64,000 bases of DNA from Nitrospira sp. GTDB taxonomy: Bacteria > Nitrospirota > Nitrospiria > Nitrospirales > Nitrospiraceae. The stretch's first letter is position 1; the number at the start of each line of letters is the position of its first letter. The stretch covers positions 1 through 64,000 of the forward strand of contig JADLEJ010000034.1 of NCBI GenBank assembly GCA_020846195.1. Direction: 5' to 3'. The notes under the pieces were generated by a model. It saw only the letters and a list, made by a program, of their open reading frames with translations. It did no database searches and had not been told where the DNA came from. Made by a program: the position numbers and the translations under genes. Below are positions 1-64,000 of this stretch, piece by piece.

Positions 1-567
1 AGCCGGTTCTGTTCCACCTACTGGCCGTTCTTGCTGCTGACCGTGGTTGGCGGCGGGCTGCTAATTCGCCGATTTATTCAGACAGAAGCGGGGCGCACTC
101 TCGCGGATCGATTGATTCTTCGCATTCCCTTGATCGGCGATGTGGCGCGGATGGTCTCGATCTCGCGGTTGACCGGCACCCTGGCGACAATGTTGTCGAG
201 CGGGGTGCAGTTGCTGGATGCCTTGGACGTCTCGAAGCGCGTCATGAACAACCGGATCTTGGAGGAAGCGGTTGAAGGCGCCAGGCGGAATATCCGTGAA
301 GGTGAAACGATCGCGGACCCGCTCAAGCGCAGCGGACAGTTTCCCTCGCTCGTCACCCATATGATCGCCGTCGGAGAGCGCAGCGGCGAAATGGAAGAAA
401 TGCTGCGGCGCATTGGTCAGATCTACGACGGCGAGGTGGAGCGGGTCATCACCCGGTTTACATCGCTTCTGGAACCGATCATGATCTTGGTCATGGGCGT
501 GATCGTGTTCTTTATCGTGGTGGCCATCTTGCTGCCGATCTTTGAAATGGGTCAAATGGTGCGGTGA
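1..567 (+). CDS. gspF: Type II secretion inner-membrane platform protein GspF (C-terminal part)
   Basis: The reading frame is open from the first base of the window, so the gene begins upstream and only about 188 C-terminal residues are seen. It shows the second GspF repeat: a membrane segment near the start, a cytoplasmic stretch with LTGTLATMLSSGVQLLDAL, a GERSGEMEEML motif, and a C-terminal hydrophobic segment ending in LLPIFEMGQMV, which is typical of GspF/PilC proteins. GspF anchors the assembly ATPase GspE to the platform and helps drive pseudopilus assembly. It is followed 29 bases later by gspG, the usual order in type II secretion operons. The pseudopilin genes that follow make a type IV pilus PilC assignment unlikely. 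Confidence 0.93.
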   Translation, partial: SRFCSTYWPFLLLTVVGGGLLIRRFIQTEAGRTLADRLILRIPLIGDVARMVSISRLTGTLATMLSSGVQLLDALDVSKRVMNNRILEEAVEGARRNIREGETIADPLKRSGQFPSLVTHMIAVGERSGEMEEMLRRIGQIYDGEVERVITRFTSLLEPIMILVMGVIVFFIVVAILLPIFEMGQMVR

Positions 568-596
568 GCCGACATGCCGATTGAAAGGGGTGAGCA

Positions 597-1142
597 ATGA
601 GACGGTCGACTGGCGTGAAATGTTTGAGGCCTGCCTGCGCGAGTGCGAGAAGGTTCCTTGCTTCTTGCCCCGTGCCTCGTGTCCGAGAAGGCGAGCGCGG
701 GTTCACCTTCATCGAAATCATGGTGGTGGTGGCGATCCTCGCTATTCTGGCGGCGCTCGTCGTCCCGCGCATCATGGGGCGTACCGACGACGCCAAGCGG
801 ACGGCCGCGAAGGTGCAGATTCGGAATATTGAAGGGGCGCTCCAGCTCTATAAGCTCGACAACGGTGTCTATCCTTCCAGTGAACAAGGACTCAAAGCGC
901 TGATCCAAAAGCCGTCGGTGGGCGTGATCCCGAAGAAGTGGAAGATCGGTGGCTATATCGACAAGCTGCCTGAAGATCCCTGGGGCAATCTCTATAAGTA
1001 TCAGAGTCCGGCTCCAGTCCAGCAGGGGCAATATGGGCAGATTAAAGGCGACTATGAAATCATGTCCCTCGGCACCGATGGCGAAGTCGGCGGAGAAGGC
1101 GTGAATGCCGATATTGCGAATTGGAACCTGGAAAAGGATTAG
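597..1142 (+). CDS. gspG: Major pseudopilin GspG
   Basis: A 181-residue type II secretion major pseudopilin. The prepilin peptidase site RG|FTFIE is followed by a hydrophobic helix, and the C-terminal half has the GspG hallmarks YPSSEQGLKAL, LPEDPWGNLYKY and SLGTDGEVGGEG, the calcium-binding loop region. The ATG at 597 is preceded by an AAGGGG-like ribosome site. It gives a 35-residue leader before the cleavage site, much longer than the usual handful of residues, with many Arg and Cys. A GTG at 672 would give a short normal leader but lacks a clear ribosome site. The protein polymerises into the pseudopilus that pushes folded periplasmic substrates through the GspD secretin. Confidence 0.95.
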   Translation: MRRSTGVKCLRPACASARRFLASCPVPRVREGERGFTFIEIMVVVAILAILAALVVPRIMGRTDDAKRTAAKVQIRNIEGALQLYKLDNGVYPSSEQGLKALIQKPSVGVIPKKWKIGGYIDKLPEDPWGNLYKYQSPAPVQQGQYGQIKGDYEIMSLGTDGEVGGEGVNADIANWNLEKD

Positions 1143-1146
1143 GACG

Positions 1147-1746
1147 TTGTTGAAAACGCCCGCCAGCGGTGAGGGTGGCTTTACCTTGCTGGAGATGATC
1201 ATCGTGATGTTTCTGTTGGTGGCCATGCTGGGGATCGTGATTCCGCGCATCGACCTGAACGAGGATTTGGCATCGACCGGCCGGAAGTTCATCGGAACGC
1301 TGCGGACTCTCCAAGGAATGGCCATGAGCGCGCAGAAACCCATCAAGCTCTATCTGGACTTGGACCAAGGCCAATACTGGGCAGTGACGATGGAGGAGAA
1401 AGAAGAGAAGTCCCTGCCCGATGCCGCCTGGGCGGCGCCGCGCCTGCTTCCGGAGACCATCCGTCTGGCCGAGGCGTCCTCCGGCTCTATCAAACGCACA
1501 GCCGGACGCTTCGAGTTGATGCTGTATCCCAACGGCCGGATCGATGAAGCGGTGCTGCACCTGACCGATGCCGGCAACAATGTGCTGGCCATTGTCGTTG
1601 AGGCCGCCACCGGCGCGATCCGCACGAGCGATCAGCGCGTTGAACCTCAGCGGCTGGCCTTCTCCATTCCTGAGCGAGTGAAGCCTCTGCTGATTCCCAC
1701 GGCGACGGTACCTGCTGGGAATCAACCCGGCCTGCCCAAACCCTAA
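1147..1746 (+). CDS. gspH: Minor pseudopilin GspH
   Basis: A minor pseudopilin with the cleavage motif GG|FTLLE followed by a hydrophobic helix and a variable C-terminal domain, about 200 residues in all. The TTG at 1147 lies just after the gspG stop (1140-1142), has AAAGGA upstream and gives a short basic leader. An ATG at 1105 inside gspG would give a 25-residue leader and cannot be excluded. The position between gspG and gspI and the GspH-like C-terminal region with FELMLYPNGRID support GspH over a generic type IV prepilin. It is expected to sit at the tip complex or side of the pseudopilus. Confidence 0.85.
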   Translation: MLKTPASGEGGFTLLEMIIVMFLLVAMLGIVIPRIDLNEDLASTGRKFIGTLRTLQGMAMSAQKPIKLYLDLDQGQYWAVTMEEKEEKSLPDAAWAAPRLLPETIRLAEASSGSIKRTAGRFELMLYPNGRIDEAVLHLTDAGNNVLAIVVEAATGAIRTSDQRVEPQRLAFSIPERVKPLLIPTATVPAGNQPGLPKP

Positions 1747-1760
1747 GGTCTTCGCAGCTC

Positions 1761-2186
1761 ATGCGGCCATACCGACATAACGACGAACGCGGATTTACCT
1801 TGCTGGAAGTGCTGCTGTCCGTGGCAATTTTGGCGATTGCCCTCCCCGTGCTGCTGGGTCTGAGGAATTTCGATTTAGAACTGCAATCCCGCTCCATGGA
1901 GATCACGACCGCGACTTTGCTGGCCCAAGAAAAGCTGTTAGAAACAGAACTCGCTGGATCATTCCCCATTGGAGAATCGACGGGAGAGTTTCAAACGCCG
2001 GCGCCCGGGGTTCTCGCGTCGATTACGGAGACTAATCGCGCGCCAGGGTATCGGTGGAAGCGCAGCATCATGCCGACGCCGTTGGAACTCATTCGTGAAG
2101 TCAAAATCCAGATCTCCTGGCCGCGCGGCCAGCAGGATGAAACCTTGGAAGTGAGCACGTATGTCTTTGCCGGCCTCGCCTTCTAG
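1761..2186 (+). CDS. gspI: Minor pseudopilin GspI
   Basis: A 141-residue minor pseudopilin. The leader is short and basic (MRPYRHNDERG), then RG|FTLLEVLLSVAILA gives the peptidase site and membrane helix, followed by ATLLAQEKL, the conserved GspI stretch. In characterised systems GspI nucleates the tip complex with GspJ and GspK. It starts 15 bases after gspH ends. Its last 26 bases overlap the only ATG available for gspJ, and a palindromic repeat element begins 3 bases after its stop codon. Confidence 0.92.
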   Translation: MRPYRHNDERGFTLLEVLLSVAILAIALPVLLGLRNFDLELQSRSMEITTATLLAQEKLLETELAGSFPIGESTGEFQTPAPGVLASITETNRAPGYRWKRSIMPTPLELIREVKIQISWPRGQQDETLEVSTYVFAGLAF

Positions 2187-2937
2187 CAGGAGGCTGAAAC
2201 AATCCGCCAGCGGCGTTCTCGCGGCGCTCAGACCCTCAACGTACTCCAGCGAGTGCGCTTCGGCTCTTCGCTTGCTGCGGCCTGGCTGGGCGGCCTGTTT
2301 GAGCCTCCCGCGAAAAAGTGTTCCGTTATCTCTCACGCCTAGTGCTAGAAACGAAGGCGGATTCACGCTGATCGAAGCGCTGCTGGCGATGGCCCTGCTC
2401 GCGACGTTGGGCGCGATGGTGTTCGGGTCCTTATTGACGACAACGAAGGTTGTGGATGCCGGGCGGGCGGCGGCCTCGCGTGAGCAGACTATCCGGCGCG
2501 TATTGCGGCTGATGGCCGATGAACTGGCGATCGGCGTCAAGGAAGCGACCTTCCCCTGGGTTGGATTGAATGGAACGCAAGACGGCCAATCGGCCGATAC
2601 GCTGGCGTTTGTGACGAGGAGCGATGGATTCGGCAGGCAAGCGGCGCGCGAGAGCGAGGTTCTGCGTGTGATCTATACGCGCGAAGGCGATCGGCTGATC
2701 CGGTTTGTCCGGCGCAATCTCTATGGACTTACCGAAGATTCGGTCGATCAAGTCGATCTGGCGGTCAAGGTCAAAGGATTCAACGTGCGCTACTATAGCC
2801 GGCAGAGCCAGGTGTGGATAGACGAATGGAGCACGACTGGAACGCTGCCGACCGCGCTCTTGCTGGAAATCACGTTTCAAGAGCCTGACGCGGAGCCCTA
2901 TACCATTCGCGAATGGGTGACGGTGGGAGTCTCTTAA
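2161..2937 (+). CDS. gspJ: Minor pseudopilin GspJ
   Basis: A pseudopilin with the cleavage site GG|FTLIEALLAMALLATLG at about residue 67, then a C-terminal domain with LRLMADELAIGVKEA and LLLEITFQEPDAEPYTIREWV, typical of GspJ. The ATG at 2161 is the only ATG upstream and overlaps gspI by 26 bases. Using it, residues 10 to about 50 are encoded by the palindromic repeat, giving an abnormal 66-residue pre-leader. A TTG at 2299 would give a 21-residue leader but has no ribosome site. The mature protein looks intact whichever start is used. GspJ partners GspI and GspK in the tip complex. Confidence 0.85.
   Translation: MSLPASPSSRRLKQSASGVLAALRPSTYSSECASALRLLRPGWAACLSLPRKSVPLSLTPSARNEGGFTLIEALLAMALLATLGAMVFGSLLTTTKVVDAGRAAASREQTIRRVLRLMADELAIGVKEATFPWVGLNGTQDGQSADTLAFVTRSDGFGRQAARESEVLRVIYTREGDRLIRFVRRNLYGLTEDSVDQVDLAVKVKGFNVRYYSRQSQVWIDEWSTTGTLPTALLLEITFQEPDAEPYTIREWVTVGVS
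2189..2308. repeat. 120-bp palindromic element with 20-bp terminal inverted repeats
   Basis: The left end (2189-2208, GGAGGCTGAAACAATCCGCC) and the reverse complement of the right end (2289-2308) match at 17 of 20 positions. The interior contains further imperfect complementarity, for example around 2251-2281. This is the shape of a small REP-like or MITE-like intergenic element. I have the impression that similar CCGCCAGCGGCGTTCTCGC elements occur between genes in Nitrospira genomes, but that is memory and not shown here. It begins right after the gspI stop and lies inside the open frame leading into gspJ. Confidence 0.6.
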
Positions 2938-3827
2938 TGGTGTGGCCCGTGAAGGATTGGCCGGCGTGGAAAGCGCCGTTGTTATGGATGGCCTTTGGCG
3001 GCGGCCTATTGGCTCTTTCGATGATCCTCACGTTTCCCTATGAGGCGTTGCAGGCGAGAGTGATCGGGGAACTGCAACGGGCTACCGGGATGGAGGTGCG
3101 CGCGGCGGGCTGGGCCATCGGGTTTCCGGCGGCGATTGAATGGCGGCAGATGACGTTCGCCAAAACCGACTGGCCTCCCCTGCAGCTGGGCCTGGTGCGG
3201 GCTCAAGTGGGGCTCTGGCGGTTGCTGACCGGCGGGGTTGGGCTGGATCTGGCAGCGCAGCTCGACGAAGCCACCGCGACCCAAGGTACGGTCAAGTTGA
3301 CGGTGGCTGCCGCCTCTCGATCCATGACCGGCCCTGTTGCCGTCACAGGCAAGATTCAGACACTCGATCTTTCAAAAGTAGTTCGCCCCTATGTGACGCG
3401 CGGCACCATGACCGGAGAATTTACGCACCGGCTCGATTTCTCCGCGAACGCCGGACTGACCTCGTTCGGCGAGGGCACCTGGAAAGCGGATGCCAAGGAT
3501 CTGTCCTTGGACCACATTCCGATAGGCAGCGGTCGAATCCTCTCGCTGGCGTTCAGCAGCCTGTCGATGGCCCTGGCTTGCCGAGAGCAGGTCTGCGAGG
3601 TGACCGAACTGAAGGGCGATGGGATCGATGGGTCGTTTTCTGGGCAAGGAACGGTTACAATGCAGCAACCCATCCAACAGAGCCAGGTGGCGTTGTCGTT
3701 GACCGTGATCCCAGGTGTGGGATTTGCGGCCAAGGCTCCGGGGCTGGGTATTCCTCCATTGCCGACCGGGACGCCGTTTACGTTCAAAGTGATCGGAACA
3801 TTGGCACAAGCCAGGGTGGCGTTGTAG
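2937..3827 (+). CDS. gspN: Type II secretion protein GspN
   Basis: About 296 residues with one N-terminal membrane segment (LLWMAFGGGLLALSMILTF) followed by a periplasmic beta-rich domain with no catalytic motif. The order GspN-GspL-GspM-GspK after GspJ and the pattern of an early FPYEALQARV segment fit the GspN form found in Deltaproteobacteria and related phyla. The ATG at 2937 overlaps the gspJ stop by one base (taATG), which favours it over an in-frame ATG at 2913. The protein is thought to belong to the inner-membrane platform, although its exact function is poorly known. Family assignment rests partly on context. Confidence 0.75.
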   Translation: MVWPVKDWPAWKAPLLWMAFGGGLLALSMILTFPYEALQARVIGELQRATGMEVRAAGWAIGFPAAIEWRQMTFAKTDWPPLQLGLVRAQVGLWRLLTGGVGLDLAAQLDEATATQGTVKLTVAAASRSMTGPVAVTGKIQTLDLSKVVRPYVTRGTMTGEFTHRLDFSANAGLTSFGEGTWKADAKDLSLDHIPIGSGRILSLAFSSLSMALACREQVCEVTELKGDGIDGSFSGQGTVTMQQPIQQSQVALSLTVIPGVGFAAKAPGLGIPPLPTGTPFTFKVIGTLAQARVAL

Positions 3828-3861
3828 AGTAGCCTGTGATTGTACAAGGACGTCGGACTGC

Positions 3862-5445
3862 ATGAGCATCGCCACCGAATGCGTGGGCCTGGATATCGGT
3901 CAGACCGGCCTGAAAGCCGTGCGGTTTCGCCGCCGGCTGAGCGGCCGTGAAACGATTGAATACTTGCACCAGCCCTTGCCGTTTGCGCTCCCGGAAGATC
4001 TGGAACCGGCGCGGCGCGTGCAATCGTTGCGGAACTTTCTCTGGCATAACGGGTTGTATGCCACGGATCGGCTGGTGACAGCGATCCCCTGCCAGGATTT
4101 GTTCGTGCGCACACTCTCCTTTCCATTCAAAGATGCGGAGAAGTTGTCGCAGGTTGTCCCCTTCGAAGTGGAAAACCTGATTCCGATGCCGGTCGACGAG
4201 CTGGCGATCGGCAGTGTCGTGCTTCCGCCAGGGCTCAATGCCGAAGGGCTGTCGCGGGCGACCAAAGGGTCGGATGTGCTGGTCACGGCGGCGCCGCGAG
4301 ACAAAGTGGCCGAGCATCTGCGCTTCCTCGCCCAGGCCGATATTGAACCGGCGGCCATCAATGTCGATGCCATGGCCCTGTATTCGGTGACGCAATTCCT
4401 TCAACAGGAAGGCGGCCATGTCCCGCACGACCTGGCCATCATCGATGTAGGCGCGTCCAAAACCACTATTTGCCTGATACATGAAGGCCGTCCGGTGGTG
4501 TTGCGGACCATTTTATGGGGCGGCAATCATCTGACGCATGCGCTGGCGGTGCGGCATGCCTGTAGTTTCGCCGAGGCAGAGCGGCGCAAGCGCAGCTTGA
4601 ACGTTCAACAAGTCGATGCCTGGCTGGAACCGTTGCTCAAAGAACTGCGGGTCACTATTCAAGGCTACGAAGGCGCCGAGCGTGGACGCCTCACCCACTG
4701 CTGGGTGTCGGGCGGCGGCGCAAAACTCAGAGAGATTGGCGGCTATGTCGCGCATCAACTGGGGCTCTACCCGGTCGGTCCGCGCCAGGGATTCGGCGTC
4801 GATAGCCCACGCGCATTTTCCATCGCCTTCGGCCTGGCGATCCATCCCAAGCTGATCAAGCCGAAGTGGCGTTTCAAGCCGACGCCGGCCGGCCTGGCGC
4901 TCGATTTGAAAGCGGTCTCGGATGCAAACGCCCCACAGTCCCTGACCTCGGCGCGCGATAAGCGCCTGGCGCTCGTGGGCGCTGTGGTGCTGGGAGCATT
5001 GGCGCTCGCGGACGGGTTGACGCATCTCTATTTGAAAGAACAGCGCGTGCAGCAATTGAAGGGCGCCCTTCAGAGCCACTATGCGCAACTCTTTGAGCCG
5101 GGCGCGTCGCCGGGCGAAGAATTGGATCAGGCCCGTTTTCGCATTGCCGCAGTCGATAAGGCGCTCGCCGTCGTCGATGGCTCGCAGCAACATGTGCTGG
5201 CCACAATGGCGGCCTTCATGAAACAGATGCCGGCGGGTGTCTCGGTCAAGATTCGCGATGTAACAATCGATGGCCTGCTGGTGCTGCTCGAAGGCGAAAC
5301 GACTTCATTTGAAGCGGTGGAAAAGATCAAGCAGACCTATTCGGCTGGAGGCGCTTTCAAGGAAGTCGCTGTCAGCGAAACCCGGGTGGGCGCGTCGCCG
5401 AATCAGGTGGTGTTTCGGATGAGCGCTATGGTGGCGCAGCCATGA
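3862..5445 (+). CDS. gspL: Type II secretion platform protein GspL (PilM/PilN-like)
   Basis: A 527-residue protein. The first ~330 residues form an actin-like PilM fold: LDIGQTGLKAVRF at the start, LAIIDVGASKTTICL near residue 195 and WVSGGGAKL near residue 285. A membrane segment follows at about residues 370-390 (ALVGAVVLGALALADGL), then a PilN-like periplasmic domain. GspL binds GspE on the cytoplasmic side and GspM in the periplasm. The actin-like core retains recognisable nucleotide-fold motifs, resembling PilM more than a minimal GspL. Its stop overlaps the gspM start (ATGA), implying translational coupling. Confidence 0.88.
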   Translation: MSIATECVGLDIGQTGLKAVRFRRRLSGRETIEYLHQPLPFALPEDLEPARRVQSLRNFLWHNGLYATDRLVTAIPCQDLFVRTLSFPFKDAEKLSQVVPFEVENLIPMPVDELAIGSVVLPPGLNAEGLSRATKGSDVLVTAAPRDKVAEHLRFLAQADIEPAAINVDAMALYSVTQFLQQEGGHVPHDLAIIDVGASKTTICLIHEGRPVVLRTILWGGNHLTHALAVRHACSFAEAERRKRSLNVQQVDAWLEPLLKELRVTIQGYEGAERGRLTHCWVSGGGAKLREIGGYVAHQLGLYPVGPRQGFGVDSPRAFSIAFGLAIHPKLIKPKWRFKPTPAGLALDLKAVSDANAPQSLTSARDKRLALVGAVVLGALALADGLTHLYLKEQRVQQLKGALQSHYAQLFEPGASPGEELDQARFRIAAVDKALAVVDGSQQHVLATMAAFMKQMPAGVSVKIRDVTIDGLLVLLEGETTSFEAVEKIKQTYSAGGAFKEVAVSETRVGASPNQVVFRMSAMVAQP

Positions 5446-5990
5446 TGCATCAACTACGGGAACGGTGGACTCATTTGGCGCCGCGCGAACGCATGATCCT
5501 GTCGGCCGGCGGAATCGTGGTCGTGGCGAGCATGCTGTTCCTGCTGATTGTGGATCCCCTGCTGGCGTCGATGGACCGATTGGACCGCCAGGCTGCTAAA
5601 AAACAGCGAGAAGGCAATGAGCTGGCGGCATTGGGTGCCGACTATGCGAGCAAGCGCGGGCGATTGACTCGCGCGGAGCAACGGATGCCGGTGACCGATG
5701 GCGGCTTCTCCTTGCTGGCCTTCATGGAAGAGGCGGCCACCCAGGCTCATGTGCGTGAGCGGATTGCCGGCATGCAGCCGCAAGTGCAAGCCCTGGCGCA
5801 GGGCTATCAAGAAACCGCCGTCGATCTTCGCTTGGATGGTGTGCAACTGCCGGATCTGATGGCGCTCCTGCTGGCTATCGACCAGGCTCCCTACGATCTT
5901 CAAGTAAAGCATCTGCAAGTGCGTCCCAAGTTCGACAACCCCATCAATCTCGACGCCACTGTCCGAGTGGTCAGTTATGCGAAAGGATGA
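5442..5990 (+). CDS. gspM: Type II secretion platform protein GspM
   Basis: A 182-residue bitopic protein. Residues 1-18 are cytoplasmic and include LAPRERMIL, residues 19-40 form a membrane helix (LSAGGIVVVASMLFLLIVDPLL), and a coiled-coil then a ferredoxin-like periplasmic domain follows. The N-terminal RERMILSAG motif followed by one hydrophobic helix is a GspM hallmark. It overlaps gspL by four bases and gspK by fourteen. GspM dimerises and stabilises GspL in the platform. Confidence 0.87.
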   Translation: MMHQLRERWTHLAPRERMILSAGGIVVVASMLFLLIVDPLLASMDRLDRQAAKKQREGNELAALGADYASKRGRLTRAEQRMPVTDGGFSLLAFMEEAATQAHVRERIAGMQPQVQALAQGYQETAVDLRLDGVQLPDLMALLLAIDQAPYDLQVKHLQVRPKFDNPINLDATVRVVSYAKG

Positions 5991-6930
5991 TGAGCGTGGC
6001 GTCGCGCTTCTCCTCGCTCTGCTGGTCTTAGCGCTGCTGGTTGCCCTGATCCTCGAATTCGACGGCGAAGCCCGGCGCGAATATCGCGACGCGGCGGCCT
6101 TTCGAGACAACTTCAAAGCGCAAACGCTGACCAGAGCCGCCGTGCGGGCAGCTGGCGCGGTCCTCCAACAGGACTTTCTCAAGGATAAAAAGGCTGGCGA
6201 GTCGTACGACTCGCCAACCGATCTCTGGGCGATGCCGATCAAGAACTACGCCATCGGCGATGGCTTTCTGAGCGCGCAGATTGAGGATGAGCGGGGCAAG
6301 CTCAATCTCAACGATCTGGCCGCCGTTGCCGGCGACGCCATTCAGAAGAAAGCAAAGATCGACCGGTTCAAGCGCCTGTTTGAATTGCTCCAGCTCAGCC
6401 CCGATCTGGTCGATGCGGTGGTCGATTGGGTCGATCAAGATGACAATCAGGAGCCAGCCGGCGCGGAGAGCCTCTACTATCAATCGCAGCGTCCGCCCTA
6501 TCGCGCGGCCAATGCGCCGCTGTCGGGTCCTGGCGATTTGCGGCTGATTAAAGGGTTTACTCCAGAGATCGTCGATCGGCTCTCGCGCTATGTGACCGTC
6601 TTTCCTCAGGAAGGCGGCGCGCTGGTGAACCTCAATACCGCCGATTCGCTGGTCATTCAAGCGCTGGATCCCGCTATCACGCAATCGGTGGCGGGAGAAA
6701 TTATCCAAGGGCGGCCGTATAAAACGAAAATCGATCTGGATCGAGTCAGCAGCTTTAAAGACATCGGCGCTAAATTGAGAGGGGGCCAGAGTGGGTACGA
6801 TGTGTCGAGTGATTTTTTTTCGGCCCGGCTGGCGATTAACGTGAACGATGTGACAAGGACGGTCTGGGTGGTGCTTCAGCGCGATACCAATAAGGGCGAT
6901 AGCAAGGTGCAGTACATGCGCGTGTACTAA
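5977..6930 (+). CDS. gspK: Minor pseudopilin GspK
   Basis: A 317-residue pseudopilin. The leader MRKDDERG is followed by VALLLALLVLALLVALILEF. As in other GspK proteins, the usual Glu at +5 of the mature chain is absent. The large globular domain contains DERGKLNLNDL, VVDWVDQDDNQEPAGAES and GFTPEIVDRL, with the helix-hairpin-helix-like region of GspK. It caps the pseudopilus tip with GspI and GspJ. It is the last recognisable gene of the operon; the phosphate regulon starts after a 360-base gap. Confidence 0.93.
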   Translation: MRKDDERGVALLLALLVLALLVALILEFDGEARREYRDAAAFRDNFKAQTLTRAAVRAAGAVLQQDFLKDKKAGESYDSPTDLWAMPIKNYAIGDGFLSAQIEDERGKLNLNDLAAVAGDAIQKKAKIDRFKRLFELLQLSPDLVDAVVDWVDQDDNQEPAGAESLYYQSQRPPYRAANAPLSGPGDLRLIKGFTPEIVDRLSRYVTVFPQEGGALVNLNTADSLVIQALDPAITQSVAGEIIQGRPYKTKIDLDRVSSFKDIGAKLRGGQSGYDVSSDFFSARLAINVNDVTRTVWVVLQRDTNKGDSKVQYMRVY

Positions 6931-7290
6931 TCACGGTTTCAGGTTTTCCCGCTGGTTCGGTTTGGCTAAACTGAGGCGATTTCTATCGGAATGTAAATGC
7001 CGGTGCGATTCGGGTGAATGTTCCGTTTGCCGAAGCTTCTCAGCTCATCGCTATCAGCCGATAGGTGCGAGGACAGTGTCCTGCAGGTCATGTCTCCCCT
7101 CGCCTCACCTCACGAGTATGACGGAACCGCTTTGGTAGGTCCTCCCCCTTCCGTTATTGACTGCAACGACAAAATTAACAATTCCGTAACACTGTCGTCA
7201 CCGGATCTTTACCCGTATCCCGGATACTCCTGCGTGAGAAGACAATGTACTCACGTATGCACGAAGTCGATTCAACAAAGGAGGGGAAGC
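6931..7290. other. 360-base intergenic region between gspK and porin gene
   Basis: No gene is supported here. An open frame runs leftward from the porin gene to 7018, but it lacks a ribosome site and coding character. The region holds the 11-bp-periodic Pho-box repeats (7175-7212), a possible -10 hexamer GATACT at 7223-7228, and the AAGGAGG ribosome site (7278-7284) of the porin gene. No convincing terminator for the secretion operon is visible. Confidence 0.6.
7175..7212 (+). promoter_or_regulatory. Pho box: four 5-mers with 11-bp period
   Basis: TTAAC (7175-7179), GTAAC (7186-7190), GTCAC (7197-7201) and TTTAC (7208-7212) are spaced exactly 11 bp apart. Direct repeats with an 11-bp period are the binding geometry of PhoB/PhoP regulators, where the box replaces the -35 element. 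A GATACT -10 candidate follows 11 bases downstream. The same geometry precedes pstS. PhoB binding is inferred; no phoB or phoR gene is in the window. Confidence 0.7.
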
Positions 7291-8796
7291 GTGCAGATCC
7301 GGAATCGGTGGCAATCGTTAAAAGGCAACAGAGCAGTATGCTCATATGCTGCTTTACGGCGTGTGGCTGTTGTGTGCCTGATATTTCTTCTAGATCTCGG
7401 AGGTGCGTTGAATGTACTTGCGGAGAGTCTTGCCGTCAGTGGCCCTCAAGCTAGTTCGGTTGCCAGTCCTGCTATCGATACAACTCCACGGACCGGTCAG
7501 CGGCTTACTATTGAAAGCACTAATCTTGAGAGCCTTTTGTTGGAAAAGGGGATCATTACACAGGATGACTGGATTCGCTTGAAAGCAGAAGAAGAGCGGC
7601 GCGCCTTTGAGCAAACGGCGGAAGCAGGAATGGCCGGCAATCCTCGCTGGTATGAGCGCATTCGGATCAGCGGCTATACTCAGCTCCGGTATGCCGCCGG
7701 CGCCACCGATAAGAAATTTACTATTCCTCTCGGAGACAGTGCGGCCACCAGCCAGCCACGAGAGTTTTACTTCCGGCGCATCCGCCTCGTCTTCCAAGGC
7801 CAAATTTCAGAACGGTTGGCGTTTTATTTACAGGGCGCTTTTGAAGGAGACCAATCGGCACAGAACATGTTTAACAAAGAAATCATCGACGCCTATGCCG
7901 ATTATTATCTGACGAAAGACAAAGTTCATCGGCTGCGATTTGGTCTGCACCGGGCACCGAACGCCTTCGATACGTATCGATCCAGTACAAACCGGCAGGA
8001 GCTCGACCGGCATGAATCCGTTCAGAGCGGTGCACCGGGAGAACGAGATCTTGGTATTGCTTATTATTGGAGCCCTAAAGTCGCTCAGGAGCGGTTTACT
8101 CAATTGGCAGCCTATCATAATGGCCCAGGCGATTACGGAGTTTTCGGTATCATGGTCTACAATGGTCAAGGTCGCAACAAGGCCGAGTTGAATGGCGATA
8201 AGCATATCGGTGTGCGGTTAGCCTACCCGTTTGAATTGCCGAACGGGCGGCTGCTGGAAACAGGCATTATGGCCTTTCGGGGAGCCTATTCAGTCAGCGG
8301 GGCCGGTCAACCCACCAGTACCACATCTACAGCGCTCTGCCGGCAGGGCTTGAACAGACAGGGAGGTTGCGATACCACCGATGAGCGCATTACGGCTTAT
8401 GTATGGACGCCGCCGCAGCCTTGGGGATTGCTCGCCGAAGGCACGATAGGAAAAAATGCTAAACGGAATGAGACCACAAACATCATCGAAGAAAGGCCGC
8501 TGATCGGCGGCTATGTGCAAGGCTATTACACATGGTCGTACTCGGATGTCGGCATGCTTACCCCCTATATTCGTTATGGCGAATATTACGGTGGAATTAA
8601 ATCGCTCAATGGTGCGCCGGATGGACGGTCACGCACCTGGAACTTTGGATTGGTCTGGGAGCCCGACACCCATTGGCGGTTTGTCACCGAGCTTATGCTG
8701 AAGGATGGTCTCAATGAAACTCTGGTCCGTAATCAGGCGCAGGATTCCTTTGATGGCTCTCTATTGCGCTTTCAAGCACAGTTCTTTTTTAATTGA
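7291..8796 (+). CDS. Phosphate-selective porin O/P family outer-membrane protein
   Basis: About 501 residues from a GTG at 7291 with a perfect AAGGAGG site 7 bases upstream. The N-terminus carries a signal peptide (hydrophobic AVVCLIFLLDLGGALNVLAES), then a short periplasmic segment with the SLLLEKGIITQDDW motif seen before OprO/OprP-type barrels. The barrel strands follow, including YFRRIRLVFQGQISERLAFYLQGAFEG and a C-terminal strand ending in phenylalanine (RFQAQFFFN). It should form an outer-membrane channel for phosphate or other anions. Its position behind a Pho box and ahead of pst genes supports phosphate. Substrate is inferred from family and context. Confidence 0.87.
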   Translation: MQIRNRWQSLKGNRAVCSYAALRRVAVVCLIFLLDLGGALNVLAESLAVSGPQASSVASPAIDTTPRTGQRLTIESTNLESLLLEKGIITQDDWIRLKAEEERRAFEQTAEAGMAGNPRWYERIRISGYTQLRYAAGATDKKFTIPLGDSAATSQPREFYFRRIRLVFQGQISERLAFYLQGAFEGDQSAQNMFNKEIIDAYADYYLTKDKVHRLRFGLHRAPNAFDTYRSSTNRQELDRHESVQSGAPGERDLGIAYYWSPKVAQERFTQLAAYHNGPGDYGVFGIMVYNGQGRNKAELNGDKHIGVRLAYPFELPNGRLLETGIMAFRGAYSVSGAGQPTSTTSTALCRQGLNRQGGCDTTDERITAYVWTPPQPWGLLAEGTIGKNAKRNETTNIIEERPLIGGYVQGYYTWSYSDVGMLTPYIRYGEYYGGIKSLNGAPDGRSRTWNFGLVWEPDTHWRFVTELMLKDGLNETLVRNQAQDSFDGSLLRFQAQFFFN

Positions 8797-8830
8797 TCTT
8801 CACAAATTTCGCTTTGAATGAGAGGAATGC

Positions 8831-9958
8831 ATGGTCGAATATATGCAACATAAGGGGATGGGGGGGGCGCGAACCTGGCCAATGCTTGTTAACCTGGTCC
8901 TTGTCTTTATCTCCTGGCGGCTGGAGATGGGAGTGGCGGCTGCGGAACAAGCCAATGCGCCCGTTCAAACTGCAGTTGAATCCATCGTCGATCAGTATCA
9001 ACCGGCACCTGGCATTGGGGGCCGGGTCACGGTCGCGGGCTCCGATACAATGCAGCCCCTTATGGTAAAGCTCGCCGCTTCGTTTACGGCATTTCAGCCT
9101 AAAGCGAAATTTGGTGTCGAAGGATTGGGTTCTAGCGAATCTATCCGGGAGTTCATGCTGGGTTTATCCATGCAACGCCGCGGGGATAAGGCCATTGGGA
9201 GAGGTACAGAGGGGACAAGCAGTACGAGCCTGTTGGCCTCCTCTCGGCCATTGACCGACCAGGAAGTGAAGGGATTTGTCAGTCATCATGGCTACGAGCC
9301 TGTCAGCCTTCCTATTGCCATGGATGCCGTCGCGATTTATGTGCACAACGACAACCCAATTGGACAGCTAAATCTTGAACAAGTGGACGGCATGTTTAGC
9401 TCCACCTTGAAGCGAGCCAAGGATGAACACCTCACTGCGTGGGGACAAGTGGGGCTCAAAGATTCCTGGAGCGGACAGCCGATTCATTTGTATGGACGAA
9501 ACAAGAAGTCCGGCACCCGCGAATTCTTCAGGCACGTGGCGCTGGTGGATGGAGAACTCCATGGCGACGTGCAGGAACAGCCGGGATCGGCCTCAGAAAT
9601 CCTTGCGATTGCCCAAGACCCGCTTGCAATCGGTTATGCCGGAGTGGGGTTTCACAGCTCCATGGTTCGCATTGTTCCACTCGCCTCCAGTGTCGAAGAC
9701 CCAGCGATTTTGCCGAGCGCAGAAACAGTATCCAATGGACAGTATCCGCTAGCGAGGCCGTTATATCTCTATGTGAATAAGAGTCCTGATGGAAAGCTCA
9801 ACCCTGTAGTGGGAGAATTTCTAAAGTTTATAAACAGCCGTCAAGGGCAGGAAACTGTGGTCCGTGCGAATTTCTATCCTCTGACCGCCGCGCAAATCGC
9901 CAAGAATCTTGAACTGCTTGGGAAGAATCTGTCGGTCGTCCAAGTTCCCGCGCGCTGA
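8831..9958 (+). CDS. PstS-family periplasmic phosphate-binding protein (divergent paralogue)
   Basis: A 375-residue substrate-binding protein with a signal peptide (MLVNLVLVFISWRLEMGVAA) and a PBP-like fold. VTVAGSDTMQPLM near residue 60 corresponds to the PstS GSST phosphate loop, and GRNKKSGTREFF matches the second ligand loop. It differs clearly from the canonical PstS encoded at 11086: the first loop reads SDT rather than SST, and there is no matching permease beside it. It starts 34 bases after the porin gene behind GAGAGG, so the two are likely co-transcribed. It may deliver phosphate to the downstream Pst permease, or act in sensing or storage. Confidence 0.82.
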   Translation: MVEYMQHKGMGGARTWPMLVNLVLVFISWRLEMGVAAAEQANAPVQTAVESIVDQYQPAPGIGGRVTVAGSDTMQPLMVKLAASFTAFQPKAKFGVEGLGSSESIREFMLGLSMQRRGDKAIGRGTEGTSSTSLLASSRPLTDQEVKGFVSHHGYEPVSLPIAMDAVAIYVHNDNPIGQLNLEQVDGMFSSTLKRAKDEHLTAWGQVGLKDSWSGQPIHLYGRNKKSGTREFFRHVALVDGELHGDVQEQPGSASEILAIAQDPLAIGYAGVGFHSSMVRIVPLASSVEDPAILPSAETVSNGQYPLARPLYLYVNKSPDGKLNPVVGEFLKFINSRQGQETVVRANFYPLTAAQIAKNLELLGKNLSVVQVPAR

Positions 9959-10038
9959 TACGATACTGCTGTTCCGTTATCGTGCGCCTGCTGCATTGCA
10001 TGCGGCAGGCGCAGCATGACATGAGTGGAGGAGAGGCT

Positions 10039-10710
10039 ATGCAGATATGGATAAAATGCGCGGCAATCCTTATGGCCTCCTTTCTGAGTGGATGCGCAAC
10101 TGCTCCGCCTCCTCGCACGGTCTATCAGGATTCTGTCACGATTGTCAGGATTGAGTTCGATAGCAAGGCAGGTCCAGGCCATAGTCATCCTTCGACGATC
10201 AGTCCAGACGCAATCCGGCATGTGCTCAACGGGGTGCGGATTCAGTCGAGGGCGTCGTTAATTCCGTCAATTCTTACCGGCGAGGCGTCTCTTATCGCTG
10301 CATTTTCAAAAGAAGAGCAGGAGACCTTGGGGCTATATTTAAACCAGGCGCTGGCTGAAGCCAGACCCAATGAACTGATTACGTTTTATCGGCGAGTTTC
10401 CACTTCGACTGTTGGGCTGGCGATCACTTCAGGCGGTCTTTTTGTGCATGGCAGGCATTTGTATATAGTCTTGGCTAACGACCGCACACTCCCTTCTGAA
10501 GGGATGAGTCAGAGTATTGTGTCAGAAATCGATCCGGTCGACAGTCCGTTGCTCCCGATCAGCCGGACTGCGTTTCGTGCCACGTTTGTGCCTGCAACAT
10601 CCATCGTGCCAGACGATGAGCGGTGGGGCTGGCCGTACATCGATCAAGGTCGTGTTGTGGTAATCGATCTCGTTCAATTGGCTCGAGATCTGCGGCAATC
10701 TGCTCCGTGA
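10039..10710 (+). CDS. Putative lipoprotein in the Pho cluster, unknown function
   Basis: A 223-residue protein starting at ATG 10039 behind GGAGGAG; an upstream in-frame start at 9982 lacks a site. The signal sequence ends in the lipobox LSGC (ILMASFLSGCAT), so the mature protein should be lipid-anchored, probably at the outer membrane. The rest is a globular domain with no motif I recognise (IRHVLNGVRIQ, QTLGLYLNQALAEARPNELITFYRR). It sits between the PstS-like gene and pstS and is probably transcribed with the porin, so a role in phosphate limitation is inferred from position only. Confidence 0.75.
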   Translation: MQIWIKCAAILMASFLSGCATAPPPRTVYQDSVTIVRIEFDSKAGPGHSHPSTISPDAIRHVLNGVRIQSRASLIPSILTGEASLIAAFSKEEQETLGLYLNQALAEARPNELITFYRRVSTSTVGLAITSGGLFVHGRHLYIVLANDRTLPSEGMSQSIVSEIDPVDSPLLPISRTAFRATFVPATSIVPDDERWGWPYIDQGRVVVIDLVQLARDLRQSAP

Positions 10711-11085
10711 TAGCTCCGTAATCTTCTATCCCCAACAAGAAATTATCCACGCGGTCGGGCCAAACTGGTCTGAATTGCTGTCTGCTGCACACTGTTCATC
10801 GATAGGCCTAAGTCAGGCTGTGAGCTTAGCCTTGCGGTGAGGACTGTGTTCTTCCGCGAGAACGATGGCGAGGCGGCAGCCGATTCGTGCATGACCGTCA
10901 AGAAACGAAGTTTTGCGGTACGAATCTCCTGTGAGGATAGGGTTGTCATTCAAAGGGAAAGATAATTTAACGGGACGTTAACATGACGGTAACTTTCTGG
11001 ATAAACATTGGGTGTAGATATGCTTTGGTCGCACGAGGCGATAGTGAATGCCGAGAAAATGACACCTGTAGGAGGAAGAGTTGCT
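10711..11085. other. 375-base intergenic region upstream of pstS
   Basis: No gene is supported. A 68-codon minus-strand frame (10743-10949) lacks a ribosome site and family resemblance. The region contains the Pho box (10967-10993) and the GGAGGAAGAG ribosome site (11071-11080) of pstS. The long spacer suggests that pstS starts its own transcript rather than only being read from the porin promoter. Confidence 0.6.
10967..10993 (+). promoter_or_regulatory. Pho box upstream of pstS
   Basis: TTAAC (10967-10971), TTAAC (10978-10982) and GTAAC (10989-10993) repeat with an exact 11-bp period. A GTCAT at 10945-10949 is in the same phase, two periods upstream. This matches the array in front of the porin gene, including the GTAAC and GTCA-type variants. 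Binding of a PhoB-type activator is inferred. Confidence 0.72.
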
Positions 11086-12102
11086 ATGCAGAGAATAGTA
11101 TCGATCGGACGAAATGCGCTGCTCTGTCTTATCCTTGCGAACGCTCTGACAATGCCTGTTGAGAACGGGCACTCGGAATCCACGACACTGATCAAAGTCG
11201 ATGGGTCGAGCACCGTGTTTCCGATTACAGAAGCGGTGGCGGAAGAATTCCAGAAGGACACGCGCGGCGCGGTCCGTGTGACGGTCGGCATTTCGGGGAC
11301 CGGCGGCGGCTTCAAAAAATTCTGCCGCGGCGAGATCGATGTGCAGGATGCGTCCCGTCCGATTTCCAGCGGCGAACTGGAGGCCTGCCGGGCTGGTGGC
11401 GTGCAATTCTACGAATTGCCGATTGCCTTCGATGCTCTGACCGTGGCCGTGAGCCCACAAGCCACCTGGGTAGACAGCATCACCGTGGCGGAATTGAAAA
11501 CCATGTGGGAACCCTCCGCGCAAGGGAAGGTCACTAAATGGAGCCAGATCCGTTCGACCTGGCCCGATCAACCGTTGAAATTGGTCGGCGCCGGATCCGA
11601 TTCCGGCACGTTCGACTACTTCACTGAAGCGGTGGTGGGGAAAGCCCAAGCCAGCCGGGGCGATTTTACGGCCAGCGAAGACGACAATACTTTGGTTCAG
11701 GGTATTGCGAACGACAAGCAGGCGCTCGGCTACATTCCCTTCGCCTATTACGAGCCGAACAAGAAGCGATTGAAAGCCGTGGCGGTCGATGGCGGCCAGG
11801 GACCGGTCAGTCCATCGCGCGAGACGGTTGAAAACGGGTCCTACCAGCCGCTGTCCCGGTCGTTGTTTATGTATGTCAGCGCGAAGTCGGCTGCCAGGCC
11901 TGAGGTCAAAAAGTTCGTCGAGTTTTACTTGGCGCAGGTGCCGACGCTGGCGCCGCAAGTGAAATATGTGCCGCTGCCGCCGCAAGCCTATGCGCTGGCC
12001 AGCGAGCACTTCAAAAACGGACGGCAGGGAACTGCGTTTCAAGGCGGCTCGACCATCGGGATGAAGATCGAGGAACTGCTTCGGCGCGAAGCGAAACGGT
12101 AA
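11086..12102 (+). CDS. pstS: Phosphate ABC transporter substrate-binding protein PstS
   Basis: A 338-residue PstS from the ATG at 11086, which has GGAGGAAGAG upstream; a GTG at 11008 is in frame but unsupported. After the signal peptide the canonical phosphate-binding loops are visible: [37 protein letters not shown] and [18 protein letters not shown]. It captures phosphate in the periplasm and delivers it to PstC/PstA. It heads the pstS-pstC-pstA-pstB-phoU order behind a Pho box. Confidence 0.96.
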
Positions 12103-12105
12103 AGG

Positions 12106-13059
12106 ATGGATGCGATGGAGGCTAATGTCGTCGAGATGCCAGTCGAACAGAAAGCGGTTTGCATGAGCCGGCCGTCCCGCTTCGCTCCCCGCCTCCAAGA
12201 GCGAGCCATCGAGCGGCTCCTGCAACTGGCCGCCTTCGCCTCGGTGGCGATTACGTTCGGGATTGTCGGCGTCCTCGCGTATGAATCGGTGCTTTTTTTT
12301 CAAGAGGTCTCGATCGCCGACTTTTTGACCGACCGGCAATGGACGCCGCTTTTCGCCGACGCGCATTACGGGATTCTCCCCCTTGTGTCGGGCACGCTGG
12401 TCACCACGCTTGTGGCGTTGCTGGTGGCGATTCCGATGGGCAGTCTCATTGCGATCTATTTGAGCGAATACGCGTCGCGCAAGGTGCGGGAATGCGTGAA
12501 ACCGGCGCTGGAGCTGTTGAGCGCCGTGCCGACCGTCGTCTACGGATATTTCGCGCTGCTCTTCGTAACCCCTGCCCTTCAGCACATCTGGCCGGGCCTC
12601 CCCGGCTTCAATATGCTGAGTGCCGGGCTGGTGATCGGTTTCATGATTGTTCCCTATGTCAGTTCAGTGAGTGAAGATGCTATGCGGGCCGTGCCGACGT
12701 ATCTTCGGGAAGGGGCGTTCGCCCTGGGTGCGACGCGCATGCAAACGGCGCTGCGCGTCGTCTTTCCGTCGGCCTTGTCCGGCATCACGGCCGCCTATGT
12801 GCTGGGAGTCTCCCGGGCTATCGGCGAAACGATGGTGGTGGCGATTGCCGCTGGTATGCAACCGACGCTGACGCTGAATCCGCTGGAACCGGCGGCCACG
12901 ATGACGGCGTACATTGTCCAGGTCAGCCTGGGCGATGTGCCCCATGGCAGCGTGGGCTATCGAACGATTTTTGCGACGGGGCTGATGCTCTTATCGATGA
13001 CCTTGCTGTTCAACATTGCTGGGCATGTGCTCAAAAAACGATATCGACAGGTGTATTGA
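12106..13059 (+). CDS. pstC: Phosphate ABC transporter permease PstC
   Basis: A 317-residue membrane protein with about six transmembrane helices. It has the permease signature EGAFALGATRMQTALRVVFPSALSGI (the EAA loop contacting PstB) and the PstC stretch VSRAIGETMVVAIAAGM. The N-terminal cytoplasmic extension (about 40 residues) precedes the first helix. It starts three bases after the pstS stop with a GG-rich site spanning that stop. With PstA it forms the transmembrane channel of the high-affinity phosphate importer. Confidence 0.95.
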   Translation: MDAMEANVVEMPVEQKAVCMSRPSRFAPRLQERAIERLLQLAAFASVAITFGIVGVLAYESVLFFQEVSIADFLTDRQWTPLFADAHYGILPLVSGTLVTTLVALLVAIPMGSLIAIYLSEYASRKVRECVKPALELLSAVPTVVYGYFALLFVTPALQHIWPGLPGFNMLSAGLVIGFMIVPYVSSVSEDAMRAVPTYLREGAFALGATRMQTALRVVFPSALSGITAAYVLGVSRAIGETMVVAIAAGMQPTLTLNPLEPAATMTAYIVQVSLGDVPHGSVGYRTIFATGLMLLSMTLLFNIAGHVLKKRYRQVY

Positions 13060-13060
13060 T

Positions 13061-13969
13061 ATGACGCCGATTCAACGAAAAATCGCGAGACACAAATCTC
13101 TTGATCGGTTCTTCGCCTTCGAGGGACTTACGGTCATGATTGTGGCGCTGCTGGTGTTGCTGGCGTTAGTCGGACAGTTGATGTTCGATGGGCTCACCCG
13201 GCTGTCCTGGCAGTTTCTCACCTCCTTCCCGTCGAGGTTCCCAGCCCAAGCCGGCATTGTCAGCGCATGGGTCGGAACCATCCTCGTGATGTTGGTGACG
13301 GCGCTGGCGGCGATTCCCTTGGGCGTCGGCGCGGCGATTTATCTGGAAGAGTATGCGCCGAACAACTGGGCGACGGAGTTGATTGAAATCAACATCGCCA
13401 ATCTGGCCGGTGTGCCGTCGATTGTGTATGGACTGATGGCTCTCGGTCTCCTGGTGTATCAGTTTCACCTCGGCCAAAGTTTTTTGACTGCCGGCCTGAC
13501 GCTGGGGATGCTGATTCTGCCGATGGTGATCATCGCGACGCGCGAAGCGATTCGAAGCGTGCCGCCCTATGTCCGCGAAGCCGCCTATGCGCTGGGCGCG
13601 ACCAAGTGGCAGACGGTGCGGGATCATGTCGTGCCCTACTCCATGGGCAGCATATTGACGGGAATGATTCTGGCGCTGTCGCGCGCGGTCGGCGAAACGG
13701 CGCCGCTCATTACTGTCGGCGCCCTGTCGTTCATCGCGTTTCTCCCCCACCCGCCATGGCAGGAGGCTTTCCCATTCGTCTCGTTCGAATGGCTGTTCGA
13801 TCCCTTTACCGTCATGCCGATTCAAATGTTCAATTGGGTGTCCCGGCCACAAGAGGAGTTTCATGTGAATGCCGCCGCCGCCGGTCTGATCTTGTTGGCG
13901 ATGACGCTGGCGATGAATGCGGTGGCGATCGTGATCCGGGCGCGGTTCAGAAAACGGATTCATTGGTGA
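13061..13969 (+). CDS. pstA: Phosphate ABC transporter permease PstA
   Basis: A 302-residue permease with six predicted helices. PstA features include [30 protein letters not shown], the EAA loop [21 protein letters not shown], and [16 protein letters not shown]. The ATG at 13061 follows the pstC stop by one base, so translation is coupled; an in-frame start at 13016 inside pstC is unlikely. It pairs with PstC in the membrane and docks PstB. Confidence 0.95.
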
Positions 13970-13973
13970 TGCC

Positions 13974-14759
13974 ATGAAAACGATGGATGCTTCTCAAACA
14001 GTCTTGAAAGCGGAAGCGCGGGCGCTGAACTTTTTCTATGGCCAGGCCCAGGCGCTCCATGCGGTGTCGCTGCCGGTCTATGACCGCTGCGTGACGGCGC
14101 TAATCGGCCCGTCCGGCTGCGGGAAGACGACCTATCTGCGCTGTCTCAACCGCATGCACGACTTGTATCCCGGCAACCGGTATGAAGGCGAAGTCATGCT
14201 GTATCCGGATCGCGTGAATATCGTGGGTCCGGAAGTCGATCCGATCGAAGTGCGCATGCGCATCGGCATGGTCTTTCAAAAGCCCAACCCCTTTCCCAAG
14301 TCGATTTATGAAAACGTGGCCTATGGGTTGCGGATTCGGAATCTGTCGAACAAGCGGGATCTCGACGCGGTGGTTGAGCGGGCACTGCGCGAGGCTGCGT
14401 TGTGGGGAGAGGTGAAAGACCGCCTTCAGGCCTCCGCGATGAATCTTTCCGGCGGACAGCAGCAACGGCTCTGCATCGCCAGGGCGCTCGCAACGAGTCC
14501 GGAGCTGCTCTTGTTCGATGAACCGACTTCGGCGCTGGATCCGACCGCGACGTCCCGCATTGAAGAGCTGGTCGCGGAGCTGAAGCAGAAAGTGGCCATT
14601 GTCATGGTCACTCATAACATGCAACAGGCGGCCCGGATTTCTGATTACACGGCCTTTATGTATGAAGGCCGTGTGGTGGAATACGACCGGACAGAGACCA
14701 TCTTTACCAATCCCTCCGTCAAGCTGACGGAAGACTATATCACCGGTCGATTCGGGTGA
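13974..14759 (+). CDS. pstB: Phosphate ABC transporter ATPase PstB
   Basis: A 261-residue ABC ATPase with Walker [10 protein letters not shown] near residue 43, Q-loop in [20 protein letters not shown] (a PstB-specific stretch), signature LSGGQQQR, Walker [14 protein letters not shown] and H-loop [14 protein letters not shown]. It energises phosphate import through PstC/PstA. The start follows pstA by 4 bases. Confidence 0.97.
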
Positions 14760-14775
14760 TAGCCAGGAGCAGCCA

Positions 14776-15468
14776 ATGCAACGGCATATGGATCAAGAAC
14801 TCGGCGATCTAAAGGCTCAGCTGCTCCGGATGGGAGCGCTGGTCGAAGAGCAGATCGAGCGCGCCATCAAAGCGCTGATCGAGCGGGACGCAACCCTCGC
14901 CTCGCAGGTCATCGAACGGGATGCGCTGGTCAACCGCTTCGATGTGGAGATCGACGAGACCTGCATTCGCTTGCTGGCCTTGCAAGCCCCGGCCGCAGGC
15001 GATTTGCGCTTCGTCACCACGGCGATGAAAATCTCCACCGAGCTCGAACGCATGAGCGATCTGGCTGAGAATATCTGCGAGCGCGTCATCGAGCTGAATG
15101 AAGAGCCGCAACTGAAGCCCTACATGGATCTTCCGCGGATGGCGACGTGGACCATGAAGATGGTGCGCGAGGCGCTGGAGTCGTTTGTGCGGCAGGACGC
15201 CGTCTTGGCCAGGAAAGTGTGCGCCGACGATGACTTCGTCGACAATCTCACCCACCAGCTGTTTCGCGAACTGGTCTCTTTTATGCTGGAAAATCCCTCC
15301 ACGATCACGCGGGCCATCCGCCTCACTTTCATCGGGAAATATATCGAGCGGATTGCCGACCATGCGACAAATATCGGAGAACTCGTCGTCTACATGGTGG
15401 AGGGGAAAATCGTGCGCCATACGACGCCATCAACCGGCCTTTCGAGATCATCCTCGACGGCATCATAA
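14776..15468 (+). CDS. phoU: Phosphate signalling protein PhoU
   Basis: A 230-residue all-helical protein with two PhoU repeats. The motifs RDALVNRFDVEIDETCIRLLALQAPAAGDLRFVTTAMKIS and KYIERIADHATNIGE contain the E/DxxxD metal-binding acidic residues. It couples Pst transporter state to the PhoR kinase and keeps the Pho regulon off when phosphate is plentiful. The gene closes the pst operon, 16 bases after pstB. The last ~15 residues are Ser/Thr-rich and not part of the fold. Confidence 0.95.
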   Translation: MQRHMDQELGDLKAQLLRMGALVEEQIERAIKALIERDATLASQVIERDALVNRFDVEIDETCIRLLALQAPAAGDLRFVTTAMKISTELERMSDLAENICERVIELNEEPQLKPYMDLPRMATWTMKMVREALESFVRQDAVLARKVCADDDFVDNLTHQLFRELVSFMLENPSTITRAIRLTFIGKYIERIADHATNIGELVVYMVEGKIVRHTTPSTGLSRSSSTAS

Positions 15469-15498
15469 AAGGCTTCAGCGAGACCAGCAGAGGGGGGA

Positions 15499-15517
15499 GG
15501 CCTGTGGATAACAGGCC
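15499..15517 (+). terminator. Hairpin after phoU
   Basis: GGCCTGT (15499-15505) and ACAGGCC (15511-15517) form a perfect 7-bp stem with a 5-base loop, 30 bases after the phoU stop. No T-run follows, so it may be a weak or factor-assisted terminator or an mRNA-end stabiliser. Confidence 0.4.
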
Positions 15518-15647
15518 CACTTCCCTGGCCCCTCAATACTAAAGAGGGGTATGCCGATAAGTACGACATCACAACGACCGCTATGTACTGGACAAACGGG
15601 CAAATGCCCCAGTATTCTGCGGCGAATTATCTTAATCGCAGGAGCCG

Positions 15648-16337
15648 ATGATGAATCGCGTCGCGACATTTTCGATTGCGTTGAATCTAATTCTTGGAAG
15701 TTTTCTCCTGGTGGGATATGTCGGCCCAAGCGTCAGGACGACCTTCATGCCGGAGATTGCAATCCCAGAGATTGGACGGCTGACTCGTATTCATCCGTTT
15801 GCAACGGTCATTGGATCGGTGACCTTGGGGGATCAGGTGTTTGTGGCACCGGCGGCATCGATTCGCGGCGATGAAGGCCAGCATATTCATATCGGCAATC
15901 AAAGCAATGTGCAGGACGGTGTGGTCGTGCATGGCTTGGAAACATTCGAAGGCGATCATGAATTGCCGGAGAACGAAGTCGACGTTGGCGGAAAGAAATA
16001 TTCGGTCTTCATCGGAGACCGGGTCTCCCTCGCGCATCAATCGCAAGTGCATGGACCGGCGAAGATCGGCGATGACACGTTCATCGGCATGCAGGCGTTG
16101 GTGTTTCAGGCGGAGGTCGGCGATCATGTCGTGGTCGAGCCCGGTGCCAAGCTGATTGGAGTCAAAGTAGCTGCCGGCCGCTATGTACCGGCGCTTTCTG
16201 TGATTACGAAGCAGGCTCAGGCCGATGCGCTCCCCATCATCACGCAAGACTACATCTATCGGAATCTGAACGCCGGCGTCGTCCGGGTGAATGTGCAGCT
16301 AGCCGAAGCTCCCCAACCGCACGCCATCAGCCGGTAA
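15648..16337 (+). CDS. Exported gamma-class carbonic anhydrase
   Basis: A 229-residue left-handed beta-helix protein with hexapeptide repeats. An N-terminal signal peptide (about residues 1-31, ending GYVGPSVRT) indicates export. The Cam-type active site is visible: RGDEG, the first metal His in VVVHGLE, and the pair in SLAHQSQVHG. The acidic loop (EGDHELPENEVDVGG) between them is diagnostic of the Methanosarcina Cam subclass rather than CamH or CcmM. It should interconvert CO2 and bicarbonate in the periplasm. ATG 15648 follows AGGAG; a second ATG is adjacent. It lies downstream of phoU with its own leader region. Confidence 0.86.
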   Translation: MMNRVATFSIALNLILGSFLLVGYVGPSVRTTFMPEIAIPEIGRLTRIHPFATVIGSVTLGDQVFVAPAASIRGDEGQHIHIGNQSNVQDGVVVHGLETFEGDHELPENEVDVGGKKYSVFIGDRVSLAHQSQVHGPAKIGDDTFIGMQALVFQAEVGDHVVVEPGAKLIGVKVAAGRYVPALSVITKQAQADALPIITQDYIYRNLNAGVVRVNVQLAEAPQPHAISR

Positions 16338-16396
16338 CCACAACTCGCCTTTCGTTTCGTATGCGGCCGCTGAATCGGTAGAAGATTCGGTGGGTG

Positions 16397-16645
16397 TCAG
16401 GCTGCGTAGCGGGTGGAGAAGAGGCTGTATTCGGAGCGGTGCCGGCGCAGCGTTACGCCGCCGCGGCGTGCCAGGGTATCGACCGCGTGGAAGATCTGAT
16501 TCCAGCTGTAACTGGGCAGAAGAATGACGAGCGCATCCAGCTCGATCACCGCCTGTTCTTCGACATGACTGAGAATGACGGATTCAAGCGACGGGGTCTC
16601 TACTGGGCTGAACGCTGGTGCGTCGAGCATTGCATGCGCAGACAT
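16397..16645 (-). CDS. Small unknown protein, last gene of the psiE operon
   Basis: An 82-residue protein from ATG 16645 with a strong AGGAGG site. The C-terminal half (WNQIFHAVDTLARRGGVTLRRHRSEYSLF) has the helix-helix-beta-wing pattern of a small winged-helix domain, but I cannot assign a family. It starts 9 bases after psiE ends and is probably co-transcribed, so it may be phosphate-regulated. It converges with the carbonic anhydrase gene. Confidence 0.65.
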   Translation of the reverse strand: MSAHAMLDAPAFSPVETPSLESVILSHVEEQAVIELDALVILLPSYSWNQIFHAVDTLARRGGVTLRRHRSEYSLFSTRYAA

Positions 16646-16654
16646 AGAATCCTC

Positions 16655-17176
16655 CTAGAGTGTGGATGAGAAGATGGGGGCCAGGGTCGCCGAGGGCGCT
16701 GGACTGGCCGGTTGCGCCGGACTGAAACGAACGGCCACGACCCGGATGAGCCCGAGCGTGACGAGGATCACCGCCAAGATCGCCAGCTTCTGCCAGTCGC
16801 CGCCGGTGAACCATTGGGAAATCACTTCCGTCAGCATTACGACCAGCACCGTATCGACGATAAAGGTGACACGGACGCGGCCTTCAGAAAAATACGCCAG
16901 CGTGGTCTTGAGGACTTCCACCACCGCCAGCAGCATAAGCGTGTTGACGATGAGGTGACGCAGCCCGAGATCGATATCGGCGGTGAGGAGAAGTCGCAGG
17001 CCGAGAAAGGTTTTGACGACCCCGCCGGCCAATCCAACGAGGATTGTCACGATCAGAAGACTCAGGACCGCCTGAGTTCCCTTTTCCCAGAGCAGCGTCA
17101 GGTCAGGCGACGCAAAAATTTGCCTGAGCCGGGGAAGGCGGAGGCGAGGTTCAGCCGATGCCACACTACCGATCAT
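16655..17176 (-). CDS. psiE: PsiE-family membrane protein (phosphate-starvation inducible)
   Basis: A 173-residue protein with four predicted membrane helices; RHLIVNTLMLLAVVEVLKT and VRVTFIVDTVLVVMLTEVI match the PsiE family. The ATG at 17176 has AAGGAG seven bases upstream and is preferred to an ATG at 17212. In E. coli psiE is induced by phosphate starvation through PhoB, though its molecular role is unknown. Here it belongs to a minus-strand operon preceded by a Pho-box pair at 17901-17916. The C-terminal tail is Pro/Ala-rich. Confidence 0.83.
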   Translation of the reverse strand: MIGSVASAEPRLRLPRLRQIFASPDLTLLWEKGTQAVLSLLIVTILVGLAGGVVKTFLGLRLLLTADIDLGLRHLIVNTLMLLAVVEVLKTTLAYFSEGRVRVTFIVDTVLVVMLTEVISQWFTGGDWQKLAILAVILVTLGLIRVVAVRFSPAQPASPAPSATLAPIFSSTL

Positions 17177-17229
17177 AGATGCTCCTTCTTGAAGATTGAT
17201 GCTCCAGCTCATCGTGTCTATCCACTCCT

Positions 17230-17613
17230 CTAAAACTCGTCGATGGAGACCGGGTGCAGCAAATCCCGGACGGACAGCGTGCCGACGATGGCGCCGCTCT
17301 TGAACACCGCCAGATGGCGCGTGCCGTGAAGTTCCATGAGATCGGCGGCTTCCGTAATGGGCCGCTGTTCATCGATGCCGAGGATGGGACTGCTCATGAT
17401 GTCTTCGACTGGAATGTAGTACGGCACGCGGTCTGCCCCGACCACTTTCCGGACGATATCCGGCTCCGTGACGATGCCGATGAGCCGGTCGTCCTGCCTG
17501 ACGAAGACGCTGCCGATCTTGTGCCGCGTCATCAATTTGGCGGCATAGATCGCCGATGTGCCGGCCTCGATGTGGACGACACGCGGGGTCATAATGTGAC
17601 TGACGGTGACCAT
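17230..17613 (-). CDS. CBS-pair domain protein
   Basis: A 127-residue protein consisting of two CBS motifs: VSHIMTPRVVHIEAGTSAIYAA...GSVFVRQDDRLIGIVTEPDIVRKV, then VEDIMSSPILGIDEQRPITEAADLM...RHLAVFKSGAIVGTLSVRDLL. Such stand-alone Bateman modules bind adenine nucleotides and act as energy sensors on partner proteins. ATG 17613 has a perfect AGGAGG. It overlaps the preceding 75-aa gene by 25 bases and precedes psiE by 53 bases, so a partner within this operon is plausible. Confidence 0.85.
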   Translation of the reverse strand: MVTVSHIMTPRVVHIEAGTSAIYAAKLMTRHKIGSVFVRQDDRLIGIVTEPDIVRKVVGADRVPYYIPVEDIMSSPILGIDEQRPITEAADLMELHGTRHLAVFKSGAIVGTLSVRDLLHPVSIDEF

Positions 17614-17816
17614 GAAAACCTCCTGTGAATGGGTTGGGGTGAGCACGATGAAATGGCCCGGATGACGAGATAGGAAATGCCGTCCGCATCGCGCGCGCGA
17701 AGCAGCGGAACGCAGGTCTTTCCTCGCAGGCCCAGCAGCGTCCGCCCGGCATAGGCCAGCGGTACGGCAAGGCCAAGAGAAAGTAATCCGATGAAGAGCC
17801 CGGCATCTTGCGTCAT
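17589..17816 (-). CDS. Small membrane protein, first gene of the psiE operon
   Basis: A 75-residue protein with one hydrophobic helix (AGLFIGLLSLGLAVPLAYAG) followed by a basic, Cys-containing tail. ATG 17816 has AGGAAAGG upstream. Its 3' end overlaps the CBS gene by 25 bases in another frame, implying coupling. I recognise no family. It is the first gene after the Pho box and a 5'-leader hairpin. Confidence 0.6.
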   Translation of the reverse strand: MTQDAGLFIGLLSLGLAVPLAYAGRTLLGLRGKTCVPLLRARDADGISYLVIRAISSCSPQPIHRRFSWSPSVTL

Positions 17817-17829
17817 GTGCGCCTTTCCT

Positions 17830-17849
17830 GGAGCGCCCAATCGCGCTCC
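17830..17849 (-). other. Leader hairpin before the psiE operon
   Basis: GGAGCGC (17830-17836) and GCGCTCC (17843-17849) form a perfect 7-bp stem with a 6-base loop, just upstream of the ribosome site of the first gene. It could influence translation start or stabilise the mRNA. No T-run follows, so termination is unlikely. Confidence 0.4.
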
Positions 17850-17900
17850 TTGTATAGGCACACTGTATCGCCAGGTTATTCCAGCGGGATCACCGATGGG

Positions 17901-17916
17901 TTAACTCTTTGTTAAC
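17901..17916 (-). promoter_or_regulatory. Pho box of the psiE operon
   Basis: Two TTAAC 5-mers (17901-17905 and 17912-17916) lie exactly 11 bp apart. Because both are inside GTTAAC palindromes, the same pattern reads on either strand. It is upstream of the minus-strand operon ending in psiE, a known PhoB target in enterics, and matches the spacing of the arrays at 7175 and 10967. Confidence 0.6.
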
Positions 17917-18010
17917 TCGCAGACGTTGAGAGTCGCGGTGAGAGGACGAAGGAGGCCAGCGCGTCGCTCGCAGGAGAAACCGAGAGCACGGGCACTGGTT
18001 GAATGAGGGC

Positions 18011-18247
18011 CTATTCGTGTTCCACAAGACGCCACCCCTCTCGCTGCAGGCAGCGCTCGGTGGCGTTGAGAACCAGCAACTGGCTCCCCTGCTGAAGCTT
18101 TGAGTCGCGGAGCACGAGGTTCTGGCAGCGGGTATATTCGCTCGTAAACTCGGACGGCGGTTTATTCGGGTGGACCCACGTGCTGCCACCGCAACCGGCG
18201 AGAAGCCCTGAGAGCGCAAGCGATGACGCGATGAGACGATGGGTCAT
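18011..18247 (-). CDS. Small lipoprotein, unknown function
   Basis: A 78-residue protein with signal peptide and lipobox LLAGC (GLLAGCGGSTW). ATG 18247 has GGAGG upstream. The mature part has a Cys pair (RCQNLVLRDS and TERCLQREGW) that could form a disulfide. I do not recognise a family. It lies between the psiE operon and the partner-switching genes with gaps on both sides, so it is probably a separate transcript. Confidence 0.62.
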   Translation of the reverse strand: MTHRLIASSLALSGLLAGCGGSTWVHPNKPPSEFTSEYTRCQNLVLRDSKLQQGSQLLVLNATERCLQREGWRLVEHE

Positions 18248-18335
18248 GTCAAACCTCCAGTGGCAGACAGCGGATGCCGGAAGATAGGGCCTGCGAGGAG
18301 GATCGTCAAGTCCGTGAGAGGAGCGGACATCGATG

Positions 18336-19235
18336 CTAATGAATTGGAATCTGGACGGTGACTTCGTTCCCGCGATCGTTGTAGCGGAGATTGGGGAAAA
18401 ACGACCGGGCCAGAAAAATTCCCCGCCCACTGGCATCTTCGACGTTACAAGGCGTGTCGGCGCGAGGCAGCAAGGTTTTCCATTGAAACCCTTTGCCCTG
18501 ATCGGCAATGCGATATTCCAGCAATCCCGCCTGGCGGTCGCAATGCACATGGATAGTCACCGTCCGCTGGGCAAGGCGCGGTTGCGCCAGCCGCTCTTGC
18601 ACCAGCTGGCTCAGACGATTTTGATCGATCGCCTGTTGTTTGACCTGATAGGAAATCTCCAGATTGCCGTGCTCGACGGCATTGAGCAACAACTCTTGAA
18701 GCGTGCCACGGAGATGGAGCTGCGTGGTGTCCGGCAAGGCTCCGGCGGTCGCTCTGAGCAGCCAGGAGACAATCCCCGGGATATGCCGGGGGTCCGAATC
18801 GACGGTCAATTCATAGTCGGAACGCACGAGACCTGGCGTATCGGCCATATCGGCCGGCAGCAGATAGCGCGCGCGTTGCAGCGCATGCGCCAGCTCTTCC
18901 ACCCCAACCGGCTTCTGCAGAAAATCCACCGCCCCAGCTCGCAGCGCATGGATGACCGCCTGCTCGGACTGATGCTCGGCCATCACGATAACTGGGCAGG
19001 ACACATGCCTGGCCCGAAGTGTCTTGGCCAAGGTTAGGCCGGAGCCTTCCGGGAGAAACGAATCGGTCAGCACAATATCCGGGGCCGTGAGCTCGATGGT
19101 TTCGATTGCTGTATGGGGGTCGGACGCCGTGATCACGGAGAATCCGCGATCTTGCATATGCCCCAAGATCTGCGCCTGTGTCTCTCGGCAGGGATCGACG
19201 ATCAAGACCGTACAAGATGGAACGGGAGTCTTCAT
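18336..19235 (-). CDS. Response regulator fused to RsbW-like HATPase
   Basis: A 299-residue two-domain protein. Residues 8-125 form a receiver with phospho-acceptor D58 (VLTDSF) and a conserved KP, although the acidic pocket is reduced (VDP instead of DD). Residues ~150-295 form a HATPase_c_2 domain with N-box LLNAVEHGNLEI, DQGKGF and GRGIFLARSFF, as in anti-sigma kinases such as RsbW. It should phosphorylate or bind a STAS protein under control of its receiver. Its start overlaps the Hpt stop (ATGA). A start at 19310 is unsupported. Confidence 0.85.
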   Translation of the reverse strand: MKTPVPSCTVLIVDPCRETQAQILGHMQDRGFSVITASDPHTAIETIELTAPDIVLTDSFLPEGSGLTLAKTLRARHVSCPVIVMAEHQSEQAVIHALRAGAVDFLQKPVGVEELAHALQRARYLLPADMADTPGLVRSDYELTVDSDPRHIPGIVSWLLRATAGALPDTTQLHLRGTLQELLLNAVEHGNLEISYQVKQQAIDQNRLSQLVQERLAQPRLAQRTVTIHVHCDRQAGLLEYRIADQGKGFQWKTLLPRADTPCNVEDASGRGIFLARSFFPNLRYNDRGNEVTVQIPIH

Positions 19236-19591
19236 GCTGCAGACCCACTCTCGATGTAGGCGCGCAATGCCGCAAGGAGTTGCTGGAGTTCCCGGTCGAC
19301 ATTGCCGCACACCGATGCGGCACGGTCCAAGGTGCCGGCTCTCCCGAGCGCTTCCAATTCTTTGGCCGCCTCGTAGGCGCGTGGCGCGGAAAATTGCATA
19401 ATCGCGCCTTTCAGCCGGTGGGCAGCGCGAGACACCGCCTCGGCATCGCCGGCATCGACCGCGGCTTGCGTGGCGGCCATGTCCACCGGAGCTTGCTCGA
19501 CAAACACTTCCGCCAATGTGAGAAAAAGCTCGGCGTCCTCATCGACATGCGCAAGCGCTTCTGCGAGGTTGAATGCGTCGGCGGCACTCAT
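19232..19591 (-). CDS. Stand-alone Hpt phosphotransfer protein
   Basis: A 119-residue helical protein with the Hpt motif AAHRLKGA; the phospho-acceptor is H58. It has four-base ATGA overlaps with genes on both sides, so all three are made as one coupled unit. It probably relays phosphate between a kinase and the receivers of the flanking proteins. The upstream kinase is not obvious; either CheA is a candidate. Confidence 0.88.
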   Translation of the reverse strand: MSAADAFNLAEALAHVDEDAELFLTLAEVFVEQAPVDMAATQAAVDAGDAEAVSRAAHRLKGAIMQFSAPRAYEAAKELEALGRAGTLDRAASVCGNVDRELQQLLAALRAYIESGSAA

Positions 19592-20796
19592 AGCCGGAAC
19601 TCCAATCCCAGTAATGCTGCATCGTCGGGAAAGACGGAGGACCCATTCCAGCGTTCGGCTTCTGCCATGAGAGCCGGCAGCGCTTCCCCAAGCGGCGCGG
19701 ATCGATGGGCCATCAGCGTGGCCTCTAACCGCGTGGTGCCCCAGAGTTCTCCGGTAGATGCCGGCGCTTCGTAGATTCCGTCGCTCATTAGGATGACACG
19801 GTCGCCATCAGTCACCTGGATCGCGCTGGACTTGTACTGCGTGTCCGACTCAAAGCCCAGAGGAAGCTGGGAGTGCGTCAGCCACTCGACCGTCTCATTT
19901 TGCCGGTGGATGAGCGCGCCTCCATGCCCGGCCGTGGTATAGCGCAGCTGGCCAGTGCGCCGGTCGAACGATCCGATCCAAAGAGTAAAGTAGCTGCCGT
20001 CTTCTGTCAGGGGATATTGCCGGTTGGCTTCCGCCATCATGCGAGCCGGATCGCTGTCGTCCATATAGTGCCGAAGGTTGTCGGCGCGAAGGAATGTCGA
20101 GAGCGAGGCGGCGCGCAACGCCGGGGACACGCCATGGCCGGAGGCATCGAGAATGTAGAAGGTGATCGAGTGCTCATCCCAGGACGAGCAATTAAACAGA
20201 TCCCCTCCGAGCGCAAGGGATGGACGATAGGTCCACGACATGTGGATGCCCGGCGCGACAGGGCCGGCCGCCGGCAGCAACGATCGGACATAGCTCGCCG
20301 CCGACTGGAGCTCGCCTTCCAGCTCGGCTTGTTTGATTCGGAGCTGGTCTCGCGTGCTTTCGATATTGCGCACCAGTGAGGCGGCGCGGAGCCCGGATTG
20401 CACCCGTGCCAGGATCTCTTGCTTGCTGGCGGACTTGCTCAGAAAATCATCGGCCCCGCGAGCCAGTCCTTCAGCGATTTGCTCCGGTTGATCGTGAGAG
20501 GTCATCAGAATGAGCTGACTGGAGTGAATGTCGGGATCCTGGCGAACCTGCTCGCAGACTGTTGGCCCGTCCATTTCGGGCATGACCCAGTCTAAAATCG
20601 TCAGGTCCGGCCGCTCGCGCCGGAGAATGGCAAGGCCTTCTTTTCCGTTGCTGGCTTCAAGAACTCGCAGCCCCATGCGCTTAAGGCGTGCCACCATGCT
20701 CAGGCGGCTGACCGGTTCGTCATCGACCAGCAGCACCGTCGCGGTCGTCGAAAAAGCCGCGGCTTTCGAAGCGGTATCGGTGTTCGCGGTGGACAT
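19588..20796 (-). CDS. Response regulator fused to PP2C-type phosphatase (RsbU/SpoIIE-like)
   Basis: A 402-residue protein. An N-terminal receiver (residues 19-135, D69 in LTILDWVMPEMDG) is followed by a coiled-coil linker (~140-170) and a SpoIIE-type PP2C domain with SLALGGDLFNCSSW, ILDASGHGVSPALRAASL, GGALIHRQ, LMSDGIYE and DDAALLGLEF, which carry the metal-binding Asp residues. It should dephosphorylate STAS antagonists when its receiver is phosphorylated. It lies 3 bases after one STAS gene, giving a complete partner-switching set in one operon. Confidence 0.92.
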   Translation of the reverse strand: MSTANTDTASKAAAFSTTATVLLVDDEPVSRLSMVARLKRMGLRVLEASNGKEGLAILRRERPDLTILDWVMPEMDGPTVCEQVRQDPDIHSSQLILMTSHDQPEQIAEGLARGADDFLSKSASKQEILARVQSGLRAASLVRNIESTRDQLRIKQAELEGELQSAASYVRSLLPAAGPVAPGIHMSWTYRPSLALGGDLFNCSSWDEHSITFYILDASGHGVSPALRAASLSTFLRADNLRHYMDDSDPARMMAEANRQYPLTEDGSYFTLWIGSFDRRTGQLRYTTAGHGGALIHRQNETVEWLTHSQLPLGFESDTQYKSSAIQVTDGDRVILMSDGIYEAPASTGELWGTTRLEATLMAHRSAPLGEALPALMAEAERWNGSSVFPDDAALLGLEFRL

Positions 20797-20799
20797 GCG

Positions 20800-21144
20800 T
20801 TAGGCGGCCTGAGCCTTTCCGTTCACCGCATCCTGCTCGTTATCGAACACCGGAATCAGTTTCGGGATATTGGCCAATCCCAAAATCTCGCGCACATAGC
20901 TTTGCGGGCTGAGCATGCTGACTTTCCCCTGATTCAGCTTGAAGTTCTGAGACACCAGCGCCAGCAGGCCCAGGCCTGAGCTATCGACGAAGCGGACATC
21001 GGCCATATTCAAGATGACGTGGCGGCAGCCTTTTTGACGCAATGTTTCAACGGCGGACTTGAACGCATCGCGATGCGCATAGGTCAAATCCCCGTTGAGA
21101 TCGAGAATGACGGCGTTGGGGATCGGTCGTTCTTTAATTTGCAT
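20800..21144 (-). CDS. STAS-domain anti-sigma factor antagonist (RsbV/SpoIIAA-like)
   Basis: A 114-residue single STAS domain. FVDSSGLGLLALV has the conserved Asp-Ser with S55/S56 as the phosphorylation site. AAGGA precedes ATG 21144. It is the nearest neighbour of the receiver-phosphatase gene, hence the likely substrate. The sequence begins MQIKERP and ends in a short Ala tail. Confidence 0.9.
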   Translation of the reverse strand: MQIKERPIPNAVILDLNGDLTYAHRDAFKSAVETLRQKGCRHVILNMADVRFVDSSGLGLLALVSQNFKLNQGKVSMLSPQSYVREILGLANIPKLIPVFDNEQDAVNGKAQAA

Positions 21145-21186
21145 AATCGGAGTCCTTTCAGCGTGATGTGTCGCACAGGGGCTGGC

Positions 21187-21525
21187 TCAGGCCGCTTTTT
21201 TGCCAATGGCCGCGTCTTCGTTCGCAAACGTCGGAATCATTTGCTCGATATGGGCCAGATTGAGCACTTGTTTGACGGTTCCTTGCGCGCCGACCAGCGA
21301 CAAGTTCCGATTGATATTCTTGAATTGCTGCGCGGCCAGCGCGAGCAGCCCAATGGCCGCGCTATCGACGAAGGCCACGCCCTTGAAATTCAGAATGACA
21401 TGCCCGCTTCCCGCTTGCTTGACCTTTTCCAGCGCGGCCGTGAATTCTTTTCGAGTCCCGAAATTGAATTGGCCGGTGATATCAATGACGTCGGTATTTC
21501 TATAGGAGCGGTGTGCGATCTGCAT
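21187..21525 (-). CDS. STAS-domain protein, paralogue of the neighbouring antagonist
   Basis: A 112-residue STAS domain with FVDSAAIGLLALA, keeping the phosphorylatable Ser (S55) but with Ala after it. It is clearly homologous to the gene at 20800 (same length, same VxILN and FVDS blocks), suggesting a tandem duplication. It follows cheB by 16 bases, linking the chemotaxis genes to the partner-switching module. Confidence 0.88.
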   Translation of the reverse strand: MQIAHRSYRNTDVIDITGQFNFGTRKEFTAALEKVKQAGSGHVILNFKGVAFVDSAAIGLLALAAQQFKNINRNLSLVGAQGTVKQVLNLAHIEQMIPTFANEDAAIGKKAA

Positions 21526-21541
21526 AACAAACCTCCAGACA

Positions 21542-22609
21542 TTAAGAATGATGCGAGACGTAGGTTAGGACGGCGCTGGCAATGTCGCCCAGCGGAAGAA
21601 TCTTGTCTACGCCGCCCAGCTTGATCGCCTCTTTGGGCATGCCGAAGACGACGCAGCTTTCTTCATTCTGCGCGATGGTATAGGCGCCGGCTTGCTTCAT
21701 GGCCAGCATGCCTTTGGCGCCGTCGCCGCCCATGCCAGTGAGAATGACGCCGACGGCGTTGGCGCCGGCATAGCGCGCGACAGAGTCGAACAGTACATCC
21801 ACCGACGGCCGGTGGCGGTTGACCGGAGGCTCCTGGTCGATTCGGACCGAGTAGCGCGCGCCGCTGCGCACGAGCGTCATGTGATAGCTTCCCGGCGCAA
21901 CCAGTGCATGCCCAGGCAGCACGCTATCTCCATCTTGGGCCTCTTTCACGGAGATGCGGCACAGCTGATTCATCCTGTCCGCCCAGGTTTTGGTGAACCG
22001 TTCTGGCATATGCTGAGTGATCAGAATCGGCGGCGTATTGGGAGGCAGGACCTCAAGCACATCTTTCACTGCTTCCGTGCCTCCCGTTGAGGAGCCGATG
22101 GCGATAATGGTGTCGGTGGTTTTGATCATGGCCGACGGCAGGTGCGTCACGGTTTTTGGAGCCGCCGACGGAGAAGCGCCATTGGAACCCGTTGCCGTCC
22201 CTCGCACCTTGGCCGAAGCCGCCGCTTTCACTTTGGCGACTAAATCGTCCGCAAGATCTTCCATGCCTTCCCGCAGATCGATTTTGGGCTTGGTAATAAA
22301 ATCGACGGCGCCCAATTCTAACGCTCGCAAGGTTGTCTGGCACCCCGCTTCTGTAAGAGAACTCACCATCACCACCGGCATGGGCCGGCCGCGCATGAGC
22401 TTTTCGAGAAACGTCAGCCCATCCATCTTCGGCATTTCCACGTCAAGCGTAATGACGTCCGGGTTCAAGGCTTTGATTTTTTCGCGTGCGATATAGGGAT
22501 CCGGCGCAGCTCCAACGATTTCGATGTCCGGGTCCTTCGACAACAGTTGCGTGAGCACCTGGCGCATGAGCGCCGAATCATCGACGATAACGACTCGAAT
22601 CTTTGCCAT
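21542..22609 (-). CDS. cheB: Chemotaxis methylesterase CheB (set A)
   Basis: A 355-residue protein: receiver domain 1-125 (D56 in [11 protein letters not shown]), a Ser/Ala-rich linker, and a methylesterase domain from ~165 with the catalytic Ser in [10 protein letters not shown], His in [10 protein letters not shown] and Asp in [11 protein letters not shown]. It removes methyl groups from, and deamidates, MCPs. ATG 22609 has AAGGAG; the longer upstream frame has no site. It follows cheD by 35 bases. Confidence 0.95.
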
Positions 22610-22644
22610 AGGTCTCCTTGAGATCGAGCTGGCTCGCCGTCCGC

Positions 22645-23262
22645 CTAGAACAGCGTAATATCGCTCTGCGGCTGCTGCTGTTCTTCCTCGACTTGGTGCT
22701 GATAGGCGGCTTCCCGATCGTAGATCGTTTGGTTCTTGATGCGTTCGATCTTTTTCATTAAGACTCGGCCCGAGCTGGTGAAGTAGTACACCTTTCTGGG
22801 AAACACATCGCCGAGATCGCTCTTCGCGAGCGAAAACCCTTCCGCCTTCAGATAGCCGAGGACCCATTCGGCATTGCGCGCCCCGACATCGAGACTGCCT
22901 TCGTAGATCTTGCCGGCTCCGAAGAGCTTGATTTCCAATCGCGGCTTCGATCCGCCACGCTTTAAAATGCCATTGATGAGCTGTTCCATGGCAAACGATC
23001 CGTAGCGTGTGGACTCCCCTCCCCAGGCGTTGCCGGACTGCTGTGCCTTCGGCGTCGGCAGCATAAAGTGATTCATTCCGCCGACGCCCGTAATCGGATC
23101 GCGGATGCAGGCGGAAATACAGGATCCCAACACCGTGTAGACCACCATCGGCTCACGGCTGACAAAGAATTCGCCTGGCAGAATCGACGCGATTTCGTGA
23201 GGAAACCGTTTATCGGTCATCCGGCGCACATGGCTGAAATGCTCAGTGTCGACCACGGTCAT
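22645..23262 (-). CDS. cheD: Chemoreceptor glutamine deamidase CheD
   Basis: A 205-residue CheD. The catalytic Cys is in [12 protein letters not shown] and the His in [27 protein letters not shown] and [13 protein letters not shown] complete the family pattern. The C-terminal ~35 residues are Gln/Glu-rich and extra. CheD deamidates receptor glutamines and often interacts with CheC; no cheC is visible here. ATG 23262 is 5 bases after the cheR stop, with AAGGAG 11 bases upstream. Confidence 0.93.
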
Positions 23263-23267
23263 CGAGC

Positions 23268-24086
23268 TTAGAGCTCCTTCTGGTAAATCGTCGGTTTGAT
23301 GGTCTTGAATGAATGCGTGACCCACTGCAAGCTTTCGGAGTGCCCGATAAACAAATGTCCGCCCGGCTTGAGGTAGCGAAAGAATTTTTCCACCAGGCGT
23401 TCTTGCGTCGGCCGGTCGAAATAGATCATGACATTGCGGCAGAAAATCAGATCCAGCGGGTGCTTGATCGGAAAGCGCTCGTCCATCAGATTCATGCGGC
23501 GAAACTGGATGATGTCGGATAGATGCGGCTTCACTTTGACGAGGCCGCGTTTCGCGCCTTTCCCTTTCAGGAAATGCCGCTTTGCCACGTCCTGAGGCAC
23601 TTCGCGCAAGCGCTCTTCGGCGTACAAGCCAGCGGCCGCATGGGCCAGCACCCGGGTGGAAATATCCGATGCCAGCACTTGAAAATTCCACCGCTCAGGA
23701 TGAGCCACCCCTTCGTAAAGCGTCATGGCGATGGTGTAGGGCTCTTCGCCCGTTGAACAGGCCGATGACCACACGCGAATCCGCTTGTCCTTTTCCAACC
23801 CTGGGAGGATCGTCTCTCGGAGAAAATCAAAGTGTTTGGGCTCGCGGAAAAAATCCGTTTTATTGGTCGACAGCAGATCCAGCATGCGGGTGAACTCCGC
23901 TCCGCTGGTATCGCTGGTGACGCAATGGTAATAGGCGTCGAAGGTGTCGATCTGCAGTTCCTTCAATCGTTTCGACAAGCGCGAGACGACGAGCGACTGC
24001 TTGCTGTCCCCAAGCGCGATGCCGCTTTCATCGTAGAGCAGCGTGCGAATGCGGTCATATTCCTGTTGAGTAATGGGATATTCCAT
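23268..24086 (-). CDS. cheR: Chemotaxis methyltransferase CheR (set A)
   Basis: A 272-residue CheR with helical N-terminal domain (YDRIRTLLYDESGIALGDSKQSLVVSRLSKRL), the TFFRE-like TDFFREPKHF, the SAM-binding VWSSACSTGEEPYT, and LIFCRNVMIYFD. It methylates glutamates on MCPs using S-adenosylmethionine. It lies between a DUF420-like gene (4-base gap) and cheD. Confidence 0.95.
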   Translation of the reverse strand: MEYPITQQEYDRIRTLLYDESGIALGDSKQSLVVSRLSKRLKELQIDTFDAYYHCVTSDTSGAEFTRMLDLLSTNKTDFFREPKHFDFLRETILPGLEKDKRIRVWSSACSTGEEPYTIAMTLYEGVAHPERWNFQVLASDISTRVLAHAAAGLYAEERLREVPQDVAKRHFLKGKGAKRGLVKVKPHLSDIIQFRRMNLMDERFPIKHPLDLIFCRNVMIYFDRPTQERLVEKFFRYLKPGGHLFIGHSESLQWVTHSFKTIKPTIYQKEL

Positions 24087-24090
24087 GGCG

Positions 24091-24561
24091 TCAGTTCCTA
24101 TACCAGATGAAAATCATCATATAGACCAGGTAGGCGGTCAGCAGGGTGCCGGAGAATGTCCAAATCAGAATATGCCCGAGGGTGCGATGGGTCGTCATGC
24201 CGGCCGCCATGGCGCCGACACTGCCGTAACGCAGGCGATGCAATCCCATGTAGAGATTGTAAGCGCCCAAGATAATCGTGGTGACGGCAAGCGCCATATG
24301 GGTGACAAAGATGGGCATGTACAGGCGCCAGTATTGCTCCGTGGTGCCTCCAAATTGCTCCCGGCCAAACAGCGCTTGCTTCAGCACATAGGCAACCAGC
24401 CAGATGCCTACGACCGTGCAGGCCACGATCATCCGCCTTGAGTGATGCCGCACGTCGTGGCTCTGTGCGGCGCGGACTCCCGCCAGCGCCACAAAGTACG
24501 CACAGGTCACACTGCCCAGCACCGCATACCAAAGAAGCGATTTCACATCCATGGCATTCAC
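24091..24561 (-). CDS. DUF420-like four-helix membrane protein
   Basis: A 156-residue protein with four hydrophobic helices and several conserved histidines (HHSRRMIVACTVVGIW, FVTHMALAVTTIILGAYNLYMG, THRTLGHILIWTFSGTLLTAYLVYMMIF). The pattern resembles DUF420/YozB-type proteins, relatives of cytochrome oxidase assembly and cytochrome-b-like membrane proteins. The start may be GTG 24561 or ATG 24552; neither has a strong site. Four bases separate it from cheR, so it is probably co-transcribed, which is unusual company for chemotaxis genes. Confidence 0.7.
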   Translation of the reverse strand: MNAMDVKSLLWYAVLGSVTCAYFVALAGVRAAQSHDVRHHSRRMIVACTVVGIWLVAYVLKQALFGREQFGGTTEQYWRLYMPIFVTHMALAVTTIILGAYNLYMGLHRLRYGSVGAMAAGMTTHRTLGHILIWTFSGTLLTAYLVYMMIFIWYRN

Positions 24562-24687
24562 TCTCGTAAAGGCTACAGAGATGCACCCACATCTTTGTAT
24601 CGGTTGGTTGATGTGGATTCTTTACAGGCATTCGACTGAAACGAAGAACGTGGTGTTTTTGCGAGGTAAGGGGGTGAGAAGGAGGCA

Positions 24688-24713
24688 CGGGGCAGGCTCA
24701 GGGGCCTGCCCCG
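24688..24713 (-). terminator. Hairpin after the globin-MCP gene
   Basis: CGGGGCAGGC (24688-24697) pairs perfectly with GCCTGCCCCG (24704-24713) across a 6-base loop, 16 bases beyond the MCP stop. The minus-strand sequence afterwards is pyrimidine-rich (TGCCTCCTTC) but not a clean T-run. It probably ends or attenuates the transcript before the DUF420-like gene. Confidence 0.6.
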
Positions 24714-24728
24714 CAGGCGCAGAACTAT

Positions 24729-27548
24729 CTAGAATTCCTCGAAGTCGTCGTCTTTTCTCCGGCGGTCATGCCCGTTGCCGGCCGCCACGCCGACGGGCGT
24801 TTTCGCGGCAGAGGGCTTGGGTGCGAACGCCGGCTTTTTCAGCACCGGTTTCGCGGAAGCTGCCGGAGCGGAAGGTTTGTCCGCAGGTCTTGTGGCGGCG
24901 CTGGGCTGTCCTCCCGTCAAGGTCTTAAACACTTCGACCTGGGACATCAGCTCTTTGGCCTGATCTTTCATCGACTGGCTGGCCGAGGTGGTTTCTTCCA
25001 CCAGCGCCGCGTTCTGCTGGGTCGTTTCATCCATCTGCATGATGGCCTTATTGACCTGATCGATGCCGCTGGCCTGCTCCTGCGATGCAGCGGTGATCTC
25101 GGCGATGATATCCGTGACGCGTTTCACGGAGCTGACGATTTCTTCCAGCGTTTTGCCGGACTGATTGACCAGTTCGCTGCCGTCAGAGACACGCTGGATG
25201 GACTCATTGATGAGCCCCTTGATTTCCTTGGCTGCTGTAGCGGATCGTTGCGCCAGGTTGCGCACTTCCGCGGCGACGACTGCAAAGCCCCGGCCATGCT
25301 CCCCTGCCCGGGCCGCTTCGACAGCGGCATTCAAGGCCAGCAAGTTGGTCTGGAAGGCAATTTCATCGATCACCGTGATGATGTCGGCGATCTTCTTGCT
25401 GCTCTTGTTGATTTCGCCCATGGCCTCCACCGCTCGAACGGTAACCGACCCGCCTTTATCCGCGATGTCCCGCGCGGTAATCGCCAGCTGATTCGCTTGC
25501 TTGGCATTGTCGGCGTTTTGCTTCACCGTCGAGGTCATTTCCTCCATTGACGCGCTGGTCTCTTCGAGCGACGAAGCCTGTTCGCTTGTGCGTTGCGAGA
25601 GATCCTCATTTCCCTTGGTGATCTGCTCGGCGCCGGCAGTGACGCTCTCCGCCGCTTCTCGAACCGTGGACAGGGCCACACTCAGTGTCTGAGTGGCTCC
25701 GTTCAAACTAGTTTTCATTTGATCGAACTCGCCATTATATTCCCCGGTCATTTGCTTCGTGAGATCGTTCGCCGCCATGGCGGTCAGCACCATTTGAGCT
25801 TCGTGCAGCGGCGCGACCACGGCATCCAGCATCTTGTTGATGCCTTCCGACAGGACTTTAAAAAATCCATCGAACTCGGCCGCATTGATCCGTTCCGAGA
25901 GCTGGCCGGCTGCGGCGGCGTTGATCAGTTTATCCACTTCGCCTTGAGCCTTTTTCTGCGCCGAGATATCGGCCCATTCGAGCGTGTTGCCAAGATATTC
26001 GCCGGCCTCAGACACAATGGCGCTCACAGTGAGAGACAGCGTCAACGGCCCCAGCGCAATTTCTGCCCGATGGGGAAGATTTTTAGGATCCGACAGGACG
26101 CGACGTTGCAAGTCTGGCGTCTTATGGAAGGAGTCGATGCAAACGCCGACGATTTTGTCGGCATTGAAAGCAGGCAAGACTTTCCGGATTTCACTCTCCA
26201 AGGTTTTCAACCGACCGGAGGCCGCCTTATTGATATAGGTGATCGTCAAGTTGCGATCGCACATGAGCACGTTGCTCGTGGAGTTGTCCAATGAATTTTT
26301 CAGCGTCGTCATTTCTCGGTCCAGCCGCCGCTTGGTGGTGACATCGGACCACTCCAGCGAGTTGCCGAGATATTCGCCTTTTTCAGAGATGATCGCGGCC
26401 ACGTTAAGTTCAAGCGTCAGCGGGCCAAGCTGGATGTCGGCTTTGTGGGGCAAGTTTTTGGGGTTTCCGAGGATCTGCCGCTGGTGAGACGGCACTTTAT
26501 GGAATCCGTCGATGCAGGTGCCCACAATCTTGTCGGCATTGAAGTTCGGCATGACCTTGCGAATTTCGTTTTCAAGGGCCTTGAGTTTGTCTTGCGCGGC
26601 TTTATTGATGTAAGTGATGATCAGTGCGCGATCGCACATGAGCACGTTGGAGCTGGAGTTGTCCATCGCGCTTTTGACCAGAGCTTTCTTTTTGTCCTCA
26701 GTCACGTCCGAGGCAAACTTGACGACTTTGCACGGTTTGCCACTGGCATTCACAATCGGGTTATAGGACGCCTGAATCCAGACTTCTTTGCCGCCTTTGC
26801 CAAGACGCTTATATACCCCCGCTTCAAATTCTCCACGATTGAGCTTATCCCAAAAAGTCTGGTATTCGAGGCTGTTGGTGTACGCCGGGTCGCAGAACAT
26901 CCGATGATGTTTGCCCTTGATTTCATCCAGGGTATATCCAAGGGTATTGAGAAAGTTTTCGTTGGCTTCGATCACTGTGCCATCGAGATTGAACTCGATC
27001 ACAGCCTGCACGCGATCGAGGGCCTCGACCTTTGCGCGAAGATCGTTGATGTCCGCTTTGCCCTTGGGTTTTTTCACGATAGTGGTCTTGCCTTTGCCCA
27101 TGGTCGTTCCTCCTTGTTGGATTGGCGCCGGACGCGTGGCCGCTTCGCGGGCGCCCTCCAGCATGATCTGCGCGATAGTGTTGAGTGCATCGGTCCAGGC
27201 TTGCTTCACGTCTGAAGTCCAGGCGGCTCCAGCCAGGTCTCCCATGACACCGAGTAATGTTTCCGCCACGGCGCCGTAGTGACCCGGCTGAGTTCCATAT
27301 CCGACGTGCCGGGCGCCCAGTTGTTTCAACGCCGGGCCCAGCGTGTCGGGGCGCCGCAGGTTTTGCACCACGAGCACCAGGGACGCCAGCAGCTTCTTTT
27401 TCTGTTCGCTCAACGTGGTCTTGGCGAACATCGGCCGGATCGCCGGATAGTTCTCGAACAGCCGGTCGTAAAACAGGCTGACCAAGGTTTCTGCCTGAGG
27501 TTTCAATAACTCGAAGCTCTGTTCAAGAAGTTCTACATTCAGTCCCAT
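24729..27548 (-). CDS. Globin-PAS-methyl-accepting chemotaxis fusion protein
   Basis: A 939-residue protein with no obvious membrane helix. Residues 1-140 are a globin of the flavohemoglobin/single-domain type: B10 region LFYDRLF, CD1 Phe in RPMF and proximal His H81 in ARHVGYG. A PAS domain (~165-275, FNLDGTVIEANENFLNTLGYT) and two similar PAS-like repeats (each with SNVLMCDR and ITYINKAA, ~290-405 and ~415-535) follow. The C-terminus is an MCP signalling domain with the hairpin tip [35 protein letters not shown] (over 20 residues in total at ~750-785). ATG 27548 was chosen over TTG 27566. A perfect internal AAGGAGG and ATG at 27101 could yield a globin-less form. The likely input is oxygen, NO or redox state. 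Confidence 0.9.
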   Translation of the reverse strand: MGLNVELLEQSFELLKPQAETLVSLFYDRLFENYPAIRPMFAKTTLSEQKKKLLASLVLVVQNLRRPDTLGPALKQLGARHVGYGTQPGHYGAVAETLLGVMGDLAGAAWTSDVKQAWTDALNTIAQIMLEGAREAATRPAPIQQGGTTMGKGKTTIVKKPKGKADINDLRAKVEALDRVQAVIEFNLDGTVIEANENFLNTLGYTLDEIKGKHHRMFCDPAYTNSLEYQTFWDKLNRGEFEAGVYKRLGKGGKEVWIQASYNPIVNASGKPCKVVKFASDVTEDKKKALVKSAMDNSSSNVLMCDRALIITYINKAAQDKLKALENEIRKVMPNFNADKIVGTCIDGFHKVPSHQRQILGNPKNLPHKADIQLGPLTLELNVAAIISEKGEYLGNSLEWSDVTTKRRLDREMTTLKNSLDNSTSNVLMCDRNLTITYINKAASGRLKTLESEIRKVLPAFNADKIVGVCIDSFHKTPDLQRRVLSDPKNLPHRAEIALGPLTLSLTVSAIVSEAGEYLGNTLEWADISAQKKAQGEVDKLINAAAAGQLSERINAAEFDGFFKVLSEGINKMLDAVVAPLHEAQMVLTAMAANDLTKQMTGEYNGEFDQMKTSLNGATQTLSVALSTVREAAESVTAGAEQITKGNEDLSQRTSEQASSLEETSASMEEMTSTVKQNADNAKQANQLAITARDIADKGGSVTVRAVEAMGEINKSSKKIADIITVIDEIAFQTNLLALNAAVEAARAGEHGRGFAVVAAEVRNLAQRSATAAKEIKGLINESIQRVSDGSELVNQSGKTLEEIVSSVKRVTDIIAEITAASQEQASGIDQVNKAIMQMDETTQQNAALVEETTSASQSMKDQAKELMSQVEVFKTLTGGQPSAATRPADKPSAPAASAKPVLKKPAFAPKPSAAKTPVGVAAGNGHDRRRKDDDFEEF

Positions 27549-27574
27549 GTCGTGCGCCCCTTCCAACCTGGTGG

Positions 27575-28087
27575 TTATGCCGCAATCGCGGCGGTATCCG
27601 GCACATCTTCGTCCGAGAGCAAGCGGTCCATGTCGAGCAGCGCGATGAGTTTGTCGCCGGACTTGCCAATGCCGTTCAGAAAGCTCACATCGACCTTGGC
27701 GCCGAATTGAGGCGCCGGCTGGATGTCCTTCTTGTCGATGTTGAGGACGTCCGAGACGGCATCCACGACAAGCCCCATGATCTTTTCCCGCACGACAACA
27801 ACGACGATTACCGTAAACATGGTGTACTCGATCGTATTCATCCCGAATTTCGTCCGGAGTTCGACGATCGGGACAATCGTGCCCCGCAGGTTCAGCACGC
27901 CCTTGATGTGCGGCGGAGTGTTGGGAATTCTCGTCACGGCGGTGTAGCCTTTGATTTCCTGGACGCGAAGAATATCGACCCCGTACAGTTCCTCGCCAAG
28001 CTGGAAGGTCAGGAATTGACTGCCGTCGGTGGTCAATCCAATTTGTTGATTCAGTTCCTGTGTCGTATTTTCAACTGCAGCGGCCAT
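27575..28087 (-). CDS. cheW: Chemotaxis coupling protein CheW (set A)
   Basis: A 170-residue CheW with SQFLTFQLGEELYGVDILRVQEI, IPNTPPHIKGVLNLRGTIVPIVELR and a C-terminal IALLDMDRLLSDED block. A run of five valines (VIVVVVVRE) replaces the usual shorter hydrophobic strand. It links MCPs to CheA and sits between the cheA remnant and the globin-MCP gene. A 217-base gap separates it from cheA. Confidence 0.94.
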   Translation of the reverse strand: MAAAVENTTQELNQQIGLTTDGSQFLTFQLGEELYGVDILRVQEIKGYTAVTRIPNTPPHIKGVLNLRGTIVPIVELRTKFGMNTIEYTMFTVIVVVVVREKIMGLVVDAVSDVLNIDKKDIQPAPQFGAKVDVSFLNGIGKSGDKLIALLDMDRLLSDEDVPDTAAIAA

Positions 28088-28304
28088 GCGCGCCTCCTCT
28101 TGCTGACGGTTCAGCCTGTTGCCGCCAGTCCTGCCTGCACCGGACTGACGGTCGGTTCTGGTACTTGAGATGGACCGCCCCCCATGAGGATTGGCCCGCT
28201 TCTTATCGGATTCTCGTCCGCCGGCTTCAGCCGATCTCCGGCGGTCTCACGTCAATCGAGATACCTTCCCACCAGCCTGACTGGCGATCACTCAGCGCGG
28301 ACTC

Positions 28305-29780
28305 CTAGGCTGCCACCGGAAGTCCGTGCCGCGCGATATTCAGCAGTCCCCGCACATCCAGAATAAACCCGACCGTCCCGTCTCCCAGAATGGTCGCTCC
28401 GGCCACGCCTTCCACTTTTCTGAAGTTTTGCTCCATGCTCTTAATGACGACTTGTTGCTGGCCGAGAATTTCGTCGACCATGACGGCTACCCGCTCGCCT
28501 TCTGTTTCGAGGATCAGGAGGATCGCCTTTGTCGGATCGGTCAATTCCGGTTTCAACGAGAACACCTCGTAGAGTCGCATCACCGGAAGGTAGGTCCCAT
28601 GTACATTGACCAATTCTCCCTTCCCGACAACCGTTTTGAGGCAGTCCTGCTTGGGCTGAATGGATTGGAGAATCGAGAGAAGCGGAACAATGTAGGTGTC
28701 TGTTCCGACACGCACAGTCATGCCTTCGATGATGGCCAGAGTCAGCGGAAGCTTGAGCGTGAAGGTGGTGCCCTTGCCCAGCGCGGTCTTGATGCTGACG
28801 GTGCCGCCCAGTCCTTCGATGTTGCGTTTCACGACGTCCATGCCGACGCCCCGGCCCGACACATCGGTGACTTTTTCCGCGGTGGAGAATCCTGGCTTGA
28901 ATATCAGGCCCCAAATCTGGTCGTCGGAAATCTTTTCATTCTCGGTGACCAAGCCTTGCTTGACAGCCTTCGCGAGAATGCGATCCCGGTTCAGTCCCCG
29001 CCCATCGTCTTGTACGGTGATGCAAATGCTGCCGCCTTCATGGAATGCGTTTAGATGAATCGTCCCCTGCTCGGGTTTTCCCGCCGCCACGCGCTCATCG
29101 GGCGGCTCGAGGCCATGATCCGCCGAGTTGCGGACCAAGTGGGTAAGCGGGTCGCCGATGGACTCGATCACCGTTTTGTCCAATTCCGTTTCTTCGCCGG
29201 AAAGGACCAGTTGAATTTTCTTGCCCGCCTTGCCGGACAAGTCGCGCACCAGGCGCGGAAACCGGCTGAAGGCGTTGCCGATCGGCAGCATGCGAATGCC
29301 CATGACCCGCTCTTGTATTTCCCGCGTGTTTCGCTCCAACTGCGCGATGCGTTCGAGCAGCACGGCGAGTTGCCCTACCTCAAAGCGGGAGCCCAGATCG
29401 CTCAACATGGATTGCGTAATGACCAGCTCGCCGACCAGATTAATCAGCTTGTCGATCTTTGCGGTGTCCACACGAATGGAGGCGGCATCGACGCCTTTCT
29501 TAGGCGCGGCGCTTTCTTGCTGCTTCTGAAGGGCTTGCGAGATCTGCTGCGGCGTGACCGCATGTTGCTCGACGAGGATTTCGCCCACCCGCTTCTGCTG
29601 GGCCAGGGCTTTGTCCAATGTCTCGCGAGAGACGACGCCGCTTTCGACGAGAATTTCGCCAAGTGGCTTAGGTTCGCCTGAATCATTCGGTGACGCCGCA
29701 CTCGCGGACGAAGGCGAAGGGGATGCGGATGGGTGTGGCTGCTGCGCCGCCGTCGCTTCAATCTTGTCGATGGTCAGCAC
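28305..29780 (-). CDS. cheA: CheA C-terminal portion (kinase core), separated from its N-terminus by an in-frame TGA
   Basis: 491 codons from a GTG at 29780. Two tandem LGEILV repeats come first (~residues 38-90), then P3 dimerisation (DKLINLVGELVITQSML), P4 kinase (HLVRNSADHGLEPPDER, DDGRGLN, GFSTAEKVTDVSGRGVGMDVV, GKGTTFTLKLPL) and P5 CheW-like domain. The frame is the same as the upstream Hpt-encoding gene at 29853, and the 24 codons between them read as normal CheA sequence. GTG 29780 has no ribosome site, so this is better seen as the 3' part of one cheA broken by a single stop codon than as an independent gene. It would need readthrough or reinitiation to be made. Confidence 0.85.
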   Translation of the reverse strand: MLTIDKIEATAAQQPHPSASPSPSSASAASPNDSGEPKPLGEILVESGVVSRETLDKALAQQKRVGEILVEQHAVTPQQISQALQKQQESAAPKKGVDAASIRVDTAKIDKLINLVGELVITQSMLSDLGSRFEVGQLAVLLERIAQLERNTREIQERVMGIRMLPIGNAFSRFPRLVRDLSGKAGKKIQLVLSGEETELDKTVIESIGDPLTHLVRNSADHGLEPPDERVAAGKPEQGTIHLNAFHEGGSICITVQDDGRGLNRDRILAKAVKQGLVTENEKISDDQIWGLIFKPGFSTAEKVTDVSGRGVGMDVVKRNIEGLGGTVSIKTALGKGTTFTLKLPLTLAIIEGMTVRVGTDTYIVPLLSILQSIQPKQDCLKTVVGKGELVNVHGTYLPVMRLYEVFSLKPELTDPTKAILLILETEGERVAVMVDEILGQQQVVIKSMEQNFRKVEGVAGATILGDGTVGFILDVRGLLNIARHGLPVAA

Positions 29781-29852
29781 GCTGTCGTCGCGGACAAAAT
29801 CGAAGACCGATTCAATGACGGATTGCTGTTTAACGGTGTGGAGTTCGCAGCT

Positions 29853-30485
29853 TCAGGACAGGTAACAGAGTTCCGGGTCGAGACTGGCGAATGTCGGCAG
29901 ATGGCTGACATTCAGAGATCGCGATGCAATGGTGCCCAGTTCGGCCAGTTCGTTGATGAGTCTCAGCGGGTCGAGGCCTCGCTGAAACATCCAGTTCGGC
30001 GGAGTCCAGGCAATGCGAAATCCTTGAGGAGAAGAAGCGGCCGATGGCGCCCCTCCGCTTGCGCCTGCGGGAGAAGCCCCTGAGCCTGGCTTCGATGCGT
30101 CGCCGGCGGCGGCGGCCAATTCCTGTTCCAATTTCGCGATGGTATCCTGGTCGGGCGCCGCGCCGCCATGGGCCGCATCGATCAGCAGCTTGAGGCAGTC
30201 CGTGGACCGGAGCAGGATGTCCGCGATGGCCGGGGTGACGGAGAGATGCCCGTTGCGCAGCTGGTCCAGCAGGGTTTCCATCTTGTGGGTGAACTGCCCG
30301 ACGGCGGTAAAGCCGAACATGCCGCTATTGCCTTTAATGGAATGAGCGGCTCGAAAAATTCTCGCCAGCAGGTCGAGATCTTGCGGATGCTGCTCCAACT
30401 GGAGCAATCCGTCCTCAATCGTCGACAAGTGCTCGGCGGATTCCTCAAAAAACGATTCTTGAAACTGCGACAGGTCGGCACTCAT
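29853..30485 (-). CDS. cheA: CheA N-terminal portion (Hpt and regulator-binding region), ends at in-frame TGA
   Basis: About 210 residues from ATG 30485 (GAGGTG upstream). Residues 1-110 form the Hpt P1 domain with phospho-acceptor H48 in AAHSIKGNSG. After an Ala/Ser/Gly linker, residues ~155-210 read FRIAWTPPNWMFQRGLDPLRL and end in DPELCYLS. Many CheA proteins continue from CYLS with a Trp; here the next codon is TGA (29853-29855), followed in frame by SCELHTVKQQ and the rest of the domain. One base change from TGG would restore a full CheA of about 725 residues. Alternatives are a sequencing error, readthrough or a recent null allele. Confidence 0.85.
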   Translation of the reverse strand: MSADLSQFQESFFEESAEHLSTIEDGLLQLEQHPQDLDLLARIFRAAHSIKGNSGMFGFTAVGQFTHKMETLLDQLRNGHLSVTPAIADILLRSTDCLKLLIDAAHGGAAPDQDTIAKLEQELAAAAGDASKPGSGASPAGASGGAPSAASSPQGFRIAWTPPNWMFQRGLDPLRLINELAELGTIASRSLNVSHLPTFASLDPELCYLS

Positions 30486-30553
30486 ACACACCTCGTAGTC
30501 GAACGCGCATCCGTCGGCGCAGCGATCGCTCGCCGGCCCGGCAGGAGACGCCG

Positions 30554-30925
30554 TTATGCCGGCAGCACCTTTTGGATGACTTTCAACATCTGCTCAGGAT
30601 TGAACGGCTTCACAATCCATCCGGTTGCGCCTGCGGCTTGCCCCGCTTTCTTTTTGTCGTCGGTCGACTCGGTCGTTAGCATGAGAATGGGCGTAAATTT
30701 GAAGGCCGCCATTTTGCGAATTTCGGCGATCAATGTAATACCGTCCATTTCGGGCATATTCAGGTCCGTCACAACCAGCGCCGGTTTTGCCCCGGCGTTT
30801 AGCTTGTTGACGGCCTCTTTCCCGTTTCCCGCCTCGACCACCTCGAAGCCGGCGCTGGTGAGGGTATAGGCCACCATCTGGCGCATCGTTGAGGAGTCAT
30901 CGACTACTAAGACTGTCTTTCCCAT
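30554..30925 (-). CDS. cheY: Chemotaxis response regulator CheY (set A)
   Basis: A 123-residue single receiver domain with VLVVDDSSTMRQMV, phospho-acceptor D54 in VVTDLNMPEMDG, the Thr in LTTESTDDKKKAG, and the conserved Lys in WIVKPFNPEQ. It lies 68 bases upstream of cheA and downstream of an MCP gene. It is the typical partner of a CheA in an accessory chemosensory cluster; motor binding cannot be judged from sequence. Confidence 0.93.
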   Translation of the reverse strand: MGKTVLVVDDSSTMRQMVAYTLTSAGFEVVEAGNGKEAVNKLNAGAKPALVVTDLNMPEMDGITLIAEIRKMAAFKFTPILMLTTESTDDKKKAGQAAGATGWIVKPFNPEQMLKVIQKVLPA

Positions 30926-30987
30926 CGTATCCTCCGCTTCTCATGGGGTCAGTGATATGTACCGCGTGCGATGTTATCGATGCGTCC

Positions 30988-32076
30988 TCAAAACAGCACC
31001 ACGTCTTCCGTGATATCGTCATGGTTCGTTTTCTGCGCGCCTGCGCCGCCTCGCGAATGAATCGTCCGTTCATCCTGCATGGTGTATCGATTCTGCAAGG
31101 CCTGCACAAAGGTGTCGGAACCGTCGAACGACGCGGGCGCCAGCCCCGCCAGGCGCCCCGCAAGGTCTTTCTGGAGCGCTTCGAGCGGTTCGAGCACATG
31201 CTCGAGTTTCTGCCGGACACGGTCCTGAAATTGGAGGGACATAATAATGGCGCCGATATCTTGCCCCAGGCGCTCGGCATTCAGCTGGGAAGTGCCGACC
31301 GTCGATCGAAGCGCGCTGTTTTTTTCCGACAAATCCTTGGTCATGTTGTCGAGCTTCTGCTTGGAGGAGAGCGTTTTGGTCAAATCCACGGAGGCCAGCG
31401 CCTGAATTTCATTCATGGCCTGTTCGCTCTCCAATTGCACATCCGCCACCAGCTTCCGAATGTTAATCGCGGCCTGACTCGATCGATTGGCGAGTTTCGT
31501 GACTTCGTCGGCGACGACGGCGAATCCTCGGCCATGCTCGCCCGCGCGGGCCGCTTCGATCGCGGCATTCAGCGCCAGCAGGCGGGTTTGATCGGCGATG
31601 AAGGTAATTTCTCCCAGCATGCCGCTAATGGCTTTGGTGCTGGCATCCATTTTATCCATGGTGATGGAGACGCTCATGGCGATCGTGGCGGACTTCGCCA
31701 CATCGCTGACAAACTGATCCAGCATGGTTGTCGTTTCGTTCACCAGCTGATGGTCGTCGACTTTGTCGTTGGAGAACAAGGCCATGGACTCCGCGACCTG
31801 CTGTTTCGCCCGTTCGGCGATATCCTGAAAACGCTGGCCGAGATCCATAAAGGCCTGCTCGGACTGCGCAATGACGCTCTGAATTTGTCCCGCCATAATC
31901 GGCACCAAGGGTGTCAGCGACGTACAAATGCCCTTCTCATGCCCAGCTGGACGGTTTGCTTGCTGGGCCTGCTCCCAGGCCGCTTGCTGTGCGACCGCGC
32001 GCGCCCGGCATACCCACCAGGCTCCCGCCGCGCCGCACATCATGCCAGCCAACCCAAACGCTACTTCAATCCACAT
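30988..32076 (-). CDS. Methyl-accepting chemotaxis protein with single N-terminal membrane helix
   Basis: A 362-residue receptor-like protein. One helix (residues 4-27) anchors it, and there is no periplasmic domain or HAMP. The signalling tip reads [24 protein letters not shown] and the surrounding coiled coil is short. It ends [24 protein letters not shown] and a long tail. Such short MCPs (and a QFQDRVRQ motif shared with CheZ-like proteins) occur beside cheA/cheY in many genomes. It overlaps the upstream STAS gene by 11 bases. Confidence 0.87.
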
Positions 32077-32344
32077 AGGCTACCTTAGAGGCCATCGGCG
32101 AATTCCAGCCTAAGCTCGCAAACTGGCCAGCCAGCGATTTGGGCGCATGCACAATCTCCGCGCCGCCCGATTCGCATGCCGCAATCAGCAGTTGCAAGGC
32201 GGCGGCATCCACCGTGCCCACATGACTCAGATCGATCACCGCGTGCCCCCCATTGGCGAGGCCGGCTTGCAAGGTTGCCGCAAATCCCGCTATTTCGAAA
32301 ATCGTCAGGTCGCCGATCGGTGTGGCTCTACTCGGTTCGTTCAT
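32066..32344 (-). CDS. STAS-domain protein lacking the phosphorylatable serine
   Basis: A 92-residue STAS fold ([24 protein letters not shown]). The usual Asp-Ser reads Asp-Ala (D46-A47), so it should not be phosphorylated by a partner-switch kinase. It overlaps the MCP gene downstream and shares its transcript. Short STAS proteins of this kind are often found before cheY-cheA in Deltaproteobacteria-like clusters; the role is unknown. Confidence 0.82.
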
Positions 32345-32401
32345 ACAGTCTCCGCCGCTGAAAATAAGGCTTGTTTGCAGCCTGCCTACCTGACGTGCTC
32401 A

Positions 32402-32428
32402 CTATCGGATGCTCATTTCCCAAACTGA
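32402..32428 (-). promoter_or_regulatory. Weak sigma-28-like promoter before the STAS-MCP-cheY-cheA genes
   Basis: On the minus strand TCAGTTTG, 11 bases, then TCCGATAG. The -10 keeps CCGATA of the sigma-28 consensus GCCGATAA, but the -35 is only a partial match. It lies in the 125-base gap between motB and the STAS gene, about 58 bases before the STAS start. Confidence 0.35.
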
Positions 32429-32469
32429 AGCGAATATGTTGCACAGGGTCTTGAATATTTCGTTTTCAC

Positions 32470-33276
32470 TTATGGCCGCTCGGGCGGCTGCAATTGAGGC
32501 GGAATAGTTTGGTCCACACTTGCCTCTGATTCAGGCGCATTGTCTTGCTGTTCGGAGTTCTCAGGGGGATGCTCAAGAATGACGACCGCGACCCGGCGAT
32601 TTTTCGCGCGTTGTTCGGGGGTGAGATTCTCGACGAGCGGCCTGGAGTCGGCATAGCCGAGCGCCGCCAGATGTTCGGCCGGAACTGAGTAGAGCTCAGA
32701 TAGGACACGAACGACGATGACGGCGCGGGTGGCGGAGAGTTCCCAATTCGACGGAAACAACGCGGTCCGGATCGGCACATTGTCGGTGTGGCCTTCGACG
32801 CGTACGTGCCGGTTCAGCTCAATCATGGCTTGAGAGAGCCCCTGCAAGAACGGCAATGCTTCTGGGCGCACCGCGGCTTCTCCGCTGTTGAAAAGCACTT
32901 GGTCGGGAATAGTGATGACAATATCGCCGTTCAGCTTTTCATGCAGCTGCATGAAATCGAATTGCGAGTTGGCTTTGAGGCTTTTCACGAGCTCGCGGAT
33001 TTTCTTGATCGCGACTTCTTTCGTGCCAGGCAAGTTCGGAATCATCATCGTCGGCCGCTGCTGCCCGAGCGTAAAAGCCAGGGATGACGCCGCTGGCGCC
33101 GAAATGGGATGCAGGGCAGCCTTGATCGAATCGCTCACGGTGCGGTATTTGCCCTCATTCACAGAGGACACCGAATACATCACGACAAAGAAGGCGAAGA
33201 GCAAGGTGATGAAATCCGCATAGGACACCAACCAGCGTTCATGATTCTCGTGCTCTTCGTGTTTATGCTTGGCCAT
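32470..33276 (-). CDS. motB: Flagellar stator protein MotB
   Basis: A 268-residue stator B subunit. The N-terminus MAKHKHEEHENHERWLVSY precedes a single helix ADFITLLFAFFVVMYSVSSV whose Asp (D22) is the ion-carrying residue. The C-terminal OmpA-like peptidoglycan-binding domain contains VEGHTDNVPIRTALFPSNWELSATRA and GYADSRPLVEN. It anchors the stator to the cell wall next to MotA, encoded 18 bases upstream. Whether the coupling ion is H+ or Na+ cannot be decided by eye. Confidence 0.94.
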   Translation of the reverse strand: MAKHKHEEHENHERWLVSYADFITLLFAFFVVMYSVSSVNEGKYRTVSDSIKAALHPISAPAASSLAFTLGQQRPTMMIPNLPGTKEVAIKKIRELVKSLKANSQFDFMQLHEKLNGDIVITIPDQVLFNSGEAAVRPEALPFLQGLSQAMIELNRHVRVEGHTDNVPIRTALFPSNWELSATRAVIVVRVLSELYSVPAEHLAALGYADSRPLVENLTPEQRAKNRRVAVVILEHPPENSEQQDNAPESEASVDQTIPPQLQPPERP

Positions 33277-33294
33277 GCGCGACCCTGAGCGATA

Positions 33295-34065
33295 TCACTT
33301 CTTCGCTTCCTTCGAGCGTTCTTCGTGCGGCAGGAAGCTCTCCAGTTTTTCCTGAAGCAGCCGGGGATTTTCTCCCTGCGCCAGGCCGACCAGCCCCATG
33401 ATGATAATGTTGCGCGCGCCGGACTCTTCCTTCAGCTTCATCTTGATTTTATTCGCGAAGGGCAGAAAAAAGAGGTTGGCGAGGCCAACGCCGTAAACGG
33501 TGGCGACAAAGGCCACCGCGATACCGCCGCCCAGCTTGGACGGATCCGCCAGGTTTTCCATCACGTGAATGAGGCCCAAGACCGCGCCCAAGATGCCGAC
33601 AGTCGGCGCATAACCGCCGGCAGCCTCCCACACTTTCGCGGCTTTGACCCCGGCTTCTTCATGGTGTTCGACTTCGATTTCAAGGATTTCGTGCACGGCT
33701 TTCGGGTCGGTCCCGTCCACAATGAGCTGCACGCCTTTTTTGAAGAACGGGTCTTTAATGTCCTTCAGCTTGCCTTCCAGTGCCAGTAACCCCTGTTTGC
33801 GCGACACCGTGGCCAAATCCAGAATCAACTTGATCGTTGCTTTGGTGTCGATGGGGGTATTGCCGAAGACCATGCCCAGCGACCCGATGGATTTAATCAC
33901 CACCGACAGAGGGTTTTGCACGCAACACGCGCCGATGGTGCCTCCAGCCACGATAATGAAGGCCGTCAGTTGCATAATCGAACTGAGGTGGCCGCCTTCG
34001 AGCGCCTGTCCGCCGATAATCGATCCAATGGCGAGCACAATTCCGAGTAGTGTTGCGATATCCAC
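33295..34065 (-). CDS. motA: Flagellar stator protein MotA
   Basis: A 256-residue four-helix stator A subunit: MDIATLLGIVLAIGSIIGGQ, the cytoplasmic loop with LLALEGKLKDIKDPFFKKGVQLIVDG, and the two C-terminal helices AAGGYAPTVGILGAVLGLIHVM and GIAVAFVATVYGVGLANLFFLPFANKIK. It drives motor rotation with MotB. Its 5' side faces a divergent small plus-strand gene. Confidence 0.95.
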   Translation of the reverse strand: MDIATLLGIVLAIGSIIGGQALEGGHLSSIMQLTAFIIVAGGTIGACCVQNPLSVVIKSIGSLGMVFGNTPIDTKATIKLILDLATVSRKQGLLALEGKLKDIKDPFFKKGVQLIVDGTDPKAVHEILEIEVEHHEEAGVKAAKVWEAAGGYAPTVGILGAVLGLIHVMENLADPSKLGGGIAVAFVATVYGVGLANLFFLPFANKIKMKLKEESGARNIIIMGLVGLAQGENPRLLQEKLESFLPHEERSKEAKK

Positions 34066-34196
34066 TGTGCATTGTCCTTCTCAAACAGACATGTCCATGG
34101 CATGCATGGAACGTTTCACGACTCCTACTTTCGAGCTATTGCGCGGCGAAAGATGCGTCTGGTACCGTTGACCCACGACACTGGAGGGGCCACCGC

Positions 34197-34433
34197 ATGG
34201 ATTCGTCCGACAGTCTGATGCTCGATGCCAAGCAAGCCATCCTGGAAGAACAGCACCGCCGGTTTCAGGCGCTCCAGAAAGAGGGGAAATGGGTTGAGGC
34301 GATGCAACAGTTCCAGACGACAATGCATTGCGCTTCGGACCTGTTGAGCGATTCCCTGAAATTGCTCGAACGTGTGATTCAGACGCATCAACAGCCGCCT
34401 CCGAACAATCCTCCAAGCCAGCCCGAGGCCTAA
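34197..34433 (+). CDS. Small plus-strand protein between motA and cheW, unknown
   Basis: A 78-residue protein from ATG 34197 with GGAGGGG 7 bases upstream. It is mostly helical (LDAKQAILEEQHRRFQALQKEGKWVEAMQQFQ) with a Pro/Gln-rich tail. It is the only plus-strand gene inside a long minus-strand motility array, divergent from motA and convergent with cheW; the two stop codons overlap by three bases. I recognise no family. The good ribosome site and amphipathic helix favour a real gene. Confidence 0.6.
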   Translation: MDSSDSLMLDAKQAILEEQHRRFQALQKEGKWVEAMQQFQTTMHCASDLLSDSLKLLERVIQTHQQPPPNNPPSQPEA

Positions 34434-34957
34434 CGCGTGGCCGCCTCCATGGCGGCTTGCTCGCTGGGCAGCAGCAGCCGGTTGAGATCCAGCACGATCA
34501 ACAGCCGGTCATCGATCCGTCCAACCCCTTGGGTAAACTCCGCGCCGGCTGAATTGCCGACGGACGGGGGCGGTTCAATCATGACTTTGGGCAGCCGCAG
34601 CACTTCCACCACCTCATCGACGATCAGGCCGACCATCCGCTGGCGAACCAGCACAACCATGATGCGGGAATTGTCTGTCCGGTCCGTGGTCGACAGGCCG
34701 AACCGCCGCCGCAAATCGAGCACTGGAATGATCCGTCCGCGCAGGTTAATGACGCCTTCCACAAAGTAGGGCGCTTTGGGCACGCGGGTGACTTCGACCA
34801 TGCGGTTGATTTCCTGCACACTGAGCACATCCAGCGCGAATTCTTCATGCGCAATCCGGCACGTGACAAATTGCACGAGGTCATCCCCGCCTTTGCCCGT
34901 TCCGCTGGGACCGGCTCCTTGTAGTCCTTGGCCGGGAACTTTTTCTTGAACAATCAT
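34430..34957 (-). CDS. cheW: Chemotaxis coupling protein CheW (set B)
   Basis: A 175-residue CheW with LVQFVTCRIAHEEFALDVLSVQEI, RVPKAPYFVEGVINLRGRIIPVLDLRRRFG and LLIVLDLNRLL. A ~25-residue Gly-rich N-terminal extension precedes the fold. ATG 34957 has AAGGAG; an upstream frame to 35062 is unsupported. It follows an MCP gene by 25 bases. Confidence 0.94.
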   Translation of the reverse strand: MIVQEKVPGQGLQGAGPSGTGKGGDDLVQFVTCRIAHEEFALDVLSVQEINRMVEVTRVPKAPYFVEGVINLRGRIIPVLDLRRRFGLSTTDRTDNSRIMVVLVRQRMVGLIVDEVVEVLRLPKVMIEPPPSVGNSAGAEFTQGVGRIDDRLLIVLDLNRLLLPSEQAAMEAATR

Positions 34958-34982
34958 CCGGTACTCCTTTTCTGGCTTTCGG

Positions 34983-35822
34983 CTATAGCTTGAACGATCC
35001 GACGATGCCCTGGAGCTCGGTCGCCAGCTGAGTGAGATCATGGCTGGCTTTCGCCGACTCATTGGCGCCGGAGGCCGATTCCTTGGTGACTTTGGCGACG
35101 TTCTCGACGTCGTTCGCGATCTGCTGCGTGGCGACCGACTGTTCTTCCGACGCCACGGCGATTTGCCGAATCATGTCGGCGCTCTCCGACACCATCTCGA
35201 CAATGCGGGCCAAGGCTTCGCCTGTCCGGTTCACCAGGTCGACGCCGCTGGTGACTTTGACGGTGCCTGCTTGCATGGACTCCACCGCGCCGCGGGTGTC
35301 CTGCTGGATCTGGCGAATCATATCGCCGATTTCCTTCGTGGCTTTGGTCGTCCTCTCGGCCAGCTTTCTGACCTCGTCGGCGACGACGGCAAATCCTCGA
35401 CCTTGCTCGCCAGCCCGGGCCGCTTCAATCGCGGCATTCAAGGCGAGCAAGTTAGTCTGGTCGGCGATATCTTCGATGACTCGAACGATTTCGCCGATCT
35501 GATTGGACGACTTGCCAAGATCCGAAATGATCGTGGCCGAGCTCGTGACCGCATCGGACAACTGTTGCATGCCCGAGATGGTATCGGACACCACCGCCCC
35601 GCCGTCTTTGGCTGTCTTGACGGTTTCCTGCGTGAGCACCGACGCCTTGCTAGAGTTCTGCGCGACTTGGCCGACCGTTGCGTTCATCTCTTCCACCGCG
35701 GCGGCGGTTTGCGAGGCGCGGGACGTCAGACTATCCGTGCCTTTAGAGATTTCTTCAGCCGTGGCGGACAGCTCGACCGAGGCCGAGGCGACCTTGTCCG
35801 TCACATACGCCACCTTGCCCAG
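34983..35822. repeat. Copy 1 of duplicated MCP signalling-domain DNA
   Basis: About 840 bases here match 36793-37633 almost base for base, in the same orientation. The similarity starts at the stop codons and ends where the HAMP-proximal region begins. The periplasmic parts of the two genes are unrelated. Confidence 0.8.
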
Positions 35823-36626
35823 CGTCGTTTTGAAATTCTCCGTGCATTGGTTGAACGCCAGCGCCAGCCGGGAAAGCTCGTCCGTGCCGGTGATGGCAAT
35901 ATGGCCGGTCAAATCGCCTTTGGCGAAATCGCCAAAGGCACTCATCAGGGTGCCAATGGGACGGGTAATGCAACGTGCCACCGCCAATCCGATAGCGATA
36001 GAGACCAGTAAAATAAGTGCCGTCGTCCCTATCACTTGATTGATCAGCTCATGCATACGGTCAGAGGCATGCTGTTCCAATCCCTTCTGCCAGGGCATGC
36101 TCAACGCGATCACTTCATCGATGGCTCGCCGATGTTCGAGGTACAGAGGTTTCAAGCCGTTTATCAACACCGCTTGCGCTTTCGCCAGATTGCCGGCCTG
36201 TACCGCCGGGATGAATTCCCGGTTGCGCATGTCGAAAAACAACTTCGCCGGCTTGGCCGACGCAATGGTGAGCTGCTCTTTGATCGGGCTGTCGCGCAAC
36301 GCATCTAGCCAATACCGATGCCGCTGGTAGTACTCATCCTCGAGTTGCTTGCTTCGCGCGATAAAACCCGTCAGCGCGGCGGGCTCCATCGGCTGCAACA
36401 TTTCCAGCGTCACGAGGTACGATTCCACCAAATAGTCCGTCGGCGGCAAGACATCGGCGAGTAGATCCTTGGCGATGGCCAGTTCTGTATAGAGCGGCCC
36501 ATTGACTTTGATCTCTTCGATGCCGCCATACATGATGGTAAACACCATGAGCAGCCCTGCCACGAACGGACCCGTTAAGAGTGCAAGCTTCCATCGAATT
36601 GTGAGTCGGCCTATGATGTTGGCCAT
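34983..36626 (-). CDS. Methyl-accepting chemotaxis protein with helical periplasmic sensor
   Basis: A 547-residue transmembrane receptor: helix 1 at ~10-32, an all-helical periplasmic domain of ~160 residues, helix 2 at ~197-217, a HAMP domain and an MCP signalling domain with tip [23 protein letters not shown] (~23 residues near 400). There is no pentapeptide tether at the C-terminus (ends [10 protein letters not shown]). The ligand is unknown. ATG 36626 follows a GGTGAG site and a sigma-28-like promoter at 36686-36712. The last ~280 residues are nearly identical to the neighbouring heme-type MCP. Confidence 0.93.
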
Positions 36627-36685
36627 GATTCTCACCGTTCCCCTGTGGCCCGTTCAGTGCGCGCTACCTGCCTATCGTGTCCCTG

Positions 36686-36712
36686 ATGTCGGCATTTTGG
36701 TGTCACTCTTGA
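36686..36712 (-). promoter_or_regulatory. Sigma-28-like promoter of the MCP gene at 34983
   Basis: On the minus strand TCAAGAGT, 11 bases, then GCCGACAT. The spacing is that of FliA promoters, and the -35 shares TCAAG with the stronger promoter before fliC. It lies about 60 bases before the MCP start, downstream of the terminator at 36749-36789. Confidence 0.55.
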
Positions 36713-36748
36713 GTCATTCAGTCTGTGCGTGTTTAGGGTAAAACCGTT

Positions 36749-36789
36749 ACACCGGTGCCAGCGAGCCGATGGCTCGCTGGCACCGGTGT
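36749..36789 (-). terminator. Strong terminator hairpin after the heme-type MCP gene
   Basis: A perfect 19-bp inverted repeat (36749-36767 with 36771-36789) around a 3-base loop, directly after the MCP stop at 36793. On the minus strand it is followed by AACGGTTTTA. This is the strongest hairpin I see in the window and separates set B's cheR-to-MCP operon from the next MCP-cheW unit. Confidence 0.8.
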
Positions 36790-36792
36790 GCC

Positions 36793-37633
36793 TTACAGCT
36801 TGAACGATCCGACGATACCCTGGAGTTCGGTCGCCAGCTGACTGAGGTCATGGCTGGCTTTGGCCGACTCATTGGCGCCGGAGGCCGATTCCTTGGTGAC
36901 TTTGGCGACATTCTCGATGTCGTTCGCGATCTGCTGCGTGGCGACCGACTGCTCTTCCGACGCCACGGCGATTTGCCGAATCATGTCGGCGCTCTCCGAG
37001 ACCATCTCGACAATGCGAGCCAAGGCTTCGCCTGTCCGGTTCACCAGATCGACGCCGCTAGTGACCTTGACAGTGCCTTCTTGCATGGACTCCACCGCGC
37101 CGCGGGTGTCCTGCTGGATCTGACGGATCATATCGCCGATTTCCTTGGTGGCTTTGGTCGTCCGCTCCGCGAGCTTCCGGACCTCGTCGGCAACGACGGC
37201 GAATCCACGGCCTTGCTCACCGGCCCGCGCCGCTTCGATGGCGGCGTTCAAGGCCAGCAAGTTGGTTTGATCGGCGATATCTTCGATGACCCGGACAATC
37301 TCGCCGATCTGGTCGGACGACTTGCCGAGTTCCGAAATGATTGTGGCCGAGCTCGAGACCGCATCGGACAACTGCTGCATGCCCGAGATGGTATCGGACA
37401 CCACAGACCCACCGTCTTTGGCGGTCTTGACGGTTTCTTGAGCCAGCGTAGCGGCCTTGCCGGAATTCTGCGCCACCTGGCTGACCGTCGCATTCATCTC
37501 TTCCACCGCGGCAGCGGTTTGCGAGGCGCGGGACGTCAGACTATCCGTGCCTTTGGAGATTTCTTCGGCCGTGGCCGACAGCTCCACCGAGGCTGAAGCC
37601 ACCTTGTCAGTCACATGCGCAACCTTGCCGATC
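36793..37633. repeat. Copy 2 of duplicated MCP signalling-domain DNA
   Basis: Direct repeat partner of 34983-35822. Near-identity at third codon positions as well as protein level points to a recent duplication or ongoing gene conversion between the two receptors. Confidence 0.8.
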
Positions 37634-38478
37634 ATGGCCTGCAACTTCTCAATAAACTGGTTGAAATATCCGCCCAAGGTGGAGATCTCATCGCTGCCAT
37701 GTATCGGCACGCGCTTGGTCAAGTCGCCTTCCCCTTGCGCAATGTCTTTTGAAATGGAAGCCATTTCATGGATGGGCTTTAAGACTAGGCTGCGCAGCAG
37801 CATGTAGGTCAATCCAACGATCAACAGGACCATGCCCGCCATGATCCCAACGGTATTCATCAGCGCCTTGTCTGAATTGTCTTTTGCGATCGACATGCGG
37901 CTGTTGATGATCAGCGCGCCGAGCGTATCGCCGACTTGCTTGTCGGTGTGGCAGCTAATACAGGCCGCAGAGGTTGCTTTGTCGTTAACCGCGCGCCGGA
38001 ACGTCAAGGTGCCGTTCATGTCTTCGCGGCGGGAGTAGGTTTCAGCTCCTGAGGCAAGGGCTTTGAGGGCTTCCGTTTCAAACCCGTCTTTCGGAAGGTT
38101 GTTGGGATTAATCGGAGTCTGGGAAACATACCGGAAGCTCATGGTGCCGGTTTTCATCAGTTCTTCGCCGATTTCCCTGGCAGCGGTGGTGGGAAACGGA
38201 ATCGCATCAGGGTTGTTCAGATGGTCTTTTGCCGTGACAATTTCATTGCCGACTTTCGACTTCTTGATTTTCGCCACGTAATTAGTGGCGATATACGCGC
38301 GCGAGGTCTGCACCACGGCTTCGATCTGTTTCAGCCGTTGCCCCAGCAGCTCATCCAGATTTGCATCAGCTTGCCGACTCAGAATCACGTAACCAATAGC
38401 CATGGTCGTCATCGCCGCTATGCAGATGGCAATGATAAATTTAGGACCGATATTCATGTTCTTCAAAAGCGTGCTCAT
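36793..38478 (-). CDS. Methyl-accepting chemotaxis protein with c-type heme (DUF3365/Tll0287-like) sensor
   Basis: A 561-residue receptor. Helix 1 at ~12-33, then a periplasmic domain of ~170 residues resembling the DUF3365/Tll0287-like family, with a CXXCH heme c motif (C173, C176, H177 in CISCHTDK). Helix 2 is at ~208-232, followed by HAMP and the MCP signalling domain. Covalent heme in the periplasm suggests sensing of redox state, oxygen or NO. ATG 38478 has AGGAGG. The signalling half duplicates that of the MCP at 34983. Confidence 0.92.
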
Positions 38479-38543
38479 AAGTCCTCCTACCCTCCGTGTG
38501 TGAATAAATCGAATCGTGCCCGGCGCGTTCCAATACCTTGTCT

Positions 38544-39614
38544 CTACACCATGTTCAAAATTTCTCCGACGATGTGGGGCAAGGGCACCACTTTGTCGGC
38601 GCAGCCTGCTTCGACCACCGCTTTCGGCATGCCGTAGACGATGCAGGTCTTTTCGTCTTGTGCGATCGTGCGCCCTTTCGACGCCTTGATGGCCTTCATG
38701 CCTTCCAGCCCGTCATGCCCCATGCCGGTCAAAATGACGCCGATGCCCCGTTCGCCGTAGAGCTGCGCCACCGATTGGAGCATGACGTCGGCGGCTGGCG
38801 CATGGAGGTGTTTCTCGTAGTTCGGGCTGAGCGAGACGACATTTGTCGTGATCGATTTCTTTTTGACTCGGAATTGCATTCCGCCCGGCGCAATCAAGAC
38901 GCGCCCCGCGACGATTTCATCGCCGTCGGCCGCTTCCTTGACGACCAGCGGGCAAATTTGATTCATGCGGTCCGCGAAGGGCTTAGTGAAACTCTTCGGC
39001 ATATGCTGCACAATGACAATTCCGGCTGGAAAATCGGCCGGCAGCATGGGCAGCACTTCCATCAGTGCTTGGGGGCCGCCGGTTGAGCAGCCGATCGCCA
39101 CTATGCGATTGCCTCGCGTGACGCTCACGGAATGCGCGGATAACGCCCCCGCGGCCGGTTTCACGATTGGCGCCATCGGCGATGTGGATCGCCGAATCGC
39201 CAGTTTGCCGGTCACCTGGCTGGCTCCGAGAATCTTGGAAATCAGCTCGGTCTGGATTTCGACGATGTTGGTGGCCACGCCGTCCAATTGCTTTGGAATA
39301 TAGTCCACAGCGCCGTACTCCAGCGCTTTCAGCGTATCGATGGCGCCTTCCGTCGTGAGCGAGCTGACCATGATGATGGGAACCGGGAACTCCGCCATGA
39401 TCCGCTTGACCGCTTCGATGCCGTTCATGCCGGGCATTTCCACGTCCATGGTCACGACGTCGGGCTTGAGCGCCTTGACCTGCTGAATCGCTTCCTCGCC
39501 GTTCCGCGCCGATCCTGAGACCGCAATGCGTGTGTCGCTGGCCAGCATGGTCGAGAGGCTTTTGCGCATGAAGGTCGAGTCGTCGACGATCAAGACTTGA
39601 ATTGTCTTAGCCAT
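38544..39614 (-). CDS. cheB: Chemotaxis methylesterase CheB (set B)
   Basis: A 356-residue CheB: receiver with D57 ([11 protein letters not shown]), linker, and methylesterase domain with the catalytic Ser in [10 protein letters not shown], His in VQHMPKSFT and Asp in [11 protein letters not shown]. It is clearly distinct from the set A copy. It is followed by the heme-type MCP gene and preceded by cheV. Confidence 0.95.
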
Positions 39615-39653
39615 TACCGGATCGGTCTTTCTCCGCTGCCTGCGCGGCGGTTA

Positions 39654-40607
39654 CTACAGGATGTACTGCGTCAACTTGCTGGAGAATTCCTTCGGATCGA
39701 ATTTCGTGACGTAATCGGTGGCGCCCACTTGCGCACCCTTTTCTTGATTGCAGCTCCCCGTCAAGGAAGAATGCAGCACGACGGGCAGATGAGCCAGTCT
39801 TGGGTCGGAGCGGATATGTTTGGTCAAGGTAAAGCCGTCCATATCCGGCATTTCAATATCGCTCAGCACCAGCTGAATGCGGTTGATCTGGGGCATGCCC
39901 TGTTTGACGGCCTCTTCAGCCAATTCTGTCAGATAATCCCACGCCTCTTTGCCGGTTGTGGTTTGCACAAAGGCAATGCCCATTTTTTCGAGCGCTTTGC
40001 GGATCTGCGTTCTGGCGACCGACGAATCGTCCGCAAAGAGCACGCACTTGGATTTCATCTCGGGCTTGACCTCGAGCCCGGCGTACACTTCCTCGTCCGG
40101 ACGCGGACAAATGTCGCTGAGCAGCTTTTCCACATCGAGGATCAAGACCATGCGGCTGTCGTCCAACATCGTTACCGCCGTGACAGCCCCTTTATTGTTT
40201 TCGCGAACGAGCGCCGGCGGAGTCTTGATCTTGGACCAGGAGGTCCGAATGATGCGGTCGACAGCGGCAACATGGAACGCCTGCAAGCTCGCATTGTATT
40301 CAGTGATGATCAGAATGCCGTTTTCTTTGCATTCAGGCTTCGTGATATCGACATCTTGCTCGCCCAAGCCCAGGGTGCGCCGCAGCGCGATCACGGGCAC
40401 CATCGTGCCCCGGATGTTTGCCATGCCCAGCACGCGCGAGTCGGCTTCCGGCACTCTCGTCAGCTGCGGCAGTTTCATGACTTCGCGGACTTTGAAGACA
40501 TTGATCCCAAACACCTCTCCGGTGCCGAGATGGAACAGCAGTAATTCCATCTGATTGGCACCCGCCAGCCGGGTGCGTGCATCGATTTCATTAATCAGCG
40601 TAGACAT
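39654..40607 (-). CDS. cheV: Chemotaxis protein CheV
   Basis: A 317-residue fusion of a CheW-like coupling domain (1-165; MELLLFHLGTGEVFGINVFKVREVM, VLGMANIRGTMVPVIALR) and a receiver (about 185-310; LFADDSSVARTQIRKAL, D in LVLSDIEMPDMDG, KF instead of KP in YVTKFDPKEF). CheV couples receptors to CheA and is thought to buffer or adapt kinase output. It lies between cheA and cheB. Confidence 0.94.
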   Translation of the reverse strand: MSTLINEIDARTRLAGANQMELLLFHLGTGEVFGINVFKVREVMKLPQLTRVPEADSRVLGMANIRGTMVPVIALRRTLGLGEQDVDITKPECKENGILIITEYNASLQAFHVAAVDRIIRTSWSKIKTPPALVRENNKGAVTAVTMLDDSRMVLILDVEKLLSDICPRPDEEVYAGLEVKPEMKSKCVLFADDSSVARTQIRKALEKMGIAFVQTTTGKEAWDYLTELAEEAVKQGMPQINRIQLVLSDIEMPDMDGFTLTKHIRSDPRLAHLPVVLHSSLTGSCNQEKGAQVGATDYVTKFDPKEFSSKLTQYIL

Positions 40608-40642
40608 GGGCCAACTCCTTTACGGCTCAGATACCTGTGCGC

Positions 40643-42538
40643 TTATGCCACCATGGCCGCGGCATGCCAGGCCTGGGCATTTTCGACAAGCTCTGAAATA
40701 TCGAGAATCAACACGACTTTTCCCTCGCCGGTAATGGTGGCGCCGGAAATGCCTTTGATGCTGTCCAGATATTCCCAAATCGATTTAATGACGACCTCTT
40801 CCTGCGAGCGCAATTCATCGACAACGACGCCGATGCGCCGGTCGCCGAGCGCTGCGACAACCACGTAGAAACGGTCCCGCTCATGTTCCGTCGGAATCTC
40901 GAACTCTTTAGACAGGCGGAGCAGCGGCAGCACGCGATCGCGGAGGTGCAGCACTTCCCGCCCGTTGATGGTTTTAATCTCAGATTTGGAAATGCGCACG
41001 GCTTCGATCACCGAGCTGAGCGGAATGGCGAACGTCGCGCGCTCGACCTCCACCATCAAGGCCTGGATGATCGCAATGGTCAGCGGCAGCTTGATCGTGA
41101 TGAGGCTTCCTTTGCCCTCTTCCGATTCGATCTCGACCGTGCCGTTCATTTTCCGGATGTTGGTCCGCACGACATCCATGCCGACGCCGCGGCCTGACAC
41201 ATCTGTGACTTTTTCCGCTGTGCTGAACCCCGGCAGGAACACGAGATTCACCACTTCGCGGGGCTCCAGGCCAGCCAATTCCGCCTCGCTGATCAATCCC
41301 TTCTGCAGGGCCTTGGCCTTGATCTTGCTGAGCGCAATGCCCTTGCCGTCGTCTTGAATGCGAATGACGATGCTGTTGCCTTCTTGACTGGCGGCGATGC
41401 GCAGGAGGCCTTCGCTGGGTTTTCTGGCCGCGTGCCGCTCGGTCGGCATTTCGATGCCGTGATCGATGGCATTGCGGACCAAGTGAACCAGCGGATCGCC
41501 GATTTCATCGGCGACGGATTTATCGAGCTCGGTTTCTTCGCCATGCGTTTCCAGCCGGACCTGCTTGCCGAGCTTCGAAGACAAATCCCGCACCATGCGG
41601 GGCAGTTTCGCCATAACCTTCTTGATGGGCAGCATGCGGGTTTTCATGACGGCCAGCTGCAAGTCTGTGGTGACCAGATTGAGTTGTGTCAAGGTCTCGC
41701 TAAGGGCCCGCACCTGCGGATCGGTTTCGTGTGTCTGCTCCAACGAGCCGCCGATTTTAATGAGACGATTGCGGCCCAAGACCAATTCGCCGACGAGATT
41801 CATCACCGAATCGAGGCGTCTCGTTTCAACCCGAATCGTGGCGTCTTCCTCGGCCTTTGGCGCCTTTTCCTGTTTTTGCAACGCTTGATCGAGCGCCTTT
41901 TCTGAAATGGCTTTGGCGGCGACCAGCAATTCGCCCAAGGGCTGTTTGGGGTCGGGCTGCTTGGACTGCGCGGTGAGCGCATCGAAGACTTGCTCTTTTG
42001 TGGCCAGTCCTTCAGTCACCAGGATTTCGCCCAACTGCGGAGGCGGTGGAGCCGCGGCCTGGGCCGCTTCAGGCGCGGTTGCCGCGGGAGAAGCCGGTGC
42101 GGGAGAAGCCGCTGGAGGACTTGACGGCGCGGAAGCCCCCGCGCTGAACTTGCCGGCCAGAATGTCGTCCAGCTTTTGCGACATGCCTTCGACGGGAATC
42201 TTGACATCCGTACCCGAGGTTCGAATCTCGGTCATGATGGCTTTGACCGTGTCGACCGTTTCAAGGATGACGGTGATGATTTCAGGCACGACCGCCATTT
42301 CACCCTGGCGCAGCTTGTTCAGAATGCTTTCGGCCCGGTGGGTAATATCGACAAGGTGCGAAAACCCCAGAAATCCTGCCGAGCCTTTCATGCTGTGCAT
42401 GGCGCGGAAGATCTCGTTGAGCAGGTCTTTATTCTCCGGCTGAGTTTCCAATTCGACGAACTTTTGATCGAGGTTGTCGATCATTTCCGTCGTCTCAGTC
42501 AAAAAGTCGTTGAGTATTTCCTGAGTTTCATCGTCCAT
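40643..42538 (-). CDS. cheA: Chemotaxis histidine kinase CheA (set B)
   Basis: A 631-residue intact CheA. Hpt domain 1-105 with H48 in AMHSMKGSAGF; Ala/Pro-rich linker; two LGEILV/LGELLV repeats (~175-235) in place of a recognisable P2 domain; P3 (DSVMNLVGELVLGRNRL), P4 with HLVRNAIDHGIEMPTER, DDGKGIA, GFSTAEKVTDVSGRGVGMDVV and GKGSLITIKLPL; P5 CheW-like domain. It phosphorylates CheY and CheB. Unlike the set A kinase it is uninterrupted, so it is the likely flagellar kinase. Confidence 0.95.
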   Translation of the reverse strand: MDDETQEILNDFLTETTEMIDNLDQKFVELETQPENKDLLNEIFRAMHSMKGSAGFLGFSHLVDITHRAESILNKLRQGEMAVVPEIITVILETVDTVKAIMTEIRTSGTDVKIPVEGMSQKLDDILAGKFSAGASAPSSPPAASPAPASPAATAPEAAQAAAPPPPQLGEILVTEGLATKEQVFDALTAQSKQPDPKQPLGELLVAAKAISEKALDQALQKQEKAPKAEEDATIRVETRRLDSVMNLVGELVLGRNRLIKIGGSLEQTHETDPQVRALSETLTQLNLVTTDLQLAVMKTRMLPIKKVMAKLPRMVRDLSSKLGKQVRLETHGEETELDKSVADEIGDPLVHLVRNAIDHGIEMPTERHAARKPSEGLLRIAASQEGNSIVIRIQDDGKGIALSKIKAKALQKGLISEAELAGLEPREVVNLVFLPGFSTAEKVTDVSGRGVGMDVVRTNIRKMNGTVEIESEEGKGSLITIKLPLTIAIIQALMVEVERATFAIPLSSVIEAVRISKSEIKTINGREVLHLRDRVLPLLRLSKEFEIPTEHERDRFYVVVAALGDRRIGVVVDELRSQEEVVIKSIWEYLDSIKGISGATITGEGKVVLILDISELVENAQAWHAAAMVA

Positions 42539-42662
42539 GGAAACCTCCGCTGCGAACGGCTGCGATGCGCGACGCGTGCTTAGCGATCCTTGTTCCGCCT
42601 GGCGGCGCCTTTACGGAACCGGCTATCGACTCATGCCCCATCACTGTCCACCCCGCGCTCGA

Positions 42663-43301
42663 TCAGTTAAATCCAAACTGCTTCAAAATCTCGTCTGCGA
42701 CATCCTGGTTCATAGAGGTATTCTTCGATGCTTCCAGCTGCTTCAGCATCTCCGACGCTTTTCCGGCTTCTTCTTTGCCCGCCCCTTTGGTGTAGGGACC
42801 GAAGACGACCACTAATTCGAGCAGCTTGTGCTCCACTTCTTCGACGATCGTCACGAGTTTGTTGACCCGCTGCGCAACCAGATCCTGGAACGACAGGGCC
42901 GTGATAATGTCGATCAGCGGCTTGTCGTCTTTCTTCAATCCGGCGCGGATCGAGGCAATCGCCGCCGCGTTGTCTCCGGTCAAATGGCGCTCGAGCGCAT
43001 CCAATTGCGCAAACACGCGTTTGCGATTGTCCTCCACGGTTTCCACCAGCTGCATGACCTTGTGCGTGCCCTCCTCCGTGAGCTTTCGGAGGTCGCGCAG
43101 ATGCGTCGTGGCATCGGGCAATTGCTCTGTCGTGGCGCTCATCGGCGCGCTGAATTGCGAGATCGTCTTGATGGTCTTGTCGATAAAGCGGGTGAGCTCC
43201 CCGAGCTTTTCATAGAGCGCCGTGTCGGCAGTTTCGGCATCACTGTCCTCATCTACACTCTGCGAAGGCACCGCTGGATTGGCCTGCGTTCGTGAGATCA
43301 T
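42663..43301 (-). CDS. cheZ: CheY-P phosphatase CheZ
   Basis: A 212-residue helical protein. The central hairpin contains DIITALSFQDLVAQRVNKLV, whose Gln in SFQDL corresponds to the catalytic Gln of E. coli CheZ. The C-terminal DVADEILKQFGFN is the CheY-binding tail. It dephosphorylates CheY-P and lies between cheY and cheA, which supports set B as the motor-controlling pathway. Confidence 0.92.
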   Translation of the reverse strand: MISRTQANPAVPSQSVDEDSDAETADTALYEKLGELTRFIDKTIKTISQFSAPMSATTEQLPDATTHLRDLRKLTEEGTHKVMQLVETVEDNRKRVFAQLDALERHLTGDNAAAIASIRAGLKKDDKPLIDIITALSFQDLVAQRVNKLVTIVEEVEHKLLELVVVFGPYTKGAGKEEAGKASEMLKQLEASKNTSMNQDVADEILKQFGFN

Positions 43302-43315
43302 GCGTCCGATCCTTC

Positions 43316-43699
43316 CTATTTATTGAAAATCTTATTGATCTTTTCCTGCATCGTTTCCGCAGTAAAGGGCTTCACGACGTAATTGTTGACCCCGGCCTGG
43401 ATAGCTTCGATGAGGTTTTCTTTTTGCGCTTCCGCCGTGACCATCAGGACTGGAATGTGCTTCAGTTTTTCGTCGGCCCGAATGGCCCGCAGCATTTCAA
43501 TGCCTGGCATCACCGGCATGTTCCAATCCGATACGACAAATCCGAATGGCTCGGCGCGAAGTTTCTGCAGCGCCTCCTGCCCGTTTTCCGCTTCTTCCAT
43601 GTTGGAAAAGCCGAGTTGCTTGAGAATGTTTTTGACGATGCGACGCATCGTCGACATGTCGTCGACTACGAGAATTTTCATGTTTAAGTCTGCGGGCAT
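43316..43699 (-). CDS. cheY: Chemotaxis response regulator CheY (set B)
   Basis: A 127-residue receiver with [20 protein letters not shown], phospho-acceptor D58 in [24 protein letters not shown] and [10 protein letters not shown]. The DWNMP signature is that of flagellar-motor CheY proteins. ATG 43699 has GAGGAGG. It sits between cheR and cheZ. Confidence 0.96.
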
Positions 43700-43717
43700 G
43701 GGTCCTCCTCTGGTGTC

Positions 43718-44581
43718 TTACAGTTTCTGATAGACGACAGACCGGCCGACGTGTTGCGATCGAAACACGTCGCTCATTTTTGTCAGGGACTCTGAGAAAC
43801 CGATGATCAGATACCCGTTGGGCTTGAGCGCGCCAGCGAGATCGGTCGCAATTTGATGTTTCGCTTTCTCATCGAAATAGATCAGGCAGTTGCGGCAAAA
43901 CACGATGTCGATGCCTCGCACCAGCTTCAAGCGGGGCCGGTCGTAGAGATTGAGATTCATGAACTTGACCCGGCTTTTGATCGTCGCGGAAATGGCCAGG
44001 TTCTCGCCTTGCGAATTGAAATGCCTGGTTTTGAGATGCGGGGGAACATGGCGCAAGGCATGCGGAGTGAAAACTCCGGCCTTGGCCAGTTTCAAGATCG
44101 GCTCGCTGATGTCTGTGCCCAAGATTTCAATATTCCAGTTCACCAGCGGCGCGTAGTCCGACAGCATCAGAGCCAGCGTGTACGGCTCATCTCCCGATGA
44201 ACAGGCGGCGCTCCAGATGCGTATTTGGCGGGACGATTTATTCGCCTCCATGACAGCCGGGATCACGGTTTTGATGAACGAGTCGAGTTGCGGTTGATCC
44301 CGGTAGAAATAGGTTTCGTTCGTCGTAATCAAGCCATACAGCGAGACCAGCTCTCTATCCCGATAGGTATCGAAGCGGAGATAATTGACATAGTCGGCAT
44401 AGGTCGCGAGTTTGTGCTCTGTGAGACGCGACGCAAGACGGCTTTCCAGAAGATATTTCTGATTCTCCTGAAACGTGATCCCGGTTTGCTCATAGATAAA
44501 CTCTCGCAACAGCTTGAATGTTTCGGCATCCATGCCGCGCTTGCTCTGTTCTGCTTCCACTTTTGTAACGGGACTGCCCAT
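43718..44581 (-). CDS. cheR: Chemotaxis methyltransferase CheR (set B)
   Basis: A 287-residue CheR: N-terminal helical domain (FKLLREFIYEQTGITFQENQKYLLESRL), TNETYFYRDQPQLDSF, SAM site IWSAACSSGDEPYTLALML, and DIVFCRNCLIYFDEKAKHQIA. It methylates MCPs of set B. ATG 44581 follows GGGAG. Confidence 0.95.
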   Translation of the reverse strand: MGSPVTKVEAEQSKRGMDAETFKLLREFIYEQTGITFQENQKYLLESRLASRLTEHKLATYADYVNYLRFDTYRDRELVSLYGLITTNETYFYRDQPQLDSFIKTVIPAVMEANKSSRQIRIWSAACSSGDEPYTLALMLSDYAPLVNWNIEILGTDISEPILKLAKAGVFTPHALRHVPPHLKTRHFNSQGENLAISATIKSRVKFMNLNLYDRPRLKLVRGIDIVFCRNCLIYFDEKAKHQIATDLAGALKPNGYLIIGFSESLTKMSDVFRSQHVGRSVVYQKL

Positions 44582-44693
44582 ATGACTCCCTTACCCGCGC
44601 GCGGGTGTTGCCTGACGGTCGTGGTTGTTTCCACTAAGAGACGCACCTCAACTGTCGGAGATCGCGTTCAGCCGGTTATCACCGCGAATCGGG

Positions 44694-44915
44694 TTACGCG
44701 GCTTGCGATCGACTGTGCATCCAGTCATGGATGTCGCGTCGCAGGAAGCGCCAGTGCTTCCCGATCTTCGAGGCCGGCAGTTCGCCGACACGCGCGAGTT
44801 TATAGACGGTGGACTTGGGCACACGAAGAAAGCGCGCCACTTCCTGAACCGTCAAGATCTCGCCATCCGTTGTGGTTGCCTGAGTCACGATCGATGCGGT
44901 CATAGGATTATTCAT
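44694..44915 (-). CDS. Helix-turn-helix (excisionase/MerR-type) DNA-binding protein
   Basis: A 73-residue protein with one HTH_17-type domain (ILTVQEVARFLRVPKSTVYKLARVGELPASKIGKHWRFLRRDIHDWM). Such domains occur in excisionases and small regulators. It starts the minus-strand set B cluster and is divergent from the FlhG-like gene. With the promoter candidate at 44926, its ATG would be almost leaderless; ATG 44903 is an alternative start. It may regulate the motility genes here. Confidence 0.82.
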   Translation of the reverse strand: MNNPMTASIVTQATTTDGEILTVQEVARFLRVPKSTVYKLARVGELPASKIGKHWRFLRRDIHDWMHSRSQAA

Positions 44916-44925
44916 AGTGAGTGGG

Positions 44926-44953
44926 TTATCGGTGTGCCCGATATAAAACTTGA
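44926..44953 (-). promoter_or_regulatory. Sigma-28-like promoter at the head of chemotaxis set B
   Basis: On the minus strand TCAAGTTT, 12 bases, then ACCGATAA. Both half-sites are close to the FliA consensus TAAAGTTT/GCCGATAA, with spacing one base longer than usual. It is directly upstream of the HTH gene and set B. Confidence 0.5.
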
Positions 44954-45105
44954 GACAGAGCAGACATCGAATACCGGAGCGGGCTTCTCACTGTGATCGA
45001 TTGACGCGGATCGCGCTGCGCAGGAGCGATCGCGACTCAGGTTTCGCACGTCTTCAGCCGATGAAGTACTCGATATCCACCGCCAACCATCAGGAACTTT
45101 GCGCA

Positions 45106-46005
45106 ATGGCCACGATCGTCTCGATCGCATCGGGAAAGGGCGGAGTCGGCAAGAGTGTGCTGTCGGCGAACTTGGCGCTCTTATTGGCCAAGCACGGACA
45201 GCGCGTGGTGCTGGCCGATCTCGATGTGGGCGGAGCGGACAGTCATATTCTCTTCGGCCTGCTGAATCCTCCGCTCACGCTGACCGATTTTCTCAACCGC
45301 CGCGTGGCCACATTGGCGGAGATTGCCCAGCCGCTCTCCGTGCATCACAATTTGCGCATTATTCCCGGCACCGGCGACACCCTGGCGACGGCGAACATGC
45401 CCTACTCGAAGAAAAAACGGCTGATCCGAAACTTCCAAGATTTAGATACCGACATCATTGTCGCGGACATCGGAGCCGGCACCAGCTATCATGCGCTCGA
45501 CTTCTTTCTCATGGCCGACCATCACGTCGCCGTGGCCACGCCCGACCCCACCTCGGTCTTAGATCTCTATCGCTTTATCAAGCTGGCGGCCATCCGCCGT
45601 GTACTGTCCTCGTTTTTAGCTCGCGATGCCATGGCTGAGGCCTTGTCGGATCGCGATTTCAGCAGCGTTGAAGAAGTGCTGGATGTGGCGGGAAAAACGG
45701 ATGAGGCGGGACGAGGCATCGCCGAGACGGCGCTGCGCACGTTTCAACCCGCGTTGGTCCTCAATCGTGTCGCCGGCCGTTCGCGAGTCAATGTCTTGCA
45801 GCTCCGAAAACTCTTGAAGGAATATGTCGGCGGCGACCTGACGCTTCTGGGGGAAATTCCCGACGACCAAGCCATGGAACGGGCGGTGCGCAGGTATCTG
45901 CCGGTGACGGAGCTGGAGCCGGCGGCTCCGGCCTCGGAAGCCTTGCGACACATTGCGGACACGCTTCTACAGCGAATTACCAGTCCTCAGGCGAACGCCG
46001 CATAA
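45106..46005 (+). CDS. MinD/FlhG-like P-loop ATPase
   Basis: A 299-residue ParA/MinD-superfamily ATPase with deviant Walker A SGKGGVGKS, switch LADLDVGGADSHILFG and Walker B IIVADIGAGTSYHALDFF. FlhG/FleN proteins of this fold set flagellar number and position; its location between che and flagellar genes supports that role. An inserted region (~170-215) and the closing block RYLPVTELEPAAPASEALRHIADTLLQRI match a MinD-like subgroup common in Nitrospirota and Deltaproteobacteria. ATG 45106 has AGGAAC; ATG 45061 lacks a site. Confidence 0.82.
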   Translation: MATIVSIASGKGGVGKSVLSANLALLLAKHGQRVVLADLDVGGADSHILFGLLNPPLTLTDFLNRRVATLAEIAQPLSVHHNLRIIPGTGDTLATANMPYSKKKRLIRNFQDLDTDIIVADIGAGTSYHALDFFLMADHHVAVATPDPTSVLDLYRFIKLAAIRRVLSSFLARDAMAEALSDRDFSSVEEVLDVAGKTDEAGRGIAETALRTFQPALVLNRVAGRSRVNVLQLRKLLKEYVGGDLTLLGEIPDDQAMERAVRRYLPVTELEPAAPASEALRHIADTLLQRITSPQANAA

Positions 46006-46072
46006 TTCACAATCGGCCAGTATGTTTTTGTGTGAGGTTGCCGACGACCGGCATCCGGCAGATGACCCGTGG

Positions 46073-46672
46073 TCAGTTTCCGGTATTCCGTCTGGCTCGA
46101 AGCCGTTCGGCCTGCGTCTGGATAATGTGACGGATGATGTCTTCCTGATGGTCTGGGGACAGGTCGACGTACTGCGTAGCAATCAGATAGCCGGGCGCTC
46201 CTGTCAACGGCGACATGCGAATGACCTTCGCGGTGGTGTTGACGGGAGTAAAGGGCGGCAGAATCAGTTTCAGCGTCAACAGGTCCGATGGCTGGAACGA
46301 CCTCGGCGAGACGAAACTGATCCCGCCCCCGCTGATATTCACTTCGGTCAGCCGCGCGATGGCAATGCTATCGGGCTGCATATGCGCCATGCCCCGCAGC
46401 AGCACCTCCATCAGCCAATCGACTTTCATGATCCACGGGAGGAACGGTGACGCCGCCAAGGTATCGCCCGTGCGCGCAAGCAGGTCGGCGGTCGGTTTGC
46501 CGACGGCGGCGGCAATCATTTCATCGGTCAGCGGCGGTGTGCCTGGTTGTGGGGTGTCGGCCGATTCGCTCGTGAGGCGGCACTCCATCAAGAGGTGATC
46601 GTCGACACGGATCCACTCCCGTCGTTCATCGACAGCGAGGGAAGATTCTTGAAGCGATTGCGTATGATTCAT
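46073..46672 (-). CDS. PilZ-domain c-di-GMP-binding protein
   Basis: A 199-residue protein. Residues 15-25 carry the PilZ arginine motif (DERREWIRVDD) and ~110-120 the NISGGGISF box, corresponding to (D/N)xSxxG. The two are separated by an unusually long ~85-residue insert. It is likely a c-di-GMP receptor affecting motility or secretion. It lies next to a diguanylate cyclase gene and converges with the FlhG-like gene. Confidence 0.85.
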   Translation of the reverse strand: MNHTQSLQESSLAVDERREWIRVDDHLLMECRLTSESADTPQPGTPPLTDEMIAAAVGKPTADLLARTGDTLAASPFLPWIMKVDWLMEVLLRGMAHMQPDSIAIARLTEVNISGGGISFVSPRSFQPSDLLTLKLILPPFTPVNTTAKVIRMSPLTGAPGYLIATQYVDLSPDHQEDIIRHIIQTQAERLRARRNTGN

Positions 46673-46699
46673 CGTAGGCCCGAGTCTTTCTTGTGCGTC

Positions 46700-48226
46700 C
46701 TAGGCGGCGCAGAGTGCCGCCGCCTGAACCGGAGCGAGCGGCGCCAGTGCGTGGACGACCACCCGGTTGCGTCCTTGCGCTTTCGCTTCATAGAGCGCCG
46801 CATCGGCGGCGTTCACCCAATCCTCAACCGCGGCGATGGCTGGATTGCAGACTTCGGCAATTCCAATGCTTGCCGTGAGTCGAACCGTGCCATCCTCGAC
46901 ATCGAACGCATGCGTTTCAATAAGGTTGCGCAACCGTTCGGCTAGTGGTTGAGCTTGCTCGATCGACGTGTGCGGAAGAATGATGGCAAACTCCTCTCCC
47001 CCATACCGTCCGACCATATCGACATCGCGGACCGTGTCCGTCATGAGCGAAGCCAGCTCTTGCAAAACAAGATCGCCAGCCGTATGCCCCAAGCGGTCGT
47101 TGACGGTTTTAAAATAGTCCAGGTCCAGAATCATCAGGCATGCCGGCGTTTTGTAGCGGAGTCCGGCCTTCAATTCGCGCATGAGCGGTTCATCGAGAGC
47201 GCGGCGGTTAAACACGCCCGTCAGAGGGTCTCTCAAGGCCATGTCCTGGAGCTCCTGGTGGGCATCGGCATTCCGCAGCGTGAGAGACAGCGAGGTGCCG
47301 ATGGTCGCCAGCAACTGCTGTTCATCTTCGGTGAAGGGCTGAGATCCTGCGCGTTGCACGTGCAGCACTCCAATGGCGTGAGGGCCGATTGCCAGCGGAA
47401 TATCGTGCATGGCCTGGGTTGTTTGTTGTGGGTGCGCAAAAGACGAGTCGTCGCTCTTTATCAGCGATGTGGAACGCGAGCCGACCAGGCGCAGCGTAGC
47501 CGCTCCCGAGGTAACCCGCTGCGGCGGACGCCCGAGCCGTCCGAGCAGTTGCGTGCGAAGGATCTGCTCGCGTTCCTGGCCGCCGTCCTTCGACCAGGTC
47601 CAGACGCGTTCAGGATTCGTCCGGACTAAACCGATGAGTTCGGCGCCGGTAAGTGTGGGAACGCCGGCAAAGAGCGCCTGCACAACCTCGTCGGGTTTCA
47701 GCGATCTGGCCAGCGCCTGTGTCAGCTGATTGAGCCCGGCCAGACGGCGATTGAATTGCTTAAGTGCATCGCGTTCCTGGGCCAGAGACCGATTGGCGTT
47801 GGCCAGATCTTCGGAGAGGGTGCGAACCTCCAAAAATGTTTGGCGGTTGCGCAGTCCGCTAATCAGCGAGTCGGTCAGTCGAGAGAGAGAGCAGGGCCAG
47901 TTCACGTAGTCGAAGGCGCCCTTCCGAAGAAACTGCGCGACCATGTCCGGTTTCTGATTCCGTCCGACCAGAATAATACACACATCGCTCTGCCGGCTGG
48001 CCACGGATTCAAGAAATGCCAGGGTGTCGGCCGTTCTCGCCCCCACTTGATAGACGATGGCCTGGATGTCCGCAGTGCCGTCGGTGTTGACATTGTAGCG
48101 CCGCTTCATGACTGGCACACAGGCAAAGCCATGTCGCGCGAGTTGAATCCATCGCATATCCCGGTGGAGCGCCGGCGTTCCAACGAGAAGAATACGCGAG
48201 AGACCGTCATGGGGTTGTAGGCTCAC
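46700..48226 (-). CDS. Diguanylate cyclase with receiver-like and GAF-like domains
   Basis: A 508-residue protein. Residues ~10-125 resemble a receiver without the usual acidic cluster, ~130-165 a coiled coil, ~165-325 a GAF-like domain, and ~335-490 a GGDEF domain with DPLTGVFNRRAL, active-site GGEEF and an RDVD motif five residues before it, which is a canonical c-di-GMP inhibitory I-site. It should make c-di-GMP with product inhibition. GTG 48226 overlaps the stop of the 66-aa gene upstream (GTGA), so the two are coupled. Confidence 0.92.
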   Translation of the reverse strand: MSLQPHDGLSRILLVGTPALHRDMRWIQLARHGFACVPVMKRRYNVNTDGTADIQAIVYQVGARTADTLAFLESVASRQSDVCIILVGRNQKPDMVAQFLRKGAFDYVNWPCSLSRLTDSLISGLRNRQTFLEVRTLSEDLANANRSLAQERDALKQFNRRLAGLNQLTQALARSLKPDEVVQALFAGVPTLTGAELIGLVRTNPERVWTWSKDGGQEREQILRTQLLGRLGRPPQRVTSGAATLRLVGSRSTSLIKSDDSSFAHPQQTTQAMHDIPLAIGPHAIGVLHVQRAGSQPFTEDEQQLLATIGTSLSLTLRNADAHQELQDMALRDPLTGVFNRRALDEPLMRELKAGLRYKTPACLMILDLDYFKTVNDRLGHTAGDLVLQELASLMTDTVRDVDMVGRYGGEEFAIILPHTSIEQAQPLAERLRNLIETHAFDVEDGTVRLTASIGIAEVCNPAIAAVEDWVNAADAALYEAKAQGRNRVVVHALAPLAPVQAAALCAA

Positions 48227-48423
48227 TTGGACCTCTTTTGGTTGTCTCGGTTATGGTCTGGCAGCGCGTTGACTTGCTCGTGCCGTTCACGCGCTTCCGC
48301 TGAGAGCGAGACGCGGTCGGCCTGCTCTCTCGCCGGTTCGGGCGATTTCTCCGACTGCGCCGGGTGAAGCGCATGCTGATAGGTCCGAACCAGGTTATGG
48401 ATCTGATGAACGGAGATTCCCAT
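48223..48423 (-). CDS. Small FlgM-associated-like protein
   Basis: A 66-residue polar protein from ATG 48423 (GGAGAC upstream): ISVHQIHNLVRTYQHAL near the start and DRVSLSAEARERHEQV later. The pairing of a short helix with V(S/T)(L/I)S.EA resembles FlgM and small proteins named as FlgM-associated in Desulfovibrio-type genomes. A role with sigma-28 is only suggested. It is coupled to the diguanylate cyclase gene and lies at the end of the flagellin-fliD-fliS series. Confidence 0.6.
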   Translation of the reverse strand: MGISVHQIHNLVRTYQHALHPAQSEKSPEPAREQADRVSLSAEARERHEQVNALPDHNRDNQKRSK

Positions 48424-48446
48424 GTTGGTCTCCCAGGTGCGATTGG

Positions 48447-48773
48447 TTAAATATGCCGCTCAATCGTCCCTGAGTCCGAAGACACCGCGCCATTCCATCG
48501 GCGCAGTCCCTGTAGTCGCTGGCGGGTTTTGGCGGCTTCATCGAGCAATGCGGCCAAGCCCGCCTGGGCCACTGCGATCTGTTCAGCAATCGTGCGGTCG
48601 ATGCTCAGTATCGACGCCCGCTGCTCGAAAGAGAGCGCTTCCTGATGAAGACGCTCCTCGCGTAATTGAATGTAGTGTTCGACTCTGTTCCATTCTCCTC
48701 GAGCTGCCGCCGCCCTCGCCGCGTCGGTGATGGCCATCACCGTACGAAGATCCTTGTCTGAGCGCGATTCCAT
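48447..48773 (-). CDS. FliT-like flagellar protein
   Basis: A 108-residue all-helical protein (WNRVEHYIQLREERLHQ, IDRTIAEQIAVAQAGLAALLDEAAKTRQRLQGL) located right after fliS, the usual place for the FliT chaperone of FliD. Length and helix pattern fit, but sequence conservation in this family is poor. ATG 48773 is 4 bases after the fliS stop; the longer frame to 48866 is unsupported. Confidence 0.6.
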   Translation of the reverse strand: MESRSDKDLRTVMAITDAARAAAARGEWNRVEHYIQLREERLHQEALSFEQRASILSIDRTIAEQIAVAQAGLAALLDEAAKTRQRLQGLRRWNGAVSSDSGTIERHI

Positions 48774-48777
48774 CGGA

Positions 48778-49173
48778 TTAACGAGCCAGCGCCAGGGGGG
48801 CCTGCTGCTGGGCCGCGACCTCTTTCCACGCTTCTCGCAGTGTGGTGAGACAGCGCACGGGGCCATCTAGTCGGGCGCTCATGTGTTTGGCATTCGCTTC
48901 GATCAGTTCGCTCAACATGTAGTCGTAGAGGCGGTGCAGCGATTTCGCGATGTCGCCTCCCTGCTCATAATCCAATACGCTGTCGAGTTCCCCGACGATG
49001 GAGATCGCCCGGCCTATGAAACGCGCTTTGTCCTGTAAATTATTGGTGTCGATGGCGCGCCGCGTCAATTCGATCGAGTGAATGGCGGCATCGTAGAGCA
49101 ACACCACAATCTGCACCCGGGAAGAAGTGAGGACCTGCGTCTGCTGATACTGCTGGACGTATTGTGCAACCAT
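48778..49173 (-). CDS. fliS: Flagellin export chaperone FliS
   Basis: A 131-residue helical protein with YVQQYQQTQVLTSSRVQIVVLLYDAAIHSIELTRRAI and LYDYMLSELIEANAKHM, typical of FliS. It binds the C-terminus of flagellin in the cytoplasm and prevents premature polymerisation. It lies between fliD and the FliT-like gene. Confidence 0.94.
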   Translation of the reverse strand: MVAQYVQQYQQTQVLTSSRVQIVVLLYDAAIHSIELTRRAIDTNNLQDKARFIGRAISIVGELDSVLDYEQGGDIAKSLHRLYDYMLSELIEANAKHMSARLDGPVRCLTTLREAWKEVAAQQQAPLALAR

Positions 49174-49204
49174 AAAAATGTGTATCCCCTACTGCGTGAT
49201 GAAC

Positions 49205-50602
49205 TTATTTCCCACTGGAAGAATTGGCCTGTAGTGCGTTGCTTTGACTCTGGAGACGCCTGAGAAGGCCGTCCAGCGACGCATATTGCGCCTTGAGCCG
49301 CTCTTCGTATTTGGCGACCGCATCTTCTTTTCGTAGAATGTCGGCTGACAAACTTGTGATTTGCTTGGTAAGTCCATTTTTTCTCAACGTCAATTGGCCG
49401 GATGCGACATTGGTCAGCGAATCGACCGCCGTATTGAGCAATTGAGCGATACCGGCACTCCCGGTCTGGTTGACAAAGAGCGTTCGGACATTGCTGTAAT
49501 TCGCGCTCAACGCGGTATCGAGTTTCGCGTCATCGACGGTGATCGTCCCTTCTCGATCGGTCTTGAAGCCCAAGGTGCCGACCGTATTGAAAGAACCCGC
49601 ACCGGGGATGGACGAAGACAGCGCTGAACGAATTTGCGAGAGGACTCCACGGACGGTTGGCTCTCCGAAAAAGTTCCCGCCTTTTTTCGTGGCCACATCG
49701 TAGGTTGTCCGTTCGGTAATATATTTGAGCACGTCGTTATAGGCGGTCGCCAACCCTTTGATATTGTCCTTCACCGCGGTGACATCGCGGCTCACATTGA
49801 CTTGAACGGTCGATGCTCCGGTTGTCTTGAGCAGCGTGAGTGTGACGCCGGCAATGGCATCGGAGATGGCATTCGTGCTGCGCGTCACGGTCACAGGGTT
49901 GAGCGCAGGGTCTCCGACGATGGCAATGGCGTCTTGAGCCGCTTGCAGCGTGTCAATGCCGCCGCTCCCGCCGCCATTTGTGAAATCCAGCGTCGTATTG
50001 TCGGCCACGATGGTGATGCCGTTGGCAGCGCCGGTAGTCGCGGATGTGAGGACGAGCCGGTAGGCCGGAGTCGTATCGGTCCCGGTATTGATGATCGATG
50101 CCGTGGCGCCGGCGCCGAGATCGTTGATCGAACTTTTGAGATCTTCCAGTGTCGCCGTGGCGCCGAGCGTCACGGTCTGGTCTGGTCCGCTGCCGATTTT
50201 GAAGGTAAAGGTGCCCGATGCCCCCGCGACGATATCGGTCGTCGTCGCAGCGGCGGTTGTGGCGGCTTTGTTTGTGATTTGATGAGACTGCGCCAGTTGG
50301 GTGACTCTGAGCGAGTACGTGCCCGATGTGGCAGTGGAAGAGCCGACGGCGCTCAACGCACTGGTATCGGACACGCTCGTCGTGGTCCGGTCGAACGAGG
50401 TCGAGAGCCGCAGCTTATCCGCGGCGCCCTGAAGGGCAATCAGTTTGGTGCTCAGTGTCGCGTAATCCGTCGACTTGGAGCTGAGGGCGCCTTTTTTTTC
50501 GTTCAAGCTGTCAACCGGAAGGCGTGCCACCTTCACCAGTTGGTCTACAACCTGGCCGAAATCAAGTCCATTCCCCAGCCCGCCAAAGCTGATGGTCGCC
50601 AT
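49205..50602 (-). CDS. fliD: Flagellar filament cap protein FliD
   Basis: A 465-residue HAP2 protein. The N-terminal FliD_N domain (ISFGGLGNGLDFGQVVDQLVKVARLPV) and the C-terminal FliD_C region (KNGLTKQITSLSADILRKEDAVAKYEERLKAQYASLDGLL) are clear; the middle is Thr/Ala-rich. It caps the growing filament and promotes flagellin folding. It is followed by fliS with a 31-base gap. Confidence 0.95.
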   Translation of the reverse strand: MATISFGGLGNGLDFGQVVDQLVKVARLPVDSLNEKKGALSSKSTDYATLSTKLIALQGAADKLRLSTSFDRTTTSVSDTSALSAVGSSTATSGTYSLRVTQLAQSHQITNKAATTAAATTTDIVAGASGTFTFKIGSGPDQTVTLGATATLEDLKSSINDLGAGATASIINTGTDTTPAYRLVLTSATTGAANGITIVADNTTLDFTNGGGSGGIDTLQAAQDAIAIVGDPALNPVTVTRSTNAISDAIAGVTLTLLKTTGASTVQVNVSRDVTAVKDNIKGLATAYNDVLKYITERTTYDVATKKGGNFFGEPTVRGVLSQIRSALSSSIPGAGSFNTVGTLGFKTDREGTITVDDAKLDTALSANYSNVRTLFVNQTGSAGIAQLLNTAVDSLTNVASGQLTLRKNGLTKQITSLSADILRKEDAVAKYEERLKAQYASLDGLLRRLQSQSNALQANSSSGK

Positions 50603-50622
50603 GTCTCGTGTCCCTCATGCGC

Positions 50623-50985
50623 TCAGGCCTGCTCCTTCAGCAGAATGCCCTTTGAGCTGTTGAAGAATTTCGCCAGTTCAAGCACTTCTTTCGGCGGAAA
50701 CTGGCGAATCACCTCTCCGGAGTCTTTCTCGATGACTTTCACGACCACGCGGTCGGTCGAATCGTCGATTTCGAACTTCAGATTCGTGTCCTGTGCCTGA
50801 ATATCTTCACTGACCTTCGCCACCGCCCGTTCAAGGGTTGCCCGATCGATCGGAGCGGCTGGCTTGTTGTCGGTATCAGATTGCGTCCGTGCGGCAGTCG
50901 GCTGTTTGGCCGCTGCATGATCCGGTTCACCCCCGCGGGCGGGTGTGGTCAGGAGATCTGCTTTGCCGGTTACTGATGTAATCAT
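50623..50985 (-). CDS. flaG: FlaG-family flagellar protein
   Basis: A 120-residue protein: disordered N-terminal half, then LKFEIDDSTDRVVVKVIEKDSGEVIRQFPPKEVLELA, the FlaG core. FlaG proteins sit next to fliD in many genomes and affect filament length, but the mechanism is unclear. It lies between fliC and fliD. Confidence 0.92.
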   Translation of the reverse strand: MITSVTGKADLLTTPARGGEPDHAAAKQPTAARTQSDTDNKPAAPIDRATLERAVAKVSEDIQAQDTNLKFEIDDSTDRVVVKVIEKDSGEVIRQFPPKEVLELAKFFNSSKGILLKEQA

Positions 50986-51013
50986 GGCAGCCTCCGTGTG
51001 AACCTAGGGTAGA

Positions 51014-51040
51014 GGCGGCCGCTCATGCCGCGCGGCCGCC
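51014..51040 (-). terminator. Hairpin downstream of fliC
   Basis: GGCGGCCGC (51014-51022) pairs with GCGGCCGCC (51032-51040) around a 9-base loop, 12 bases after the fliC stop. It lacks a T-run, so it may partly terminate or protect the abundant flagellin mRNA while allowing some readthrough into flaG-fliD. Confidence 0.5.
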
Positions 51041-51051
51041 CCCGTCGACTA

Positions 51052-51879
51052 TTACCTCTGCAGCAAGGCCAAGGCCTGTTGCGGAAGGTTGTTGGCCTGG
51101 GCCAGCACCGAAATGCCGGTTTGCACCAGGATCTGATTCTTGGTGAACACCGCCGTTTCATGGGCGATATCCGCGTCGCGGATGCGCGATTCCGCGGCGG
51201 TGAGGTTTTCACCCGTCACCTGGAGATTCGCAATGGTCGCCTCGAATCGGTTCTGAATCGAACCGTATTCGGCGCGAGCGGTGGCGATAGCGCTGATCGC
51301 GTTATCGATATTGGCCAGCGCGCTCGTGGCATTCGCCGAGGTGGACACGTTCACCGAGCTGAGCCCCAGCGACGATGTCGTGATGTCGTTCAAATTCAGG
51401 GTTTGGGCATTGCCCGCTCCGCTCCGGAAGCCGATCGCGATCGAGAAGCTGATCGTGCTGCCGCTGGTCAACGCCTGGCCGTTGAATTCCGTGACCTGTG
51501 CAATACGGTCGATTTCCGACCGCAGCGCCACGAATTCCTGGTCGATGTACGACCGTTCGGTGTTGCCGACCGTGCCGCTGGCCGATTGGGAGGACAATTC
51601 GCGAAGACGCGACAACAGGTTGCCGATCGTCGCCGCGGCGCCGTCGGCGATCTGCGTCAAGCTGATGCCGTCCGAAGAGTTCCGGACCGATTGATTGATG
51701 CTGCGGATCTGCGCCCGCAAGGATTCGGACAATCCGAGACCGGCGGCATCGTCCGCGGCTCGGGTGATCCGAAGACCGGATGAAAGGCGCTCGACCGAGC
51801 GGCCTAACTGATCGGAACTGACCGACAAATTCCGCTGAGCGGAAATCGATGCCGGGTTGTTGTTAATAATTAATGCCAT
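51052..51879 (-). CDS. fliC: Flagellin
   Basis: A 275-residue flagellin. The N-terminal D0/D1 region (MALIINNNPASISAQRNL, LSSGLRITRAADDAAGLGLSESLRAQIRS) and C-terminal region (AESRIRDADIAHETAVFTKNQILVQTGISVLAQANNLPQQALALL) are fully conserved. Only ~70 residues lie between them, so the surface D2/D3 domains are essentially missing. That middle part is Ser/Thr-rich (NDITTSSLGLSSVNVSTSAN), offering O-glycosylation sites. AAGGAGG precedes ATG 51879, and a sigma-28 promoter lies ~100 bases upstream. Confidence 0.97.
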   Translation of the reverse strand: MALIINNNPASISAQRNLSVSSDQLGRSVERLSSGLRITRAADDAAGLGLSESLRAQIRSINQSVRNSSDGISLTQIADGAAATIGNLLSRLRELSSQSASGTVGNTERSYIDQEFVALRSEIDRIAQVTEFNGQALTSGSTISFSIAIGFRSGAGNAQTLNLNDITTSSLGLSSVNVSTSANATSALANIDNAISAIATARAEYGSIQNRFEATIANLQVTGENLTAAESRIRDADIAHETAVFTKNQILVQTGISVLAQANNLPQQALALLQR

Positions 51880-51979
51880 GGATGCGTCCTCCTTGCCGAC
51901 TGCTGTGCTGTGCGTGCCTCGCTTCCGCGTCCATGCAGAAGCGCCTTACTCCGCTGCGCCTAGTGAGCGGTTGCATCCC

Positions 51980-52006
51980 TTATCGGCGGATACCCTTAAG
52001 ACTTGA
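51980..52006 (-). promoter_or_regulatory. Sigma-28 (FliA) promoter of fliC
   Basis: On the minus strand TCAAGTCT, 11 bases, then GCCGATAA: a perfect FliA -10, exact 11-bp spacing and a near-consensus -35. It lies in the 197-base gap between the 172-aa gene and fliC and gives a leader of roughly 95 bases. Confidence 0.88.
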
Positions 52007-52076
52007 GAGGCCCGACTCAACGGCGGTGAACGATGCGCGCTGGCACAAACCGAGCGTAATGAGCATCTCGATTCTC

Positions 52077-52595
52077 CTAGGGCTGCAACCGGGGCGCAAG
52101 CTCATATTCAAGAAGATCCGCCATGCGAATGAAATCTCGCTGCGCGCGCGCCTCCAATAGCGCCTGCACCCAGGGAGTCATCGCGCGGTCGGGATGCCTC
52201 GTTGCCGGTTTGGATTCCACCAGCTCTAGATAGTCGGCCAGTTTGCCGAGCCAGGCGTCCAGGACCGTGAGCCGCTCGTCTCCCATGCGGATCTGCACGG
52301 TGATCTCCTGCGCTTCCTTGTGAAGGAGGTCGGCATAGTGCTGAATGGTCGAGGCGGCGCCGCGCATCACCTCATCCATCGTTTGAGAAACGGCTTGAAG
52401 ATGTGCAAACCGCGCGACAGGCTCGCCCAAGAAGGCCGAATCCAAATCGCGATCCGTAATAGTGCGCTGATCCACGGTCAAGGATGTGATCAGGCGCGCG
52501 CGCGCATGGGCTTTCTCGCTGATATCCGCCAGCACCTCGCCAAGGCTGAGCGCGTCGACGACATCCCACTGATCTTGATCGAGCATGACATGCAT
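52077..52595 (-). CDS. Unknown helical protein upstream of flagellin
   Basis: A 172-residue, mostly helical protein with no signal or membrane segment (FAHLQAVSQTMDEVMRGAASTIQHYADLLHKEAQEITVQIRMGDERL). ATG 52595 has GGAG upstream. I recognise no family. It is last in the glycosyltransferase run and first before flagellin, so a role in flagellin handling or modification is possible from context only. The C-terminal segment RAQRDFIRMADLLEYELAPRL is reminiscent of chaperone-like or FliS/FliT-like helices. Confidence 0.65.
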   Translation of the reverse strand: MHVMLDQDQWDVVDALSLGEVLADISEKAHARARLITSLTVDQRTITDRDLDSAFLGEPVARFAHLQAVSQTMDEVMRGAASTIQHYADLLHKEAQEITVQIRMGDERLTVLDAWLGKLADYLELVESKPATRHPDRAMTPWVQALLEARAQRDFIRMADLLEYELAPRLQP

Positions 52596-52642
52596 AACGT
52601 CTCTCCTTCTTGACTATGCCGGATAGCGAAATCGATCCGCCG

Positions 52643-54319
52643 CTATCCTGAATGGGCGGCTGAAGAGCCTGTAAACATCGGCACTCGCCGCGCGCCAGCT
52701 TTTGACGGTCTCTGCGTGAGGTGCCGATGGATCTCTGTCAGATGCCGTCTCCACTGCCGGTAGGCCAGCGCATGATGCCGGGCCATGCGATCCAGCCCCC
52801 TGACATGATCGTGATGAATCGCGCGCATGAACGACGCCGTGGCTGGAGAACTCGCAATATGAGCCATCCCCAGCTGTACGGCCTGTTCACGCAATGCCGT
52901 TTGCTCCCGTTGAAGCGCCTGCAGCGAGCCGGGCGACCGGGTAGCCTGCGCGGCCGCCTGCACAATGGCGTCGGCTTGACGGCACAGTCTGTCGATCTCC
53001 GGCATCATGCCGGCCAAATGGCGCGCTGAGACCGCGGCATTCTGAGGCACCGTCGGATCCGCTGGAATATGGCTGGCAGTATGGGTCAGCGTCTCATACC
53101 AATAGCGTCTCCAATACCGGCTATACCAGTCTAGATCCGACGACTCAGCCGTTCCTACCGCGCAATAGCTGCCCAGTCCGTCTTCATCGACAGACGATCG
53201 ATAGAGCCGGTAGCCTGGCGCATCTATGGGGCAGTCTCCCTTGGCCAGCACATGCAGCAGCACATCCGCCACCATCGTCACGGGCAAGCGATCCTTGCAG
53301 CTGTGATGCGCGCACACTTGGTCGAATCCGCAGGGAGCGCATTCCAGCTCCGGCTGCACAACCCAATGTCCCGCTCCATAGGGGCCAGTCTCTCGAAAGT
53401 CCACATGTCCGACGGAGAGATCGACCACGGGCACCTGCACGCCAACGGCCAAATGCATCGGGCCGGTATCGTTAGTGAGGAGCAGACGGCATTCCGCAAG
53501 CAAGCCCGCCAATTGCTCCACCGTCGTGTGTCCTGCCGCATTGAGGACGGGGTTGCGCCCCCCGGCCTCCCGATACACACCGAGCACCTGTGCGATCGTG
53601 TCCTGCTCGGCCGGAGTGCCGATGAGGACAATGCCGCCGTTCCAGCGCGCGCTCAAGTGTGCCAGCGTGCGTCCAAAATGTTCTGGCCGCCAGGCCTTCA
53701 TCGCATCGCTTGCCCCGGCTTGCACGGCAATCCACTCGTGGGGCTTGTCCGGCGTAGCACTGAGAAACCGTTTCGCCCAGTCGCGGGCCTCCGGTGTCAC
53801 GCGCACCGACAAGGGCGCGTGCGCGCCAGGCCCACTTCCTCCTAAGGCATAGACATCGACGAGATTGAAGCGGTTCAATGCGCGGAAATGATGCATGTCG
53901 GTAAAATAAGCCATCCAGGGATTCTCGATCACGCTCTCCCCGTCCCAGGCGCATCGCGCGCCGCGGATATCGGACGCGCCGATGTAGGACGCCAGTAACG
54001 CGCTCGAACGATTGAAGGTGAGATTGATGAGGCGATGGTAGTGTCGCTCTGCCAAGGGGCGAGCCCAGGCGGCGAGGTCCGCATAGAGCGCCGTCGCGCT
54101 CTTGACGGCCGCGCGGCTGTCGTCGATCAAGGCGTGAAAATCGTACGCGATAATGTCCCGGAGTCCCGGCAGCAAGGAAGCGACGGCGGCAAACCGGCGG
54201 TCGATAACTACATCGACGGCCACGCCAGGCCATTCTTCTTGCAGCCTGGACAACAAGGTCCCCATTTGGACCAAGTCGCCCATCCGCGTAATGTTGAGGA
54301 TCAGCACCTGCCGGTTCAT
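52643..54319 (-). CDS. GT9-family glycosyltransferase with C-terminal helical extension
   Basis: A 558-residue protein. Residues 1-370 form a heptosyltransferase-like GT9 (LILNITRMGDLVQMGTLLSRL; IAVQAGASDAMKAWRPEHFG; LLLTNDTGPMHLAVGVQVPVVDL). The remaining ~190 residues are an extra helical region with no recognised motif. Given the flagellin neighbourhood it probably transfers sugar in filament glycosylation rather than lipopolysaccharide core synthesis. It overlaps the next upstream gene by four bases. Confidence 0.85.
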   Translation of the reverse strand: MNRQVLILNITRMGDLVQMGTLLSRLQEEWPGVAVDVVIDRRFAAVASLLPGLRDIIAYDFHALIDDSRAAVKSATALYADLAAWARPLAERHYHRLINLTFNRSSALLASYIGASDIRGARCAWDGESVIENPWMAYFTDMHHFRALNRFNLVDVYALGGSGPGAHAPLSVRVTPEARDWAKRFLSATPDKPHEWIAVQAGASDAMKAWRPEHFGRTLAHLSARWNGGIVLIGTPAEQDTIAQVLGVYREAGGRNPVLNAAGHTTVEQLAGLLAECRLLLTNDTGPMHLAVGVQVPVVDLSVGHVDFRETGPYGAGHWVVQPELECAPCGFDQVCAHHSCKDRLPVTMVADVLLHVLAKGDCPIDAPGYRLYRSSVDEDGLGSYCAVGTAESSDLDWYSRYWRRYWYETLTHTASHIPADPTVPQNAAVSARHLAGMMPEIDRLCRQADAIVQAAAQATRSPGSLQALQREQTALREQAVQLGMAHIASSPATASFMRAIHHDHVRGLDRMARHHALAYRQWRRHLTEIHRHLTQRPSKAGARRVPMFTGSSAAHSG

Positions 54320-56133
54320 ACCAAGTCCCTGGTTTCCGTCCGATAACTTTCCAGCATGAGAATCAGCAAGTCTTCGCGGCTCAGCTCTGTGCGGGGCCCG
54401 CGGGCGCGAATCTGCGCGGCCAAATCCTTCAGTTCAACCCGTTGATCGGGTGCAAATTGGCGCAGCATCGGAGCCAGTTCAGGCGGTGTCGTCGTGTGCG
54501 AGGCCAGCGCTTCCGCCGTTCGCTCCCCACGCAAAATCGACCCCAACCGATCCGGTTCCCGCAGACCTAATTCTGACAGCAGATCCTTCATGCGATGCTC
54601 GTAGGTATGCTGCCGCACGACTCGCTGACGGGCCGCGTCGGCAATGGTCCGGCGGCCAACCGGATCGCGCAGCCAGGTTCTGATTAGTGAGGGCACTTCG
54701 TCGGTGCCTTCAAAACTCACGATCTCCTCTTCGGTAAAACACTCAGGCAGGAGCGCGCGCTGATCGACCAATTGAAAGGCGCCCGCCGCGGCCAGTTCAA
54801 ACGTGCGGGGATTCACAAAGTCCGCCGCCGGGTCCATCCCTTCACCGGTATGCGAGTGGAGATTCAGATTGATGGCGGTCGCGTTAAACACTTTGAGACA
54901 GGTCTCCGTGTCGATCCGCGCGCCATTCCGTTGCAAGACCGGCGCAAGCGCATCGGCGCCGTCCCATTCGTTCCCCCACACCTTGAAGGTCCAGTCTTTG
55001 CCAATCCAGCGAGGCAGCAGCGTGCGTCGATTGGCGTAGCCGGCGCCGACAAACGACACATCCGATCCGAATTCCAGCTGGTCGTTCATCGTCAAAGTCA
55101 GCGGGCGATGCACGGATGGATCGGCGGCCATGGGAAGGTAGCTCACATGAGGCGCGCCGGCGCGACGGAGCGCCTCGTGGCAGTCTTTCTGCTGAATGGT
55201 GAACCAATAGTCGTATCCGGGAGCGAGTTGCTGCCAGTACGTCAAGTGCCGGTAGTTTTCCACAAACCACATGGCCGTCATGAATTTTTTTCGGCGGAGA
55301 TGCTCTAGTGCCCCAAGCGACATCGGGGCTTGTGCCATGGCCAGCACCAGATCGGGCGGATCTTCCGAAAGCTCCGTCAAGGTGCCCATGCTAAGCACAT
55401 CCGCCAGCCGGCTTTGCATCGAGAGACGATGGCGGGGGTCGCGGAACTGGTTGAAGCGCTCATAGCTGGCATGATGGATACTATGGTCGATCCAACTGAC
55501 CCGATGACCGAGCGCTTCCAAGGCCCGCACGACATATCCCGTAATCGGCAATGAGCCGCCATAAATCGGGCCCACAACCGCCACATGCAGGCGGCCATGC
55601 TGGCGCGCCGCCAGGAGCCGGCGCAGTTCGCCATCGAGGGCCTGATGCTGCGTCGCATAGGGACGCGCCGCCGGGGCATAGGTGAAACAGCGAAGCGGGG
55701 CCGATTTGGACGCAAGTTGCGTCGCCATGTCGTCGATGTTTCCCCAAATCCATTCGATCGCGTTTAGCCAGGGACCCAACGGGCGCGCGGCCAGGGCATC
55801 CTTGAACGCAGCGATGTCGGCAATCACAACGGCCAGTCGAGCGCCCGCCGGCTTCGATGCGAATAACGCCTCGATGTGATAGAGCAGCCCCACGCCGAAC
55901 ACCACTCCCAATTCACCGGTGCGCCATTCCTTAGTTTGCAGAGCGGCCCATGCCTGAGCGTCTTTTCTCGGATCGTAGGCACTGTGAATCCATTGTCCGC
56001 CTTGCGTGGCGGATGGACTGCCTTCTCGAGACGGTGCGACCGAGAGCACGCCTCCAGAACTGCCCGTGACCGCGGAGACCAACTCAGGAAAAGTCTTTCG
56101 AATACCGTCCAGATGTGTCTGTAGAAGATTCAT
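54316..56133 (-). CDS. Maf-N-like / CgeB-type glycosyltransferase fusion
   Basis: A 605-residue protein. Residues ~35-160 (WIHSAYDPRKDAQAW, LGVVFGVGLLYHIEALF) resemble the N-terminal domain of Maf flagellin glycosyltransferases. From ~185 on it is a CgeB/Glyco_trans_1_2-type GT-B enzyme (VAVVGPIYGGSLPITGYVVRALEALGH, VSFVGAGYANRRTLLP, NPRTFELAAAGAFQLVDQRALL). Transfer of nonulosonic acid or another sugar to flagellin is a reasonable inference. ATG 56133 has AAGGAATC; the frame extends to 56241 without support. Confidence 0.82.
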   Translation of the reverse strand: MNLLQTHLDGIRKTFPELVSAVTGSSGGVLSVAPSREGSPSATQGGQWIHSAYDPRKDAQAWAALQTKEWRTGELGVVFGVGLLYHIEALFASKPAGARLAVVIADIAAFKDALAARPLGPWLNAIEWIWGNIDDMATQLASKSAPLRCFTYAPAARPYATQHQALDGELRRLLAARQHGRLHVAVVGPIYGGSLPITGYVVRALEALGHRVSWIDHSIHHASYERFNQFRDPRHRLSMQSRLADVLSMGTLTELSEDPPDLVLAMAQAPMSLGALEHLRRKKFMTAMWFVENYRHLTYWQQLAPGYDYWFTIQQKDCHEALRRAGAPHVSYLPMAADPSVHRPLTLTMNDQLEFGSDVSFVGAGYANRRTLLPRWIGKDWTFKVWGNEWDGADALAPVLQRNGARIDTETCLKVFNATAINLNLHSHTGEGMDPAADFVNPRTFELAAAGAFQLVDQRALLPECFTEEEIVSFEGTDEVPSLIRTWLRDPVGRRTIADAARQRVVRQHTYEHRMKDLLSELGLREPDRLGSILRGERTAEALASHTTTPPELAPMLRQFAPDQRVELKDLAAQIRARGPRTELSREDLLILMLESYRTETRDLV

Positions 56134-56140
56134 CGATTCC

Positions 56141-57316
56141 TTATGCCGGCATCGGCTGCGACAGTTCATGCCAGAGGGCTTCACGTTCCTGAGGCGGCGC
56201 CGAGGATTGTCCGGCTTCGCTATAGTAGGTGCCCCATTCATCCGTATGACTGGTCCACGATGCCCAGTGAGTCTGTGTGCGAGGAGACTGGTTCAGCAAT
56301 ACGTCTAACGACGGCTCGATAGGCCATGTCGCCGGAACTGCAGGACTGCCGTCGTCGCTCTGGGCTTGCCAAATACGGTGGCCGGAACCATACGGGCCAG
56401 TCTCGTGAACCCGGGCGCGCGCGAAATACCACCCAAGAGCCGGCGTGCCAACCGCGGCAGCCAAATGCAATGGGCCAGTATCCGCGCCAATCGCGTACTG
56501 ACAACGGGTGAGCACATGGGCCAGCTCGTGTATCGTGGTCTGTCCCGTGATGTCCCAAATGCGCCCGAGAATCGAGGGCGGCAGCGTATGCTGAATATCG
56601 CGCGCGCGGTCGCATTCCGTTCCCTGCCCGAGTAAGACGACGCGGCCTCGTGGGAGTACCGCCAGAAACCGCACAATCCATGCGCGCCAGACATCGACGG
56701 GAACGAGCCTGGCCGGATCCCCTGCTCCGACAACCAATCCGATCCATGGCCCGCCGCCTTGTCCGATTTGCTCCAGATTGCGCGAGGGAACAACCAGCGG
56801 GGTTAAACAACGCGACGGTATCCCAGGAGGGGTCAGTCCGCACATGCCGCAAAACGCATCCGATAAATGAATGCGGTTCGACCGGCGCGTCCGCGCAATC
56901 TCCCGCACATAGGCGGCCCAGGGCGTCAACTGCTCGCTGAGCGGCCCTTGCGCCAGCGGGCCGACAGACTCCTGCGCCAGCAGCGCGCCGGCGACAATGG
57001 CGCGGGTATGCTGATTGAGAACGAATGCCCGGTCATAGCGGTGCGGACAGAGCGCGGCGAGCTCCTGCTCGATTTCCTTCCGCTGGTCCGGCTGCATTCC
57101 TTGCGCGGCCCGCGCCGCCCAGCGATGCCATCGGGCCCCATCCCATCCGATCACTCGGTCGAGCCCGGGAATCAGCGTGCCAAGATCCCGAAGCGGCTCG
57201 GGACAGAGCAGATCGATGGTCTCGCGGGGGCGCTGCTTGCGCAAAGCGGCAATCATCGGCATCGTTTGCACGAGATCGCCGAGTCGCGCCAGTTGTATGA
57301 CAAGGGTTCTGGACAT
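56141..57316 (-). CDS. GT9-family glycosyltransferase
   Basis: A 391-residue GT9 protein: TLVIQLARLGDLVQTMPMIAAL at the start, WIGLVVGAGDPARLVPVDVWRAWI mid-way, and CQYAIGADTGPLHLAAAVGTPALGWYF. It is a second, shorter relative of the protein at 52643 and lacks its helical extension. It starts 6 bases after the giant gene ends and precedes the Maf-like gene by 7 bases, so all are in one operon. Confidence 0.87.
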   Translation of the reverse strand: MSRTLVIQLARLGDLVQTMPMIAALRKQRPRETIDLLCPEPLRDLGTLIPGLDRVIGWDGARWHRWAARAAQGMQPDQRKEIEQELAALCPHRYDRAFVLNQHTRAIVAGALLAQESVGPLAQGPLSEQLTPWAAYVREIARTRRSNRIHLSDAFCGMCGLTPPGIPSRCLTPLVVPSRNLEQIGQGGGPWIGLVVGAGDPARLVPVDVWRAWIVRFLAVLPRGRVVLLGQGTECDRARDIQHTLPPSILGRIWDITGQTTIHELAHVLTRCQYAIGADTGPLHLAAAVGTPALGWYFARARVHETGPYGSGHRIWQAQSDDGSPAVPATWPIEPSLDVLLNQSPRTQTHWASWTSHTDEWGTYYSEAGQSSAPPQEREALWHELSQPMPA

Positions 57317-57322
57317 GCTGTT

Positions 57323-60300
57323 CTACGCGTTGGCCGCATCCATCGCGAAGGCCCGTTCTTTGGCGGCAATGGCCTGCCCGAGTTCAATCAGTCCTTCATA
57401 GGTGGGAGCCAGCGCGCAGAGCTGATCGTATTCCTGGCGCGACACCTCCAGCCGGTCGGCTCGCAGGAGCACGCCGGCGTACGCAAACTTGACGGACAAG
57501 TCGCTGGGGTTCCGCGCCAGATAGTTCTGCAGCTGCACGCTTAACTCGCGCCAGCGGTTTTGAGCGGTCCCCGCCCGCAGCAGCCAATGAATCACCTCGG
57601 CGTCATCGGGATTTTCCGCGAGAACTCGAAGAAAAGTCTGCCAGGCTCCCTGCGGATAGGCGCGTCCCATCGACGCCATGCCAATGCCCATGAGGCATTT
57701 CTTGCGGGTGGCGCCATGATTGAGCGCAGTGGTAAAGGCGATTTCCGCTTCGCGATATTGTTCCCGCTGCATATGGAGGATCGCCCGAAGCAGCAGCGCT
57801 TCCGCATGGGTCGGATAGCGTGTGAGCAACGCGTCTACGCGTGTCGACGCCATTGAGAGCTGGCCGCCGGCGAGCGCGGCGCGAATTTCTTCCAGCTCGC
57901 GAAAGGCGGGATCCGCGAGGTCTTCGATCCGGCGTAAATAGTCCCCGGCAATGCTGGGCAGCGCCATGGCTGCCGCCACGGATGCTGCCCATTCCAGAAG
58001 AGACGGGTCGGCGGGCCACTCCGCATACCGTTTCAAGAGTGTCTCCACCGCCGCCATGTCTTGGTTATGCGCCGCACGCTGCATAGCAGAGACCAGGTCC
58101 CAGGCCTGCCGCTCTTCGGGGTTATCGATCAGATGGAGCCGATACGACCGGAAGCCGTTCTTATCGACGCCGACGGCTTTATAGCCATCCTCGGCGTAGA
58201 TGCCGTCATCGTCGGCTAGCCACCAACAGCGGCCCCAGCGCTGATGCAAGCGGCCGGCATTGGCTTGGTCGTGATCTTTTCGGCCCGGCGTTTGACTTTC
58301 CAAGTGATAGAGCACGCTCCGCGGCTGGTAGACAATGCGGCCGCGCTTCTCTCGCACCTTGAGGCAAAGATCGATATCTTCAAACCCATTGCGGAAGCCT
58401 TCGTCGAACCCGCCGAGTTCCGCAAAGACTGAACGGCGGATCAGAAGGCAAGCAGCGGTGACCGCGTTCAGTTCCCGCCGTTTATTGACGGCCGGATGGT
58501 CGGCGGCAAACCCATTATAGATATGGTACGGCGTCAGATTGTGCCGGTCGATAGCCACGCCTGCATGTTGCACTGTGCCGTTCTGGTACAGCAGTTTGCT
58601 GCCCACGACGGCAACGTCGGGATTGGCCTTCACTTCTTCGACCAATGCGCTCAGCCATCCCTTCAGTGGAATCGTATCGTTGTTCAGAAAGACGAGATAC
58701 TCGCCGCTGGCCACGGACGCGCCCTGGTTGCAGGCTTTGGCAAACCCAAGATTGTCGTCGTTGCTGATGATTCGGACATCGCCACCCAGCGACGCGAGAA
58801 ATGCAGGCGTCCCGTCCGTCGAATGATTGTCGACGACGATCAGTTCGAACGAGACCTCTTCCGTTGCCGGGCCGAGGGCAATCAGGCACTGCCGAGTCAG
58901 TTCGAGCTTGTTCCATACAGGGATGACGATGGAACAGGTAAAGCGCTTCGGGGCATGGGTGCGTTTCAGATCCTTGAGGCGGGTCTGCTGTCCGTCGAAT
59001 ACAGCGGGGTACTTGGCCGCATAGGGTGCATATTTGCGATAGATAATTTCCGTGGTCCGGAGAAAGATTTCCCGGGATTGGCTGCTCATCGAAGAACCGT
59101 CGCCGCGCCAGGTGAATTCGGCCGTGGTCTTGGGGATATGCACAAACGGATAGCGGGTGGCCATGCGAATCCAGAGATCCCAATCCTCATGCACAAAGAG
59201 ACTCTCGTCGAAGCCGCCGACGTCATCCAAGCAGGTCCGCGCATGCATGACGCAGAGCACGGGAATGTAATTGGCGATGAGGAGCTGATGCGGGTTGAAC
59301 TCGTCTCCATACGGCTGATCGCGGCGGATTTCCGAGATCGTCTCGCCGGTGATCTGTTCATGGACGCGCCAGGCATCGGTATAGGCCACTTTGCACTCGC
59401 CGGTCTCTAACTGAGCCACGAGTGTGCGGAGATGATCTGGGAGAAAGCGGTCGTCGTCGTCGAGGTAGCACACATATGTTCCAGTGGCATGACGGAGACC
59501 GGTGTTGCGCGAGGCCGCCAGCCCTTTGTTCCGGTCATGGTTGATCAGGGTAATGCGCCCACCATGATCGACGGCGGCAATCACCGGCTCGACCGGCATG
59601 GCGCCGTCGTTGACCACAATGATCTGGAAGTCTCTGTACTCTTGATCGAGCACGCTGGCCAGCGCCGTCCGGAGCCGGTCGGGCCGATTGTATGTCGGGA
59701 TAATAACCGTGACCATGGGCGCGCGATTGATCGTCTGGCGCTGGATGCGGGAATCCGCCGCGGCCCTCTGCGCGACCCAGACCTGGTAGATCGGCAGCAG
59801 ATTCATCGTCTTTAAGTCATGTGGCGTGGGTGTTGGAATGTAGCGCAGTTTCGGAACCTCGACATAGATCCGTTCCAGTCCCAACGGAGTCAGCCCCTGG
59901 GCGATAAAATATTCTTCGAGGCGCTGTTCGGTGATCCAATCCTCGACGGGCTGGCAAGGGGGCGCGATCGTCTTCCACTGTTCCCACATTTCTCCCCTGG
60001 GAGTAGTGAGAACGACATACCCATCCGGAGTCAGCAGTCGTGTCAGCTCTTCCAGGAATGCCCGCTTCTGCGGATCTGGCACATGTTCGATGACTTCGGA
60101 GCAGAGCACGACATCGTAGGGGGCAAAGTCTGGCCGTCTCAGGACGGTCTCGGCCGTGCCTGCCTCGAAGCGAATGTGAGGAAACATCTTGCGGGCGTGT
60201 TCGATGACTCCCGCCACCGGCTCGACACCTTCAACAGTCCCATATTGCGAGGCCAGATTGCTTAACCAACCCCGTCCGCAGCCAACCTCAAGGATGCGGA

Positions 60301-63300
60301 GCGTGCCGTTGGGATGAGCCATCTTGAACCGGCGGAGGATGTGCTCCATGAAGCCAGCGATTTTCGACCATCGAGCGGATTCGTCGTGATTGGGCTCGGG
60401 TGTGGACCAGGCCGGGCTCTTCACAAACATCTCGACATAAAACTGATCCTGATTCATTCGATCCTCTTGTGCGGATGTGGCATCGATGTGCGTGGACAGT
60501 GATGCAGCAGACGGAGCGCCCGACTCAGTGCGCGCTTGTAATGGGTCCGGACGTGGCGCGTGGCTCTGCGGCGATGGCGACGAAACGGTCATGAACGAAC
60601 GAAAGCGGGCCCGCAGATCGTCGCGTGTGCGGGCCAGCGTGTCTGGAGTCTCGAAGGAGGTGGACAGCCGGCCGGTCTCGATCAACTCGATCCATCCAGC
60701 CAGAACGGATTCCCATTGAAAGCAGCTCGTCCAATGACGGTGCCCGGCCTGCGCCAACTCGGCGCAATAATCCGGACGGGCCATCAACACCTCAATAGCG
60801 TTGCGAAACTCTTGCAACGGCAGGACAAGCCCGCCGGCTTGCTCCGTGGCCGTGCCACAGCCTGAGGTTGCGAGCCAGGGCCGCTGCATGCTCATCGCCT
60901 CCAAAATACAGAGCGGCGAGACTTCGGCATCGGACGCGAGGACGACGAGATTCGCAGCATGAATCGCGGCGGCCACGCCTGCTCGATCGAGCCCCGGAAT
61001 GTACAGCACGTCCGGCCTGGTCGAAAGCGCCTGTTGCACTTCCGCAATGTATTCAGTGTCGTGTGTCGAGTGCCCCACAAGTACCAGCCTAGCGCGTGGC
61101 GGCAATGATGTCAGCGCGCTGAGCAGGCCCAGGTGATTCTTGACTCGATACAAGTTGGCGACATGCACGATAAGAAAGTGATCGTCTGCAATCTCGTACC
61201 GTTCTCTAAAGTTGAAGGCTGGGCGGAGCAAGGCCGTCCCATTCGGAATGACCGTAACCGAGTGACCAAGTTCTCGGCAGCAGCGGGCATCGAAGGTGTC
61301 CTGTCCAAGCGCAATGACGGCCGTGGTTTGTTGGATTAATTGTTTTAAGAGCCCGGCGACGACCGGTCGTTCCTGAATGAAGTCGTACCCCTCTCGGTTC
61401 ACCGTTGGTTGAAACAGAATGCGTCGTTGCTTCAAATCCTGCAGCTCGAGAATGGCATAGAAGATTCTATTGACGGGCGAGCCCAGCAGAATGCAGGCAT
61501 CGTAGAGATTCGACGCGACACACTGCTTCACTTGAACGGCCGCGGCCGGCGCGCCGTTAATCACGCGGTCCGGGGGGGCCAGTTGAATGATGTCGATGCC
61601 CCGGTGGCGCGCCATCGTTCGGTCGGCCTGTTCATAGCAGGCCACCGTGACTCGATAGCCTGCGGCAATAAGCCCGGCACCCAGATCCTCCGCCACGGTT
61701 TCGACTCCACCGACCGATGGCCAAAAATAGGGTGTCACGATCAGCACATGGCCTGGAGCATCGGCGCGCTGCGAGGGTATTCCGGCATGCGGCCTATGCG
61801 GCTGTTGTACGGGCGGTGTTGCGCCAGCTGCTTCGACGGACGCTGACTCAACAATCCATTGGACTTGCTCGAACGGAATCGGAGGATTGCGCAGTGGCGC
61901 TGCAGCGAAGCTGGCATCGTAGGGTTGGGACAGCGGCGGCGAATCGGTGAGGAGCCGCCCGAACACGTCCAGTTCTTTCAAATTATACGCGCGCGCGTCT
62001 TTTTCACGGTCCGGAACGCGCGGAGCCTCAATGATGCCATGCGCCGCTCCAAGCAGCGCGAATAATTGCACGATGTCTCCGGTCTCGCGAAACTTGACGG
62101 CTTTGCGATGCATGTCCGCCGTCAAGACATTCCACTGCAGAATGTCCTTCTCATACATCGTTTTATAGCGCCGGTAGATGCTTGCAGGCGTGTAGGCCGT
62201 GCCGTGGCGCCCAAGAACATCCGGATGAAGAATCCAGCGAATCCCCTGCTCCCCCATCTGATCGAGCAGATTCATTTCGCTGGCCTTGAGATCTTGAAAC
62301 GACAGCCGCTTCAATAAAGCGGTGCGATATATTTTGACGCCTTGAATCTGGCATTCCCGGTCTTCGTCGTACAGATGAAAGCAGACCATGCCGACCGTCT
62401 CGGGGGCCTTCCGCATAAGGCGTTCCATCGTGGCGACGGCATCGGGATTGAGCATCATGTCTTCATCGACTTGGATGAAAAACTCGGTGTTGCAATCCAC
62501 GATCATTTTCTGAGCCGCGGCGCTGAAAGGGCTGACGTTGCGGATGATGTCCAGCTTGAACGGCGGCCCTTCTTGCTGGCGCAGCGCATCCAGGCAGGAT
62601 GGAAATACCGGATCGTCCACCGTAAGGACATAGACCGTCGTGGATGCGGATGCCGCAGAAACAGGAACGGGCGCTGCTGTGGCAGGCGCGACGGCCAGAA
62701 CCGGTTCTGAAACCGTCTCGATGCCGTAGTCCGGCTGCCGGCCGCTGTCAATCCAGTCGAGAGTCTGCCGAATTCGAATCTCGGCGGTATGGTAGCGTTG
62801 AATCTTGGCTTGAGCGGCACGAGCGATGCGGTCGGCCAGGGGCTGGTCCTGCACAAGCCGTTCGAGCATGCCGGCCAGGACAGCCGGATCGTCTTTGGAG
62901 AACGTGAGGATTTCCACGCCTTCTTCAAAGAGCTGTGCATTTCGAGGACGATTGGAAATCGCCCAGGTCACGATGGGACGGCCCGCCGCCATGCCTTCCA
63001 AAACGCGCCCGCCGTAGAACTTGGCCAGGCTCGGCAAATTCACAATTGCCGCCCAATCGGACAAGCGCTCCATCCAGTCCGTAAACTCGGCGGCACGAAT
63101 CTCCTTCAATTTGTGGACGTATTGCTTGAACATGCTCTCCGGCACCGGGCTCCCATTTCGAAGCAGATCCTGCGCCGCCAGTTGCAAGCGGTCGAACAAC
63201 TGTTGCGTTGGCGTCGGCGGCGATGCGGGCAGCGCAAACGTCAGATGCTGTTGCAGCAGAGGATGTTGAATCCATTGCTGCCGTGGGCCGTACGGCGTTC

Positions 63301-63856
63301 CATGAAACACCCCCCGATTGAACCGCGGCGCGCCGGTGGGAGAGGCGATGAAACGTCCTGGCACCATTTGCGGCCACCAGAGCGTCGGTTTCACCAGCCG
63401 ATCATTTAAATCCGAGGCGTCCAGCTCGTCGGGAGCGAGCACATGGGTCATGGCCCCGATTTGCTTTTCCACTTCGATCCGGCGCAGCCGCAGGTATGGC
63501 GCCCAGGCATAATCCTCTTCATCGTAGGTTTGGGACTCCATGAGAATCCCCACGCGCACTGGAGCCAGTTCCGCAAGCCATTCCAATGTCTCTTGGTCCA
63601 GAGGCGAGTGAACCAGCCAGACCCAGACCTGGTCGAACCTGCGCCCGTTCAGCCAGCGTTTGGCATGGGCGATCCACGAGTGCGGAGCCTGACAGGGCAC
63701 GTCGGCGATGATCGGCACGGTGACGCACTCGAATCCAGCCGCCTCGAGTCCTTCACGGACGGCGAAATTCCACGAGTACGTCCAGGGACGGGCCTGCGCC
63801 CAGTTGGGAAACTCCAGCTGGAGAAGAAGCGCTGTGGGATGCGGTGTGCGACTCAT
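57323..63856 (-). CDS. Giant multidomain glycosyltransferase-methyltransferase protein
   Basis: A 2,177-residue protein from ATG 63856 (GAGGAC upstream). In order, with rough residues: CgeB-like GT-B domain 1-390; GT2-like domain 405-650 (YVLTVDDPVFPSCLDAL, QVDEDMMLNPDAV); GT4 domain 700-1085 (VLIVTPYFWPSVGGVETVAEDL); SAM methyltransferase 1135-1360 (ILEVGCGRGWLSNLA); GT2 1378-1600 (VTVIIPTYNRPDRL, CYLDDDDRFLPD); GT2 1635-1900 (CSIVIPVWNKLELT, FLNNDTIPLKGW); TPR-like repeats 1940-2177. Linkers are Ala/Pro/Ser-rich. It could build and methylate a whole glycan in one chain, with the TPRs binding the acceptor. Flagellin is the obvious candidate acceptor. An AGAGGATCGA-ATG at 60457 could start a shorter product before the methyltransferase. 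Confidence 0.88.
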   Translation of the reverse strand: MSRTPHPTALLLQLEFPNWAQARPWTYSWNFAVREGLEAAGFECVTVPIIADVPCQAPHSWIAHAKRWLNGRRFDQVWVWLVHSPLDQETLEWLAELAPVRVGILMESQTYDEEDYAWAPYLRLRRIEVEKQIGAMTHVLAPDELDASDLNDRLVKPTLWWPQMVPGRFIASPTGAPRFNRGVFHGTPYGPRQQWIQHPLLQQHLTFALPASPPTPTQQLFDRLQLAAQDLLRNGSPVPESMFKQYVHKLKEIRAAEFTDWMERLSDWAAIVNLPSLAKFYGGRVLEGMAAGRPIVTWAISNRPRNAQLFEEGVEILTFSKDDPAVLAGMLERLVQDQPLADRIARAAQAKIQRYHTAEIRIRQTLDWIDSGRQPDYGIETVSEPVLAVAPATAAPVPVSAASASTTVYVLTVDDPVFPSCLDALRQQEGPPFKLDIIRNVSPFSAAAQKMIVDCNTEFFIQVDEDMMLNPDAVATMERLMRKAPETVGMVCFHLYDEDRECQIQGVKIYRTALLKRLSFQDLKASEMNLLDQMGEQGIRWILHPDVLGRHGTAYTPASIYRRYKTMYEKDILQWNVLTADMHRKAVKFRETGDIVQLFALLGAAHGIIEAPRVPDREKDARAYNLKELDVFGRLLTDSPPLSQPYDASFAAAPLRNPPIPFEQVQWIVESASVEAAGATPPVQQPHRPHAGIPSQRADAPGHVLIVTPYFWPSVGGVETVAEDLGAGLIAAGYRVTVACYEQADRTMARHRGIDIIQLAPPDRVINGAPAAAVQVKQCVASNLYDACILLGSPVNRIFYAILELQDLKQRRILFQPTVNREGYDFIQERPVVAGLLKQLIQQTTAVIALGQDTFDARCCRELGHSVTVIPNGTALLRPAFNFRERYEIADDHFLIVHVANLYRVKNHLGLLSALTSLPPRARLVLVGHSTHDTEYIAEVQQALSTRPDVLYIPGLDRAGVAAAIHAANLVVLASDAEVSPLCILEAMSMQRPWLATSGCGTATEQAGGLVLPLQEFRNAIEVLMARPDYCAELAQAGHRHWTSCFQWESVLAGWIELIETGRLSTSFETPDTLARTRDDLRARFRSFMTVSSPSPQSHAPRPDPLQARTESGAPSAASLSTHIDATSAQEDRMNQDQFYVEMFVKSPAWSTPEPNHDESARWSKIAGFMEHILRRFKMAHPNGTLRILEVGCGRGWLSNLASQYGTVEGVEPVAGVIEHARKMFPHIRFEAGTAETVLRRPDFAPYDVVLCSEVIEHVPDPQKRAFLEELTRLLTPDGYVVLTTPRGEMWEQWKTIAPPCQPVEDWITEQRLEEYFIAQGLTPLGLERIYVEVPKLRYIPTPTPHDLKTMNLLPIYQVWVAQRAAADSRIQRQTINRAPMVTVIIPTYNRPDRLRTALASVLDQEYRDFQIIVVNDGAMPVEPVIAAVDHGGRITLINHDRNKGLAASRNTGLRHATGTYVCYLDDDDRFLPDHLRTLVAQLETGECKVAYTDAWRVHEQITGETISEIRRDQPYGDEFNPHQLLIANYIPVLCVMHARTCLDDVGGFDESLFVHEDWDLWIRMATRYPFVHIPKTTAEFTWRGDGSSMSSQSREIFLRTTEIIYRKYAPYAAKYPAVFDGQQTRLKDLKRTHAPKRFTCSIVIPVWNKLELTRQCLIALGPATEEVSFELIVVDNHSTDGTPAFLASLGGDVRIISNDDNLGFAKACNQGASVASGEYLVFLNNDTIPLKGWLSALVEEVKANPDVAVVGSKLLYQNGTVQHAGVAIDRHNLTPYHIYNGFAADHPAVNKRRELNAVTAACLLIRRSVFAELGGFDEGFRNGFEDIDLCLKVREKRGRIVYQPRSVLYHLESQTPGRKDHDQANAGRLHQRWGRCWWLADDDGIYAEDGYKAVGVDKNGFRSYRLHLIDNPEERQAWDLVSAMQRAAHNQDMAAVETLLKRYAEWPADPSLLEWAASVAAAMALPSIAGDYLRRIEDLADPAFRELEEIRAALAGGQLSMASTRVDALLTRYPTHAEALLLRAILHMQREQYREAEIAFTTALNHGATRKKCLMGIGMASMGRAYPQGAWQTFLRVLAENPDDAEVIHWLLRAGTAQNRWRELSVQLQNYLARNPSDLSVKFAYAGVLLRADRLEVSRQEYDQLCALAPTYEGLIELGQAIAAKERAFAMDAANA

Positions 63857-63881
63857 CGAATGTGTCCTCGACCAAAATTTT

Positions 63882-64000
63882 CTATCCGTTGGGACTCCGC
63901 GGGTCGCCAAAGTGGCCGGCTGGCGCCGCTTGCCGGCGGCCTATTTGCAGCAGCGGAATGGAACCGGCCCCCGGCGATGCCGCGCCGCCGCCCGCCAGCC
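63882..64000 (-). CDS. Possible C-terminal end of an upstream gene (partial)
   Basis: An open minus-strand frame enters from the window edge and stops at a TAG (63882-63884), 25 bases before the giant gene. The ~38 visible residues are Gly/Ala/Pro-rich with SIPLLQIGRRQAAP. They could be the end of another gene in the same operon. The stretch is too short and compositionally biased to assign. Confidence 0.3.
   Translation of the reverse strand, partial: LAGGGAASPGAGSIPLLQIGRRQAAPAGHFGDPRSPNG

Follow-up and report, generated by a model that had tools for sequence, protein, structure and literature searches.

The 2,177-residue protein ('the giant') encoded in the window, as the whole 64,000-nt stretch of Nitrospira DNA analysed here is called, is one version of a Nitrospira protein family in which a C-terminal GT2-TPR tail is constant and the front domains are variable. 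The protein probably uses the TPR part to dock flagellin, on which it would assemble and methylate a short glycan in the cytoplasm, the front domains being exchangeable. The first-pass annotation considered the giant as a single protein, a view which was real in itself and missed the genus-wide family with its constant tail and its differing heads in close relatives. In the sections available of the sources cited below, the ingredients are known separately, from GmaR, FlmG, Maf-1, and WsaE. A giant with a constant tail and exchangeable heads was not found in the open-licence literature searched, nor was any paper there found, by title, on Nitrospira flagellin glycosylation.

The giant gene and its domains

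The gene is read from the minus strand as a single chain, as first annotated (Table 1); the plus-strand reading of 57323-63856 contains many stops. An alternative upstream start (TTG 63910, giving 2,195 aa) is possible, and the ATG at 63856 is favoured since the first ATG of the closest relative (L039) sits at the matching MSRT. A search with the giant as protein query gave 679 matches at E<=1e-3 and, among the 120 of these that were listed, a full-length alignment of 69 proteins (query included) of 2,100-2,230 aa, the nearest listed relative being 87% identical and located on a 3.6-Mb contig. Artefactual joining of separate genes during assembly was ruled out by these full-length relatives, including the one on the 3.6-Mb contig. 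At the border of head and tail there is no step in GC content, which stays at 58-63% across 19 kb, and no membrane span was seen in the giant, as no stretch exceeded 1.49 on the Kyte-Doolittle scale with a 19-residue window.

Table 1. Positions in the window of the giant gene, its domains, and genes between it and flagellin.
Feature	Position	Strand	Remarks
Whole giant gene	57323..63856	minus	ATG 63856, stop 57323-57325; 2,177 aa
Domain 1, CgeB-type GT-B glycosyltransferase	62702..63856	minus	residues 1-385
Domain 2, GT-A-like	61907..62659	minus	residues 400-650; DED at 464-466
Domain 3, GT4	60662..61744	minus	residues 705-1065; E-x7-E at 978-986
Domain 4, SAM methyltransferase	59852..60484	minus	residues 1125-1335; GxGxG at 1192-1196
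Domain 5, GT2 (GT2a)	58982..59743	minus	residues 1372-1625
Domain 6, GT2 (GT2b), first half of constant tail	58202..58963	minus	residues 1632-1885
Domain 7, predicted TPR solenoid, end of constant tail	57326..58189	minus	residues 1890-2177
GT9 enzyme a	56141..57316	minus	6 bp past the giant's stop
CgeB/DUF3880 glycosyltransferase	54316..56133	minus	open frame extends to 56241; alignment with relatives begins near residue 34-36
GT9 enzyme b	52643..54319	minus	assigned by Pfam; kept in relatives' loci
172-aa protein	52077..52595	minus	no Pfam match; in 59/69 loci at >=39% identity
Flagellin, 275 aa	51052..51879	minus	likely acceptor

The domain order initially proposed (CgeB-like, GT2-like, GT4, methyltransferase, GT2, GT2, and TPR) was borne out by a combination of Pfam matches, motifs, and a structure model, and the prediction of several sugar-transfer domains together with a methyltransferase agrees with motifs that are intact in the 69 relatives. 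Pfam cut-offs were passed by Glyco_trans_1_2 (CgeB type), Glyco_trans_1_4 (GT4), Methyltransf_23, and, over two stretches, GT2. All 15 catalytic motif positions are invariant in the 69 relatives, as compared with 425 of 2,177 columns overall, these positions having been chosen after the alignment had already displayed their invariance. The TPR families remained below the Pfam cut-off (best TPR_19, 22.7 bits vs 25); a helix-pair solenoid is modelled over residues 1913-2176, which supports the assignment of the C-terminal domain as TPR and, with it, the earlier proposal of the tail as the likely acceptor dock, through which FliC would be bound.

The GT2-like call for domain 2 was upheld in part: the domain is GT-A-like by motif and model, whereas it lacks a Pfam match of its own, with none over residues ~400-650 even at E<=1. 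In its model, the order of strands and helices fits this class and the DED motif follows a strand; pLDDT is mostly 56-86 as far as residue 490 and poor further on. This DED is invariant in 69/69 relatives. A stand-alone relative (P0242) matches Glycos_transf_2 at E 5.7e-4, without reaching the cut-off. Comparison by hhalign did not join domain 2 to either GT2a (probability 0.7) or GT2b (5.7), so its class rests on the motif, the model, and the one weak Pfam match of its relative. The match lists of the fold searches with the giant were filled by domain 1, and are hence uninformative on domain 2.

A constant tail with variable heads

Twelve head types were found among 62 genomes, which remained after six tail genomes (G022, G027, G037, G038, G042, and G043) gave no usable head. 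These types were obtained by merging 17 raw clusters by hand (truncated G053 into class 0; G073 and the extended G072 and G028 into class 1; truncated G061 into class 10), and fewer head changes are therefore counted. At least 27 head changes were inferred on an RpoB tree of 52 genomes, a weakly resolved tree (16/48 branches starred) that omits G000, G009, G014, G036, G040, G046, G049, G050, G052, and G070, with no or partial RpoB matches. Heads are more clustered than shuffled labels (27 vs 33.0 changes, with 0/200 shuffles as low). The all-pairs head comparison covers 52 genomes, the pairs not being independent. In six pairs of relatives picked by eye, a DNA step inside the TPR-coding part took the form of a clear breakpoint in three (300-900 nt before the stop), was gradual in two, and absent in one; part of the identity rise towards the gene end could reflect natural conservation of the TPR end. 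Heads also differ by whole domains, with two GT domains present or absent in frame between the close relatives G013 and G016, whose proteins are also set apart by a diverged GT2b. The class-4 version consists only of MT-GT2a-GT2b-TPR, so that some members do without the long head. In head class 7, the member L188 has 1,613 aa, and no methyltransferase was seen in L081, the member of that class that was scanned. Two members, that of G031 (in its TPR part) and that of G022, have an interrupted frame and were kept as pieces.

Location beside flagellin and neighbouring genes

The proposed link of the giant with flagellin was supported by a fixed location: among the matches listed, the tail lies 5.2-6.0 kb from flagellin, on the same strand, in 58/58 Nitrospira genomes with both on one contig. 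Outside the genus, distance and strand are constant in 24/29 genomes, a count omitting the same-family genomes G157, G216, and G218, in which only the GT2 part matched. Of 79 genomes, again among the matches listed, 66 carry both tail and flagellin, 10 neither, two the tail only, and one flagellin only (Fisher 4.9e-10, kinship ignored). Distances and co-occurrence were compiled by hand from search listings; G048 was scored tail-positive from pieces on contigs other than that of its flagellin, and G017 and G037 were scored without flagellin, their sole matches being FlgL-like (E 6.1e-16 and 3.0e-15). The single flagellated genome lacking the giant, G078, has a Maf-TPR gene near its flagellin together with NeuB, Epimerase_2, Polysacc_synt_2, and DegT genes, a nonulosonic-acid set. 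Both this set and the constancy of distance, strand, and co-occurrence were counted in favour of a flagellin glycan. The flagellins themselves are nearly alike, with a median of 87% identity to the FliC of the window across 58 loci.

A Pfam scan of the neighbours verified the two GT9 genes adjoining the giant. The enzyme first annotated as Maf-like matches Glyco_trans_1_2 and DUF3880 instead, and its Maf identity was dropped in favour of CgeB/DUF3880, no Maf model being matched at E<=1; none was found either in 20 other frames scanned with Pfam in part of the window. Sugar-nucleotide, radical SAM, and methyltransferase genes are among the frames upstream of the giant.

Comparison with known systems and rival explanations

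The giant shares with GmaR- and FlmG-type proteins a GT domain joined to TPRs and a gene at the flagellin locus. In the sections available of the respective source, GmaR of Listeria is a flagellin GlcNAc transferase in which TPRs follow the GT domain, as in the giant, whose GT2b matches it; it differs by a single GT of ~180 residues, linker and antirepressor domains, no head, and ~460 residues after the GT, against ~290 past GT2b in the giant, which ends in a solenoid at 2176 (PMC9638930). In the tail profile search, GmaR was matched at E 1.7e-7 but only in row 22, chondroitin synthase and other GT2s scoring better. FlmG of Caulobacter, as far as its source describes it, is a modular flagellin glycosyltransferase whose TPR part binds flagellin, and differs by its 596 aa, N-terminal TPR, one GT-B domain, and no methyltransferase (PMC7591256). 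Maf-1 is described as owing its flagellin specificity to a C-terminal TPR, such a tail being present in the giant too and a Maf-TPR gene lying near flagellin in G078; Maf enzymes have an MptE-like catalytic domain and transfer nonulosonic acids (PMC13317340). Neither MptE-like/Maf_flag10_N nor GT41 domains appeared among the best 25 of the 33 Pfam matches that the giant gave (E<=1), while the control Maf of G078 was detected; the likeness to OGT (GT41) is one of analogy. From the available description only, WsaE of Geobacillus likewise carries a methyltransferase followed by two GT domains in one chain, and has a methyl cap, but acts on a lipid-linked S-layer glycan with ABC export and has no TPR tail described (PMC2943079); no row named WsaE appeared among the best 120 of 512 in a search with MT-GT2a-GT2b, most rows being unnamed. 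The chlorovirus proteins A064R and A111/114R are described as having three transferase domains per chain, with an O-methyltransferase in A064R, and differ in being viral, smaller (A064R 638 aa), and, in the text available, without TPR or exchangeable heads (PMC7826918). Flagellin glycosylation islands of Enterobacteriaceae, Clostridium, and Aeromonas also place variable sugar genes at flagellar loci, those of Enterobacteriaceae including GT41 enzymes with methyltransferase domains; there, according to the sections available, separate genes vary, an enterobacterial island carrying between one and three GTs (PMC4875605, PMC13317340, PMC7874193). Chondroitin synthases of the K4CP type are bifunctional GT2 polymerases whose two tandem GT-A domains take turns on a growing chain. 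The giant has tandem GT2s, and chondroitin and heparosan synthases form the top rows of the Foldseek comparison, with query TM-scores of only 0.17-0.18.

The presence of such MT-GT-GT and tandem GT2 proteins in S-layer and capsule synthesis (WsaE; chondroitin and heparosan synthases), in the descriptions available, would suit a giant that synthesises a different surface glycan, be it O-antigen, capsule, or exopolysaccharide, and is merely located in the flagellar locus, as would the tail found without a flagellin match in G037 and G053, both fragmented drafts; the fixed place at flagellin, the joint absence of both genes, and the Maf set of G078 oppose this explanation and make it very unlikely. 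It is somewhat less improbable, while still unlikely, that the GT9-CgeB/DUF3880-GT9 cassette starts and builds the core glycan of flagellin, the giant adding only variable outer residues. The cassette is as constant as the tail (GT9a and GT9b each in 66/69 loci, the CgeB/DUF3880 enzyme in 64/69), its enzymes are alike between genomes whose heads differ (14 pairs, picked by eye), and they occur with flagellin in one order in the 10 loci inspected, but none of the three has a TPR match, whereas the tail of the giant is a predicted TPR solenoid.

That some of the domains are inactive and purely structural, which would limit the product to one or two sugars, is similarly doubtful: domain 2 has no recognised family and the class-4 form manages with MT-GT2a-GT2b, yet no catalytic domain has a motif residue that varies across the alignment, and gain and loss affect entire domains. 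Assembly or binning artefacts might account for the frame or the head differences, as the genomes are mostly metagenome bins split over many contigs and G040 carries, on two contigs, two members that differ; this is extremely improbable given the full-length relatives and the distinct heads of single-contig genomes (G001, G003, G039, and G063, of classes 8, 7, 0, and 0) and of G064 (2 contigs, class 5).

For the preferred reading, in which the giant glycosylates flagellin, the TPR solenoid would bind FliC, and GT2b, present in every version seen, may carry out the protein-proximal step. Further residues, from sugars of the variable upstream genes, would then be added by GT2a, GT4, the GT-A-like, and the CgeB-type domains, the methyltransferase would modify or cap a sugar, and the conserved GT9, CgeB/DUF3880, and GT9 neighbours may contribute the part common to the genus. 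A changed glycan could arise when recombination in or next to the TPR-coding sequence brings in a new head or, alternatively, when whole domains are gained or lost. We infer that flagellin is the acceptor, that each domain adds one sugar, and that methylation caps the chain; all catalytic roles are predicted. More tentatively, the giant may be a swappable single-protein assembly line comparable to modular polyketide synthases, in which each head domain adds or modifies one residue, so that domain content would read out the glycan, and heads are recombined onto an unchanging flagellin-docking tail.

Nitrospira is a genus central to nitrification. If this reading is true, a single gene's domain content could both reveal the glycan of a bacterial surface protein and cause it to vary, and numerous natural domain swaps would be on hand; the Maf set of G078 and the two-GT difference between G013 and G016 are natural experiments mapping domain content to glycan structure. 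Species with near-identical flagellins could then wear different sugar coats, perhaps, as a speculation, against phages or grazers.

Flagellar setting and the constant tail

In this Nitrospira genome, 6 bp separate the gene of the giant protein from GT9a downstream; beyond it lie a CgeB/DUF3880 enzyme, GT9b, a 172-aa protein, flagellin, FlaG, FliD and FliS. The 172-aa protein gave no match in Pfam and, as a guess, is a candidate flagellin-glycosylation adaptor or chaperone. A cultured carrier of a family member is N. moscoviensis NSP M-1 (L188), whose frames, like the neighbours in its counterpart G003, run giant, GT9, CgeB/DUF3880, GT9, flagellin.

Features in the window and in related loci (L038 and L105 are numbered on their own loci).
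Feature	Coordinates	Strand	Observation
172-aa protein	52077-52595	-	between GT9b and flagellin; found in 59 of 69 loci, median identity 45%
945-aa globin-PAS-HAMP-MCP protein	24729-27566	-	globin-coupled chemoreceptor among the window's chemotaxis genes
Frames upstream of the giant, same genome	L038:13026-19022	same as giant	past the window's right end
Genes near flagellin in G078	L105:4518-16500		include an 895-aa MptE-like/Maf_flag10_N/TPR protein; a BNR-repeat (sialidase-like) gene lies between it and flagellin

The tail, comprising the GT2b and TPR parts, was obtained as a frame from 69 of 71 loci, and both parts were present in all of these as far as contig and frame extend. Among the matches listed, it occurs in 68 of 79 Nitrospira genomes (67 typed, plus G048 with the tail in pieces), and flagellin proper in 67; both were found in 66 genomes, neither in 10, only the tail in two and only flagellin in one (Fisher 4.9e-10, kinship ignored). 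Four genomes with neither (G017, G019, G029 and G030) have a rated completeness of 99%. Tail and flagellin lie 5,172-6,031 bp apart on the same strand in all 58 (of 67) Nitrospira genomes with both on one contig, the remaining nine having them on separate contigs or giving no flagellin match. Beyond the genus, the tail lies <7 kb from flagellin on the same strand in 24 of 29 tail-matching genomes; of the others, three from one genus match the TPR part only, at 11-22 kb, one has tail and flagellin on different contigs and one gave no flagellin match.

Variation of the heads

The heads, i.e. all domains in front of the tail, formed 17 raw clusters and 12 classes after merging (62 genomes), with class 0, the window's type, in 20 genomes, class 1 (CgeB-MT-GT2a) in 13, and the remaining classes in 1-6 each. 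In 11 representatives, Pfam matches included further GT2s, several GT4s, FkbM and Methyltransf_24 methyltransferases, and B12-binding/radical SAM parts. G040 contains two different members, either a second copy or a mixed bin: one of class 0 cut by a contig end (L106, G040:C21), and one of class 11 with several GT4s adjoining flagellin (L043, G040:C2). Long GT2 proteins that carry TPRs or B12/radical SAM parts were also seen, among the matches listed, in anammox planctomycetes (Kuenenia, Brocadia, Wunengus) and Syntrophobacterales (P0151, P0174, P0207, P0211).

An RpoB tree covering 52 genomes, with 16 of its 48 inner branches starred, requires at least 27 changes of head class; the least possible is 10, and shuffled labels give a mean of 33.0, none of 200 shuffles being as low as observed. 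Heads thus track descent, though loosely. Head class differs in 11 of 21 genome pairs with RpoB identity of at least 99.5%, the flank enzymes (GT9a, CgeB/DUF3880, GT9b) being equally close in differing-head (87.5% identical) and same-head pairs (88.3%). In G005/G007 (RpoB 99.9%) and G010/G076 (99.8%), flank enzymes share 91-97% and heads 6-7%.

DNA identity was traced along six genome pairs. It steps from 57-73% to the flank level of 86-97% in G005/G007, G013/G016 and G018/G015, 900 to 300 nt before the stop and within the TPR-coding part, whereas in G010/G076 and G032/G075 the rise is gradual, to 79-86% ahead of the stop, and flank level is reached after it; G056/G055 showed no step. Upstream of the giant, three of four tested pairs had no similarity across the 6.5-8.8 kb compared, the fourth, G013/G016, sharing 6.5 kb at 95% identity. 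The giants of this last pair differ in frame by ~710 residues: in G013, the GT-A-like domain and GT4 separate a CgeB domain (94% identical) from an MT-GT2a block (92-100% per 60 columns), whereas G016 has neither of the two. Their GT2b and TPR start are separately diverged (40-73% per 60 columns); identity recovers to 93-100% at the TPR end. Domains are thus gained and lost, or exchanged for others, as whole units.

Possible sugar supply and proposed function

In the window's own genome, the upstream frames encode two B12-binding radical SAM proteins, two transketolase-type halves and a nucleotidyltransferase; as a guess, their product could be an unusual sugar that is C-methylated or branched. 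Same-strand upstream frames of at least 200 codons, 62 in a set of 14 representative loci (Pfam E<=1e-10; best 25 of 46 families), included Epimerase (8) and GDP_Man_Dehyd (8) matches, two sets not told apart, as well as radical SAM (6), DegT (5), Methyltransf_25 (4) and rhamnosyl O-methyltransferase type (2). This gene content fits an island that would provide the head with activated sugars.

The best indirect sign of function, a single case, comes from G078, the one Nitrospira genome of 79 with flagellin (within a 652-aa open frame) and no tail. Near its flagellin, the Maf-TPR gene is accompanied by NeuB, Epimerase_2, Polysacc_synt_2, DegT, radical SAM and a second MptE-like gene, the known Maf and nonulosonic-acid route. 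In this genome, the place of the giant is thus taken by an established flagellin glycosylation system, suggesting that the giant serves the same function.

We infer that the giant docks through its TPR tail, the later steps being equally conditional. The tail profile matched GmaR at E 1.7e-7 (row 22, other GT2s ahead). The TPR part of FlmG is reported to bind flagellin (PMC7591256) and that of Maf-1 to confer flagellin specificity (as told in PMC13317340), and a like role is proposed for that of GmaR (PMC9638930). GT2b is the catalytic domain present in every usable version of the giant, which suggests that it handles the sugar-transfer step closest to the protein; the main rival assigns this step to the GT9-CgeB/DUF3880-GT9 neighbours, which are as constant as GT2b across loci.

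Each ingredient of the giant is already known separately. WsaE (PMC2943079) and A064R (PMC7826918) have several transferases and a methyltransferase in a single chain, as in the giant. In the literature searched, seen in part, we did not find one chain that combines five GT-like domains with a methyltransferase and a likely dock, at a fixed flagellar site, with varied heads on a constant tail. The giant would join two known principles, namely TPR docking on flagellin and a multi-transferase/methyltransferase chain.
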